Assembly (NCBI GenBank): GCA_021793645.1
Contig: JAJYSJ010000002.1
Coordinates: 208,753 to 262,559, forward strand
Direction: 5' to 3'
Length of the DNA stretch: 53,807 nucleotides
DNA from: Bacillota bacterium
GTDB taxonomy: Bacteria; Bacillota; Sulfobacillia; JAJZYS01; JAJYTV01
The notes under the pieces: generated by a model
Seen by the model: the letters and a program-made list of their open reading frames with translations, nothing else
What the model was told of the DNA's origin: nothing
The model's database searches: none
In this document: positions 1 to 53,807 of the stretch, one piece after another
Numbering within the stretch: position 1 is the stretch's first letter
Layout of the letters: each line of letters opens with the position of its first letter
Translations under genes and position numbers: made by a program

Positions 1-93
1 CACCGGGAACGGCTCGACCGACTGCCCGAAGCCGTCCAGCAGGAGGACTGCGCCCAGCAGAGCCGATGGGATTGCGGTCCGTCGCTTGCTCAT
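1..93 (-). CDS. N-terminal part of a secreted or membrane protein, cut by the window edge
   Basis: An ATG at 91-93 on the minus strand opens a frame of 31 codons that runs off the left edge. It is preceded by a GGGGGA ribosome-binding sequence about 8 bases upstream. The start reads MSKRRTAIPSALLGAVLLL, a basic N-terminus followed by a hydrophobic stretch, which fits a signal peptide or first membrane helix. The family cannot be told from 31 residues. The hydrolase gene upstream on the same strand ends at 156, so the two may be co-transcribed. Confidence 0.5.
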   Translation of the reverse strand, partial: MSKRRTAIPSALLGAVLLLDGFGQSVEPFPV

Positions 94-155
94 TCGCGAT
101 CCCCCAAGATCAGGATACAGGGAAACCGCAGCTGCGGCATGCCCCAACGGGAGTG

Positions 156-1001
156 CTAGTCCCGTCTCCCGAGGAACTGCGTGACCGCAGCCAGCGCGGC
201 AAGCGGCGTGCCGAGATGTCCGATGCCGGGGAGCACATGCAACTGAGCCTTGGGTAGATGTTCTTGCAGGTAGCGACCCTGCGCAAGGGATACGACGGGA
301 TCGGCATCTCCGTACCAGAGCCCTACGGGCACCGTCACCCGCGAGAGTGCAAAGCCCCAGGGCCGGGTGAACGCATGGTAGTCCTCAACCATACCGTCCG
401 GTCGCACTGTGCCTTCGACGGTCGACCGCACCCAAAGCGCAATCCGATCCGGCGTGAAGAGGGCCTGGTCGCCCGCTGGCGACTGGGAAATGCCCACCTG
501 CGCGATGGCCTCCGCGTTTTGGTGCATCGTCGCCGCGTGGGCAGCGAGTTCTTCGTCGGTCGGCGGCGCGGACGCGTCCGGCAGAAGCCCTAGTTCATGC
601 ATTTCGAAGAGCGGGCCTACGCCGCACATCACGGCAGCGCGGTTGACCCGCTGCGTCAGGAAGGCGGCACACGCCAGCGCATGAGGGCCGCCGCCAGAGA
701 CGCCAGCAACTGCAAAGGACGGAATCCTTAGCGCGTCCGCCAGTTCCCCGACATCCCGCGCAAACTGTTCCAGCGTTCGCTCCTGCAAAGGGTCGGACTT
801 GCCGTAGCCGGGCCTGTCCGGCGCAATCAGGCGAAAAGGACTCGGCTTCGTCTGGGCGGCGTCGAGTCGTGAGCCCGGCGTCGGGTGAAAGAAGAGGACG
901 GGCGGACCCGAAGGGTCGCCATACTCCGCATAGGCGAGGGTGCGTCCGTCCGAAAGGCTTAGGATGCCATGCTCCCTCGGCAAACCGATCGCTCCTCTCA
1001 C
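156..1001 (-). CDS. Alpha/beta-fold hydrolase
   Basis: 281 residues. The nucleophile elbow GVSGGG puts the catalytic Ser at residue 102. An Asp in YGDADP and a His in GIGHLG near the C-terminus complete a Ser-Asp-His triad, and the HPTPGS segment near residue 40 fits the oxyanion region. There is no signal peptide, so it is probably a cytosolic esterase, lipase or hydrolase of small molecules; the substrate cannot be inferred. It starts with GTG inside the stop of the YqeG-like gene (GTGA overlap at 998-1001), so the two are translationally coupled. Confidence 0.85.
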   Translation of the reverse strand: MRGAIGLPREHGILSLSDGRTLAYAEYGDPSGPPVLFFHPTPGSRLDAAQTKPSPFRLIAPDRPGYGKSDPLQERTLEQFARDVGELADALRIPSFAVAGVSGGGPHALACAAFLTQRVNRAAVMCGVGPLFEMHELGLLPDASAPPTDEELAAHAATMHQNAEAIAQVGISQSPAGDQALFTPDRIALWVRSTVEGTVRPDGMVEDYHAFTRPWGFALSRVTVPVGLWYGDADPVVSLAQGRYLQEHLPKAQLHVLPGIGHLGTPLAALAAVTQFLGRRD

Positions 1002-1507
1002 CCGCTTTTTCGCGGCTGTGGAACCTGCGGTATCAGGCGTCGCAAAACCCGGTCGACGGGCCTTGCCAACTTGACGAGCGGCTTATCGCGTGCGAAGCGC
1101 GGTTCCACCAGGACGAGCGCCATGCCCATGCCGATTGCACCGAGCGCGTCCGTCAGGAACTGGTCGCCGACGGCCGCCACGGCCTCGGTGGTCAGCCCGA
1201 GTTCCCCAAGCGCGCGTCGATACGCGCCGCGCAGGGGTTTTCGCGCGCGCGATGTGCAGGGCAGCCCCAGTTGCGCCGCAAGGCGCTCCGCGCGCCCCCG
1301 AGGGCCGTTCGACAGTACATAGCCCCGCAGGCCGAGTTCCTCCATGCGCGCGCAGAAGGAGAGTGCCTCCGCAGGCAAAAGATCGCCGCGCGGATCACAA
1401 AGGGTGTTGTCCAGGTCGAGTAGTAACGCCTTCACACCGCGCGCGGCCAGGTCCTCCAGCGGCACGTCGAGAAGCCCGGAAACCCGAACGCGTAACGTCT
1501 GCCTCAC
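998..1507 (-). CDS. YqeG-like HAD-superfamily (IIIA) phosphatase
   Basis: 169 residues. Motif I DLDNTLCD at residues 31-38 supplies the nucleophile Asp31 and general acid/base Asp33. SNGPRGR fits motif II and GDQFLTDALG fits motif IV, as in YqeG-type cytosolic phosphatases. The GTG start at 1505-1507 has a GGGGGAA SD 5-6 bases upstream. In many Bacillota yqeG sits next to yqeH and aroE; here it is instead coupled to an alpha/beta hydrolase by a 4-base overlap. The physiological substrate is not known from sequence. Confidence 0.8.
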   Translation of the reverse strand: MRQTLRVRVSGLLDVPLEDLAARGVKALLLDLDNTLCDPRGDLLPAEALSFCARMEELGLRGYVLSNGPRGRAERLAAQLGLPCTSRARKPLRGAYRRALGELGLTTEAVAAVGDQFLTDALGAIGMGMALVLVEPRFARDKPLVKLARPVDRVLRRLIPQVPQPRKSG

Positions 1508-2006
1508 TGTCTTCCCCCTGCACAGAGGATGATGCGCTAACGGAGCTGCGCGAGGTGCTCGGCGTACCCCACTCTTTCTGCCAGGATCGCCCCAAAGGCA
1601 GGAGCCCAGCCAGCCGTTCGCCCCGGCTTTCGCGTCCAGGTTAGATCATCAGATCGGAGCGTGCCAAGACACGTAACCCTCTTCGCTATCGCACGAGCGG
1701 CCGGCTGCGCCGCAAGCGCCAGGAGCGACCGCGTTGCGCCGAACGGCCCCCGGGGATCTGGTGTCCATCACCCCGACCTTCACCACCGCCAAGCCGCCCT
1801 GCCCCGAGGCGACCGCCCGTGCGCCAAAGCGCCACCTCGAGGATCGCGCCGGTCGTCCCAATCCCGAGCACGATGCAGGCGCCTTGCCGCTGAGCGGTTT
1901 TAACCGCCAGTAGGTGTCCCAGGGCAGCATCTCCCCGAACGGCACGGCTTGCCTTCCAGGGCTCAACGGATAGCATACGAAATAGGGTTGCAAAGAGGTG
2001 TAGCCG
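1508..2006. other. Intergenic stretch with no supported gene; possible decayed coding remnant
   Basis: About 500 bases separate the YqeG-like gene from the lipoprotein gene. Open frames here lack SD sequences and have arginine-rich shadow composition. On the minus strand around 1800-1900 one frame gives a hydrophobic VLGIGTTGAILEVALW-like segment that breaks into another frame, so an old frameshifted gene is conceivable but unproven. TTGCCT at 1949-1954 and TAGCAT at 1971-1976 (16-base spacer) are a weak promoter candidate for the downstream lipoprotein gene. Confidence 0.35.
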
Positions 2007-2786
2007 TTGCGCTCTTCGGCGTTCCTCCTGATCGCGGCCCTGGGCTGTCTTGCGCTCTGCGGCTGCGCAGCAGCCGCCAGCGGCACCGTCGCAAGACCCG
2101 CAACGCGCCACAGCCGCTGGAGCTGCGCTGCGCCCACCCCGCCTGTCTCGGGGGCGGTTGACGTCGTCCGCACAGGGCGTGAGGTGTTCGGCGGACAGAC
2201 GCTCATGGCAGCCGCTTTCTCGCCTACCGGCTGCCTCACCTTCTACGCGACAAGCCGTACGAAAAACCGCTGGTCCGGGCAACCGGTGACAGCCAGCGCA
2301 ACGCGCGGCGACGGCATCGCGGCCCTGCAGATGTTCTTTTCCGACCGGATGCACGGCTGGATCCTCGCCTTCGGTTTTCTCGGCGCCTTCCAGACCCCGA
2401 TCGTCCTCTTCCGCACGGTGAATGGAGGGGCGGTGTGGCAGCGGCAGCCCGCCAAGGGGTCTCCTTTCCCAGAAATCGACGAACCGATCCGCATGCGCTT
2501 TGAAAACCCGCGGGACGGTTGGATCACCAGCCTGAACGGCTTCGCGTCACCGCCGCGCGTCGGGCTCTACCATACGACCGACGGCGGCGATCGGTGGACG
2601 TTCGTCTCCTTCAGCCTACCGGCACGCTATCAGGGCCTCGTGCAGGAGGCCCTGCCTCCCGTCTTCTCCAACTCTGCGCACGGGATGCTGCGCCTGGTCG
2701 GAACGGAAAACGGACAGACGTCGCTCCTTTACTCTACGGACGACGGCGGTGAAACCTGGCGCCTCGACTCGTCCGCTGGCCCATGA
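2007..2786 (+). CDS. Putative lipoprotein with BNR/YCF48-like beta-propeller motifs
   Basis: 259 residues. A signal peptide with several lipobox-like cysteines within the first 20 residues suggests lipid anchoring outside the membrane. Asp-box-like segments (TVNGGAVW, TTDGGDRW, STDDGGETW), each followed by a W, recur about every 50-60 residues. This is typical of sialidase/YCF48/HCF136-like propellers, which in bacteria are mostly of unknown function. The TTG start at 2007 has AAAGAGGTG 7 bases upstream; no ATG nearby fits better. The gene converges on the GNAT gene with a 10-base gap. Confidence 0.75.
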   Translation: MRSSAFLLIAALGCLALCGCAAAASGTVARPATRHSRWSCAAPTPPVSGAVDVVRTGREVFGGQTLMAAAFSPTGCLTFYATSRTKNRWSGQPVTASATRGDGIAALQMFFSDRMHGWILAFGFLGAFQTPIVLFRTVNGGAVWQRQPAKGSPFPEIDEPIRMRFENPRDGWITSLNGFASPPRVGLYHTTDGGDRWTFVSFSLPARYQGLVQEALPPVFSNSAHGMLRLVGTENGQTSLLYSTDDGGETWRLDSSAGP

Positions 2787-2796
2787 GATGCCGAGG

Positions 2797-3372
2797 CTAG
2801 CGCGCGATGTACAGCAGCAGCGCCGCTCGATCTGCCGACTTGTCGTCCCCCTGGACCTCACGAAACCCGGCGCGGCGCAGCGCCCGCACGGAACGCTGGT
2901 TCCGAGGGGCCGGATCGGCAAAGCAGATCTCGACCTCCGGCCGCGCGAACACGACCTCCCGTACGAAGGCGGCGATTGCCCGCGGGCCGACACCGTGCCC
3001 AACATGCTCCTGCGCGAGGAAGAAGTCGATGCCTGCGGCCCGTTTGGCGTACGCTGCGGCCGGGTGGTCCGGGAAGTCCTCGAGGCGGTACGACTGGAAG
3101 TAGCCCGCCGGTTGTCCCGCGATCAGGAGGATCTTCGCATCCACCGGCTCCTCCCCCCGGACGCGCGGCAGGTACTTTCGAGATACCGCTTCCGCGGTCG
3201 GGGGTACCCGAAGCGCATACCATTCAAGCGCGGCACCCTCGGAGAGCCAACGCTGCAGCAGCGGCAAGTCCTCTGCGGTCAGCGGGCGAAAGCAAAGCCC
3301 ACCCGGCTGTGGGGCTTCTGTCGTCGGCAGTGACGTCACCTCCCGCGCCTGCGCCTTTCTGGACCCGGGCAT
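2797..3372 (-). CDS. GNAT-family N-acetyltransferase
   Basis: About 191 residues from the ATG at 3370-3372, with an AGGGAT upstream; the frame stays open to a GTG at 3415-3417, so the start is uncertain. The layout FRPLTAEDLPLLQRWL, a central GIDFFLAQEHVGHGVG acyl-CoA loop (variant of Q/RxxGxG) and a C-terminal RAGFREV match the AAC(6')/siderophore-type GNAT group. It would move an acyl group from acyl-CoA to an amine in the cytosol. The acceptor is unknown, and aminoglycoside resistance should not be assumed. It is divergent from the J-domain gene. Confidence 0.8.
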   Translation of the reverse strand: MPGSRKAQAREVTSLPTTEAPQPGGLCFRPLTAEDLPLLQRWLSEGAALEWYALRVPPTAEAVSRKYLPRVRGEEPVDAKILLIAGQPAGYFQSYRLEDFPDHPAAAYAKRAAGIDFFLAQEHVGHGVGPRAIAAFVREVVFARPEVEICFADPAPRNQRSVRALRRAGFREVQGDDKSADRAALLLYIAR

Positions 3373-3448
3373 AGATCCCTGCGCGAAGGAGGCGGGCGGC
3401 ACCGAAGCGAAGTGCACACTGCACCTTGGGTGCGAAGGATGAGTCGCA

Positions 3449-3754
3449 ATGAACGACCCTTACCGCGTGCTCGGCGTACGCCGCGGCGCGACAGACGACG
3501 AGATAAGGACTGCCTACCGCCGCCGCGCGAAGGCGATCCACCCTGACACCGTCCCAGAGCTACGGCGCGATGAGGCCACCCGGCGCTTCCAGGATCTCCA
3601 AGAGGCCTATGCCCTGCTCTCGGATCCGAAGCTGCGCATGGCGCTCGATCAGTCCCGCCCTGCACCATGGCGCCCGTTCCGTCGGCGCGGGCCGAGCGAA
3701 GAGGAGGCTGTCGAAGAGTTCTTCCGCAACCTCCTGCGCAGCATGATGCGCTGA
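3449..3754 (+). CDS. Short J-domain (DnaJ-like) protein
   Basis: 101 residues. Residues 1-65 form a J-domain: NDPYRVLGV, helix II with RRRAKAIHPD containing the HPD tripeptide that stimulates Hsp70 ATPase, then an ALLSDPKLR helix IV. The remaining 35 residues are charged, without a Gly/Phe region, zinc fingers or substrate-binding domain, so this is a type III J-protein and not DnaJ itself. The ATG has AAGGAT 8 bases upstream. The membrane protease gene starts 33 bases downstream, so an operon and a dedicated DnaK role there are plausible but inferred. Confidence 0.85.
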   Translation: MNDPYRVLGVRRGATDDEIRTAYRRRAKAIHPDTVPELRRDEATRRFQDLQEAYALLSDPKLRMALDQSRPAPWRPFRRRGPSEEEAVEEFFRNLLRSMMR

Positions 3755-3787
3755 CGCGGGCCATTCCTCCCGAAGGAGGCAGGTGCC

Positions 3788-4894
3788 TTGCAGCGGATCG
3801 ACAAAAGGCAGACACGCAGCGTTCCCCCGCAGGCTGCAAAGCAGGCGAAGGTCGCGGGCAAAGAGGTGTCGGACGGCTCTTCTGGCGGATCGCAGCGGCA
3901 CCCACCGCGCGGCAGAACGCACCTTTGGATCTGGCTGTACGCTTGCGCAGGCGCCATCTCCCTGGTGCTTTTCGGTCTGACGGCCCGCTCTGTGATGCTC
4001 GGTGCGTACCAAGCGGTCAACGCACAAAAAGCCCCTGGTGGGCAAGCGGCCAAGGCGTCTCCTCCGCCGGCACTTGCCGGGCTGCGGCAGGTGGGTACGG
4101 GCGCCACGACGGTGACCCTGGCCTGGAATGCTGTGCCTGGCGGAGCGCCCTATACGATCTACCGGGGCGCAGCGCCGGTTGGCAAGACCAATGGCACGAC
4201 CTTCACGGACCGCGGCCTGGAAGGCCCCGCGACCTACCAGTACACGGTCGAGGACCACTACGGACAGCGACGCAGCGTAATGGCGCAGCTGGCCCTGCCC
4301 TGGTCGACCATCGAATCCGGCGGCGCCCGTTCGGTCGCGCTCGTGACCACATATCCCAGCTACCTCGCAGTGCTGTCGGGGCGCGTTGAAGGCGGCACGG
4401 GTTTCATCGTGAGCGCTTCCTGCGACGTGTTGACGGCCTACCACGTGGTGCGCAGCGCCCATCTGTTCATCGACGTCTCTCTGCCAGGGGGCGAAGTGGC
4501 CCACGCCCGCTTGCTCGCATCAGACCGCGGGCAGGATCTCGCTCTGCTGGGCCTCCCACGGGGCACAACCTGCGGCAGGCCGTTCAGGTTCGCTTCGCAG
4601 AGGGTGGCCATCGGATCACCCGTCGGTCTGCTGGGCCACCCTGGGCTCGGGGCGCTGTCCTGGGTGCAGGGCGCAGTCGTTGGCGCCGACGAGCCAGTGG
4701 ATGTATCAACGCTCGGCACGCTGCAGGAGTTCCCCTTCCACGCCTCTGTGGACCCGGGCGACAGCGGCGGTCCACTCCTGAACCACTGGGGGCAGGTGGT
4801 CGGCGTCGTTGACGCGCGCAGTTCTAGCAGCACGGGGTACGCGGTGCCAGGCACAGAGGCTGCCGCGTTCGTACGGCAGGTCACGGGCCGGTAG
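3788..4894 (+). CDS. Membrane-anchored FN3-trypsin-like serine protease
   Basis: 368 residues. A basic cytoplasmic tail (1-45) is followed by one membrane helix at about 46-68, a Pro/Ala linker, a fibronectin-III-like domain (about 95-165), then a trypsin/HtrA-like domain (about 175-365). The triad is visible: His219 in TAYHVV, Asp250 in GQDLALL and Ser326 in GDSGGP. No PDZ domain follows, unlike HtrA. The TTG start at 3788 has GGAGG and AGGTG upstream. The protease domain should face outside. It probably shares an operon with the J-domain gene and converges on the ABC permease gene with a 3-base gap. Confidence 0.85.
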   Translation: MQRIDKRQTRSVPPQAAKQAKVAGKEVSDGSSGGSQRHPPRGRTHLWIWLYACAGAISLVLFGLTARSVMLGAYQAVNAQKAPGGQAAKASPPPALAGLRQVGTGATTVTLAWNAVPGGAPYTIYRGAAPVGKTNGTTFTDRGLEGPATYQYTVEDHYGQRRSVMAQLALPWSTIESGGARSVALVTTYPSYLAVLSGRVEGGTGFIVSASCDVLTAYHVVRSAHLFIDVSLPGGEVAHARLLASDRGQDLALLGLPRGTTCGRPFRFASQRVAIGSPVGLLGHPGLGALSWVQGAVVGADEPVDVSTLGTLQEFPFHASVDPGDSGGPLLNHWGQVVGVVDARSSSSTGYAVPGTEAAAFVRQVTGR

Positions 4895-4897
4895 GCG

Positions 4898-5731
4898 CTA
4901 GAGTTCACGCCGCCGCATGCTCCAGATCGAGAGCAGCAGGAAGGCTAGAAGCCAGAGGACGGCCCAGCCGTAGAAGGCCGCCGTCTGCGGTACGAGCACG
5001 ATGAAGGGGTTCTCGGCTGTCCGCCCGAGGCTTTGGCCGAGTACAAGCACAGACGACGGTTCGAGGAAGTACTCTGCCGCCTGCCACAGCCCGTTCGTCG
5101 GCACGACAAGCTGCGCCACCTCTCCGATGCGTACCAGCGTGCCGCTGTGCAGCTCGTTCCCGATCGTGCCCGCCACGCCCGCCATCCAGGCAAGGAAGAA
5201 CAGCACCATGCTGATGATCGCCGATGTGATGGTGGGAAGGCGGGTGCTCAGGAAGAGCGAGAGGGTCATCAGCAGGATCGCCTCCGCAGTCAGTGCCAGG
5301 AGCGCGAGGGCGGGATGCGGCGGAGTGTAGCCGACCACCCCAAATACCGTCAGGAACTCCGCTCCGCCAGTCACGAGGGAGAACCCCGTAATCAGGGCCG
5401 CGAGGCCGATCCACTTTCCAAGGATGTAGCGCAGTCTCGTCAAGGGACGCGCCAGAAGCGACAGCGCAACCCCGGATTCCAGTTCAGGCGCCACGGCCGC
5501 CGCCGATAGAAAGCTCGCCGCGAGCGCCAGGATGCCGGAAAAGACAAGCATCACGAAGACGAGCTGCTCCGATGCGAACAACTTCGCTTCTCCTCCGGGA
5601 CCTAAGGAAGACACGAGCGCGTGGAACGCCCAGCCGCTCAGGGAGACGACGAGGAGCACCGCAAGTGCGATGGCGACGGTCGTGCGGCGGCGCAGCATCT
5701 CGCGCAGGGTGAGCAGCGCAATCGCGCGCAT
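4898..5731 (-). CDS. ABC-2 type transporter permease
   Basis: 277 residues with about six hydrophobic helices and no extracytoplasmic domain. The first helix follows TLREMLRRRTT, and an elbow-type ESGVALSLLARPLTR segment lies near residues 85-99, typical of ABC-2 export permeases such as those of the NatB/YhaP group. Its ATG overlaps the ATPase stop by one base (TAATG at 5729-5733), so the pair is translationally coupled. The transported substrate is unknown; lipid, peptide or ion efflux are all possible. Confidence 0.85.
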   Translation of the reverse strand: MRAIALLTLREMLRRRTTVAIALAVLLVVSLSGWAFHALVSSLGPGGEAKLFASEQLVFVMLVFSGILALAASFLSAAAVAPELESGVALSLLARPLTRLRYILGKWIGLAALITGFSLVTGGAEFLTVFGVVGYTPPHPALALLALTAEAILLMTLSLFLSTRLPTITSAIISMVLFFLAWMAGVAGTIGNELHSGTLVRIGEVAQLVVPTNGLWQAAEYFLEPSSVLVLGQSLGRTAENPFIVLVPQTAAFYGWAVLWLLAFLLLSIWSMRRREL

Positions 5732-6660
5732 TAGTGGCCTCCCAACAGGCCGAGGAAGCGCTCCTCCAGCGTCGCTCGGCGCAGTTCCACCGCGTAGACG
5801 CGGGCCCCCGACGCACAGAGCGCCGCCACGAGCTCCGGCACTTCGACCCGCCGGATGCCCTCCACCTCAAGTGCGGTGCCGCGCAGGCGCGGTTCGCCGA
5901 ACCTGCGCAGGTCGCTCAGCGCCTCCGCGGTCAGACCCTCCACCTCGATCTGCGCGCCGGTGGCCGCGAGCAGCTCTTCTAGGCTGCCTTCGGCAGCGAC
6001 GCGTCCGCGGTCAAGCACGGCGACGCGATCGCAAACGAGCTCCACCTCGCTGAGCAGGTGTGAATTGAGGAATATCGTGGCACCGCGCTGTTTGAGGTGC
6101 CGGATGATCTCTCGCACGTCGTGCCGCCCTACAGGGTCGAGCGCGGACGTAGGCTCATCCAGCACGACCATCTGGGGTGACCCGATCAGTGCGACCGCCA
6201 GCCCGAGCCGCTGCTGCATGCCCTTGGAGAAGGCGCCGACGCGATCCTTGGCGCGGTCCGCAAGACCGACGACCGAGAGAGCGGATTCCGCCTCTGTCCG
6301 CCGTGCCGCTCGCGAAAGGTGCAGCAGGGCACCGTGCGCTTCCAGAACTTCTTGCGCCGTGAGCCAATCCTGGTAGCGGAACAGTTCCGGCAGGTAGCCG
6401 ATGTGCTGGCGCGCCGAGACAGCCCCAAGCGGCTCCCCCAGCACGAGCCCCTCTCCGGCGGTCGGCCGCGCGAGTCCCAAAAGCAGCTTTACGGCAGTCG
6501 TCTTGCCTGCCCCATTGGGGCCGAGGAAGCCGAACACTTCTCCGCGGGGCACGGTCATCGTCAGATCCGAGAGTGCCGCCTTTCGGCCATAGCGTTTCGA
6601 CAGGCTCTCTGTGCGGATCGCCGGGTCCTCGTAGTCCATAAAGGACAGTCGCTCGGGCAT
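5731..6660 (-). CDS. ABC transporter ATP-binding protein of an ABC-2 exporter
   Basis: 309 residues from the ATG at 6658-6660, chosen because GGGGAGG lies 6 bases upstream; the frame is open to a TTG at 6676-6678. Walker A GPNGAGKTT, Q-loop near YLPELFRYQD, signature FSKGMQQRLGL, Walker B MVVLDEPTSALD and the H-loop in NSHLLSE are all intact. A C-terminal extension of about 90 residues (from about 215) matches exporters of the CcmA/DrrA/NatA kind. It forms a complex with the permease encoded immediately downstream. Confidence 0.9.
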   Translation of the reverse strand: MPERLSFMDYEDPAIRTESLSKRYGRKAALSDLTMTVPRGEVFGFLGPNGAGKTTAVKLLLGLARPTAGEGLVLGEPLGAVSARQHIGYLPELFRYQDWLTAQEVLEAHGALLHLSRAARRTEAESALSVVGLADRAKDRVGAFSKGMQQRLGLAVALIGSPQMVVLDEPTSALDPVGRHDVREIIRHLKQRGATIFLNSHLLSEVELVCDRVAVLDRGRVAAEGSLEELLAATGAQIEVEGLTAEALSDLRRFGEPRLRGTALEVEGIRRVEVPELVAALCASGARVYAVELRRATLEERFLGLLGGH

Positions 6661-6680
6661 GTTGCGCCTCCCCGTCAAGA

Positions 6681-6706
6681 GAGCCCGGTCCAGGCGGACC
6701 GGGCTC
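6681..6706 (-). other. Perfect 11-bp hairpin just upstream of the ABC exporter ribosome-binding site
   Basis: GAGCCCGGTCC at 6681-6691 pairs with 6696-6706 around a 4-base loop. In the minus-strand transcript it ends about 20 bases before the GGGGAGG of the ATPase gene. Only a weak U-tract follows on that strand and none on the other, so a classical terminator is doubtful. It could be the distal terminator of the sigma/anti-sigma operon or a leader structure. Confidence 0.55.
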
Positions 6707-7020
6707 GGTGGCTTGCTTGGCCATTCGCCGTCAGTGGTGGCTTCCCTGCTAGTTTGAGGCGGGCCGAATCCGCATCGCCAGCCCGTTGCCGCTTGCCGCA
6801 GGAACGGGCCGCGATGCCGTGAGACTCTCGCCGCTTCAGCTGGATGTCACGTTGACACTTGATCTGGACCGCACTGCGGAAAAGGCCCAGGTACGTCCCG
6901 CCCGATGCTTCGCCGGGCAGCGCGGCGATCTGCGACAACGCAATCAGTGCAGCGAGGATTCAGGCCACCCTCGCACCGGGAGCTTCGCCAGGTGTAGTAG
7001 GTTCACAACGCGGGCAAGGG
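6707..7020. other. Intergenic stretch between anti-sigma gene and ABC exporter
   Basis: No convincing gene is visible. An 87-codon minus-strand frame across it has no SD and reads as shadow sequence. A 13-base inverted repeat TGTCA-cgt-TGACA lies at 6845-6857 and could be an operator. No good -35/-10 pair was found for the ABC operon. With the hairpin at 6681-6706 this is the only recognisable structure here. Confidence 0.35.
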
Positions 7021-8121
7021 TCAGTGCAGGCCTTGCGCCACGGTAAGGGCCTGAGACTCTGGAAGGCTTCCGACCACTGTGTATACCATGCCGTTCTTCT
7101 GCCAGACGACTGCGCTCCCGATGCCGGTCTGGTCGTTGATCGCAAGGCCCTGTGCGCCATTGACCATAACCGTCTTGGAAAGCGCTCTGCCGATCGGAAT
7201 GGGGATCGGGAGAGTCCGCGTCGGGTCGCCGATCGACCTGATCTCCGCTGCGAGCTGCGGCGAGATACCGGGGATCGAAAGCAGGTACTGCTCTATCTCC
7301 TGTACCGTCGCGCCCGTCGAATAGACCTTTGGTGCCGGCGCTTGGGCGATCAGCAGTTGCGGCATGCGCCCGGAAGCGCCCAGGGTCGACAGCGAACCGC
7401 CGTACGACGTGACCACGGCGGGCCCCGTCGTGACCGAGAGCATGCTTCCCGCGAGGTCCGCGGGCAGCGGCGGAATCTGCAGGTGGTGCTGCACCGCGTA
7501 CGCTGCAACCTTCGACGCGCTGAGCTGCAGGCTCTCCGTTTGGCTTGGCATCACCGCGTAGACCGGGGAGCCGAGGTTCGCGGGCACGCCTTGGCCCGCT
7601 GCGAGCACCTTGAAGCCTGCGGCCGCCTGCGCTGCGGCAAGGCTTGCTGCCGGCGACAAGCGGATATTCCGCACGCCTTGCAAGTTGCCGAGCTGTCTCA
7701 GATTCGGCAGGGCCGCGCCATCGGATGGCGCGATCGGCACTGCCTTGAAAGACTGGGGCTGGAAGATCAGCAGGAGCCCCTTGGCATACGAGCCGATCGG
7801 CGTGAAGCCGATCGCCAGGACGGCGATTGCCGCTGCCGCCCCCCCGGCAATGCGCCAGTATGGCAGGCGGCGCGGGGGCGCTGCGGAGCGTACCGGTGCA
7901 AGGCCCTTCCCCAGGTTGAGTGCGAAGCGCTCGCGCGCCGCAGCGGCGTCAGTCGTCCCCTCCGTGCCAAATAGCGCTTGAGCCGCTTCCGCATCGGCCT
8001 GCAGCGAAGCGATGTGCATGCGGCAGCGCTCGCAGCTTTGCACGTGCCCCCGTAGCGGCGCGGGCACCACCCACGCCTCGTCGAGCAGCCGACGCAGCTC
8101 ACCGTCGTTCGGATGACGCAT
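7021..8121 (-). CDS. Anti-sigma factor with zinc-binding ZAS motif and one membrane helix
   Basis: 366 residues. His26-x3-Cys30-x2-Cys33 is the zinc-associated anti-sigma motif that holds an ECF sigma factor. A membrane helix at about 89-107 and a large external domain (about 115-366) of the DUF4367-like kind follow. It starts at ATG 8119-8121 with AAGGAG 7-8 bases upstream, inside the last 23 bases of the sigma gene. The topology is a cytoplasmic N-terminus, one crossing and an external sensor, so release may depend on an envelope signal. Confidence 0.85.
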   Translation of the reverse strand: MRHPNDGELRRLLDEAWVVPAPLRGHVQSCERCRMHIASLQADAEAAQALFGTEGTTDAAAARERFALNLGKGLAPVRSAAPPRRLPYWRIAGGAAAAIAVLAIGFTPIGSYAKGLLLIFQPQSFKAVPIAPSDGAALPNLRQLGNLQGVRNIRLSPAASLAAAQAAAGFKVLAAGQGVPANLGSPVYAVMPSQTESLQLSASKVAAYAVQHHLQIPPLPADLAGSMLSVTTGPAVVTSYGGSLSTLGASGRMPQLLIAQAPAPKVYSTGATVQEIEQYLLSIPGISPQLAAEIRSIGDPTRTLPIPIPIGRALSKTVMVNGAQGLAINDQTGIGSAVVWQKNGMVYTVVGSLPESQALTVAQGLH

Positions 8122-8623
8122 TCCCGATCTCCTTCCGCAATGCGATTTCCGCCCGGCGAAGCCGGGTTCCGACCTGGTCCACGGGAATCTGCAGCGTCTG
8201 AGCGATCTCCTGGTAGCGCAGCCCAGCGTAGCGCAGGGCGAGGATTGCGGCGTTCATCGGACGCATTCGGCGCAGCGCGCACTGGAGTTCGCGCTCCGCC
8301 TCGCGCGCCACCACCGCGCCCGCAGGATCTAGCAGCGCCTGCGCTTTCTGGCCTTCAAGCTGTTCGCGGCGTTCTCTGCGGCGTTCGCCGCGCAGCACGT
8401 TCAGCGCCGTATGCGTCGCTGCAGCGTACAGCCAGGGTCCAGGTCGCTCAGGCAGCGCATTCCCAAATCGCCGGTAGAAGGCGAGGAACACCTCTTGCGC
8501 GGCGTCCTCGGCGGCTACACCCGATCCCAGTACCCGCCGGGCGATGCCCACCACCCTCGGCCATTCGGCAAGGAACAGCGCATCGAACCCTTCGCCGACG
8601 GGCCCGCCGTCAATGCGCGACAT
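8099..8623 (-). CDS. RNA polymerase sigma factor, ECF subfamily
   Basis: 174 residues from the ATG at 8621-8623, which has GGAGGTG 4 bases upstream; the frame is open further upstream but without signal. Region 2 is seen in FDALFLAEWPRVVGIARRVLG, AEDAAQEVFLAFYRR and PGPWLYAAATHTALNVLR. Region 4 is in LRRMRPMNAAILALRYAGLRYQEIAQTL with the helix-turn-helix that reads the -35. It would direct RNA polymerase to a small regulon, normally including its own operon, until bound by the co-encoded anti-sigma factor. No clear own-type promoter was found upstream. Confidence 0.9.
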   Translation of the reverse strand: MSRIDGGPVGEGFDALFLAEWPRVVGIARRVLGSGVAAEDAAQEVFLAFYRRFGNALPERPGPWLYAAATHTALNVLRGERRRERREQLEGQKAQALLDPAGAVVAREAERELQCALRRMRPMNAAILALRYAGLRYQEIAQTLQIPVDQVGTRLRRAEIALRKEIGNASSERR

Positions 8624-8769
8624 CGCCACCTCCGCTCCCCGCCCCCTCTCTAGAGGGTCAGCACCGCCCAAGGCGCACGTGTGACACAACAAGCGAGGAA
8701 TCCTAGGGACAAGCTGCGCAGGGCCGCAGCGCCAAGGCGCAGAACTTCCTCTCAGGAGGTTGAATCTAC

Positions 8770-9936
8770 GTGTCCGACCCCATCGAATTTTCGGCAACTC
8801 GCTTCGTCCACCCCGGCACGGAGCGGGATCCAGCCACGGGCGCCGCCGTCCCTGCCATCTACCGCGCTGTCAGCTATCATCACGGTGATCCGGATACGCC
8901 CCTGCGCTACGACTACGCGCGCTCCGGCAATCCGACCCGCGAGGCGCTCGAGCAGGCGATCGCCATGCTTGAGGGTGGAGATCGCGCCATGGCCTTTGCC
9001 TCCGGCAATGCCGCGCTCGCCTCGGTCTTCCTGCTCTTCGCAGCCGGCGACCACCTGATCGTCACCCGCGACTGCCAGGGCGGCACCCAGCGCATGCTGC
9101 GCGCCGTGTTCGCGCGCTTCGGACTCTCGGTGAGCTACGTGGACACCGACGATCTTGCAGCCCTGGATGCCGCGCTGCAGCCATCGACGCGCGCCGTCCT
9201 CGTCGAGAACTTCTCGAACCCCTTCCTGCGCGTCACCGACATCGGACAGGTCGCAACGTGGGCGCACGATCGAGGCGTTCTGCTGCTCGTCGACAACACG
9301 TTCCTCACACCCTATCTGCAGGCCCCCTTGATGCTCGGAGCCGACATCGTGCTGCACAGCGCGACGAAGATGATTTCCGGACACGGTGACGTGACGGCTG
9401 GTCTTGCAACCGCGCGCGGTGAGGACCTCGCGCGCCGGCTCTACACAGTGCAGAACTCCGCGGGCGCCATTCTCTCCCCCGACGACAGCTATCTCGTGCT
9501 GCGCGGGCTGCGCACACTGCCTTTACGCATGCAGCGCGCGATGGACACCGCGGGCGAGCTTGCCCAGTGGCTGCGCAGCCAGCCCGAGGTGCGCGAAGTG
9601 CACTACCCCGGACTCCCTGGCGATCCCGGCCACGCTGTGGCTGCGCGCACCGCGCGTGGGTTCGGCAACATGGTCACCGTCCGCCTGGATCGCGAGGACC
9701 TCGTCCCGCCGTTCGCACGGGCCCTCCGCCTCGTCGAGGTGGGGGCCGGCTTCGGCGCTACCTCGACGAGCATCTCCCTACCGCCGCTGCACTGTCATGC
9801 TGCACTGACAGAAGAGGAGCGAGTGGCGCGCGACATCACGATGGACATCCTGCGCCTCTCCGTCGGACTCGAGGAACTGCCGGACATCGAGAACGACTTC
9901 CGCCAGGCTCTCGACACGGCGCTCGCGGAACTCTAG
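8770..9936 (+). CDS. Cys/Met-metabolism PLP-dependent enzyme (cystathionine gamma-synthase/lyase family)
   Basis: 388 residues. YDYARSGNPTR at 47-57 binds the PLP phosphate of the neighbouring subunit, and HSATKMISGHGD carries the PLP Lys200. Length and motifs fit cystathionine gamma-lyase, gamma-synthase, methionine gamma-lyase or O-acyl-homoserine sulfhydrylase, which cannot be separated by eye. The GTG start has AGGAGGTTG 8 bases upstream. It converges on a cysteine synthase gene, sharing a CTAG at 9933-9936 that holds both stops, so a role in moving sulfur between cysteine and homocysteine is likely. No SAM riboswitch core is visible in the leader. Confidence 0.88.
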   Translation: MSDPIEFSATRFVHPGTERDPATGAAVPAIYRAVSYHHGDPDTPLRYDYARSGNPTREALEQAIAMLEGGDRAMAFASGNAALASVFLLFAAGDHLIVTRDCQGGTQRMLRAVFARFGLSVSYVDTDDLAALDAALQPSTRAVLVENFSNPFLRVTDIGQVATWAHDRGVLLLVDNTFLTPYLQAPLMLGADIVLHSATKMISGHGDVTAGLATARGEDLARRLYTVQNSAGAILSPDDSYLVLRGLRTLPLRMQRAMDTAGELAQWLRSQPEVREVHYPGLPGDPGHAVAARTARGFGNMVTVRLDREDLVPPFARALRLVEVGAGFGATSTSISLPPLHCHAALTEEERVARDITMDILRLSVGLEELPDIENDFRQALDTALAEL

Positions 9937-10841
9937 TCGAAGATTCCCTGGCTGAGGTAGCGCTCCGCTCCGTCGGGGAAGATCGTCGCGACGTTGCCGC
10001 GACCAATGCTCTTAGCGGTTCGCAGGCAGGCGACATACGCCGCTCCAGACGAGGAGCCGACGAGCACTCCGAATTCCTTCGCCAGCTGCTTGACGGCGTC
10101 GAAGGCGTCATCGTCGGAAATGGTCTCAACACGATCGACGAGCGACATGTCGAGCGTCGCCGGGACGAACTCGTTGCCGATGCCCTCCGTGCGGTGCTGT
10201 CCGGCTGCCCCGCCGCCGAATACGGATCCGACCGGCTCCGCGAGGACAACCCGCACCTTGGGATTTTGCTCGCGCAGATATCGCGCCACGCCTGTCAGCG
10301 TGCCGCCGCTGCCGCCTCCCGCGACAAACGCGTCGATGCGGCCGTCGAGCTGTTCGTACAGCTCGGGACCTGTCGTCAGATAGTGCGCTTCGGGATTCGC
10401 CGGGTTGGCGAACTGCTGCGGCACATACCCTCCGAGTTCCTTCGCGAGGCGGTGCGCCTCGGCAATTGCTTGTTCCATTCCGCCGCTGCGCGGCGTCGAG
10501 ACGATCTCTGCACCGAGCGCGCGCATCAGACCCTGTTTTTCCTTGGAAAAGTGTTCTGGCACCACCAAAACCACGCGCAGTCCCCTGCCGATCGCGGCCA
10601 ACGCGATGCCGATTCCGGTGTTGCCGGCAGTCGGCTCGATGACCGTTCCGCCGGAGCGCAGCGAGCCATCGCGCAGCGCTGTTTCGATCAGATGACGCCC
10701 CAGCCGGTCCTTCACACTTCCTCCTGGATTGCGGTACTCGAGTTTGGCAAACAGCCGCACGCCCTCGGGAAGCGTCTTGGGACGCAATTCCAGAACTGGG
10801 GTCTGACCGATCAGGTCTAGGACGCTCTGCGCGACCTGCAC
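9933..10841 (-). CDS. Cysteine synthase / cystathionine beta-synthase family enzyme
   Basis: 302 residues from the GTG at 10839-10841, chosen because GGAGGTG lies 5 bases upstream and the product then begins QVAQSVLDLIGQTP, like other CysK proteins; the frame is open to 10907. PLP Lys44 lies in NPGGSVKDR, the substrate loop is PTAGNTG, and the glycine loop GGGSGGTLTG binds the PLP phosphate. It makes cysteine from O-acetylserine and sulfide, or cystathionine from serine and homocysteine. With the neighbouring gamma-enzyme the second option (reverse trans-sulfuration, MccA-like) is attractive but unproven. Confidence 0.88.
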   Translation of the reverse strand: MQVAQSVLDLIGQTPVLELRPKTLPEGVRLFAKLEYRNPGGSVKDRLGRHLIETALRDGSLRSGGTVIEPTAGNTGIGIALAAIGRGLRVVLVVPEHFSKEKQGLMRALGAEIVSTPRSGGMEQAIAEAHRLAKELGGYVPQQFANPANPEAHYLTTGPELYEQLDGRIDAFVAGGGSGGTLTGVARYLREQNPKVRVVLAEPVGSVFGGGAAGQHRTEGIGNEFVPATLDMSLVDRVETISDDDAFDAVKQLAKEFGVLVGSSSGAAYVACLRTAKSIGRGNVATIFPDGAERYLSQGIFD

Positions 10842-11027
10842 GAAGACACCTCCGCTCATCTTGCCGCAGGACTTGTCCCACCCGCGGCCGGGATGCCAAG
10901 CATCCACCGCTTATGATAGCCTTCCTCAGGGGAGGAGGCGACGGGTCCGCGTGCCTCGGGGACAAGTCGCACAATTACTCCCTATTCGCCGAGCGGCCAG
11001 ATGAGTCAATGAGATGGAGGCGGAAAT

Positions 11028-11696
11028 ATGCGCATTACCTGGTACGGGCAGTCGGCCTTCCACCTGGAAGATGCCGAAGGCAGCGCGTTCCTTGATCCCT
11101 TCGGCGTCTTCCAGCAGGGCAGCCGGGGCAGCATGAAGTTCGACTACCCGGCGGTTCCCCGCCTGCAGGTCGATCTACTGCTGATCACCCACGAGCACTT
11201 CGACCACAACGCTCAGGAAGCGCTCGAGGCGCCGAAGGCGGTCGTTCGCTCAACGGCTGGGCGGTTCTCCACGCCGCTCGGCGAGGTGGTCGGCGTCGCC
11301 TCCGAGCACGACCCTGTCGCGGGCACGCAGCGGGGCCCCAACAGCATTTTTGTGTTTACGCTCGGCGGAGTGCGCGTCTGCCATTTCGGGGACTTCGGCC
11401 AAGCGGTGCTTCGCCCCGAACAAGCCGCGGCGATCGGCCAGGTCGACCTGCTGTTCGTTCCGGTCGGCGGGGGGCCGACGATCGGCGCCGACGCTGCGCA
11501 CGCGATTTGCCGCGCACTGTCGCCGCGCATCATCATCCCAATGCACTACCGAACAGACGCCATCAACTTCCTTGAACCAGTCGACGCGTTCCTCTCAAAG
11601 AGCGAACAGGTGGTCCATCTCCAAAGCAGCTTCGACACCGATTCACTCCCGGCGGGGCTGGCTGTCACAGCAGTTCCAGCGCCTCCGGCAGCCTAG
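11028..11696 (+). CDS. Metallo-beta-lactamase-fold hydrolase (UlaG/UPF0173-like)
   Basis: 222 residues. THEHFDHN at about 53-60 is the HxHxDH zinc-binding motif, with further ligands in CHFGDFG and PMHYRTD. The compact single-domain form beginning MRITWYGQSAFHLE matches the UPF0173/UlaG-like group of cytosolic MBL hydrolases, whose substrates are mostly undefined. ATG at 11028 has GGAGGCGG about 6 bases upstream. A strong terminator follows at 11713-11750, so it is probably monocistronic. It is divergent from the cysteine synthase gene. Confidence 0.87.
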   Translation: MRITWYGQSAFHLEDAEGSAFLDPFGVFQQGSRGSMKFDYPAVPRLQVDLLLITHEHFDHNAQEALEAPKAVVRSTAGRFSTPLGEVVGVASEHDPVAGTQRGPNSIFVFTLGGVRVCHFGDFGQAVLRPEQAAAIGQVDLLFVPVGGGPTIGADAAHAICRALSPRIIIPMHYRTDAINFLEPVDAFLSKSEQVVHLQSSFDTDSLPAGLAVTAVPAPPAA

Positions 11697-11712
11697 CGTT
11701 TCAACCTCGTTC

Positions 11713-11750
11713 GCGGCTCCGCCTGACCTTGGCGGAGCCGCTTCTTGCTT
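11713..11750 (+). terminator. Rho-independent terminator of the MBL hydrolase gene
   Basis: GCGGCTCCGCC at 11713-11723 pairs perfectly with 11731-11741 around a 7-base loop and is followed by TTCTTGCTT. It begins 16 bases after the stop codon at 11696 and lies directly before the marR promoter. Confidence 0.85.
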
Positions 11751-11776
11751 GCATTCCTTTCCGCTGTGTTTATAAT
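11749..11776 (+). promoter_or_regulatory. Sigma-A-type promoter giving a leaderless marR transcript
   Basis: TTGCAT at 11749-11754 and a perfect TATAAT at 11771-11776 are 16 bases apart. The marR ATG follows at 11784, only 7 bases after the -10, so transcription should begin at or next to the start codon. There is no SD sequence between them. Confidence 0.7.
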
Positions 11777-11783
11777 TGACTTT

Positions 11784-12257
11784 ATGACAAGCAACCGTCT
11801 TGAACTCGCACCGGAAGCGCTTGAACTCCTGCGCGCGTACGTCGATGCAGTTCTGCTCGCCGAGCCGATGCAGCTCAGGGTTTGGAAGTCTGCAGGCGTC
11901 ACGCTCACCCAACTGCGCATCTTGCGCGTGCTGCGCGAGGGCAAGCACAGTGCGAGCGAGCTTGCCGCCGCTGCGGGGCTCTCCGCGCCCTCGCTCACGC
12001 GCGTACTCGACCGCCTGGAGGAACTTGGCCTCGTCGCACGCGTGCCCGACCCGGCAGATCGCCGACGCGTCGGCGTTGAGATCCTCGCAGCAGGGACCGC
12101 CCTGATCGACGGGCAGAACATCTGGCGCGGCACGGCGATCGCCGACGCAGCAGCCTCGCTCGACCCGGAGGAGCGCCGCATGCTGGTGGCTTCGCTGCGC
12201 GCCTTCGTTTCGCGCGTCATTTCGCTGCAGCAGCAGGAATCCGAGACCCAATCTTGA
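11784..12257 (+). CDS. MarR-family transcriptional regulator
   Basis: 157 residues. A winged helix-turn-helix is visible: LTQLRILRVLREGKHSASELAAAAGLSAPSLTRVLDRLEELGLV, then the wing with DPADRRRVGVEIL, flanked by dimerisation helices. The ATG at 11784 sits 7 bases after a TATAAT and has no SD, so the mRNA appears leaderless. The efflux gene follows after 19 bases. MarR proteins of this arrangement usually repress their own operon and are released by a ligand that the pump exports; the ligand here is unknown. Confidence 0.9.
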   Translation: MTSNRLELAPEALELLRAYVDAVLLAEPMQLRVWKSAGVTLTQLRILRVLREGKHSASELAAAAGLSAPSLTRVLDRLEELGLVARVPDPADRRRVGVEILAAGTALIDGQNIWRGTAIADAAASLDPEERRMLVASLRAFVSRVISLQQQESETQS

Positions 12258-12276
12258 CACGGAGGCTGACGGTCCG

Positions 12277-14016
12277 ATGACGGAACCACAGGAACGCGGT
12301 CTTGCCTACAAGTGGATCGCGCTTTCAAATACGACACTTGGCGTCCTCATGGCCTCGATGAACCAGACAATCGTCATGATCTCCTTGCCGATGATCTTCC
12401 GCGGACTGCACGTCAATCCGCTTGGCAGCGGTCAGACCGGACTCCTGCTTTGGGTCCTCATGGGCTACACCGCCGCCACCACCGTTCTCCTGGTGACGGT
12501 CGGGCGCATCTCCGACACCTACGGGCGGGTCCGCTTCTACAACCTCGGCTTCGTAATCTTCACGCTCGGTTCGCTGCTCTCTGCTCTGACGCCTGGGATA
12601 GGCGCGTCAGGAGAGGTGGAACTGATCGTATTCCGCGTGGTGCAGGGTATCGGCGGAGCCTTCCTCTTCGCCAACAGCGCCGCAATCCTCACCGATGCCT
12701 TCCCGCCGACGCAGCGCGGGCTGGCGCTGGGCGTCAACCAGATCGCCGCAATCGGCGGCAGCGTCCTCGGACTCGTGCTGGGCGGTGTGCTGGCAACCGT
12801 GAACTGGCGGCTCGTCTTCCTCGTCTCGACGCCGATCGGCCTCCTCGGCACCGTCTGGGCCTACATCAAGCTGCGCGAGATCGGTGTGCGCACGGCGCGC
12901 CGCCTGGACGGCTGGGGCAACCTCACCTTTGGCGTCGGACTGACGGCCTTGATGGTCGGACTCACGTCCGTGCTGATGCCGTACAGGACCGCTCCGATGG
13001 GTTGGGGCAACCCCATGATCCAGGGTGCGCTCGCGCTCGGCGTGGTGCTGCTGCTGCTCTTCCTGTGGATCGAATCGCGTGTCGCAGACCCCATGTTCGA
13101 ACTGCGGCTCTTCCGCATACGGCCGTTCTGGGCCGGCAACCTGAGCGGCTTTGTCGCCTCTCTAAGCCGCGGCGGACTGCAGTTCATGCTGATTATCTGG
13201 CTGCAGGGCATCTGGCTGCCACTACATGGCGTGCCGTTCAACCAGACGCCTCTGCTCGCCGGACTCGACACGCTGCCGATGATGGCTGGCTTCATCATCG
13301 CCGGGCCGATCAGCGGCATCCTCTCCGATCGCTACGGCGCGCGCGCCTTTTCGACGATCGGCATGCTGCTCTCCGGCCTCGGATTCCTGCTGCTGAGCAC
13401 CCTGCCGGCGAACTTCAGCTTTCCTGTCTTCGCCGTCTACCTGCTGGTGATGGGCATCGGCATGGGGCTCTTCTCGTCGCCGAACGCCGCCTCCATTATG
13501 AGCGCGGTGCCTGCAGAGCACCGCGGCGTGGCATCCGGCATGCGCGCAACCTTCCAGAACGCGGGCATGATGATGAGCATGGCGATCTTCTTCACCATCG
13601 CGATCGTCGGGCTGTCGAATCACCTGCCGCCTGCGCTGCGAAGCGGCCTCACGAATGCCGGGCTGCCTGCGCCGCTGGCGCTTGGCATGTCGCACCTGCC
13701 CCCCGTGGCTGCCCTCTTCTCCGCGCTGCTCGGATACAACCCGCTGGGCAGCCTGATGGGGCCGAAAATCCTCGGGGCGCTGCCTGGCGCTGTGCGCGCC
13801 AAGCTCCTCGCGCCTCACTTCTTCGCGCAGCTCATTTCAACACCGTTCAGCGAAAGTCTGCACACGGTCTTCTACATCTCGATCGGTCTCTCGCTGATCG
13901 CGGCGATCGCGTCCGCCATGCGCGGCAAGCAGTACATCGAGGAACTCCACGGCCCCTCCGCTGCTCGGCCTCCGATCGATCCCGCAGCAAACGCGGCGTC
14001 GGAACCGACCGACTAG
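12277..14016 (+). CDS. MFS multidrug transporter, DHA2 (EmrB/QacA, 14-TM) type
   Basis: 579 residues with about 14 hydrophobic helices. Motif A-like GRISDTYGRVRFYNLGF follows helix 2, motif C-like residues GGSVLGLVLGGVLA occur in helix 5, and an extra helix pair in the middle is typical of DHA2 exporters. It would use the proton gradient to expel lipophilic compounds. ATG 12277 has GGAGG about 10 bases upstream. It is encoded directly after marR and is expected to be co-transcribed and repressed with it. A hairpin terminator follows at 14030. Confidence 0.9.
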   Translation: MTEPQERGLAYKWIALSNTTLGVLMASMNQTIVMISLPMIFRGLHVNPLGSGQTGLLLWVLMGYTAATTVLLVTVGRISDTYGRVRFYNLGFVIFTLGSLLSALTPGIGASGEVELIVFRVVQGIGGAFLFANSAAILTDAFPPTQRGLALGVNQIAAIGGSVLGLVLGGVLATVNWRLVFLVSTPIGLLGTVWAYIKLREIGVRTARRLDGWGNLTFGVGLTALMVGLTSVLMPYRTAPMGWGNPMIQGALALGVVLLLLFLWIESRVADPMFELRLFRIRPFWAGNLSGFVASLSRGGLQFMLIIWLQGIWLPLHGVPFNQTPLLAGLDTLPMMAGFIIAGPISGILSDRYGARAFSTIGMLLSGLGFLLLSTLPANFSFPVFAVYLLVMGIGMGLFSSPNAASIMSAVPAEHRGVASGMRATFQNAGMMMSMAIFFTIAIVGLSNHLPPALRSGLTNAGLPAPLALGMSHLPPVAALFSALLGYNPLGSLMGPKILGALPGAVRAKLLAPHFFAQLISTPFSESLHTVFYISIGLSLIAAIASAMRGKQYIEELHGPSAARPPIDPAANAASEPTD

Positions 14017-14029
14017 AGCACCAAAGCCA

Positions 14030-14067
14030 AGGCGGCCTTCGCTTCCCATGGGGAGCGAAGGCCGCCT
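14030..14067. terminator. Bidirectional hairpin terminator between efflux gene and small membrane protein
   Basis: A 17-bp stem (14030-14047 with 14051-14067, one bulged T, 3-base loop) lies between the convergent ends of the efflux gene (14016, plus) and the small membrane protein gene (14069, minus). On the minus strand it is followed by TTGGCTTTGG, a weak U-tract; on the plus strand by almost none. Confidence 0.7.
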
Positions 14068-14068
14068 G

Positions 14069-14269
14069 CTATAGGCGTATGTTGGCGAACCCGAGCACGA
14101 GAAACGTCAACAGCCACCCGAGGAATGCGGCCGCGAGGATTTCCCACAGCCAGGAGAGCCTGCGCCGCGGCAAGGCTCCGCGCAGCAGCAGCCAGCATAG
14201 GACGAACGCAGCCAGATAGACGTATTGCGGGCCACGCAATAGCAGTTGGGCAATTTTGCTCCAGGTCAT
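14069..14269 (-). CDS. Small two-helix membrane protein of unknown function
   Basis: 66 residues from the ATG at 14267-14269, which has GGAGGAGG about 7 bases upstream; the frame is open to 14398 but that extension is arginine-rich with no start signal. Two hydrophobic segments (about residues 15-31 and 42-62) flank a basic RGALPRRRLSW loop, suggesting a helical hairpin with both ends on one side. No family is recognised. It is the only gene on the minus strand between the cysteine synthase and arg genes and has its own terminator. Confidence 0.6.
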   Translation of the reverse strand: MTWSKIAQLLLRGPQYVYLAAFVLCWLLLRGALPRRRLSWLWEILAAAFLGWLLTFLVLGFANIRL

Positions 14270-14654
14270 GGCCCGCCTCCTCCGATCTGAAACGTTTGCG
14301 CCAGTCTGCGCATCCTTTCCCGGTGGCCGATGCGGCCGCCGGGACCGATCCGCGCCAGCGTGGCAGCCGTTTCCTACCTCTCTGAGATCCGCCCGCAACG
14401 CGGGACAGATGTTCTCTCGCCCTGCGGCTTACGTCTTAGACGCTGCGTTGCGCCCTTCGTTCGGGTTCCGATCCAGTATGGCCGCTGAAGCGCCGTTCGT
14501 CGGCCGTGTCCGCCACTCCTCCAAGGATCGAACGAGCTGCTGAGGACGACCTCCCAAGAGCCCGCGCAGGGTATGATGGTGGAAGACTATCGCAGCCTGC
14601 CGCTGCCCGTCTGCACGTGCGGCGGCGCCTGACGCCCCTTAGGGAGGTTCCTGC
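14270..14654. other. Divergent intergenic stretch of 385 bases
   Basis: It separates the start of the small membrane protein gene (minus) from the kelch-like lipoprotein gene (plus). No convincing gene is present. A near-perfect 10-bp hairpin lies at 14319-14343 (loop GATGC). TATGAT at 14572-14577 is a possible -10 for the plus-strand gene but has no -35 at the right distance. Confidence 0.35.
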
Positions 14655-15623
14655 GTGCGCCCTTCCGCCTTGATCGCCGTTTGCGCCCTGATGCTGGCGG
14701 GCTGCGGACAAGCCGCTGCCCCAGCGCCGCATCATCACGTCGCGCACAAGAAGGCTTCGGTCGCACAGGCCCTCTTGCCCGTGCAGGGCTTCGACTTGAC
14801 GCACCTGACCGATCTCCCGTTCGCCACGGACCGGCTTGCCGCAGCTTTCTTCGACGGCAGCACCTACATTTTCGGCGGTCTGCGCCAGAGCGGTTCCACG
14901 ACGGCGATCTACCGGCTGCAGAAGGCGAACCTTTCGGCGGCGGGCAGCCTGCCGCTGCCGCTGCACGACCTTGCCGCAGCAGCCTTGGGCAGCCATCTTC
15001 TCGTGATGGGCGGCGGTCAGGTGGCAAGCTCGCCGCAGATCTTCTCCTACGCGCCGGCAACAGCCAAGGTGACGCAGTACGCCAGCTTCCCGACGCCGCT
15101 GTCTGATCTTGCAGCCGTTTCCCTGGGCAAAGACGTTTACGTCTTCGGCGGCTTCACGGGCAGCGTCTTCTCCCAGGCGATCTACCGCATCGCGAGCGGC
15201 GGCGTCGCCCGCGTCGCCAGCCTGCCGCTGGGTCTGCGCTACACGGGAGCGGCTGCCTTGAACGGCAGCATCTATCTCTTCGGCGGACTCGGAGTGGGCG
15301 GCTACCAGTCCGCAATCTACCGCTTCACGCCCGGCAAAGGCGTCACCAAGATCGGAGAACTCCCAAGCGCCGCAGCGGCACCGCTGGTTGCCCCCGCCCA
15401 GGGCGGCATCTTGGTTGTCGGTGGAGAGGTCGGCGTGAACCAGGACCTTGCGTCGGTCTATTTCTTCACGCCGAAGGGGGGCCTGCGCCAGATCGGCAGC
15501 CTGCCGCGCCCGCTCGGCTACGGCGCGCTCGTGTCTCTCGGCAAGGACCGCTTCGTCGTGATCGGCGGCGAGGACGGCGCTGCTCGCGGCACGGGGATCT
15601 ACACCCTGCGGCTCACGCGCTAG
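14655..15623 (+). CDS. Kelch-like beta-propeller lipoprotein
   Basis: 322 residues. A signal peptide ends in a lipobox LAGC with Cys17, so the protein is probably lipid-anchored outside. Five to six repeats of about 48 residues follow, each with a YIFGG/YVFGG/YLFGG-type strand and an AIYR or SVYFF strand, as in kelch/galactose-oxidase propellers. GTG at 14655 has AGGGAGGTT 7 bases upstream. The His/Ala/Pro-rich linker after the lipobox suggests a flexible tether. The ligand or partner is unknown; there is no catalytic domain. Confidence 0.8.
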   Translation: MRPSALIAVCALMLAGCGQAAAPAPHHHVAHKKASVAQALLPVQGFDLTHLTDLPFATDRLAAAFFDGSTYIFGGLRQSGSTTAIYRLQKANLSAAGSLPLPLHDLAAAALGSHLLVMGGGQVASSPQIFSYAPATAKVTQYASFPTPLSDLAAVSLGKDVYVFGGFTGSVFSQAIYRIASGGVARVASLPLGLRYTGAAALNGSIYLFGGLGVGGYQSAIYRFTPGKGVTKIGELPSAAAAPLVAPAQGGILVVGGEVGVNQDLASVYFFTPKGGLRQIGSLPRPLGYGALVSLGKDRFVVIGGEDGAARGTGIYTLRLTR

Positions 15624-15915
15624 CGCGAGGGGCGGGTGGAGCGCTGCATATCGTCTCAATGGTGCTCCTGTTTGGTGGAGGACGAGTCGGCACCCGCTCT
15701 AAAAAGCCTACGCTCGTATCTGCATTCGGCTTTTCGCTATGATTCGCACTCCGTCCGCAGGACGTGTGTCAGCAAAGTCCCACGTAGGTCGAAGAAAGTC
15801 TCTAGTGGAAGACGGTTGTTCAGCTTGCACCGGTACAAGCCGGTAGCAGTTTACCATTCCCGCATCGAGCCGCGGCGCGAGTCGCTTTCGACCGAGCCTC
15901 AGGCTCCGGTTCGCC
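15624..15915. other. Convergent intergenic stretch of 292 bases
   Basis: It lies between the 3' ends of the kelch lipoprotein gene and argH. No gene is supported. An imperfect hairpin at 15889-15908 and a short GTCG/CGAC stem next to it are candidates for the argFGH terminator on the minus strand, but neither is followed by a clear U-tract. Confidence 0.4.
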
Positions 15916-17301
15916 TCATCCTTGCAAAGCCAGATGTCCTTGCGCGATCTGCTCTCTGACGCGCTGCGGCGCGGTGCCTCCGGGAACGGCGCGGCGCGCC
16001 ACCGCACGCAGGGGATCAAGGAGTTCCGCGAGGGCCGGTGCGGTGAAATGCGGAGAGATCGCAAGCCACTCGGCCTCTGAAAGGTTTAGGAAGCTGCCGC
16101 CTTGCGTGGTCGCCAAGCGCACGGCCTGCCCGACTAGGCGGTGCGCTTGGCGGAAGGGCACGCCCTGGCGCACAAGGTGATCGGCGATCTCTGTCGCCAG
16201 CATCAAGTCCCCCTGCGGCACGCCCGGAGGCGTGAATTGCGCCGCATCGATCAGCGCAGCCGAGAGCAGCACTCCCTCACGCAGCGTGTCGACGATCTCG
16301 AAAAGTGCTTCCTTGTCTTCCTGGAGGTCTCGCACATAGGCTAGCGGCAGTCCCTTCAGGACCAGCATGAGGCCCACGAGACGGCCGACCACCCGCCCCG
16401 CACGGCCGCGCAGGAGTTCCGCCGCATCCGGGTTCTTCTTCTGCGGCATCATCGAGGAGCCGCTTGCGAAGGCGTCCGGCAGTTGGATCCACCCGAAGGG
16501 CCGCGATGCCCAAAGCACGATCTCCTCGCCAAGGCGAGATAGGTGCAGGGCGCATAGCGCGGCCGCGTGTCCTAGGTCCAGGGCAAAATCCCGGTCGGAG
16601 ACCGCGTCGATGCTGTTCTCGTAGATACCGGCCAGCTCCAGCCGCTTCGCGGTGGCCATCGTATCAAGGGGCAGCCCCGTCCCGGCCAGGGCGCCTGCCC
16701 CGAGCGGCGAACGGTCGGCCTGTGCGGCAGCCCACAGCATACGGCGGCGGTCGCGCTCAAACATCCAGAAGTAGGCCATCAGGTGGTGGGCAAAGAGCAC
16801 CGGCTGCGCCTCCTGCAGGTGCGTCATGCCGGGAACCAGTGCGTCGCCTGCCGCCTCCGCCTGGCGCAGGATCGCCGTCTGCAGTTCCCGTACAGCGCCT
16901 GCAAGCTGCTCGCCCGACTCCTTGCAAAACAGGTGGAAGTCGAGCGCCACCTGGTCGTTGCGGCTGCGCCCGGCATGGAGGTATTCACCCGCCGGGCCGA
17001 GCAGCCGCTCGATTGCGCCATGCACATCCTCGTCCTGCGGCAGCGTATGCAGCCCCTCGCCCGACGATAGGCTGCGCGCGATGGCCTCCAGGCCATCGCG
17101 CAGCGCCTGTGCCTGGGCGTCGTCGATGACTCCGGCATCGTGCAGTGCCTGTGCATGCGCCAAGGAGCCGCGGATGTCCTGCGGCGCGAGGCGGGCGTCC
17201 CACTGCACAGACCTGCCGTAGGCGAGGAAGCGGGGGTCCTGCGGCTGCGCAAACCGCCCGCCCCAGATCGCCGATCTCCCGTCCTCCGGCCTATCCGGCA
17301 T
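15916..17301 (-). CDS. argH: Argininosuccinate lyase
   Basis: 461 residues from the ATG at 17299-17301, the usual length. The frame continues far upstream inside argG, but that extension is arginine/serine-rich shadow. The start region IWGGRF, HAGRSRNDQ near residue 110, LPLAYVRDLQEDKE and the family signature GSSMMPQKKNPD (catalytic Ser loop) are intact. It splits argininosuccinate into arginine and fumarate, the last step of arginine synthesis. It overlaps the argG end by 11 bases, so it is translated as part of argF-argG-argH. Confidence 0.95.
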   Translation of the reverse strand: MPDRPEDGRSAIWGGRFAQPQDPRFLAYGRSVQWDARLAPQDIRGSLAHAQALHDAGVIDDAQAQALRDGLEAIARSLSSGEGLHTLPQDEDVHGAIERLLGPAGEYLHAGRSRNDQVALDFHLFCKESGEQLAGAVRELQTAILRQAEAAGDALVPGMTHLQEAQPVLFAHHLMAYFWMFERDRRRMLWAAAQADRSPLGAGALAGTGLPLDTMATAKRLELAGIYENSIDAVSDRDFALDLGHAAALCALHLSRLGEEIVLWASRPFGWIQLPDAFASGSSMMPQKKNPDAAELLRGRAGRVVGRLVGLMLVLKGLPLAYVRDLQEDKEALFEIVDTLREGVLLSAALIDAAQFTPPGVPQGDLMLATEIADHLVRQGVPFRQAHRLVGQAVRLATTQGGSFLNLSEAEWLAISPHFTAPALAELLDPLRAVARRAVPGGTAPQRVREQIAQGHLALQG

Positions 17302-18502
17302 GGGCAGTCGCCTTTGCCTTGGACTGGGCCTTTGCGTAGGCCTGGCTCTGCATCCCGTAAATCGTGATAAAGCCGACAGCGGCCGTATGATCGAAGCGGT
17401 CGCCGGCACTGTACGTCGCGAGGCTCTGGTCGTAGACAGCCTGCGGCGAGCGCCGGCCCGTCGCGACCGCCTGGCCGTGCGCAAGCGCGAGGCGCACCTC
17501 GCCCGTGACCGCCTGCTGCGTTTCCCTGAGGTATGCGGAGAGCGCCGCACGCAGGGGGCTGAACCACTGGCCGTTGTAGACGACCTGCGCAAAGGCCTGC
17601 TCGATCGACGTCTTGTGCTGCAAGAGTTCGCGCGGCAGGGTGAGGAACTCGAGCTCCTGGTGCGCCGCAATCAGTGCGACGGCCGCCGGGGCCTCATAGA
17701 TCTCGCGGCTCTTGATCCCGACGAGCCGGTCCTCGAGAAGGTCAATGCGCCCGACGCCCGCAGAACCTGCCGCCTGCGCCGCCTGTGCGATCAGCGCAGG
17801 CAGCGGAAGCTCATCTCCTCCCAGGGCGACTGGTACACCGCCTGCGAAGGAGACCAGCAGTTCCTCGGAGGTGGCAAGCTTGGGCGACTTCGTCCATGCG
17901 TAGCACTCCTCCGGCGGCGCCTGCCAGGGGTCCTCCAGGACTCCCCCCTCCACGCTGCGCCCCCAGAGGTTCGCGTCAACGCTGAAGGGGCTCTGCACCG
18001 TTGCTTCGACCGGGATGCCGTGTTCCTGCGCGTAGGCGATTTCCTCTTCGCGCGTCAGCCCCCACTCCCGCGCCGGCGCAATGATCCGGGTGCCAGGCCG
18101 CAGTGTCTCGATCGCCACATCGAAGCGCACCTGGTCATTGCCCTTCCCAGTGCAGCCGTGGGAGATTGCCTCGGCCCCGCTCTCATCGGCGATGCGGCAG
18201 AGGTGGCGGGCGATGAGCGGGCGCGCCAGCGCCGTCGCCAGCGGATAGCGCCCCTGGTAGAGGGCGTTCGCAGCGATCGCGGGCACGAGGAACTCCTCAC
18301 AGAACTCCGTCTTCGCGTCGATCACGCGAGCGTCGACGGCACCGACCCGCAATGCCTTCTCAGCGACCGCATCGAGGTTCTTCTGCTGCTCCCCCACATC
18401 GACGGTTGCGGCGATCACCTCGTAGCCCTGCTGCGCCAGCCAGCGAATCGCCACCGAGGTGTCCAGCCCGCCCGAGTAGGCGAGCACCACACGCTTTTGC
18501 AT
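17291..18502 (-). CDS. argG: Argininosuccinate synthase
   Basis: 403 residues. The P-loop-like AYSGGLDTSVAI at 9-20 binds ATP, SHGCTGKGNDQVRFD lies near residue 115, and WGRSVEGGVLEDPW is the substrate region. It joins citrulline and aspartate using ATP, giving argininosuccinate, AMP and PPi. ATG at 18500-18502 has GGAGG about 9 bases upstream. It lies 13 bases after argF and overlaps argH by 11, so the three are one transcription unit under the promoter at 19605-19633. Confidence 0.96.
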   Translation of the reverse strand: MQKRVVLAYSGGLDTSVAIRWLAQQGYEVIAATVDVGEQQKNLDAVAEKALRVGAVDARVIDAKTEFCEEFLVPAIAANALYQGRYPLATALARPLIARHLCRIADESGAEAISHGCTGKGNDQVRFDVAIETLRPGTRIIAPAREWGLTREEEIAYAQEHGIPVEATVQSPFSVDANLWGRSVEGGVLEDPWQAPPEECYAWTKSPKLATSEELLVSFAGGVPVALGGDELPLPALIAQAAQAAGSAGVGRIDLLEDRLVGIKSREIYEAPAAVALIAAHQELEFLTLPRELLQHKTSIEQAFAQVVYNGQWFSPLRAALSAYLRETQQAVTGEVRLALAHGQAVATGRRSPQAVYDQSLATYSAGDRFDHTAAVGFITIYGMQSQAYAKAQSKAKATAHAG

Positions 18503-18515
18503 TCCAGCTTCCTCC

Positions 18516-19433
18516 CTATTCGCCCAAGATCGCGAGGAGCAGCGCCTTCTGCACGTGCAGTCTGTTCTCTGCCTCCTCGAATACGAGGGACTGCGGCCCG
18601 TCGATCACGGCGTCCGTGACCTCCTCGCCGCGGTGCGCCGGCAGACAATGCAGGAAGATCGCATCCTGGTCCGCCTTCGCCATCATCTGCTCGTCGACGG
18701 TGAAGCCCTCGAACGCCTGCCGCTTCACTTCGGAGTCCCGCTGCCCCATGGAAAGCCAGGTGTCCGTGATCACAACGTCCGCCCCCTGCACAGCGTCCAA
18801 CGGACTGCGCAGGATCTTCGGAGGGTGCTCCGCCACCGCTTCGAGCGCCAGCACCTGCGGATCCGGGTCGTAGCCTGCCGGGCAGGCGGCGCGCAGGTTG
18901 ATCCCCAGCCGCGCGGCCGCTACCATCCACTCCTGCAGCATGTTGTTGCCGTCACCCACCCAGGCTACCTCGAGCCCGGCCAGCGTACCCTTGGCCTCGC
19001 GGATCGTCTTCAGGTCCGCGAGCACCTGGCAGGGATGGAAGCGGTCGGTGAGGGCGTTCACTACCGGTACTCGAGCGGCCTTGGCAAACTGCTCGAGTTC
19101 CGCGTGCGCACCAGTACGGACTACCAGCGCCTGCAGGTAGCGGGAAAGAACCCGCGCCGTGTCTGCAATTGTCTCGCCCCGCGAGAGCTGGGTCTGATCT
19201 TCTGTCATGTAGATGCTGTGCGCGCCGAGCTCCAATGCCGCCACCTCGAAGCTGACGCGGGTGCGCGTTGAGGGCTTGCGGAAGAGGAGCCCGATTGTCT
19301 GGCCGCGCAAGGGTGCATCCTGCACCTGCGCCAACTGCGCCGATAGGTGCAGCAGGTCGAGGATGGCCTGGGCTGAGAGGTCGTGCAGCGTCAGCAGGTC
19401 TGAGCCCTGGATCCCGATGTCGGTCGCGAGCAT
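18516..19433 (-). CDS. argF: Ornithine carbamoyltransferase
   Basis: 305 residues from the ATG at 19431-19433, chosen for GGGGAGG 6-7 bases upstream; the frame is open to 19469. The carbamoyl-phosphate loop KPSTRTRVSFE, ornithine-side motifs HPCQVLADLKT and GDGNNML, and HCLPAHRGEEV near residue 259 are all present, as expected for an anabolic OTC and not aspartate transcarbamylase. It makes citrulline from ornithine and carbamoyl phosphate and is the first gene of argF-argG-argH. The leader of about 165 bases has no T-box. Confidence 0.95.
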   Translation of the reverse strand: MLATDIGIQGSDLLTLHDLSAQAILDLLHLSAQLAQVQDAPLRGQTIGLLFRKPSTRTRVSFEVAALELGAHSIYMTEDQTQLSRGETIADTARVLSRYLQALVVRTGAHAELEQFAKAARVPVVNALTDRFHPCQVLADLKTIREAKGTLAGLEVAWVGDGNNMLQEWMVAAARLGINLRAACPAGYDPDPQVLALEAVAEHPPKILRSPLDAVQGADVVITDTWLSMGQRDSEVKRQAFEGFTVDEQMMAKADQDAIFLHCLPAHRGEEVTDAVIDGPQSLVFEEAENRLHVQKALLLAILGE

Positions 19434-19604
19434 CCCGTTCCTCCCCTTTCCCCGGGCCAGGCATAGCAAGGGCCCGCCTGCCCCCTCCTGCGGGAGAGGG
19501 TCCTGCGGCGGGTCCTTATCGTCGCGCGATCGCTGTCAGGGACTGCGTCCGACACGGCCTGCAACTCGCCATGTCTCCAGCCCCTTCCCGTTCCGGATGG
19601 AGAG

Positions 19605-19633
19605 AGTATACGTCATGCTGCATTATCATGCAA
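19605..19633 (-). promoter_or_regulatory. Promoter of the argF-argG-argH operon
   Basis: On the minus strand TTGCAT (19628-19633) and TATACT (19605-19610) are separated by exactly 17 bases. Transcription should begin near 19598, about 165 bases before the argF start. The -35 lies within the ARG-box-like repeats. Confidence 0.75.
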
Positions 19634-19654
19634 TAGTTATGCAATAATTCAGGC
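19619..19654 (-). promoter_or_regulatory. Tandem ARG-box-like operators (candidate ArgR/AhrC sites)
   Basis: An AT-rich island in otherwise GC-rich DNA contains three consecutive half-palindromic units on the minus strand: TGAATTATTGCA, TGCATAACTATTGCA and TGCATGATAATGCA. They share TGCAT/ATGCA half sites about 11 bases apart and resemble the Bacillota ARG box (a TGAAT...ATTCA-type palindrome). They cover the argF -35 and the bases just upstream, the expected place for arginine-dependent repression. No argR gene lies in the window. Confidence 0.65.
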
Positions 19655-19844
19655 GATTGCCCTGGTTCATTGGCCTTCCGGGCTTCGCATCGCCGTTCCG
19701 GCATTGCATAGGACCGTCGGAGAAAGTCGAGATTTCACCGATTCAGCCCGCGCGGTTGCGCGCCCGCGTCAAGACCTATCTCCAATCCGGCGCCGTCTCC
19801 TCTCGCTAGTCGCCGCCCTGGCCTTCTCTGGGCAAACTGCACCC

Positions 19845-20267
19845 ATGGGAACAATCGCGGCCGTGCTCTCCGGCGCCGCCATGGCGCTGCAAGGAGCGAT
19901 GAATGCGCAGCTCTCGCGTCCGCTCGGGCTCTACTGGATGCTCGTCTCGGTGCAACTCCTGGGCGTCCTGACAGCCCTCGGGCTCGCGTTTTGGCGCACG
20001 CCCGGGCTGCCTTCTCTGATCTCGCCTCCCGTCTACCTCTATCTCGCCGGCCCCCTGGGCGTTGCCATCACGGCGCTCGTCGCGCTCTCCGTACCGCGCC
20101 TCGGCATGGTCCGCACCACGACCTTCATCGTGGTCGCGCAGTTGCTCGCCGCTGTGCTGCTGGACCACCTCGGCATCCTTGGACTCGAGACGCGGCCCTT
20201 CCCCCTCTGGCGTCTAGTGGGCGTAGCCCTACTGGCCGCAGGCGCCCAGATCCTCCTTCACGCCTAG
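19845..20267 (+). CDS. YdcZ-family (DMT superfamily, DUF606) membrane protein
   Basis: 140 residues with five hydrophobic helices, from the ATG at 19845. The frame is open upstream to 19704, and no good SD marks the start, so the N-terminus is uncertain. The opening GTIAAVLSGAAMALQGAMNAQL is characteristic of YdcZ/DUF606 proteins, short DMT members usually acting as dimers; the substrate is unknown. The gene is divergent from argF and shares a CTAG (20264-20267) with the stop of the CAP-domain gene. Confidence 0.75.
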   Translation: MGTIAAVLSGAAMALQGAMNAQLSRPLGLYWMLVSVQLLGVLTALGLAFWRTPGLPSLISPPVYLYLAGPLGVAITALVALSVPRLGMVRTTTFIVVAQLLAAVLLDHLGILGLETRPFPLWRLVGVALLAAGAQILLHA

Positions 20268-21826
20268 GTCGACGCGGCGGGAGAGGTGGTCATCGCCAGA
20301 GGCAAGCGCAGCCCGAGGAGACTCGCGAACTCCTGCGCCGGTACGTAGGGATCCTTCCCTGCGCTTGCAGGAACGTGCCGCAGCGTGATCGGCCGCCCGT
20401 CGAGCGACGCGGCGAAGCTGCGGTATGAAAAGCGCAGCTCATGCCCTCCGGCGAGCGCAGTCGCGAAATCCGGGTTGCTTCTCGACCAGACAAGGGTGCC
20501 GCCGCGCGTGCTGAGCAGGCTGCGCACCGGCACGTAGAGTGTGCCGTCCGTGAGGTAGCCGCGCACGGCGGGGCCCTGTGCGATCTTCAGTGCAACGGCC
20601 TTTTTCAGCGCCGGTGCGGCAGACGTCGAAAAGCTCCAGGCGTAGGAGAAGGAATGCCAGCCCTTCAGGTCACGGTAGCTGCCCTTGAAGGCGGCATGAT
20701 AAACCGTGTTGGCCGCGGTCGGAGACTTCGGGATCAGGGCTGCGCTCATGCCGAGCTCTTCAGGGTTCTGCTCATTCTGCGGCGTCAGAAGGTAGGCCGG
20801 AACCTTTGCGCCGCCTGCCTGCAAAGAGGCGCTCTCGATGCGCAGGCCCGACACCCGCTCGCCGAAGAACGAGATCGTGATTGGGTAGCCGGCAGGGTAG
20901 TGCGCACGCGGGAAGTTCGCCAGAGGATCCGGGATCTCGCCCTCCTCGAACGCGCGCGACACCCCGACGAGCCCTCGCGCGGGCCAGAGCACTGGTACGC
21001 GGTCCGGCACCTCGGCGGAAGCGAGGTAGCCCGCATCGATCGTCGTGACAGGCAGGTCCTGGCTTTCGGAGGACTTGCCGGCGATGCCGTAGCCCATCTC
21101 GACAAGGCCAGGGTCGATCAGGCCGAAGCGGTGGTAGATCGAATCGATCCAGAGCTGGACCGCCTGGCCGATCGGCACACCGAAGGCCATCACCTCGCTG
21201 TCGCCGTCGCCGTTGAAGCCGAATGCGACATCGCGGCTGTACGGGCTGCGCCCGACGTAGCCGGACCACCCAGACTGCTCCTGATGCACGGATATTGTCA
21301 GCGTGCCATAGCGCCCGAGGTTTCGGTAGAAGAAGTCGCTGTGCGCGCGCGAGGCGCCTTCCAGCGGAATGTCCAGAACCATCGGACGCTCGCCCGCGAG
21401 GGCACGGTAGGCGTTCACATCGGCAAGCGCCCCGCGCGAGCTGGCGGCCCAGGTCCGCACCGAGGCCTGGGCACCGCGAACCACAAAGACGTGCCAAGTG
21501 TAGTTCCAGGCGTAGCCACGCCCGAAGACATAAGCCGAAAGCTGGTGGCGCCCCGGCTTCAGCGGCAAGTCCGGCAGGTAGCGCACGACGGGCGCAATTG
21601 CACCCTCTGCCGCGAGCCGGCCGTCCAAAAGCAGTGCATATCGCCCCGGGGGTAGGCGTCCTGAAAGGTGCAAGGAGACCGGCACGCGGGCGAGCATCAA
21701 CTGCGCGTTCGGCTGCGGCGCGACGAACGCGAGGCTCGGTGGTGCAAAGTCCGGTTCGCGCGGCGTCAACGCGAAGGCCGCGGCCACCAAGGCGGCCGCG
21801 GCCAGCGCGAGCGGAATCCGGTTCAA
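20264..21826 (-). CDS. Secreted CAP-domain protein with C-terminal copper-amine-oxidase-N-like domain
   Basis: 520 residues. The order is signal peptide (1-20), a beta-rich domain (about 30-120), a CAP/SCP-like domain (about 130-260, with LADVNAYRALAG and HSDFFYRNLGRYG), a middle beta region, then about 85 C-terminal residues (VRGYLTDGTLYVPVRSLL ... YVPAQEFASLLG) resembling the copper amine oxidase N1 repeat common in secreted Bacillota proteins. The typical CAP signature histidines are partly replaced. The start is TTG overlapping the arginase stop (TTGA at 21823-21826), so translation is coupled. The function is probably in the cell wall but undefined. Confidence 0.7.
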   Translation of the reverse strand: MNRIPLALAAAALVAAAFALTPREPDFAPPSLAFVAPQPNAQLMLARVPVSLHLSGRLPPGRYALLLDGRLAAEGAIAPVVRYLPDLPLKPGRHQLSAYVFGRGYAWNYTWHVFVVRGAQASVRTWAASSRGALADVNAYRALAGERPMVLDIPLEGASRAHSDFFYRNLGRYGTLTISVHQEQSGWSGYVGRSPYSRDVAFGFNGDGDSEVMAFGVPIGQAVQLWIDSIYHRFGLIDPGLVEMGYGIAGKSSESQDLPVTTIDAGYLASAEVPDRVPVLWPARGLVGVSRAFEEGEIPDPLANFPRAHYPAGYPITISFFGERVSGLRIESASLQAGGAKVPAYLLTPQNEQNPEELGMSAALIPKSPTAANTVYHAAFKGSYRDLKGWHSFSYAWSFSTSAAPALKKAVALKIAQGPAVRGYLTDGTLYVPVRSLLSTRGGTLVWSRSNPDFATALAGGHELRFSYRSFAASLDGRPITLRHVPASAGKDPYVPAQEFASLLGLRLPLAMTTSPAAST

Positions 21827-22719
21827 AGAATGCGCTGGCCGAGCGCGGAAAGCACGAGTTCGGCCGCGAGGCGGCCGGTGCGATTCGCAGTGTCCAGGAT
21901 AGGATTCACCTCGACAATCTCCATGGAGGTGAGGACGCCTGCCGCAGAAACCATCTCCATCGCGAGGTGCGCCTCACGATAGGTGATGCCCCCTTGATGC
22001 GGTGTACCGACGCCGGGCGCGTCGTCAGGATCCATGACGTCCATGTCAAAGCTAACGTGCACCGCAGTGGCCCCTTCGATGTGCCCAAGTGCGCGCTTCA
22101 TCACCTCGCGCATGCCCAGCGCGTCAACGTCGGACATCGTGTAGACATGGACCTTGGAGTGACGCAGGGCCTCGCGCTCCAACGGATCAAGCTCACGGAT
22201 CCCGATCATCACGAGTCGCTCCTCACGGATCGGCGGGGCGCCGTTGCGCCCTGCGAGGAGCGCCGGGTTTCCCCGTCCGATCGAGGCGGCGGCGGGCATT
22301 CCGTGAATGTTTCCGGATGGCGACGTTTCGTCCGTGTTGAAGTCTCCGTGGGTATCGAACCAGAGCACGGCAGGGTCTTGGCTGGCGCGAGCCACCCCGG
22401 CAATCGTACCCAGCGCGATGGCGTGGTCCCCGCCCAGCACGAGTGGAAACTTCTGCTGGCGCAGGACGTCCTCTACGGTCCGCCCCAGTTCGCGGCAGAC
22501 GCCCACGATCTCCTCGAGGTACTTCAGCTTCGGATTCCCATGATGGCTCTCTTCCGGGAGCGGGACGCGCAGGTCTCCGAGGTCCTCCACCTCGAGCCCC
22601 AGGCGCTCCAGGCGTTCCTCAAGGGCCGCGTAGCGGATGGCGGACGGTCCCATGTCGACGCCTCGACGTCCGGCGCCAAGGTCCATCGGCACGCCGAGCA
22701 CCGCGATCGGTCGCTGCAA
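21823..22719 (-). CDS. rocF: Arginase
   Basis: 298 residues, the usual bacterial length, from a TTG at 22717-22719 with GGGGAGGA 7 bases upstream; the frame is open to an ATG at 22756-22758 (which has TATACT directly before it) and beyond. The binuclear Mn motifs are complete: GGDHAIALG, FDTHGDFNT, SFDMDVMDPDDAPG and a C-terminal MEIVEVNPILD. It hydrolyses arginine to ornithine and urea. It is about 2.4 kb from argF in the same orientation but separated by a convergent gene. The CAP-domain gene is translationally coupled downstream. Confidence 0.93.
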   Translation of the reverse strand: MQRPIAVLGVPMDLGAGRRGVDMGPSAIRYAALEERLERLGLEVEDLGDLRVPLPEESHHGNPKLKYLEEIVGVCRELGRTVEDVLRQQKFPLVLGGDHAIALGTIAGVARASQDPAVLWFDTHGDFNTDETSPSGNIHGMPAAASIGRGNPALLAGRNGAPPIREERLVMIGIRELDPLEREALRHSKVHVYTMSDVDALGMREVMKRALGHIEGATAVHVSFDMDVMDPDDAPGVGTPHQGGITYREAHLAMEMVSAAGVLTSMEIVEVNPILDTANRTGRLAAELVLSALGQRIL

Positions 22720-22805
22720 AGCTGCTTCCTCCCCGATGGGAAATGCGATTTTATTCATCTCAGTATAGGCCAAACCGCTTCCCAGCCGCCATTCGCCGAA
22801 CAGCC

Positions 22806-23894
22806 CTAAAGCCCGGTGTATGTTCCGATGCGCGCATCCTCCGGATAGCCCCGATCCTCCCAATAGCCGAGGACCACGTGCTCCACCGCTGCGATTCCGG
22901 TGAGCCACTTCACCGATTTGTAGCCGTACATGCCCGGTACGACGAGGCGTACCGGAGCTCCCTGGGACTGGGGCAGCGGCACTCCGTCGATCTCCGACGC
23001 CAGCAGCGGCTTGTATTGCCTGATCTGCGCGGCCGTCAGTCCGTCCGTGTAGACGCCGTCCCCGGAAGAAAAGGCAACCCACGCGTCCCTCTCCGGATCC
23101 CAGCCATACCTGTGCAAGAGCCAGAGAAGATCGACGCCGCGGAAGACAACCCCGGCAACGGACCAGCCGGTGACGCAGGTAAAGTCGATCGATCGCGCGA
23201 TCTGAGGCATCGCGGCGAGTTCGGGCCAGCCAATGTTGGCGGGGGCGTGCGGCAGTCCAGAGAAGTGCAGTCGCCAACTCTCCCGCGGGATCTTGGGATA
23301 GCCCCCGACCACCGTATACGGCACAAAGCCGGGCAGCGCACCAGCCGCTTCGCTGAACGCGCTCTTCGGACCCCCGCGCCAGATGCCGCCGCCCAGCAGG
23401 CGCAGCACACCGGGCAGCGCGTAGAGAGCGGGGAGTGCGAGCAGCGAGCCCGCTCCCCAGCGCAGCACGGCGCGCCGCGTGAGGCCAGGCGCCGAGATCT
23501 CGACGCGCCTAGGACGTTCACGCCACAGATGCACCGCGAGCCAGATGACGAGCCCTGCGGCCGAGGCCGCGTGGACGAGCGTTGCGACGTCGCGGGTCGA
23601 CCCGGTGCCAAACAGCAGCCCAAGGCCACTCAACACCAGCACTGCTGCGAGCGCAAACGCGAAGCGGTGCTGGTTCTTCGCTCCATTGGGCGGCCAGGGG
23701 AAGAGGCGCAGCGAGGCGATCAGGAGGCCTGCGCCGTAGGCAATGCCACCGTAGGTATGGAGGAATTGTGCCACGGGCAGGAGCGGCCCCAATGCCACCC
23801 GCATGCTTGGCAAAAAGAGTCCGAACCCGGTCAGCAGGAGCGCGATCAGTAGCGCAGAGTGGCGCCAGTGCCGCGCGAAGAAAGTCCGCCCCAA
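22806..23894 (-). CDS. Membrane-integrated molybdopterin-dependent oxidoreductase
   Basis: 362 residues. Four hydrophobic helices (about 13-30, 42-62, 78-96, 102-123) carry His46, His108 and His122, possible haem b ligands. A twin-arginine-like TRRAVLRWGAG (139-149) with another hydrophobic stretch follows, then a sulfite-oxidase-type Moco domain (about 185-355) with the Mo-ligand Cys240 in DFTCVTGW. The TTG start has GGGGGAG about 7 bases upstream. Such a chain could pass electrons between an external substrate and the quinone pool. Substrate and haem content are inference. Confidence 0.8.
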   Translation of the reverse strand: MGRTFFARHWRHSALLIALLLTGFGLFLPSMRVALGPLLPVAQFLHTYGGIAYGAGLLIASLRLFPWPPNGAKNQHRFAFALAAVLVLSGLGLLFGTGSTRDVATLVHAASAAGLVIWLAVHLWRERPRRVEISAPGLTRRAVLRWGAGSLLALPALYALPGVLRLLGGGIWRGGPKSAFSEAAGALPGFVPYTVVGGYPKIPRESWRLHFSGLPHAPANIGWPELAAMPQIARSIDFTCVTGWSVAGVVFRGVDLLWLLHRYGWDPERDAWVAFSSGDGVYTDGLTAAQIRQYKPLLASEIDGVPLPQSQGAPVRLVVPGMYGYKSVKWLTGIAAVEHVVLGYWEDRGYPEDARIGTYTGL

Positions 23895-23956
23895 AGTTGA
23901 CTCCCCCGCTCGGCCTTTTGCCTCATTCTACCGTATCGCGCCACCGAAGATGGAGT

Positions 23957-24589
23957 CTACTGCCGCGCAAGCAGCATGCCGAGGCTGTCTCCCTTGAGAT
24001 GCTCGCGCTGCAGCAAATCTAGCACTTGGCGCAGCTGCTTGAGCCCTTCCCTGTCGTCGCGCACCGATACGATGTCCCCAGGGTGCAGGCGCGCCGGTAC
24101 CGCATGCAGAGTCTCGTCCTTCGCCCCGACGTTCCAGAGAACGACGCGCAGGCCGGACTCCTTCGCCGCCCGCAGCACAGAATTGTCCACAGCACCGAAG
24201 GGCGGCCGCAGGTAGGGGACCGGCGTCGGGGAGACGCTTGCGATCAGGTCACTCGTGCGGCGCAGATCGTCCTTCACCTCCCCGACTGGCCTGCCTGCCA
24301 GTCGTCGGTGGTAAAAGCCGTGGTTGCCGATCTCACATCCCGCCGCGCGGATCTCGAGCAGCATCTGAGGCTCGTCCTGCAGTGCGTCGCCGTTCACGAA
24401 GAAGGTGGCATGCGCACCGCGCTCCTGCAGCAGGCGGAGGATCATCGGAGTAATGCGTCCGTCGGGACCGTCGTTGACCGTCAGCGCGACCGCAAGCCGG
24501 TGGGTCGGAACGTGCATGAGCGCCGTTGTGGCGCGCCCTAGACCGGCCGGAAGAGCCATCAGAAGCAGTGCAAGCAGTGCAGGAAGCAT
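23957..24589 (-). CDS. Polysaccharide-deacetylase-fold protein, probably catalytically impaired
   Basis: 210 residues from the ATG at 24587-24589 with GGAGGGA upstream. A signal peptide (1-20) precedes a NodB domain: ATFFVNGDAL, EIGNHGFYH (two metal His), LRPPFGAVD. Motif 1 reads TVNDGPD instead of TFDDGP, so the first Asp, the catalytic base in the family, is Asn39; Asp40, the metal ligand, remains. The catalytic His of motif 5 (LLHD) is replaced by Arg in SVRDD. It may bind a glycan without deacetylating it. It is divergent from an L,D-transpeptidase gene. Confidence 0.8.
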   Translation of the reverse strand: MLPALLALLLMALPAGLGRATTALMHVPTHRLAVALTVNDGPDGRITPMILRLLQERGAHATFFVNGDALQDEPQMLLEIRAAGCEIGNHGFYHRRLAGRPVGEVKDDLRRTSDLIASVSPTPVPYLRPPFGAVDNSVLRAAKESGLRVVLWNVGAKDETLHAVPARLHPGDIVSVRDDREGLKQLRQVLDLLQREHLKGDSLGMLLARQ

Positions 24590-24718
24590 CTCGATCCCTC
24601 CCCGGGCGCAAGTGTGCCCCGGGCGAGGGAAGGAACCGAGCCCAGATCTTGCACGTATCGACCCCCGCATGGTGTTCACACGTTAGTTGGGACGGATCCC
24701 ATCGGGAGGTGCCGTGCG

Positions 24719-25513
24719 GTGCTGCCCATTCTCTTCGCGCTTCCCATCGCCACGCCCGCCCCCGCGCCGCCCCCGCGCGAGCCGGTGCGCATCGTCATCG
24801 ATACGGATCGTCGAACGCTGACCGTTTACTCCGGTGCAACACCCTACAAGGTCTTCCCCTGCGCAGTCGGCAAACCATCGACACCGACCCCGCTCGGTGA
24901 GTGGGCGATCCAGGAGAAGGCCAGTTGGGGCGGTGCCTTCGGCACCCGCTGGATGCGCCTGACGATCCCTTACGGCATATACGGCGTCCATGGCACGAGC
25001 AACCCGGGGTCGATCGGGAGCTTCGCATCCCACGGATGCGTGCGCATGTTCAACCGCAACGTCGAACAGCTCTACCGTTGGGTGCAGGTCGGGACGCCAG
25101 TCTCGATCATCGGCACGCCGCCTCGCCGCACCGTCTACGAAGGGGACCGCGGCTCTGAGGTAACGGATGTGCAGATCACGCTGGAGAGCCTGGGCTACTA
25201 CGAGGGGCCGGTTTCGGGCATCTTCACGCCGCAGCTTGCGGAGGCGGTCGCGCTCTTCCAGGCAAAGCACGGCATCCGACCCGACGGCATCATCGGCCGT
25301 TCGACCTACGAGGCGCTCGGGCTCTATCCCCCGCGGCGCACCTCTCCCGCGTGGCTCCCGCGGCCCCAGCCCTCGACGCAGGACGACACGCGGCCAAGCC
25401 TGTCCAAAGCATCCAAGCCCCGCCCGACCCGAGCGCCCAGGAAGGTGGCGCCGCCAGCAGCTCCAGAATCCCGCCCCCTCGCAAATTCAGGACAAGGAGC
25501 CGCCCGCCGCTAG
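24719..25513 (+). CDS. L,D-transpeptidase (YkuD) with peptidoglycan-binding domain
   Basis: 264 residues from the GTG at 24719-24721, chosen for GGGAGGTG 7 bases upstream; the frame is open from 24614. A short signal peptide precedes a YkuD domain (about 22-135) with His91, SHGCVRM carrying catalytic Cys107 and His105. A PG_binding_1 domain follows (about 140-202: GDRGSEVTDVQ, GIFTPQLAEAVALFQ) and then a basic Pro-rich tail. It would form or modify 3-3 crosslinks in the wall or attach to peptidoglycan. A perfect bidirectional terminator follows. Confidence 0.9.
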   Translation: MLPILFALPIATPAPAPPPREPVRIVIDTDRRTLTVYSGATPYKVFPCAVGKPSTPTPLGEWAIQEKASWGGAFGTRWMRLTIPYGIYGVHGTSNPGSIGSFASHGCVRMFNRNVEQLYRWVQVGTPVSIIGTPPRRTVYEGDRGSEVTDVQITLESLGYYEGPVSGIFTPQLAEAVALFQAKHGIRPDGIIGRSTYEALGLYPPRRTSPAWLPRPQPSTQDDTRPSLSKASKPRPTRAPRKVAPPAAPESRPLANSGQGAARR

Positions 25514-25530
25514 CCGGCGCCAAACCCATA

Positions 25531-25566
25531 CGCAAGGGGCCGCGAGAACTCTCGCGGCCCCTTGCG
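25531..25566. terminator. Bidirectional terminator, perfect 16-bp stem
   Basis: CGCAAGGGGCCGCGAG at 25531-25546 pairs perfectly with 25551-25566 around AACT. It sits between the convergent L,D-transpeptidase (plus) and VOC (minus) genes. U-tracts are short on both sides, but stem length and position support terminator function. Confidence 0.8.
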
Positions 25567-25578
25567 TAGCGGCCCGTC

Positions 25579-25950
25579 CTAGCCTGCGCTGCCGTCCTTG
25601 CGCTGGTGCAGCATGATCGAATTGCCGAAAGGATCCGTCACGGTAGCCATGAAGCACGGGGGATATTCCTCCGTCTCCTGCAGCACCTTGGATCCCTTCG
25701 CCCGCAGCTCCTGGAGCGCCGCCGGCACGTCCTCAACCGCCAGCGCCAGGACGGCATTGCGCATCGACGGTTCGCTTGCGGCCGCTTGGGCCATCAGATA
25801 GAGCGACACGGTGACGTTTCCCGCCTCGTACTCCGACCAGTGCTCACCTTCGCTCAGCGGCTGAAGCCCGAGCGCATCCCGGTAGAACGCTTGGGCTATC
25901 GCCATATCCGGCACCGCGATGCCGACAAAGTCCACCCCGCGAACCCGCAT
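25579..25950 (-). CDS. VOC-family (glyoxalase/bleomycin-resistance fold) protein
   Basis: 123 residues from the ATG at 25948-25950 with GGAGGG 7 bases upstream; the frame stays open to 26313 but that part lies in the gltB leader and is not coding. VDFVGIAVPDMAIAQAFYRDALGL opens the first beta-alpha-beta-beta-beta unit, and FMATVTDPFGNSIMLHQ closes the second. VOC proteins of this length are lyases, dioxygenases or binding proteins; only some metal ligands are recognisable, so no reaction is assigned. It is divergent from gltB. Confidence 0.82.
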   Translation of the reverse strand: MRVRGVDFVGIAVPDMAIAQAFYRDALGLQPLSEGEHWSEYEAGNVTVSLYLMAQAAASEPSMRNAVLALAVEDVPAALQELRAKGSKVLQETEEYPPCFMATVTDPFGNSIMLHQRKDGSAG

Positions 25951-26103
25951 TCGCCATCCCTCCATCGCCAGTCGCAAGCTCTGGACCACAGGATAACGGA
26001 ACAGGCGTTCTATGACAAGGGGTGGATGCTGCCGCTTTTCGCCCAATCGGTTCCATCGTCCGCCCGCTCTAGCGCACGGAAAGTACCACGCCTGCATTCG
26101 CCA

Positions 26104-26132
26104 TTGACGCGAGGCGTTGCAGGCCTTAGATT
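26104..26132 (+). promoter_or_regulatory. Promoter of the riboswitch-gltB transcript
   Basis: TTGACG (26104-26109) and TAGATT (26127-26132) are 17 bases apart. Transcription would begin near 26139, about 30 bases before the lysine riboswitch, giving a gltB leader of about 340 bases. Confidence 0.6.
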
Positions 26133-26170
26133 TCTTGTTTAAAACCCGCTGGCCGAATCGCTCGGCCCGC

Positions 26171-26365
26171 GGGGAGATAGAGGAGCGAACGCCAACAGTA
26201 GCGGCTCGGAGGATGGCACCGAGGAGGAGCCGCGAAAGGGGCACTCGCCGAAACGCAGGAGATGCCGGATCTCCACGCGTTGGGCTTGCGTCGAACAGGC
26301 GCCGGTCTGTCACTGGATCCTCTCGCCCGGAAGAGAGCGAGGGTACGGTGGAGCGCTATCTCGCG
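26171..26365 (+). promoter_or_regulatory. Lysine riboswitch (L box) upstream of gltB
   Basis: All conserved L-box blocks are present in order. P1 is GAGATAG (26174-26180) pairing with CTATCTC (26356-26362). The core AGGAGCGAAC...CAACAGTA lies at 26181-26200. P2 is CGGCTC/GAGCCG (26202-26207/26227-26232). GAAAGGGG...TCGCCGAA is at 26234-26252. A hairpin GGAGAT/ATCTCC lies at 26258-26274, CTGTCA at 26307-26312 and GGTGGAGCGCTATC at 26348-26361. Block order and spacing closely match the B. subtilis lysC leader as I know it. Known L boxes control lysine synthesis or uptake genes; the only gene downstream here is gltB. Confidence 0.9.
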
Positions 26366-26432
26366 TTGGGTTTGGTTGTGCGGGAAGACGGCCCGGCCGC
26401 CTCCCGCGAGGGTGCGACTAGAAGAAGCGCTC

Positions 26433-26479
26433 GCCACTCCTCCGAGATGCCTCCGTCGACCCGACGAAGGAGGGGTGGC
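26433..26479 (+). promoter_or_regulatory. Hairpin sequestering the gltB Shine-Dalgarno sequence
   Basis: GCCACTCCTCC (26433-26443) pairs with GGAGGGGTGGC (26469-26479) in 11 base pairs with one G-U. An inner CGTCG/CGACG stem (26454-26458/26462-26466) closes the loop. The 3' arm is the gltB SD, and the TTG start follows at 26482. GAGCGCT at the 3' edge of the riboswitch (26351-26357) can also pair with AGCGCTC (26426-26432) next to this hairpin, a possible switching contact. Another hairpin, GCGGGA/TCCCGC (26380-26407), lies between, without a U-tract. Translational control is therefore more likely than termination. Confidence 0.65.
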
Positions 26480-26481
26480 TA

Positions 26482-30969
<4,488 letters not shown>

Positions 30970-30986
30970 TCGGCCCAACATGGAAG

Positions 30987-31022
30987 GCGCCTCCCGGCAC
31001 ACACGGGGCGGGAGGCGTCCTT
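30987..31022 (+). terminator. Probable gltB terminator
   Basis: A 10-bp stem (30987-30996 with 31009-31018, one G-U, 12-base loop) begins 18 bases after the gltB stop and is followed by CCTTCG, a poor U-tract. It separates gltB from the amt leader. Confidence 0.55.
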
Positions 31023-31047
31023 CGCCATATCTCCACGCCACCGAATT

Positions 31048-31074
31048 TGTGAGATCCTGAATCAATATCTGACA
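31048..31074 (+). promoter_or_regulatory. Inverted repeat upstream of the amt promoter (candidate operator)
   Basis: TGTGAGAT (31048-31055) and ATCTGACA (31067-31074) form an inverted repeat with 7 of 8 bases matching and an 11-base AT-rich spacer. It lies just upstream of the likely amt -35 region, where an activator or repressor could act. It resembles half sites of the GlnR/TnrA box (TGTNA...TNACA), but the spacing is too long for that box. Confidence 0.45.
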
Positions 31075-31102
31075 AAAGGATACGGATCTCCAGCGCGCTT
31101 GC

Positions 31103-31108
31103 TAGAAT
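31103..31108 (+). promoter_or_regulatory. Extended -10 element of a likely amt promoter
   Basis: TAGAAT preceded by TGC forms an extended -10 (TGnTAGAAT). No good -35 is present at 16-18 bases, which suits an activator-dependent promoter. The start would be near 31115, giving a leader of about 135 bases before the amt ATG at 31250. Confidence 0.45.
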
Positions 31109-31132
31109 CCCCTGCAAAAGGAGGGGCGCTCG

Positions 31133-31156
31133 ATGTCAGGTTTGATGGCCAGATAG
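31133..31156 (+). CDS. Possible 7-codon leader ORF in the amt leader
   Basis: ATG at 31133 opens MSGLMAR followed by TAG. It has AAAAGGAGGGG about 7 bases upstream, one of the strongest ribosome-binding sequences in the window. The ORF ends 93 bases before the amt start. It may be a translated leader peptide that influences amt, or only a chance ORF behind a purine-rich stretch. Confidence 0.35.
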   Translation: MSGLMAR

Positions 31157-31249
31157 GCGCTGATCCGTTCCCGTAGGAATGCGCAACGCACACACCCCCC
31201 CACGCAGCTCTGCACCCGTGCACCGCGAACCGAGAGGAGGCGGCTATCG

Positions 31250-32644
31250 ATGTTGATCCCGAGCGCAAGTTATCTCAACCCCGGGGATGTCTCCTGGCAG
31301 TTGATCGCCGCCACCCTGGTGGGGCTGATGTCCGTACCCGGCCTCGCAGTCCTGTACGGCGGCCTCGTCAAGCGTCGGTTTGCGGTCAACTCGGCGATGA
31401 TGGTGCTCTACGCGTTCGCCGTCGTCCTGATCGTCTGGGTGCTTTGGGGCTACAACATGAGCTTCGGCGTCCCGTGGAAGCTCGGTCCGGGCATGCTTTC
31501 CGCGATCGTTGGCGTTCCGGGGACGGTTCTGGGCGCGGCGTCTGAGCAGGCCCGCGCGGTTGTGCCGCTCCTCGCCTCCGCCATGCCGGGCCTGCACTTC
31601 CCCGCGTCCGCCATGATCTACTTCCAGTTTGCCTTCGCCGCCATCACGCCAGGGCTTCTGGCCGGTGCTGCACTCGGGCGGATGAACTTCAAGGCCTGGA
31701 TGATCTTCGTACCGCTCTGGACGACGCTCGTCTACTCCGTCGTGGCCTTCTCGATGTGGGGCGGCGGGTGGCTGGCGCAGCTGGGAGCGGTCGACTACAG
31801 CGGCGGCTACGTCATCCACCTCGCTGCCGGCGTCTCCGGCTTCGTGCTCGCGGCCATGCTCGGACCGCGGCTTGCCAAGGACCGTGCAGACTTTAGGCCA
31901 AACAACCTGATGTTCACGCTGGTCGGCGCGGGCATCCTGTGGCTCGGCTGGAACGGTTTCAACGGCGGCGACCCCTACTTCGCGAACGGCGACGCCGCAC
32001 TCGCCGTCCTGAACACGAACATCGCTGCCGCGATGGCGCTCCTCGCTTGGCTCGGCCTGGACGTCTGGGTGCGCGGGCGAGCTACCCTGACGGGTGCGAT
32101 CAACGGCATGATCGCAGGGCTCGTGGCGATCACGCCGGCGGCCGGCTACGTCAACGGCACAGGTGCGCTCCTGATCGGCCTCTGCGCAGGGGTCATCCCC
32201 TGGCTGACGATGAACCTCCTGGGCCAGCGCGGCGTGTTCCGCAAGGTCGACGACACGCTTGGGGTCATCCACACGCATGGCATCGCAGGTGCCATCGGCG
32301 GCCTCATGGCAGGCCTCCTCGCGGACCCGCACGTGCTCGTCTACCTGGGCGTGCACCACGCGGCGCCAGCTGCGGTGACAGGGCTCTTCTACGGCAACCC
32401 GCACCAGTTTCTCGTCCAGCTCGAAGCCCTCGTGGCGATCGTCATCTACGACGCCGCGATGACCTTCCTCGTGCTGAAGCTGGTCGGCCGGCTCGTCCCG
32501 CTGCGTGCTGCCGACCCCGTGATCGAAGGCGGTGACCGCGCGATGCACGGCGAGGAGGCGTACGACTACTCAGATGTGCCGCATGTGCCCCACCGGCCCC
32601 CTGCGGCCGTCCCCTCGTTCAGTGCGGAGGCCAGCGACGCGTAA
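31250..32644 (+). CDS. amt: Ammonium transporter (Amt family)
   Basis: 464 residues with eleven hydrophobic helices. The twin pore histidines are visible as His190 in GGYVIHLAAG and His343 in HTHGIAG. WGYNMSFG and NSAMMVLYAFA are family hallmarks. The cytoplasmic tail from about 425 is His/Pro/Asp-rich and could contact a PII protein, but no glnK lies next to it. ATG 31250 has GAGGAGGCGG upstream. It brings ammonium across the membrane, feeding glutamine synthetase and the upstream-encoded glutamate synthase. Confidence 0.94.
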   Translation: MLIPSASYLNPGDVSWQLIAATLVGLMSVPGLAVLYGGLVKRRFAVNSAMMVLYAFAVVLIVWVLWGYNMSFGVPWKLGPGMLSAIVGVPGTVLGAASEQARAVVPLLASAMPGLHFPASAMIYFQFAFAAITPGLLAGAALGRMNFKAWMIFVPLWTTLVYSVVAFSMWGGGWLAQLGAVDYSGGYVIHLAAGVSGFVLAAMLGPRLAKDRADFRPNNLMFTLVGAGILWLGWNGFNGGDPYFANGDAALAVLNTNIAAAMALLAWLGLDVWVRGRATLTGAINGMIAGLVAITPAAGYVNGTGALLIGLCAGVIPWLTMNLLGQRGVFRKVDDTLGVIHTHGIAGAIGGLMAGLLADPHVLVYLGVHHAAPAAVTGLFYGNPHQFLVQLEALVAIVIYDAAMTFLVLKLVGRLVPLRAADPVIEGGDRAMHGEEAYDYSDVPHVPHRPPAAVPSFSAEASDA

Positions 32645-32793
32645 GCCAGACCAAAGACGCCGCGCACAGGACATCGTGATGCGGCGCAGCGGACGTGCGG
32701 CCTTTTTGGCGCACCCAGGTCCCCCACCTCCCAGCTGCGGCGGAGTCGGCGTTCGGCACGGTCGGCGCGCCGCCCGCATAGAAGGCCCCTTTG

Positions 32794-32829
32794 GCGGCGG
32801 CGTGCGCAGGCACAGCCGCCGCTCCTTTG
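32794..32829 (+). terminator. Probable amt terminator
   Basis: GCGGCGGC (32794-32801) pairs with GCCGCCGC (32815-32822) around a 13-base loop and is followed by TCCTTTGTG. The 207 bases between amt and cca hold no gene and several other GC-rich hairpins, so the exact termination point is uncertain. Confidence 0.5.
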
Positions 32830-32851
32830 TGCGCGGGCACTTCCATCGGCT

Positions 32852-33979
32852 TCAGATCAGGCTGCGAGGGTCCTTCCAGGCCTTTTCGAGCTCCTGCCGC
32901 TCTAGGCGCCCGATCTCCCTTTCCTCCGCCCCGTACACCCGAGCCAGCGCGAGGCCCCTTAGCGGAAGACGCGTACGGTCGATGATCCCCTCGCGCCCAT
33001 AGAGCCGCGCCAGCGCCTGAAGACGCTGGTCACCCCCAGCCTGTACGAGCAGTAGGGCTGCGTCCGCGCCGCTCTCGGCAAGCGCTGCCCGCCAGCGGGC
33101 GCGCTCAGGCGTCGCGCGTACCGCCCGGCGCAGCAAAAGCGCCTTCGCCAGCCGCCGCCGCGCCGCATGCGGCCACGCGAAGCGCTGGGCTGCCGTGAGC
33201 ACCGTTTCCGGCGGTGCGGGCCCCGTCCAGGCGAGCAGCCGCACCAGCGTGCCGTCGGCAGGGTGCGTCGGGTGCAGCCAAGGCGCCACCGCGCCGAGCA
33301 CCCCGTCACGCTGCGCCTGTCGCAGCGCCTTCAGGGCCATCGGACTTGAAATCAGGCGCCAGATCTCATCTCCAAGGCGCTCCGGTGCCACTTCGTGGAG
33401 TTCTCTCGCGGTGCACCGGGCTGCGGCGCGCAATGCAGTTGAGAGGCGAAACTCGAGCTGCGCCGAGAGCCGGTACGCGCGCAGCACGCGCAGGAGGTCC
33501 TCACGCAGTCGCTCCTCCGGATCTCCGACGGCCGCAAGTCGGCGGCGCATGAGATCCTTGCGTCCGCCGTGGGGATCAATGATGCGCCCATCGCGCCGCA
33601 TGGCGATCGCGTTCACGGTGAAGTCGCGCCGCGAAAGGTCGTGCTGCAGACTCGCACCAAACTGCACGGCGTCGGGGCGGCGGCGATCCCGGTAGCCGGT
33701 CTCCTCCCGCAGCGACACCACTTCCAGCGGCATTCCCGGACCTCTCAGGCTGCCGAAGCGGCCGCCAGGTCCCTCAGACCATCCGAGCAGCTGCTGCGCC
33801 TCCTGGGGAGCGAGAGACGTCGCCAGGTCGTAGTCGCGCGGCGCGCGGCCCATCAGGATGTCGCGCAGCGCGCCACCCACAAGGTACGTCTCGCCTTGCG
33901 ACTGCAGGTTGTCCCACACTGCAAGTACGTAGGGGGGCAACGCCGCAAGGCGGGCTGCACGAGTCAGCTGCGCAGCCAC
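32852..33979 (-). CDS. cca: CCA tRNA nucleotidyltransferase / poly(A) polymerase family
   Basis: 375 residues. The class II nucleotidyltransferase head has YLVGGALRDILMGRAPRDYDLAT, with the two metal Asp in DYD, then RRDFTVNAIAM and DPHGGRKDL, and the ATP/CTP-selecting RLREDLLRVLRAYRLSAQL region. The C-terminal half is helical. It adds or repairs the 3' CCA end of tRNAs; whether it adds CCA alone or only part cannot be seen. GTG 33977-33979 has GGGAG upstream, and the gene overlaps the HAD gene by 16 bases, so translation is coupled. Confidence 0.9.
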   Translation of the reverse strand: MAAQLTRAARLAALPPYVLAVWDNLQSQGETYLVGGALRDILMGRAPRDYDLATSLAPQEAQQLLGWSEGPGGRFGSLRGPGMPLEVVSLREETGYRDRRRPDAVQFGASLQHDLSRRDFTVNAIAMRRDGRIIDPHGGRKDLMRRRLAAVGDPEERLREDLLRVLRAYRLSAQLEFRLSTALRAAARCTARELHEVAPERLGDEIWRLISSPMALKALRQAQRDGVLGAVAPWLHPTHPADGTLVRLLAWTGPAPPETVLTAAQRFAWPHAARRRLAKALLLRRAVRATPERARWRAALAESGADAALLLVQAGGDQRLQALARLYGREGIIDRTRLPLRGLALARVYGAEEREIGRLERQELEKAWKDPRSLI

Positions 33980-34806
33980 TGAAGGAGCTCCCGCGTCGTC
34001 GGGGCGATGACCTCCGCGCCGAGCGCGCGGAAGACCTGCTCGGCCTGCGCACCGAGGGCTCCGCCCTCGATTCCGCAGAAGCGGTAGTCGCGGCCCGGGT
34101 CGATCTCCTGTGCATGCAGGGCGGTCTTCAAGTCGTCCACGTTGTCTCCCACCATCAGGACGCTGTTTGCACCCGCCGCGTGCGCGAGGTACACGAGCCC
34201 GGCACCGTCGGGCTTGCGATACGGGCCGTCGCAGGTCACCCGGAAATTGTCCGGGAAGTGCACGGAGAAGCCGAAGCGGTCCAGTGCGGCTGACAGCTCA
34301 CCCATCGTTCGTCCCGTGTAGATCGCCTTGGGTATCGGGAGCAGTAGGAGCTGCGCCGCCTCCACCAGTGCGTGTTCCAACTGCCAGACGCCCTCCTGGG
34401 GCGTCGGCAGCCCAGGCCGAAGGCCGAACATCTCCTCCGTCCGCGCGGTCCCCGCATAGATCTCGCTCGCTATCTGCTCGATCTCCGCGAGCGGGGGATC
34501 CGCCTGCACGAAGGGCAGCCCTGCAAGCCCCCCCAGCCCCCCGCCCTTTGACGCGGCTCCCGCAGCGACGACGCGAAGGTCCCGGCGCCCCTGGCGCTGC
34601 GCCCACACGACCGCCGCGGCAGTGTCCCAGTCGGAGTTGAAGCCGCCTGCCGCCTTGAGCGCCGCAATCTCGTCGGGCGTCACCCAGCCGCCCTCCCTGG
34701 GACCCAGGCAATGCTCTGCCGTGCGTGCGATGGCCGCTGGGTAGGACGAAGCGACGTCGACTAGCACGCCGTCGACGTCAAACACGATCAACTCGATTTC
34801 CGCCAT
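33964..34806 (-). CDS. HAD-superfamily hydrolase
   Basis: 280 residues. Motif I FDVDGVLVD near residues 8-16 has the nucleophile Asp and the +2 Asp; YTGRTMGEL is motif II; KPDGAGL carries the motif III Lys; and MVGDNVDD gives the motif IV aspartates. The region between motifs I and II is long (about 150 residues), implying a large helical cap that decides the substrate. The layout recalls HAD hydrolases sometimes labelled phosphatase or phosphoglycolate/histidinol phosphatase-like; no substrate is assigned. It is followed by overlapping cca. Confidence 0.85.
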   Translation of the reverse strand: MAEIELIVFDVDGVLVDVASSYPAAIARTAEHCLGPREGGWVTPDEIAALKAAGGFNSDWDTAAAVVWAQRQGRRDLRVVAAGAASKGGGLGGLAGLPFVQADPPLAEIEQIASEIYAGTARTEEMFGLRPGLPTPQEGVWQLEHALVEAAQLLLLPIPKAIYTGRTMGELSAALDRFGFSVHFPDNFRVTCDGPYRKPDGAGLVYLAHAAGANSVLMVGDNVDDLKTALHAQEIDPGRDYRFCGIEGGALGAQAEQVFRALGAEVIAPTTRELLQWLRS

Positions 34807-34825
34807 GGGCCTGGCCCCCCCAAGA

Positions 34826-34856
34826 AAGAAGCGAGGCCCCGCCGAAGCGGGGCCTC
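34826..34856 (-). terminator. Terminator of the ribosomal protein operon after rpsI
   Basis: GAGGCCCCGC (34833-34842) pairs perfectly with 34847-34856 around the stable UUCG loop of the minus-strand transcript and is followed by GCTTCTTTCTT. It starts 5 bases after the rpsI stop. Confidence 0.88.
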
Positions 34857-34860
34857 TGCA

Positions 34861-35250
34861 CTAGCGCTTCGAGAACTGCGGGCGCTTGCGCGCTGCCTTG
34901 AGGCCGTACTTCTTGCGTTCCTTCATGCGCGGGTCGCGCGTCAAAAAGCCCAGCCGCTTCAACGGGATGCGGTACTCCGGATCAATCGTCAGCAGGGCCC
35001 GTGCGATGCCATGCCTCACGGCACCGGCCTGTCCGGAGACGCCGCCGCCCTCGACGCGGCAGACCACGTCGTACTGGCCCTCGGCACCGACGGTGCGAAG
35101 CGGTGACATGACGAGCGTCTGCAGGGTGCTGATCGGGAAGTAGTCCTCCATGGGGCGGCCGTTCACGACGACGCGGCCTTCGCCTGCGACGAGGCGGACG
35201 CGCGCGGTCGCATTCTTGCGCCGACCGGTTCCGTACATCTGTACCGCCAT
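34861..35250 (-). CDS. rpsI: 30S ribosomal protein S9
   Basis: 129 residues. [15 protein letters not shown] at the start and the basic tail ending RKRPQFSKR, which reaches the P-site tRNA, are characteristic. ATG 35248-35250 overlaps the rplM stop by one base (TGATG), so the rplM-rpsI pair is coupled as in most bacteria. It is the last gene of the ribosomal cluster, directly before a terminator. Confidence 0.97.
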
Positions 35251-35696
35251 CAGCTGATCTTGCCTCCCAGCCTGAGTTCCTGCGGCTGCTGCGCCGCGTG
35301 CGGGTGCCGCGGACCCGCGTAGACCTTCAGCTTGCGGAACAGCTGGCGGCCTAAGCGGTTCTTCGGCAGCATTCCCCGGATTGCGGTCTCGATGACCCGC
35401 TCCGGGTGCTTCTCCTGCATCTGGCGCAGACTGGTCTCACGCAGCCCGCCCGGGTATCCGGAGTGGTGGTAGTACTTCTTGTCCTCGAGCTTGTTGCCGG
35501 TCACGCGCACCTTGTCGGCGTTGACGACGATCACGTAGTCGCCGTTGTCGATGCTGGGCGTGTAGGTCGGCAGGTGCTTTCCGCGCAATACGTGCGCTAC
35601 CTCGGCCGCGAGACGGCCGAGCACCATACCTTCGGCATCAACGATGTGCCAGCGCGGAACAACATCTTCGCGCCTCGTCATGATCGTATGCTGCAA
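35250..35696 (-). CDS. rplM: 50S ribosomal protein L13
   Basis: 148 residues from a TTG at 35694-35696, with GGGGAGG about 9 bases upstream; this gives [22 protein letters not shown], aligned with the usual L13 N-terminus. An ATG at 35679-35681 would be 5 codons shorter and has no [22 protein letters not shown] and [13 protein letters not shown] are typical. It has its own promoter and a leader hairpin upstream, consistent with separate control of rplM-rpsI. Confidence 0.95.
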
Positions 35697-35720
35697 TGCG
35701 GGCAATCCTCCCCGAAACGT

Positions 35721-35737
35721 GCCATCGACACGATGGC
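35721..35737 (-). promoter_or_regulatory. Leader hairpin of rplM-rpsI (candidate L13 autoregulatory leader)
   Basis: GCCATCG and CGATGGC form a perfect 7-bp stem with a 3-base loop. It lies at the very start of the predicted rplM transcript and about 15 bases before the rplM SD. Bacillota often carry an L13-binding leader in this position; whether this short hairpin matches that family needs a covariance search. Confidence 0.5.
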
Positions 35738-35747
35738 GCATAATGTG

Positions 35748-35777
35748 ATGTTAGTCATGGAACCTGCCTGCTGTCAA
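35748..35777 (-). promoter_or_regulatory. Promoter of rplM-rpsI inside the 3' end of truA
   Basis: On the minus strand a perfect TTGACA (35772-35777) and TAACAT (35748-35753) are 18 bases apart. The -35 and spacer lie in the last codons of truA. The start would be near 35741, about 45 bases before the rplM start. Confidence 0.75.
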
Positions 35778-36519
35778 GCGGAATGGGCGGCCCGTAGGCG
35801 ATTCCCAGCAGTGTGAGGCCGTGTGCGGGCGCAAGCTTGATGCCGGTCGGCGGCGGACCGTCGCGCAGGATGCGCACGAGAAATTCCGGTTCCGCCCTGC
35901 CCTCTCCAACGCGCAGAGCCGCACCCACAAGATTGCGCACCATGTGGTAAAGAAAACCGTCTGCACTGAAGCGCAGTTCGATCGCGTCTGGGGCCAGTCG
36001 TTCGACGCGAGCCTCGCGCAAGGTACGTTCGGTCGTTCGCGCTGATCCGCCCGAAGATGCGAAGTGGCGGAAGTCGCGGTGCCCGAGTACCCCTGCGAGC
36101 GCAACATCGACCGTTGACACGTCCAAGGGCGCGGGGTGATGGAGTGCGAAGCGTCGGGTGCGCGGGTCCGGCGCCGGGCCGAGATCCACGCGGTAGGCGT
36201 ACGTCTTCTCGATGACGCCCTGGAGCGGCAGGAATTTGCCCTCGGGCAGATCACAGCGGCGGACGCGGACGTCGTCGGGGAGGAGCGCATTGAGTGCGAT
36301 GCGATAACGTTCTGGATCGAGGGGCCGACGCGTCTCGGCCCACGCAACCTGGCCCAAGGCGTGCACGCCGGCGTCTGTGCGCGATGCGCCGAGGACGGCC
36401 ACATCGCGCGCCTCGAGTTCGGAGAGGGCAGCCTCGAGGACACCCTGGACCGCCTGACCGTTTTTCTGGCGTTGCCAGCCGGCGTAGCGCGTACCCTCAT
36501 AGGCGATAACGAACCTCAC
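35755..36519 (-). CDS. truA: tRNA pseudouridine synthase A
   Basis: 254 residues from the GTG at 36517-36519, overlapping the ecfT stop by four bases (GTGA) with GGTGGGGG upstream. The frame runs on to 37785 but only as a shadow of the ecf genes. RFVIAYEGTRYAGWQRQ, the catalytic Asp in ASRTDAGVHA, and GFLYHMVRNLVG are diagnostic. It makes pseudouridine at positions 38-40 of tRNA anticodon arms. Its place after ecfT is standard in Bacillota. Confidence 0.95.
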   Translation of the reverse strand: MRFVIAYEGTRYAGWQRQKNGQAVQGVLEAALSELEARDVAVLGASRTDAGVHALGQVAWAETRRPLDPERYRIALNALLPDDVRVRRCDLPEGKFLPLQGVIEKTYAYRVDLGPAPDPRTRRFALHHPAPLDVSTVDVALAGVLGHRDFRHFASSGGSARTTERTLREARVERLAPDAIELRFSADGFLYHMVRNLVGAALRVGEGRAEPEFLVRILRDGPPPTGIKLAPAHGLTLLGIAYGPPIPLDSRQVP

Positions 36520-37184
36520 CTGACCCCCACCGCCCAGCCGAGCGCCAGTGTTGCCGCTGGCAGCCAGAGCAGGCGCAGGCCGCTCCAGTCTACCGGCGGC
36601 AGGTCGTGGGCCTGCCCGATGCCGCGGCCAACAAGTGCATCCGCCGCGGCGCCGGCTTGGCGCAGTGCAACAGCAATCCATGCCGATGCGAGCGTGCCCC
36701 ATTCGGAGATCCCTGTCCGCGTCCCGAGGTACCTGCGGCCGAGCCATACGCTGCGCGCGCTGCTTGCCATGGCTGGGAGCAGGCGCAGCATTACGAGCAC
36801 CATCAGTTCGCCATCTTGCGCGCGCAGCCCGATCGCACCGAACGGCGCGAACAGCCTGCCCACCCCCTGAGCCACGCCTGCTGGCCCTAGGATCGCGTAC
36901 ACGGCCCGCCCTTCGGCGAGCATGGCTACGAGCCTTAGGGACGTCGATATGCCAGCGAGCAGCCGTACGTCGAGCGGTCCCTCTCCGAGCAGGTGCGCGA
37001 GCATCCCGAGCAGAGCGAGGGCCGCCACCGCGCGCAGTCCGATCTGCCCGAGCGCGCCCCTGTGCCAGAGGAAGGCAATCGCCAGGAGAAGGCTGAGCAG
37101 CGCCGCAAAGGGCGCGGCAGCCCACCAGGTCACCGCCGCCCAGAAGACGCCTGCCAGGATTACTCCTGGTGCCGCTGTGCGCAC
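36516..37184 (-). CDS. ecfT: ECF transporter transmembrane subunit EcfT
   Basis: 222 residues from the GTG at 37182-37184, chosen for AGGAGGT about 10 bases upstream; it overlaps the ATPase gene by 25 bases. There are several N-terminal membrane helices, then long helices carrying RSVWLGRRYLG and ADALVGRGIG, which stand where EcfT has its two Ala-Arg-Gly coupling motifs. The second is partly kept (GRG) and the first is altered. The subunit links an S-component for a vitamin or metal to the two ATPases. No S-component gene lies nearby. Confidence 0.85.
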   Translation of the reverse strand: MRTAAPGVILAGVFWAAVTWWAAAPFAALLSLLLAIAFLWHRGALGQIGLRAVAALALLGMLAHLLGEGPLDVRLLAGISTSLRLVAMLAEGRAVYAILGPAGVAQGVGRLFAPFGAIGLRAQDGELMVLVMLRLLPAMASSARSVWLGRRYLGTRTGISEWGTLASAWIAVALRQAGAAADALVGRGIGQAHDLPPVDWSGLRLLWLPAATLALGWAVGVR

Positions 37185-37876
37185 CGTGCCTCGACCTCCT
37201 CCCGCAACGAATGGATGTCCTTCCCTTCCTCCCCATGGAGCGCCGCTGCGACCTGCGCAAGCGGTGAGGGCGGCCATCCCGCACGTCGGGTGAGAGCCAT
37301 CGGGAGCGGCGTCGACACCGCGTGCGGCGCCCCTTCCCCCGGCAACGCCAGCACAAGATCGCAGCGCAGGGCCTCCGCCTCGTCCAGCGCGGCGACGATG
37401 GCCGTCGCCCCCATCGAGCGCAGTGCATTCCAGAACTGGCGCTGCCCTGCGGGATCAAGTCCCGCGGTCGGCCGATCGAACAGCAGAAGCCGGCGCCCGC
37501 TGCCGAGTACGGCAGCCAGCGCAAGTCGGCGCCGCTCGCCGCTCGAGAGCTGGAGAAAGTCCCGCTCCAGGAGGAACTCGCCTTCCAGCGCACCGAGTGC
37601 CTCCACAGCCCGCACTCCCCGCAGCGCGTCGCGCCCCTTGCGCCCGAACAGGATCTGCTCGGGTTCATCGGGCGCGTAGGCGATGTCGCGCGGTGTCCGC
37701 AGCCTGGCGCCCACCGCAACCCGTCCGCGGTGGCGGACGCTGCCCGCAACGGCTTCGAGGAAGATCCGGGCCTCTTCGCCATCACCGTCGATCAGCCCAA
37801 GCACCTGCCCTGTCGCAAGCGAGAAGGTGTAAGGTCCGCCGGCGCCCCGCGGCGCGAAGTCATGAAGTGTGATCAT
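37160..37876 (-). CDS. ECF transporter ATPase, degenerate nucleotide-binding subunit (EcfA2 position)
   Basis: 238 residues, shorter than the usual 280-290. The Walker A position reads GLIDGDGEEARI: the GKS/T lysine is missing. Walker B reads LLLFDRPTAGLD, with Arg in place of the catalytic Glu, and the H-loop reads AALDEAEAL without His. The ABC signature LSSGERRRLAL is intact. It should not hydrolyse ATP itself but can supply the signature to its partner's site. ATG overlaps the partner stop by four bases (ATGA). Confidence 0.88.
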   Translation of the reverse strand: MITLHDFAPRGAGGPYTFSLATGQVLGLIDGDGEEARIFLEAVAGSVRHRGRVAVGARLRTPRDIAYAPDEPEQILFGRKGRDALRGVRAVEALGALEGEFLLERDFLQLSSGERRRLALAAVLGSGRRLLLFDRPTAGLDPAGQRQFWNALRSMGATAIVAALDEAEALRCDLVLALPGEGAPHAVSTPLPMALTRRAGWPPSPLAQVAAALHGEEGKDIHSLREEVEARCAQRHQE

Positions 37877-38592
37877 GGCCGCAAGATCCTTCGCAGAGCT
37901 CCGCTTGCGTCAGCATCGAGCGGCACGCTGCCCAAAAAGGCCCCTCCGATCTCCGGTGCGCGCATTGCACCGCAGGCGACAGCCCCTTCGAGGGATACCT
38001 CTCGGATGGTGCCTGCGTCGACGAGCCAAAGGCGGTCGGCCAGCCGTGCCAGCTCAGGGTCGTGCGTCGCCGTCACGACGGCAAGGCCGGCATCGCGCAG
38101 GCGCGTGAGTGCACGGTAGACGCTGCGCCGTGCGGTCGGACCGAGGCGCGAGGTCGGTTCGTCCAACAAAAGCGCGTAGGGCTCCATTGCCATGAGCCCG
38201 AGCAGTGCGCGCATGAAGAGTTCCCCGTGGCCGCCTGTCCGCTCCAGTGGTAGGTCCAGTTGCCGTTCCAAGGCCTCAAGGCGCTTGCCTGGGTCTTGCA
38301 TGTCTCCTTGCACACCGAGGGTCAATTCCACCTCTAGCAACCGACGCGCGCCGAGGACTGCATCCTCAGCGCGCGCCGGCAGGTAGGCAACGCGCGGGGG
38401 ACGGACCGGCGCGCCGCTGCAGAGGACTTCTCCCGCCGACGGGTCGATCCGGCCGGCCAGGAGAAGGAGCCACGTCGTCTTGCCCGCGCCGTTTCGCCCA
38501 ACCAGCGCGTGCAGTTCACCTGCAGGGACGTAAAAGTCCCCGCTCAGGGCAAACTGCTCGCGGCGCACCAGGGCGTCGCGGGCCGAGAGCAT
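37873..38592 (-). CDS. ECF transporter ATPase, catalytic subunit (EcfA1 position)
   Basis: 239 residues. Walker A GRNGAGKTT, Walker B ALLLDEPTS with the catalytic Glu, and H-loop His in VTATHD are intact, but the signature (LSGGQ-type) is replaced by TGGHGELFM and the D-loop reads LGP instead of LDP. The usual C-terminal dimerisation extension is reduced. With the next gene's product it can form one complete composite ATP site. Its ATG overlaps the rplQ stop by one base (TGATG), as in many Bacillota where ecfA follows rplQ. Confidence 0.88.
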   Translation of the reverse strand: MLSARDALVRREQFALSGDFYVPAGELHALVGRNGAGKTTWLLLLAGRIDPSAGEVLCSGAPVRPPRVAYLPARAEDAVLGARRLLEVELTLGVQGDMQDPGKRLEALERQLDLPLERTGGHGELFMRALLGLMAMEPYALLLDEPTSRLGPTARRSVYRALTRLRDAGLAVVTATHDPELARLADRLWLVDAGTIREVSLEGAVACGAMRAPEIGGAFLGSVPLDADASGALRRILRP

Positions 38593-38930
38593 CAGACGAG
38601 CTCGAGCACGGCCATCGGCGCGGCGTCGCCACGGCGCTGGCCGAGGCGGACGACTCGGGTGTAGCCGCCCTGGCGGTCCTTGTACTTGGGGGCGATGTTG
38701 ACGAACAGCTTGCGCGTCACGTCCTCGTCCAGCAGGTAGGCGGCCGCCTGACGACGCGTATTGATGTTGTCCTCGCGCGCCATGGTGATCAGGTGCTCGG
38801 CGATCGCGGAAACCTCTTTCGCCTTGGCTTCGGTGGTCACAAAGCGTTCGGAGTGCAGAAACGACGTCACCTGGTTGCGCAAGAGCATCTTGCGCACGTC
38901 GCTGCGCCGGCCCAACTTGCGCATCGGCAT
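38592..38930 (-). CDS. rplQ: 50S ribosomal protein L17
   Basis: 112 residues, normal bacterial length. MRKLGRRSDVRKMLLRNQVTSFLHSERFVTTEAKAKE is the conserved start; the ending DAAPMAVLELV is typical. A GGGGGG-containing SD precedes ATG 38928-38930. It lies 19 bases after rpoA and is coupled to the ECF ATPase gene by a one-base overlap. L17 sits near the peptide exit tunnel. Confidence 0.97.
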   Translation of the reverse strand: MPMRKLGRRSDVRKMLLRNQVTSFLHSERFVTTEAKAKEVSAIAEHLITMAREDNINTRRQAAAYLLDEDVTRKLFVNIAPKYKDRQGGYTRVVRLGQRRGDAAPMAVLELV

Positions 38931-38949
38931 GGGGATATCCCCCCTTTCT

Positions 38950-39897
38950 CTAGTCCTCTGACTTCTGCAGGCTCAGGTTGAACTGCGCAAGCTTGGCCTT
39001 GACCTCTTCGAGCGACTTCTTCCCCAGGTTGCGCACCTTCATCATCTCTTCGTCGGTGCGCGAGACGAGCTCGGCGACCGTGTTGATGCCGGCACGCTTG
39101 AGGCAGTTGAACGACCGAACCGAGAGCTCCAGCTCTTCGATCGGCATTTCCCGCAAGCGGTCACGCTTGTCAGTCGGCACTTCCTGCGAGGCCTGCGGCC
39201 GCTGTGCGTCGACCGAAAGGCCGATAAACAGAGCCAGGTGGTCCTCGAGGATCCGAGATGACTCGACGAGAGCCGCGTCAGGCCGGATGCCGCCGTTGGT
39301 CCAGATCTCCAGGGTGAGCTTGTCGTAGTCGGTTACCTGGCCGACACGCGTGTCCTCGATCGCGTAGTTGACCCGCGTGATCGGCGAGAACATCGCGTCC
39401 ATCGCGATCACGCCGATTGGCTGGTCGGGGTGCTTGTTGCGCTCGGCCGACACGTAGCCGCGGTTCATCTCGATCGTGACGTCCATCACGAGCTCAGCGC
39501 CCTTGTCGAGGGTCGCGATCACGTGTTCCGAGTTGAGCACTTCGATCTCAGGGTCTTGGATGGCGTCGCCCGCCAGGACCGGTCCCTCGTCGCGCGCCTC
39601 GATGCGGATGTTCTTCGGCCCCTCGGTGTGCATGCGCAACGCGAGCGCCTTCAAGTTGAGCACGATGTCCGTGACGTCCTCGCGCACGCCAGGAACCGTC
39701 GAGAACTCGTGCAGCACTCCCTGGATGCGCACCGAGGTGACCGCCGCCCCAGGCAGCGAGGAGAGCAGGATGCGGCGAAGGCTGTTGGCAAGCGTAATGC
39801 CGAAGCCGCGTTCCAGCGGCTCGACGACGAAGCGGCCGAATCCGGTCTCCTCGTTCAGCTCCAGGCACTCGATCTGCGGCTTTTGGAACTCGTTCAC
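38950..39897 (-). CDS. rpoA: RNA polymerase alpha subunit
   Basis: 315 residues. The N-terminal assembly domain has FVVEPLERGFGITLANSLRRILLSSLPGAA. The C-terminal domain (about 240-310) has LELSVRSFNCLKRAGINTVAELV and VRNLGKKSLEEV, which contact UP elements and activators. The start is GTG at 39895-39897 with GAGGGAGG upstream. It is in the standard rpsM-rpsK-rpsD-rpoA-rplQ order. Confidence 0.98.
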   Translation of the reverse strand: MNEFQKPQIECLELNEETGFGRFVVEPLERGFGITLANSLRRILLSSLPGAAVTSVRIQGVLHEFSTVPGVREDVTDIVLNLKALALRMHTEGPKNIRIEARDEGPVLAGDAIQDPEIEVLNSEHVIATLDKGAELVMDVTIEMNRGYVSAERNKHPDQPIGVIAMDAMFSPITRVNYAIEDTRVGQVTDYDKLTLEIWTNGGIRPDAALVESSRILEDHLALFIGLSVDAQRPQASQEVPTDKRDRLREMPIEELELSVRSFNCLKRAGINTVAELVSRTDEEMMKVRNLGKKSLEEVKAKLAQFNLSLQKSED

Positions 39898-39915
39898 GTA
39901 CCGTCCTCCCTCGTC

Positions 39916-40548
39916 TTAGCGGGAGTAGAGCTCGACGATGAGGTGCTCCTCCACGGGGACGTCAACGTCTCCCCGTTCCGGCAGGCGCACGATACGTCCC
40001 TTGTACTGGTCCCGCTGAACCTCGACCCACTCCGGGGTCGGACGAGCGCCGCCGCGCTCAATGATCTCCTTGATGGACGCGCGCTCACGCGAACGCGAAC
40101 GCACCTCAATCTCGTCCCCCTGACGGATCAGATAGGACGGGATGGAAACCTTCTGGCCATTGACGCTGAAGTGGCCGTGGCGAACAAGCTGCCGGGCCTC
40201 CGGCCGCGACAGGGCGAACCCCATGCGGTAGATGACGTTGTCCAGCCGACGCTCGAGGAGCGACAGCATCACGTCGCCGGTGCGGCCATGGCTGCGCTGC
40301 GCGCGGTCCACGTAGCGGCGGAACTGTGTCTCCAGCACGCCGTAGAAGCGGCGGACCTTCTGCTTCTCGCGCAGCTGAATACCGTACTCGGACATCTTGC
40401 GACGACCGAGCCCGTGCTGCCCCGGCGGCTGGTTGCGCTGCTTCTTGACGATCGGGCACTTGTCCGAGAAGCAACGGTCGCCCTTCAGGAACAGCTTCAT
40501 GCCCTCACGCCGGCAAAGCCGGCAAGTCGGGCCCGTGTTGCGAGCCAT
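39916..40548 (-). CDS. rpsD: 30S ribosomal protein S4, zinc-binding form
   Basis: 210 residues from ATG 40546-40548 with GGAGGAGGG upstream; the open frame further upstream is shadow. Cys9, Cys12, Cys26 and Cys31 form a zinc site (the C+ type). The S4 RNA-binding domain is at [31 protein letters not shown]4 is placed in the alpha operon between rpsK and rpoA, as in E. coli but unlike B. subtilis, where rpsD is elsewhere; many clostridial and high-GC Bacillota keep it here. Confidence 0.97.
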
Positions 40549-40564
40549 CTTCTTTCCCTCCTCC

Positions 40565-40963
40565 CTATACGCGCCGGCGCTTGGGCGGCCGGCAGCCGTT
40601 ATGCGGAATCGGCGTAACATCCTTGATCGCGCTGACCTCGAGGCCGGCCGTCTGCAAACTGCGGATGGCGGCTTCGCGCCCGGAGCCGGGTCCCTTGACG
40701 TAGACCTCGACTTCACGTACGCCGTGCTCCATTGCAGCCTTGGCCGCCGTCTCCGCCGCCATCTGAGCGGCAAACGGAGTGGACTTGCGGCTGCCCTTGA
40801 AGCCCTGCGTGCCTGCCGTCGCCCACGAAAGGGTCGCACCGCTCGGGTCGGCGATCGTCACGATCGTGTTGTTGAAGGTACTGCGAATATGCGCCACAGC
40901 GCGCTCGACGTGCTTGCGTTCGCGCCGACGGGGGCGTGACTGGGCACCCTTCTTGGTTGGCAA
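40565..40963 (-). CDS. rpsK: 30S ribosomal protein S11
   Basis: 132 residues. [29 protein letters not shown] and the ending [18 protein letters not shown] are diagnostic. The start is TTG at 40961-40963 with AAGGAGG 7 bases upstream; no ATG or GTG lies near. It is 18 bases after rpsM. Confidence 0.97.
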
Positions 40964-40981
40964 TCCTCCGCCTCCTTACTC

Positions 40982-41353
40982 TTACTTCTTGCGGCGTACG
41001 CCGACTGTCCGGGCAGGACCCTTGCGCGTACGCGCATTGGTCTGGGTACGCTGGCCACGGACGGGCATTCCCCTACGGTGACGCAGCCCACGGTATGAGC
41101 CGATCTCGATCAGACGCCGGATGTTCATCTGCACCTGGCGCTGCAATTCTCCCTCGACCCGGTATTCCTTGTCGATCACCTCGCGCAGGCGAGAGACCTC
41201 ATCCTCACTGAGGTCACGCACGCGAGTGTCGGGACTGATGCCGGTTTCCTTGAGGATCTTGCGGCTGAGGCTCCAGCCGATGCCGTAGATGTACGGCAGC
41301 GCTGCTTCCACCCGCTTTTCACGTGGCAGGTCAACGCCAGCGATTCGTGCCAA
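40982..41353 (-). CDS. rpsM: 30S ribosomal protein S13
   Basis: 123 residues. [25 protein letters not shown], the [20 protein letters not shown] helices and the C-terminal basic tail ending [12 protein letters not shown] are typical. The start is TTG at 41351-41353 with AGGAGGT 7-8 bases upstream. S13 bridges to the large subunit and contacts tRNA. Confidence 0.97.
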
Positions 41354-41365
41354 CTGCCTTACCTC

Positions 41366-41479
41366 CTAGCCCTGCTTCTGCTTGTGCTTGGGGTTCTCGC
41401 AGATCACCATGACGACGCCGTGTCGCCTAATGATCTTACACTTCTCGCACATGACTTTCACGGACGGTCGCACCTTCAT
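41366..41479 (-). CDS. rpmJ: 50S ribosomal protein L36, zinc-binding form
   Basis: 37 residues beginning [15 protein letters not shown], from ATG 41477-41479 to TAG 41366-41368. Cys11, Cys14, Cys27 and His32 are the zinc ligands of the C+ form. An AGGAGGGATCTC precedes the start. It lies in the standard infA-rpmJ-rpsM order and is too short to stand out without reading the gap. Confidence 0.95.
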
Positions 41480-41489
41480 GAGATCCCTC

Positions 41490-41708
41490 CTACTTCAGCC
41501 GGTAGGTGATCCGGCCACGGGTTAGGTCATACGGGGACAACTCTACGGTCACACGGTCGCCCGGCAGGATACGAATGAAGTGCATGCGCAGCTTGCCGGA
41601 CACGTGTGCCAAAACTTTGTGCCCGTTCTCGAGCTCCACGCGAAACATGGCGTTGGGAAGTGGCTCGATCACCTTTCCCTCGACCTCTATGGCGTCATCC
41701 CTCGGCAC
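41490..41708 (-). CDS. infA: Translation initiation factor IF-1
   Basis: 72 residues from the GTG at 41706-41708, with AAGGAGG 8 bases upstream; this gives [15 protein letters not shown], the normal IF-1 start. An ATG two codons earlier lies too close to the SD. The single S1-like OB fold is complete ([32 protein letters not shown]). It overlaps the KOW-protein gene by 14 bases. Confidence 0.96.
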
Positions 41709-41982
41709 TCGCATCTCCTCCTTCCGTTTGGGCTGTGCTCTCCGCAATCACCCCGCGTACCTCGGCATCGCTGGGTGCATGACCCGCTGCAAGGCGCTGC
41801 CGCATCTCCTCTGGTACCGTGCCACACTGTTCGACATGGCGCGGGTTCTTCGACTTCGGCCGTTTGAAGGGCCGAAGGTCGCCGTCCACCAGCTGCAAGC
41901 GCTGCACGCTGTGCCCGATGACGAGGAAGATCCGGCCGCTGTCGCGACCGCGCAGCACGCGCACAAGATCCCCGATCTCCAT
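41695..41982 (-). CDS. KOW-domain RNA-binding protein
   Basis: 95 residues. [22 protein letters not shown] is a KOW motif like those of L14e/L24-type proteins, followed by a basic [15 protein letters not shown] stretch and an acidic tail. A small KOW protein at this place between map and infA is common in Bacillota, but its role is not established; ribosome or RNA binding is likely. ATG 41980-41982 follows map by 15 bases. The last 14 bases overlap infA. Confidence 0.85.
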
Positions 41983-41997
41983 GATGTCTGCCTCACC

Positions 41998-42741
41998 TCA
42001 TGGCGCCGTGAGCACATCGGGTGGATCGCCCACGGCAACGGTATGTTCGAAGTGCGCGGACGGAAGGCCGTCGATCGTCTCCACCGTCCAGCCGTCGTCC
42101 CTGATGCGCACGTCGGGGCCGCCCATGTTGATCATCGGCTCGATCGCCAGGACCATCCCGCGCCTCAGTTGAACGCCTCGTCCCGGCGGGCCGTAGTTGG
42201 GGATCTGGGGATCCTCGTGCATCTCTCGCCCGATCCCGTGGCCCACGAAGTCCACGACGATCGAGAAGCCTGCCGCCGTCGCTATGCGTTCGACGGCATT
42301 GGAGATGTCGCTGAGGTGGTTGCCCGGCCTCGCCTTCGCGAGTCCCGCGAGGAGTGCGGCCCGGGTCGTATCCAGGAGCGACTGGACTTGCGGGGAGACC
42401 TTGCCCACCGGAACGGTGATCGCGGTGTCGCCGTGGTAGCCGTCCACGATGACCCCGAGGTCGAGCGAGATGATGTCGCCGTCCCGCAGCACCTGTTCTC
42501 CAGGGATGCCGTGGACCACGACGCCGTTCACGGAAGCGCAGATGCTGGCCGGAAAGCCTTCGTAGCCTAGGAAGGAGGGAGTTCCGCCGCGCTCTTCGAT
42601 GAATCGGCGCGCCGCTTCGTCGAGTTCCCGCGTCGAGACGCCCGGCCGTACCAGCGCCGCGACGTAATCGCGGGCCTGCGCTGTAAGCGCTCCAGCCTGA
42701 CGCATCTTCTCGATCTCCCAGTCTGCCTTCAGTACGATCAC
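41998..42741 (-). CDS. map: Methionine aminopeptidase, type I
   Basis: 247 residues from the GTG at 42739-42741, overlapping the adk stop by four bases (GTGA); the longer open frame upstream is an adk shadow. The metal ligands are visible in DLGVIVDGYHGDTA (two Asp), GHGIGREMHEDP (His), AIEPMIN (Glu) and FEHTVAV (Glu). It removes the N-terminal Met from new proteins. It lacks the N-terminal SH3-binding extension found in some type I enzymes. Confidence 0.96.
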   Translation of the reverse strand: MIVLKADWEIEKMRQAGALTAQARDYVAALVRPGVSTRELDEAARRFIEERGGTPSFLGYEGFPASICASVNGVVVHGIPGEQVLRDGDIISLDLGVIVDGYHGDTAITVPVGKVSPQVQSLLDTTRAALLAGLAKARPGNHLSDISNAVERIATAAGFSIVVDFVGHGIGREMHEDPQIPNYGPPGRGVQLRRGMVLAIEPMINMGGPDVRIRDDGWTVETIDGLPSAHFEHTVAVGDPPDVLTAP

Positions 42742-43382
42742 CCGCGCAGCGCCGCCTTCAAGCGGGCCGTCACCTCCTCGACAGGGCCGACCCCGTCGAC
42801 GGTGCGCAAGAGGCCCCGCGCGGCGTAGTAGTCGCGCAAGGGTGCCGTGCTCTCGGCGTACACCTTGAGCCTGGCCTGCACCGTCTCTAGGCGGTCGTCC
42901 GGCCGGGTCACGAGTTCGGATCCGCAACTTCCGCAGCGGCCGTCCGCGGGTGGGGGGGCGGTTTCGACATGATAGGCGCGCCCGCAGGAGGGGCACGTCC
43001 TGCGACCGGAGAGCCGGTGCACGATCGCTTCCTCCGGCACTTCGATCAACAGGACGTCATGGAGTGGCTGCGACATCTCCTCCAGCAGGCGGTCGAGCGC
43101 CCCGGCCTGCGGCACGGTGCGCGGGAAACCGTCGAGGAGGAAGCCCTGTGCCGCGTCCTGTTGACTCAGGCGCTGCTCGATGAGGCCGATCACGACCGCA
43201 TCCGGGACGAGATCGCCGCGATCCATGTAGGATTGCGCTTCCCGGCCCAGAGGGGTGCCCTCTTCGCGTGCCTTGCGCAGGATGTCTCCGGTCGCGATCT
43301 GCGGCACAGCGGCATCCTTCGCCAGGAACTTGGCCTGGGTTCCCTTGCCCGCACCGGGCGGGCCCATCAGGACTGCGCGCAT
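42738..43382 (-). CDS. adk: Adenylate kinase, zinc LID form
   Basis: 214 residues. The P-loop MGPPGAGKGTQA at 6-17, DGFPRT and the LID domain with two CxxC pairs (CPSCG and CGSCG), which hold zinc in Gram-positive and many thermophilic adenylate kinases, are all seen. ATG 43380-43382 has GGAGGGG upstream. It lies between secY and map as usual and balances ATP, ADP and AMP. Confidence 0.97.
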   Translation of the reverse strand: MRAVLMGPPGAGKGTQAKFLAKDAAVPQIATGDILRKAREEGTPLGREAQSYMDRGDLVPDAVVIGLIEQRLSQQDAAQGFLLDGFPRTVPQAGALDRLLEEMSQPLHDVLLIEVPEEAIVHRLSGRRTCPSCGRAYHVETAPPPADGRCGSCGSELVTRPDDRLETVQARLKVYAESTAPLRDYYAARGLLRTVDGVGPVEEVTARLKAALRG

Positions 43383-43397
43383 GGGTTCCCCTCCCTC

Positions 43398-44663
43398 CTA
43401 CGACTTCAGGAAGCCGGAGTAGTTGCGCATAATCATCTGCGCCTGGATCTGCTTCATCGTGTCTAGGGCGACGCCGACGACGATCAGCAGTGCTGTGCCG
43501 CCGAAGAACACCTGGATTCCCGTGACTGCGACGATCAGGAACGGCAGGATGGCGATCAGGCCGAGGAATACTGCCCCCAAGAGCGTGATACGGCTGGATA
43601 CACGCTCAAGGTACTGCGCGGTCGGTCTGCCCGGACGGATGCCGGGAATGAATCCGCCCATCTTCCGGATATTGTCTGCCACGTCGGTCGGCTTGAAGAC
43701 GACTCCCGTATAGAAGAACGTGAACGCCACGACCAGCACGAACTCCACGACGACCATGAATGGCTGGCCCATGCTGAGGAACTGGGCGAGACCAGAGAGC
43801 TTCGGGAAGAACGATGCCAGCGTCTGCGGCAGGAACAGCAGGGAGACTGCGAAGATCAGGGGGATCACGCCTGCGGCGTTCACCTTGATCGGTATGTGCG
43901 ACGTCGTCCCCTGGTACATGCGGCGCCCCACGAGGCGCTTCGCGTACTGGACGGGAATGCGGCGCTCTCCCTCCTGCATGACGATGACCACCGCGATGAC
44001 CCCAACCGCCAACAGCAGCAGGACGAGCAGCTCGACGATGGAGATCGTCCCTGCCTGCAAGTACTGGAACGCTGTTTGGATTCCCGACGGAAGTCGGGAG
44101 ATGATGCCGGCGAAGATGATCAGCGATGCGCCATTGCCGATGCCGAACTCGGTAATCATCTCACCGATCCACATCAGGAAGACGGATCCGGCCGTCAGCA
44201 CCAGTGCGATCAGTGCGATCGACCCGACGCCAGGAGCGGTCACGACGCCTGTCAGCTTGTTCAGGGTTACCGTCGTGCCAACCGCCTGGACCAGTGCAAG
44301 GCCCACCGTCAGGTAGCGCGTCCACTGGTTGATCTTCTTCTGCCCTTCGACGCCCTCTTTCTGCAGTTCCTCGACCCGCGGTATGACCACGGTGAGAAGC
44401 TGCATGATAATCGAGGCGTTGATGTAGGGAACGATGCTCATCGCGAACACCGAGAACGTGAAGAACGCGCCGCCGGAGAAGAGGTTCAAGAGACCGAACA
44501 GGGTCACTCCACCGCTCTTCACCAGCGAGCTGAGCGCTGCGGCGTCGACGCCAGGAACCGGGATGTAGATGCCCAGGCGGAAGATGGCGAACATCATCAA
44601 CGTGAACAGTATCCGCCGCCTGAGATCTCCAGAGCGCGCAATCTGTTCCATGTTCTGGAACAT
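43398..44663 (-). CDS. secY: Protein translocase subunit SecY
   Basis: 421 residues with ten membrane helices, the channel of the Sec translocon. FRLGIYIPVPGVD, the plug region after it, NIRKMGGFIPGIRPGRPTAQYL and the cytosolic loops are typical. It is slightly shorter than E. coli SecY (443), as in other Bacillota. ATG 44661-44663 overlaps the rplO stop by one base (TGATG). Confidence 0.97.
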   Translation of the reverse strand: MFQNMEQIARSGDLRRRILFTLMMFAIFRLGIYIPVPGVDAAALSSLVKSGGVTLFGLLNLFSGGAFFTFSVFAMSIVPYINASIIMQLLTVVIPRVEELQKEGVEGQKKINQWTRYLTVGLALVQAVGTTVTLNKLTGVVTAPGVGSIALIALVLTAGSVFLMWIGEMITEFGIGNGASLIIFAGIISRLPSGIQTAFQYLQAGTISIVELLVLLLLAVGVIAVVIVMQEGERRIPVQYAKRLVGRRMYQGTTSHIPIKVNAAGVIPLIFAVSLLFLPQTLASFFPKLSGLAQFLSMGQPFMVVVEFVLVVAFTFFYTGVVFKPTDVADNIRKMGGFIPGIRPGRPTAQYLERVSSRITLLGAVFLGLIAILPFLIVAVTGIQVFFGGTALLIVVGVALDTMKQIQAQMIMRNYSGFLKS

Positions 44664-45103
44664 CAGAGTACCTCTGCCTTGCCGCCCAGCGCCTCGATCT
44701 TCTCGCGCGCGGACTGGCTGAAGGCATGCGCCTGAACCGTCAGGCGTATGGTCAGCTCACCGCGTCCGAGGATCTTGACGAGACCGTTGATCCGGTGCAG
44801 AATGCCGGACTCCAAAAGGAACTGCGGGTTCACCACGGTTCCCTCTGGCACGTCCTGCAGGCGTTCCAGGTTCACGAGCGTGTAGTGGAGCTTCTCGGGG
44901 TTGCGAAAGCCGCGCTTCGGCAGGCGGCGTTGCAGCGGGAGCTGCCCGCCCTCGAAGCCGGGACGGACACCGCCGCCGGAACGGGCGTTTTGTCCCTTGT
45001 GCCCCTTGCCGGACGTCTTGCCGAGACCCGAGCCGATGCCGCGGCCGAGGCGCTTCGGCGCAGTCTTCGCGCCTGGGTTCGGATGCAGGTCATCGAGACG
45101 CAT
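44663..45103 (-). CDS. rplO: 50S ribosomal protein L15
   Basis: 146 residues. The N-terminal glycine-rich LGRGIGSGLGKTSGKGHKGQNARSGG and FEGGQLPLQRRLPKRGF are diagnostic. ATG 45101-45103 has GGAGGTG upstream and lies inside the last 14 bases of rpmD; its stop overlaps secY. Three genes are thus chained by overlaps. Confidence 0.97.
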   Translation of the reverse strand: MRLDDLHPNPGAKTAPKRLGRGIGSGLGKTSGKGHKGQNARSGGGVRPGFEGGQLPLQRRLPKRGFRNPEKLHYTLVNLERLQDVPEGTVVNPQFLLESGILHRINGLVKILGRGELTIRLTVQAHAFSQSAREKIEALGGKAEVL

Positions 45104-45281
45104 CGGCGGGCACCTCCTCGACCTCTATCAAATGACGGATCTTGTGCAGCATGCCGCGGATGGCGGGCGTGTCGTCGTGCATCGCACTGTGGTGCAGCTT
45201 GCGCAGTCCGAGCGCCTCCGCGGTCGCGCGCTGGTCGCGGGCGTAGCCGATCGGCGAGCGCACGAGCGTGATCTTGAGCAT
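45090..45281 (-). CDS. rpmD: 50S ribosomal protein L30
   Basis: 63 residues. LKITLVRSPIGYARDQRATAEALGLRKLHHS is the typical L30 sequence; the end HKIRHLIEVEEV is standard, followed by a few extra residues. ATG 45279-45281 has GGAGGA 4 bases upstream. It lies 9 bases after rpsE. Confidence 0.96.
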   Translation of the reverse strand: MLKITLVRSPIGYARDQRATAEALGLRKLHHSAMHDDTPAIRGMLHKIRHLIEVEEVPADASR

Positions 45282-45290
45282 CTTGTCCTC

Positions 45291-45842
45291 CTACCCGATC
45301 GCCTGTGGCGTCGGTTCAGCGGCGGCAGCGACCGGTTCAGTGGTCTCAACGACCTTGCCGCGTAGCCGCATCACTTCATCGGCCGAGCGCAATTCGCGCA
45401 AGCCGGCCATCGTGGCGTAGACAACGTTGTTCGGGTTCGAGGTACCGAGCGACTTCGTGGTGATGTCGCGGATGCCGGCTAGCTCAAGCACGGCGCGTAC
45501 TGCGCCGCCGGCGATTACGCCGGTACCGGCCTTGGCCGGCTTCAGAAGTACGGCGCCAGCGCCGAAGTTGCCGAGCACCTCGTGCGGGATCGTCGTGCCG
45601 ACGCGCGGCACCTTGATCATGTGCTTCCGCGCCGCCTCGATGCCCTTCTTGATCGCGTCCGGGATCTCTTGGGCCTTGCCAAGGCCGATCCCCACGCGGC
45701 CAGCCTGGTCTCCGACGACGACCACGACAGAGAAGCTGAAGCGGCGGCCACCCTTAACGACCTTCGCCACGCGGTTGATGGAGACGACCTTCTCCTGGAA
45801 TTCGCTGTCCCGCTCGGGACGGCGCTCTCTTCCTCTCGCCAT
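45291..45842 (-). CDS. rpsE: 30S ribosomal protein S5
   Basis: 183 residues. [29 protein letters not shown] is the double-stranded-RNA-binding part; [31 protein letters not shown] follows. A C-terminal tail of about 15 residues ([18 protein letters not shown]) extends past the usual end. ATG 45840-45842 has AGGAGG upstream. Confidence 0.97.
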
Positions 45843-45852
45843 ACGAGACCTC

Positions 45853-46215
45853 CTAGAACTTCAGTCCCGCGGCACGCGCACCTTCCGCCAGGGCCGCGAC
45901 CCGGCCGTGGTAGAGGTAGCCGCCGCGGTCGAAGACGCAGGCTTCGATACCGGCGGCGATGGCGCGCTCCCCGAGCAATTGTCCGACACGGCGGGCCATG
46001 TCCGACTTGCCGTCGACCCCGGCTGTACGCAACTGCGGATCCAGCGAGGACACCGAGAGCACCGTGCGGCTTTCACCGTCGATGATCAACTGGGCGTAGA
46101 TGTGCTTCAGAGACCGGAAGACCGCAAGGCGGGGACGCTCGGCCGTACCGAAGATGCGCTTGCGCACCCGACGGTGGCGGCGCTCCCGCGCGTTCAAGGA
46201 CGCCTTCAGAACCAC
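45853..46215 (-). CDS. rplR: 50S ribosomal protein L18
   Basis: 120 residues. [31 protein letters not shown] and the ending [25 protein letters not shown] are diagnostic of the 5S rRNA-binding protein. The start is GTG at 46213-46215 with AGGAGGGG upstream. It lies 12 bases after rplF. Confidence 0.97.
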
Positions 46216-46227
46216 GTCGACCCCTCC

Positions 46228-46767
46228 TTACTTCTTTCCGGTCTTGCCGACCTTGCGGCGGACAACCTCGCCCTGGTAGCGGATGCCCTTGCCCTGGTAG
46301 GGCTCAGGGGGCCGCACACGCCGGATCTGCGCGGCGAGCTCGCCGACGCGTTCGCGGTCAGCTCCTTGCACCACAACGGCATTGTTGGCGGGGACCTGAA
46401 TCGCGATGCCTTCGGGCGGAACGATCTCGACCGGATGAGAGTACCCGACCGTCAGCACGAGCTTGTCGCCCTGCTTCGATGCGCGGTACCCGACGCCGAC
46501 GAGTTCGAGGCGCTTCTCGAAGCCGTTCGAGACACCCTCGACCATGTTCGCAACGAGAGTCCGTGTCAACCCGTGGAGGGCGCGATGCTTCGGCGCGTCG
46601 CTCGGGCGGGTGACGACGACTTCCGCGCCCTGCAGCGTCACCTGGATCTCCGGGCTGAGTAGCCGGGAGAGGACGCCCTTCGGTCCAGTGACGCGGACGG
46701 CGCTTCCCTCGAGCTCCACCTTCACCCCGGTCGGGACCGGGATCGGCCGCTTGCCTATGCGGGACAC
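46228..46767 (-). CDS. rplF: 50S ribosomal protein L6
   Basis: 179 residues with the two repeated domains of L6: [16 protein letters not shown] at the start and [27 protein letters not shown] at the end. The start is GTG at 46765-46767 with GGGAGGTGA upstream. It lies 13 bases after rpsH, in standard spc order. Confidence 0.97.
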
Positions 46768-46780
46768 GTCATCACCTCCC

Positions 46781-47179
46781 CTACCAGATGTAGCAGAGCA
46801 CTTCGCCGCCGAGGCCGAGGCGCCGTGCCTCCGCGTCGGTCACGATGCCCTTGGATGTGGACACGACTGCGACACCGATGCCCCCTAGGACGCGGGGCAT
46901 CTGGTCCTTGCGCGCATACACGCGCAGGCCGGGGCGAGAGATGCGCCGGATGCCCATCAGGACGCGCTTGCGATCCGGGCCGTACTTGAGGTGCACGCGC
47001 AGAACGCCCTGCGGTCCCTCGTTGATGCGCTCGTAGCTCTGAATGAACCCTTCTTCGCGAAGGATTGCCGCGATGGACTCCTTGATGCGAGAGGCCGGAA
47101 TATCGACCGCCTCGTGGCGTGCAGAACTGGCGTTGCGCACGCGGGTCAGCATGTCGGCGATCGGATCTGTCATCACCAT
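46781..47179 (-). CDS. rpsH: 30S ribosomal protein S8
   Basis: 132 residues from ATG 47177-47179 (AAGGGGG upstream); the product starts [17 protein letters not shown], and the inner ATG at 47171-47173 is the start used in many homologues. The open frame further upstream lies in rpsZ and is not coding. The end [26 protein letters not shown] is diagnostic. Confidence 0.96.
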
Positions 47180-47192
47180 GCGCCTTGCCCCC

Positions 47193-47378
47193 TTACCAGC
47201 TCGCCTTGCGCACGCCCGGGATCTCACCGCGGAGCGCGTGCTGGCGGAAGCAGTGCCGACACAGCCCGAAATGCCGGAGATAGGCGCGGGAGCGCCCGCA
47301 CTCACGACAACGGTTGTAGCCGCGCACCAGATACTTCTGGGGGCGCTGCGACTTGGCGATCAGTGATTTCTTGGCCAA
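47193..47378 (-). CDS. rpsZ: 30S ribosomal protein S14, type Z (zinc-binding)
   Basis: 61 residues. Cys24-x2-Cys27 and Cys40-x2-Cys43 hold zinc, the short C+ form typical of Gram-positive bacteria. [19 protein letters not shown] and [19 protein letters not shown] are typical. The start is TTG at 47376-47378 with GGAGGGGAG upstream; no other start codon is possible at this length. Confidence 0.97.
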
Positions 47379-47389
47379 GTTCTCCCCTC

Positions 47390-47932
47390 CTACTGTTCGC
47401 GGAATGGCATGCCGAGAACCTTGAGGAGCTCTTTCGCTTCCTCATCGGTCTGGGCTGAAGTTACGATCACGATATCCATTCCCCGGATCTTCTCTACCTT
47501 GTCGTAGTCGATCTCCGGGAAGATGAGCTGCTCCTTGACGCCGAGGGCGTAGTTGCCGCGGCCGTCGAAGCCCTTAGAAGAAACCCCGCGGAAGTCGCGC
47601 ACGCGCGGAAGCGCGACGCCGATCAGCCGCTCGAGGAAGTCGTACATCCGCTGTCCGCGCAGGGTTACCTTGGCGCCGATCGCCATGCCCGCACGAATCT
47701 TGAAGGACGAGATCGACTTCTTCGCCTTGGTCACGACGGGGCGCTGGCCGGTGATCTGGCCGAGTTCGGTCACTGCCGACTCGAGCAGCTTGGGGTTCTG
47801 CACGGCCTCGCCCACGCCCATGTTGATCACGATCTTCTCAACCTTCGGCACTTGCATCGGGTTCTTGTACTGGAAGCGCTGCGTCAGCGCAGGGACCGCT
47901 TCCGAGATGTACCGCTCCTTGATCGTCGCCAT
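47390..47932 (-). CDS. rplE: 50S ribosomal protein L5
   Basis: 180 residues. [47 protein letters not shown], and the ending [25 protein letters not shown] are diagnostic. L5 binds 5S rRNA and the P-site tRNA. ATG 47930-47932 has AGGAGGCAGGC upstream; it lies 9 bases after rplX. Confidence 0.97.
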
Positions 47933-47941
47933 GCCTGCCTC

Positions 47942-48259
47942 CTAGCGTCCGAGCGGGTTGCCGCAGCTGCGGCACACGCGCTCGCGAACCTCGCCATTAC
48001 GGTTGATGGCGACCCGCGCTGGCTTTCCGCAGTGACTGCAGTAGGGCATCACATTGGAGAGATGGATGGGGCCTTCACGGGTGATGATGCCGGCCTGCAT
48101 CACTTGCTGCGTCGCCTTCTGGTGACGCTTGTGCTTGTTCAGCCCTTCGACGACCACCCGGCCATCCTTGGGCACAACCCGCAGCACGGTGCCGCGGCGG
48201 CCCTTGTCCTTGCCGGCGATGACCTCCACTTGGTCACCCTTGCGAATGCGCTCTGACAT
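47942..48259 (-). CDS. rplX: 50S ribosomal protein L24 with zinc-ribbon cysteines
   Basis: 105 residues. The KOW motif is in IRKGDQVEVIAGKDKGRRGTVLRV. The C-terminal half has CSHCGKPARV and CRSCGNPLG, two CxxC pairs that can bind zinc, as in some Thermus and Bacillota L24 proteins. ATG 48257-48259 follows the rplN stop with no gap (TAGATG), so translation is coupled. Confidence 0.96.
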   Translation of the reverse strand: MSERIRKGDQVEVIAGKDKGRRGTVLRVVPKDGRVVVEGLNKHKRHQKATQQVMQAGIITREGPIHLSNVMPYCSHCGKPARVAINRNGEVRERVCRSCGNPLGR

Positions 48260-48628
48260 CTAGAGCACCTCCGGAGCGAGCGAGATGATCTTCATGAACT
48301 CACGCTCGCGCAACTCGCGGGCAACCGGTCCGAAGATGCGGGTGCCGCGCGGTTCCCTCTCGTCGCGCAGGATCACGGCAGCGTTGTCATCGAAACGGAT
48401 GTGCGACCCGTCCCCACGCTGCAGGCCCCGGCGCGAACGAACGACCACTGCCTTCACGACATCGCCCTTCTTGACGACCCCGCCCGGCGCCGCCTGCTTG
48501 ACGGCGCAGACAATTACGTCGCCGATGTTGGCGTAGCGACGCATCGAACCACCGAGCACCTTGATGCACTGCAGTTCCTTCGCGCCGGTGTTGTCCGCCA
48601 CCGTCAGGCGGGTCTGTACCATGATCAC
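48260..48628 (-). CDS. rplN: 50S ribosomal protein L14
   Basis: 122 residues, the standard length, from GTG 48626-48628 with AGGAGG 8 bases upstream; an in-frame ATG two codons later is further from the SD than usual. [21 protein letters not shown] and the ending [19 protein letters not shown] are diagnostic. Confidence 0.97.
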
Positions 48629-48640
48629 CCTGTAGGCCTC

Positions 48641-48901
48641 CTAACGCGCCCGGTCGACGATTTCAACCACGCGCCAGCGCTTCTCGCGCGACAGGGGCCG
48701 CGTCTCCATGACGCGCACGGTATCCCCGATCTTGGCCTGGTTCTCCTCGTCGTGGGCCTTCAGCGTCTTCGTACTGCGGATTCGGCGTCCGTACAGCGGG
48801 TGGGCGTGGATCTCTTCGACCGCGACGACCACCGTCTTCTCCATCTTGTCGGACACCACCCGGCCGAGCCGGGTCTTGCGCATGCCGCGCTCCTCGCTCA
48901 A
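48641..48901 (-). CDS. rpsQ: 30S ribosomal protein S17
   Basis: 86 residues. [22 protein letters not shown] and [19 protein letters not shown] are diagnostic. The start is TTG at 48899-48901 with AGGGAGG about 8 bases upstream; an ATG six codons in lacks an SD. It lies 13 bases after rpmC. Confidence 0.96.
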
Positions 48902-48914
48902 ATGCGCATCCTCC

Positions 48915-49115
48915 CTAGGCCTCCATGCCGAGTTCGCGCAGGTGCTGAACGGTCTTCAGCTGGGCGATTGAACGCCGTACCTCGCGGATTCGCATGGGGT
49001 TCTCGAGTTGGCCGGTGGCCGCCTGGAAGCGCAGGTTGAAGAGCTCGCCCTTCAGGTCCTTGACCTTCTTGTCGATCTCGTCGCCCGAGAGGCGGGCAAT
49101 CTCATTCCGCTTCAC
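48915..49115 (-). CDS. rpmC: 50S ribosomal protein L29
   Basis: 66 residues from the GTG at 49113-49115 with GGGAGGGG 9 bases upstream; an ATG three codons earlier abuts the SD and is unlikely. [30 protein letters not shown] and [23 protein letters not shown] are typical. The first 14 bases overlap rplP. Confidence 0.95.
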
Positions 49116-49545
49116 TTGCCACATCCCCTCCCGGTACCTGCTCCCGCGCCTCGAAGCGCGTCCGGATCGGCAGCTTGTGTCCTGCAAGGCGCATTGCCTC
49201 ACGGGCCACCTCCGCCGGCACGCCGCTCATCTCGAAGAGTACGCGGCCCGGCTTCACCACGGCCACCCAGTACTCCGGAGAACCCTTGCCGGAACCCATG
49301 CGAGTCTCGGCCGGCTTCTTCGTAAACGGGTGGTCCGGGAAGATCTTGATCCAGACCTTTCCGCCGCGGCGAATGTGCCTTGTCATGGCGATACGCGCTG
49401 CTTCGATCTGCCGATCTGTGATCCAGGCGGCTTCGAGCGCGATCAGTCCGTACTCGCCATCGATGATGCGGTTGCCTCGGGTCGCAAGACCCGCACGACG
49501 TCCGCGGTGCAGCTTGCGGAACTTGGTGCGCTTAGGCTGCAGCAT
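49102..49545 (-). CDS. rplP: 50S ribosomal protein L16
   Basis: 147 residues. [19 protein letters not shown], the [23 protein letters not shown] loop with the conserved Arg of the peptidyl-transferase region, and [17 protein letters not shown] are diagnostic. ATG 49543-49545 follows rpsC by one base; the GGGGGGCAGTG before it serves as SD. Confidence 0.97.
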
Positions 49546-49546
49546 C

Positions 49547-50203
49547 TCACTGCCCCCCTTGCGCGACGGCGCGGGTGTGGTAGATCTCGCCCTTGTAGAT
49601 CCAGACCTTCACGCCGATCTGGCCGTAGGTCGTGTGGGCTTCGGCGAACCCGTAGTCGATGTCCGCGCGCAGCGTGTGCAGGGGGACGGTGCCCTCCCAG
49701 TACCACTCGCGGCGGTGCATTTCCGCGCCACCCAGCCGACCCGAGCTCATCACCTTGACGCCCTTGGCGCCCTGGCGCATCGCCCGCTGGACGGCCTGCT
49801 TCATCGCACGCTTGAACGCAACGCGCTTCTCGAGCTGCGTAGCGATCGACTCGGCGATCAGCTGGGCATCGGTGTCAGGATTCTTGATCTCCACGATGTT
49901 GATATGAACCTGCTTCTTTGTGCGCACCTCGAGCAGGCGCCGTAGACCGTCCACACCTGCGCCGCCCTTGCCGATCACGATGCCCGGTTTGGCGGTGTGG
50001 ATGAAGACCTTCAGGCGGTTCGCCGCGCGCTCGATCTCGATGCGGGCGATGCCGGCCTGGTAGTTCTGGCGCTTGATCAGCTTGCGCAGCCAGGTGTCCT
50101 CGGCGAGCTGGTCCGGGAAGTTCTTGCGGCTGGCGTACCAGCGCGAGTCCCAGTCCTTGATCACGCCGATGCGCATGCCCTTCGGGTGTACCTTCTGACC
50201 CAC
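49547..50203 (-). CDS. rpsC: 30S ribosomal protein S3
   Basis: 218 residues from the GTG at 50201-50203, giving the usual [19 protein letters not shown] start; AGGGGTG lies 5 bases upstream at the end of rplV. The KH domain is at [22 protein letters not shown]. The end [23 protein letters not shown] is standard. Two bases separate it from rplV. Confidence 0.97.
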
Positions 50204-50205
50204 CG

Positions 50206-50556
50206 TTACACCCCTCTCTCGCGCACGACGACAGTGATGTGCGAGGTGCGCTTCAGGATCGCGTACATCTGGCCGCGGTAGCGGGGATGCGCCCGCTTCA
50301 GCGTCGGCCCCTGGTCGACATACGCTTCGGAGACGTAGAGGTCCTCGCGGCGCATGTCGTGGTTCTCGGTCGCGTTGGCCGCCGCCGAACGCACCAGCTT
50401 CTCGATGATCGGCGCCGCGCGCTTCGGCGTGTACGCCAGGATTGCGAGCGCCTCGTCCAGGTCCCTGCCCCGGATCGCGTCCACGACGATCCGGCACTTG
50501 CGGGGCGCGATGCGCACGTAGCGCAGTACGGCCCTGGCCCCTCCGGTCTTCTGCAT
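50206..50556 (-). CDS. rplV: 50S ribosomal protein L22
   Basis: 116 residues from ATG 50554-50556 with AAGGTG 6 bases upstream; a GTG three codons earlier is possible. [19 protein letters not shown] and the loop sequence [24 protein letters not shown], which lines the exit tunnel, are diagnostic. Its SD overlaps the end of rpsS. Confidence 0.96.
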
Positions 50557-50566
50557 GGTGGTCACC

Positions 50567-50851
50567 TTACTTCAGCGCCGAGGAGCGCTCGGTGTGGTTG
50601 CCGTGGCCACGGAAGGTGCGGGTCGGGGCGAATTCCCCGAGCCGGTGACCGACCATGTCCTCGGTGATGTAGACCGGGATGTGCTTGCGACCATCGTGGA
50701 CTGCGATGGTGTGCCCAATCATCTCCGGCGTGATCTGCGCGGCGCGCGCCCAGATCTTGATGATGCGCTTCTGACCGGCTTCGTTCATCTCCGCGATCTT
50801 CTTGCGGAGGTGATCCGGCACGTACGGTCCCTTCTTCAGCGAGCGTCCCAT
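50567..50851 (-). CDS. rpsS: 30S ribosomal protein S19
   Basis: 94 residues. [45 protein letters not shown] and [18 protein letters not shown] are diagnostic. ATG 50849-50851 has AAGGAGGGGAT upstream. It lies 12 bases after rplB. Confidence 0.97.
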
Positions 50852-50863
50852 GCGATCCCCTCC

Positions 50864-51688
<825 letters not shown>

Positions 51689-51691
51689 CCC

Positions 51692-51976
51692 TTACACCCC
51701 CTCGAAGAGCTGAATGCTCTGGCCTGGCTTGAGTTGGACGATGGCCTTCTTCCAGTCCGCCCGGAAGCCCTTCGTCACGCCCTGCCGCCGCAGCTTGCCA
51801 CGCATCCGCATGGTGTGCACGGAAAGCACGTTGACCTTGAAGATCTCCTCCACGGCCCGCTTGATCTCCGGCTTGTTCGCCGTCAGTGCGACGCGGAAGG
51901 TGTACTTGCCAAGCGCCATCTGCTCGTTCGACTTCTCGGTGATGATCGGCCGAACGAGGACTTCGCTGCTCTCCAT
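51692..51976 (-). CDS. rplW: 50S ribosomal protein L23
   Basis: 94 residues from ATG 51974-51976, overlapping the rplD stop by one base (TAATG); the open frame upstream is not coding. LVRPIITEKSNEQMALGKYTFRVALTANKPEIKRAVEEIF is diagnostic. L23 docks trigger factor and SRP at the tunnel exit. Confidence 0.96.
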   Translation of the reverse strand: MESSEVLVRPIITEKSNEQMALGKYTFRVALTANKPEIKRAVEEIFKVNVLSVHTMRMRGKLRRQGVTKGFRADWKKAIVQLKPGQSIQLFEGV

Positions 51977-52593
51977 TAGGCGAGCACCTCCTCGATGCGC
52001 GCTACGGCTGCGCGCGTGCAAACGATCTTCGGGTAGCGCAGCACGGCGTGGACACTAAGGTCCTGGGCGACCATCGCCCCCGCCTTCGGCAGGTTGCGCG
52101 CCGAGAGCGTAATCTCGGTACGCGCCTCCTCCGTGACGAACAGTGCGCGTTCAGCCTGAAGCGCCTTGAGGACCGCCGCGAACTCCTTCGTCTTCGGCCC
52201 CGCGAGCTGAAGACTTTCGAGCACGACGAGATCGCCCGCCTGGGCCCGCGCCGAAAGGGCGGCGCGCAGTGCGGCGCGGCGCATCTTGCGCGGCAGATCC
52301 TGGCGGTAGCTACGCGGGTGCGGACCGAAGGTCACGCCGCCCTTGCGCCACAGCGGACTCCGGATGGATCCCTGGCGCGCACGCCCGGTGCCCTTTTGGC
52401 GCCACGGCTTGCGGCCTCCGCCGCGGACCTCGCTGCGGAGCTTGGTGTCCGAGGTGCCATGCCGCTGGTTTGCCAGCGTCGCGACGACCGCCTGGTGCAC
52501 GAGACCGGGGTTCGATGGTGCGTTCCAGACGCTTTCCGCAAGCTCGATCTCGCCGACCGGCTCGCCCGTCTGGTTCAGGACTTGTGCCTTCAC
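51976..52593 (-). CDS. rplD: 50S ribosomal protein L4
   Basis: 205 residues. The tunnel loop RSEVRGGGRKPWRQKGTGRARQGSIRSPLWRKGGVTFGP is diagnostic. The start is GTG at 52591-52593, overlapping rplC by four bases (GTGA). In E. coli L4 controls its own operon; no matching leader can be judged here because the operon start lies outside the window. Confidence 0.97.
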   Translation of the reverse strand: MKAQVLNQTGEPVGEIELAESVWNAPSNPGLVHQAVVATLANQRHGTSDTKLRSEVRGGGRKPWRQKGTGRARQGSIRSPLWRKGGVTFGPHPRSYRQDLPRKMRRAALRAALSARAQAGDLVVLESLQLAGPKTKEFAAVLKALQAERALFVTEEARTEITLSARNLPKAGAMVAQDLSVHAVLRYPKIVCTRAAVARIEEVLA

Positions 52594-53228
52594 GCCTTCT
52601 TCCCCCTCCTCTTCACACTCTGGCGGATCTCCACGATTGCCCCACGAACACCGGGAACAGCGCCACGGACCAGAAGCAGATTGCGATCCGCATCGACGCG
52701 GATCACCTGAAGCGCCTGAACAGTCACGCGCTCGTTGCCGTAATGGCCCGGCAGCCGACGGCCTTTGAAGACCTTGCCGCCGCCGCCCGACATACGGGAC
52801 GAGAGCGACCCGGGACCGCGGTGGTACTTCGAGCCGTGGGTCATCGGCCCGCGGTGGAAGCCCCAGCGCTTGATGCCGCCGGTGAACCCATGGCCCTTTG
52901 AGCGTCCACGCACATCGACGTACTCTCCGGCGGAGAAAATGTCGACGCGCACCTCGCCCTCGGGTGCATCCTCGCCGTCGGCGAGGAGCATCTCCCGCAG
53001 CAGGCGCGACGGTGCGCCCTCAGCATTCTTGAACTGGCCGGCATAGGGCCGGCTTGCGCGCCGTACGCGGCCGTAACCGAGCACCGCAGCACGGTAGCCG
53101 TCCTTCTCCTCCGCTTTGACGCGGATGACAGGGCACGGACCTGCCTCGATGACCGTCACCGAGACGGCGCGCCCGGTTTCGTCGAAGATCCGTGTCATGC
53201 CGAGCTTTCGCCCGATGATCCCCTTCAA
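52590..53228 (-). CDS. rplC: 50S ribosomal protein L3
   Basis: 212 residues. KGIIGRKLGMTRIFDETGRAV at the start and RGRSKGHGFTGGIKRWGFHRGPMTHGSKYHRGPGS are diagnostic. The start is TTG at 53226-53228 with GGGAGGT about 8 bases upstream; no alternative start is nearby. It lies 17 bases after rpsJ. Confidence 0.97.
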   Translation of the reverse strand: MKGIIGRKLGMTRIFDETGRAVSVTVIEAGPCPVIRVKAEEKDGYRAAVLGYGRVRRASRPYAGQFKNAEGAPSRLLREMLLADGEDAPEGEVRVDIFSAGEYVDVRGRSKGHGFTGGIKRWGFHRGPMTHGSKYHRGPGSLSSRMSGGGGKVFKGRRLPGHYGNERVTVQALQVIRVDADRNLLLVRGAVPGVRGAIVEIRQSVKRRGKKA

Positions 53229-53245
53229 CTGCGCCTACCTCCCGG

Positions 53246-53554
53246 CTAGAGCTTGATTTCGATGTCCACTCCGGCCGGCAGGTCGAGGCGCATCAGCGCG
53301 TCCACCGTCTTAGGCGTGGCGTCCAGGATGTCGATCAGGCGCTTGTGAGTGCGCATCTCGAACTGCTCCCGGATGTCCTTCTCGCCGTTCGGAGCCGTAA
53401 GGATGGTGTAGATACTCTTCTCGGTGGGCAGCGGGACGGGGCCAGCTACGCCGGCTCCCGTCCGCTTCGCCGTGTCGACGATGCGTTCTGCGGACTGGTC
53501 AAGCACCTTGTGGTCGAACGCCTTCAAGCGGATGCGGATTTTCTGCGCGGGCAC
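53246..53554 (-). CDS. rpsJ: 30S ribosomal protein S10
   Basis: 102 residues. [30 protein letters not shown] and the end [14 protein letters not shown] are diagnostic. The start is GTG at 53552-53554 with GGAGGTG 5 bases upstream. Only 11 bases separate it from tuf, so str and S10 operons are probably joined, as in many Bacillota and thermophiles. Confidence 0.97.
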
Positions 53555-53565
53555 GATGCACCTCC

Positions 53566-53807
53566 TTACTCGGCGATAGCGGTGACGACGCCAGCGCCGA
53601 CGGTGCGACCGCCCTCGCGAATCGCGAAGCGCAGGCCGTCCTCCATCGCGATGGAGTTGATGAGCTCGATCGCCATCTGAACGTTGTCGCCCGGCATGAC
53701 CATCTCCACGCCCTCCGGCAGCGTCACGACTCCCGTGACGTCCGTCGTGCGGAAGTAGAACTGCGGGCGGTAGCCGTTGAAGAACGGCGTGTGGCGGCCG
53801 CCCTCTT
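53566..53807 (-). CDS. tuf: C-terminal part of elongation factor Tu, cut by the window edge
   Basis: About 80 codons up to the TAA at 53566-53568. The last residues read [20 protein letters not shown] and end [14 protein letters not shown], and the preceding part contains the VMPGDN sequence of domain 3, all exact EF-Tu hallmarks. The N-terminal GTPase domain lies beyond the right edge. EF-Tu brings aminoacyl-tRNA to the ribosome. Confidence 0.95.

Follow-up and report, generated by a model that had tools for sequence, protein, structure and literature searches.

A lysine riboswitch aptamer in the leader of the glutamate synthase gene gltB, with a predicted hairpin over its Shine-Dalgarno sequence

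The lysine riboswitch of Escherichia coli lysC has been described as modulating access to the ribosome-binding site (PMC5584792). At a larger scale, 468 lysine riboswitches surveyed across 2785 genomes were assigned targets in lysine biosynthesis, transport and catabolism, in a paper whose main text never uses the word 'glutamate' (PMC5584792). RNA elements connected with nitrogen assimilation belong to other classes. Glutamine riboswitches (the glnA and downstream-peptide motifs) are described as restricted to cyanobacteria (PMC6316151), and the gltD motif (SRC-18-1), found upstream of gltD, is an orphan candidate with no proven ligand, for which glutamine was suggested as a possibility (PMC8632094).

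Here we describe a lysine aptamer that precedes gltB, the gene for the large subunit of glutamate synthase (GOGAT), in a 53,807-nt stretch of a Bacillota genome (hereafter the window, with all coordinates counted from its first letter). The element belongs to the same aptamer class as the L box of E. coli lysC, at full model length, and its expression platform likewise appears to hide the Shine-Dalgarno (SD) sequence. It differs from known lysine riboswitches in its target, which is glutamate synthase rather than a gene for making, transporting or degrading lysine. With glutamine riboswitches it would share the control of nitrogen assimilation, whereas the RNA fold and the expected ligand differ; in an Rfam search of the window, no glutamine riboswitch family reached threshold. 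The gltD motif resembles it in preceding a glutamate synthase gene and in having a hairpin that apparently blocks the ribosome-binding site (PMC8632094), but this motif, found upstream of gltD, is a distinct RNA. Within the part of the literature covered here, outside which the L-box survey of Rodionov et al. (2003) falls, we found nothing linking a lysine riboswitch to glutamate synthase or gltB. The RNA class is known; its wiring to gltB appears to be new.

A full-length lysine aptamer upstream of gltB

A covariance-model search of the window with RF00168 returned a match at 26170-26366 on the plus strand, covering model positions 1-182 of 182 with 101.4 bits (E 6.8e-26). Membership was defined as a score above the Rfam gathering score of 30 bits over the whole model, and the aptamer exceeds it by a wide margin. 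The original prediction, which had named this search as a check, rested on conserved L-box blocks in order and a 7-bp P1 helix. The model alignment bears out both: the blocks of the five-way junction core and the L4 pentaloop (AGAGG, AGUA, GAAAGG, GCCGAA, GAAnA, CUGUCA and GGAGnGCUA) all occur in order, and P1 is formed by GAGATAG (26174-26180) and CTATCTC (26356-26362). These core blocks, which in RF00168 include positions described as strongly conserved near the bound lysine (PMC3764141), are mostly invariant across the five gltB leaders compared below. By eye, L2 of the window's genome (G000) contains GGCA and L3 contains UGCC, which together make a candidate L2-L3 kissing interaction, and short complementary runs are seen in the other leaders. 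The window aptamer is an ordinary member of the known riboswitch class, and judging from its conserved core it probably binds lysine. Throughout the 3.4-Mb genome, RF00168 has a single match, the one at gltB (genome-wide E 1.0e-27).

The gene that follows, gltB (26482-30969, plus strand), is a full-length open reading frame of 1495 codons. Its product scores 1634 bits against the NCBIfam equivalog PRK11750 (cut-off 1047) and contains all four GltB domains, namely the class II glutamine amidotransferase (GATase_2), central (Glu_syn_central), FMN (Glu_synthase) and GXGXG domains of Pfam, which together with the equivalog score identify it as GltB. Translation may start at TTG 26482, about 116 nt past the aptamer, or at TTG 26485; the latter is the more likely start, being aligned to an ATG in species G003.

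That gltB is the next gene on the same strand, originally put at 117 bases away, holds, but it is not the only gene downstream. An ammonium transporter gene, amt (31250-32644, plus strand; TIGR00836, 362.6 bits against a cut-off of 343.3; PF00909), follows 280 nt 3' of gltB, and the two genes adjoin in G000, G003 and G004. A site scan called no promoter-like or terminator-like site in the gap between them (30970-31249), and amt is possibly part of the same transcription unit as gltB. Within the gap lies an inverted repeat that is GC-rich and lacks a T run. On the upstream side of gltB, both the window (20267-23277) and G001 (L031:1244-3696) carry an arginase-family gene together with one for a CAP-domain protein, making the neighbourhood partly syntenic. 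A target in lysine biosynthesis, transport or catabolism, as in the known lysine-riboswitch regulon, is absent here, the downstream gene being gltB, followed by amt; such a target characterises the known regulon and does not define the aptamer class.

Upstream of the aptamer, a consensus scan identified a promoter-like site on the plus strand (26104-26132; TTGACG, a 17-nt spacer and TAGATT) with 9/12 matches, against 0.1 such sites expected when the region is shuffled. All five gltB leaders retain TTGAC, and the -10 region is variable. A further hairpin is predicted at 26145-26173 (plus strand), after the presumed transcript start and ahead of the aptamer, with consensus pairs that show some two-sided changes among the five leaders (alignment columns 41-75). 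All five share one order of elements: promoter-like site, extra hairpin, aptamer, variable stretch and an 11-bp hairpin.

Distribution among relatives

Conservation upstream of gltB in related genomes had also been named as a check. Five uncultured species from two genera share the element: each of the four species in the window's genus (G000-G003), and G004 from the sister genus, has the aptamer immediately in front of gltB. Neither the aptamer nor this gltB was found in the remaining family members (G005-G009), three of which are less than 85% complete. In the aptamer tree, the five gltB-linked aptamers form one clade (support 100/99). Of the 114 consensus pairs in the five leaders, 26 have changed on both sides while still pairing in one or more sequences, and many of these 26 lie within the aptamer.

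RF00168 is present in 36 of the 154 genomes of the class, where it elsewhere mostly precedes lysA, dapB, asd, lysC and LysX-type genes, as judged from translations with examples confirmed by Pfam. Comparison of the listed positions gave no aptamer-gltB pair outside the family in these 154 genomes, nor was such an adjacency seen by eye outside the family among the matches listed for a 398-genome sample of the phylum. A GltB alignment scanned against the contigs of a collection of 84,980 species yielded 80 GltB loci. Searched with a riboswitch profile HMM, none of these loci, several of which have little flanking sequence upstream, gave a lysine aptamer nearby. Among the closest gltB leaders beyond the family, those of G086-G088 (~60-63% GltB identity) and of G036 and G055 contain no aptamer remnant, even with search filters off. 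The simplest history is a single acquisition of the aptamer by the gltB leader within the family, the alternative being loss in relatives.

The comparison also brought up lysine riboswitches before other genes. In G026, an RF00168 match of 84.8 bits (L030:1501-1687) lies ~170 nt before a 262-aa open reading frame with a DUF6754 domain (PF20539, 281 bits), another unusual apparent target. In G039 (L005:1501-1685), a lysine riboswitch precedes a flavoprotein-family open reading frame (PF02441) that by eye resembles dipicolinate synthase subunit B, of a branch of the lysine pathway. The longest open reading frame after the lysine riboswitch at L019:1501-1687 of G027 resembles, also by eye, a membrane protein of the site-2-protease family rather than a lysine gene.

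Predicted expression platform and competing readings

Beyond the variable stretch, folding predicted an 11-bp hairpin in all five leaders. In the window, its anti-SD strand GCCACUCCUCC (26433-26443, plus strand) pairs with GGAGGGGUGGC (26469-26479), the strand that contains the gltB SD region (AAGGAGG, 26467-26473). The hairpin of G004 has a different sequence (UGCCUCUCCUC with GAGGAGGGGCA) and the same architecture. In all five leaders, the probability of the SD being unpaired is ~0, both when the tail is folded alone and when P1 is forced. The sequestering hairpin by itself is not exceptionally stable relative to shuffles (z from -0.3 to -2.4, computed for the whole tail).

Leader alignment and folding drew attention to the end of the anti-SD strand, where all five leaders carry an invariant CGAGA (CGAGAUG at 26443-26449, plus strand, in the window) that repeats the 5' strand of P1 and whose GAGA is unpaired in the hairpin. 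Since CGAGA copies the P1 5' strand, the P1 3' strand (AUCUCG) has two possible pairing partners, the aptamer and the anti-SD region. The putative switching strand is CUAUCUCG (26356-26363, plus strand), the P1 3' strand plus one base, for which the leader sequences, forced-helix folding and a duplex test provide moderate support. Forcing the alternative helix between this strand and CGAGA(UG) at 26443-26449 partly opened the SD in all five leaders (mean unpaired probability 0.29-0.47), with the helix extending into the anti-SD strand by different bases in each species. Forcing P1 instead produced aptamer-like helices and left the SD closed (5/5 leaders). As nested structures, the two states are mutually exclusive.

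Against shuffles, the duplex test gave p values of 0.015-0.15 per genome, moderate support given that the sequences are related. Relative to the unconstrained tail, the alternative helix costs 4.8-10 kcal/mol; being costly and opening the SD only in part, it would need to form by co-transcriptional folding. AGCGCU:AGCGCU palindromes, considered as a general anti-P1 helix, are absent from G004 and were set aside.

Given an SD held in an 11-bp hairpin and a CGAGA copy of the P1 5' strand in all five leaders, we propose a translational OFF switch. Without lysine, the P1 3' strand and the bases that follow it would pair with CGAGA and the adjacent anti-SD strand, so that the ribosome-binding site is freed and GltB is made. 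With lysine, the aptamer would close P1 and the anti-SD strand would pair with the SD strand; the SD would be sequestered, translation of glutamate synthase would fall and little GltB would result. Overall, we consider it likely that the gltB 5' leader is a genuine lysine riboswitch, which would most likely act as such a switch. We infer the alternative helix and the OFF direction from the folding of related leaders.

The same riboswitch could instead end transcription prematurely, the hairpin ahead of the start codon serving as a terminator, or combine termination with translational control. A stable, GC-rich hairpin does end immediately ahead of the start codon, and in some species U-rich sequence comes next (CUUUUGUUGU in G001). 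Translation is nonetheless favoured because a terminator scan called no site at the hairpin; in addition, the U run is poor in G000 and G004 and in each of the five leaders the SD itself is part of the hairpin, which leaves termination an unlikely account. More doubtful still is an ON switch, in which lysine would raise GltB. Lysine riboswitches can work both ways, as those on lysine catabolism genes have been described as activating (PMC5584792), yet whenever P1, the helix of the lysine-stabilised state, is formed, the SD is predicted to be closed in every one of the five leaders.

Two further readings concern the aptamer rather than its platform. Since gltB belongs to the glutamate pathway and an occasional association of glutamine riboswitches with glutamate synthase has been described (PMC8632094), the fold might have been kept while the ligand shifted to another metabolite nearer GOGAT, for example glutamine; we regard this as very unlikely, as the core blocks conserved in the lysine model are matched, including the positions around bound lysine (PMC3764141). 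Finally, the aptamer might be a leftover lysine leader that came to lie before gltB by chance, as a relic or through an assembly artefact. The genomes are draft assemblies and the arrangement is seen in one family only, but it is common to five separate assemblies from two genera, two-sided changes maintain the aptamer stems, and the expression platform overlaps the gltB SD with no other conserved gene between; we give this reading the least credence of all. As a target, gltB is conserved and, in the folding model, mechanistically coherent, and repression of GOGAT synthesis by lysine appears to be the best reading.

Lysine and nitrogen metabolism in the family

The family retains genes for making lysine: lysA scored above cut-off in all ten family genomes (G000-G009) and dapA in eight of them. 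As these genes are present in the family and the sole aptamer of G000 is at gltB, the lysine pathway of that genome is not under this riboswitch class. For the GOGAT small subunit, gltD (TIGR01317), none of the ten family genomes reached the curated cut-off, though five carry a full-length gltB; GltB may therefore use another partner or electron donor. Genes with the glutamate-dehydrogenase-type domain are present, and GOGAT may thus not be the sole route to glutamate.

Why lysine would act on GOGAT can be read in two ways, which the data do not separate. Lysine could possibly signal that amino acids or nitrogen are in sufficient supply, and thereby slow the formation of glutamate through GS/GOGAT; possibly, too, the wiring reflects the consumption of glutamate amino groups in lysine synthesis, as the original prediction had it. 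On a broader view, the lysine riboswitch would have moved off lysine metabolism, leaving the lysine pathway genes without an aptamer, and become a nitrogen-sufficiency sensor that controls GOGAT and possibly amt; to us, the chances for and against this scenario look evenly balanced. The link between lysine riboswitch and gltB is directly testable with standard RNA probing and reporter assays. If true, it would place a lysine riboswitch in control of central nitrogen assimilation rather than of lysine itself, and would link what one amino-acid pathway finally produces with the enzyme supplying the general amino donor. It would also provide an example of a riboswitch gaining a new target with its conserved core unchanged.
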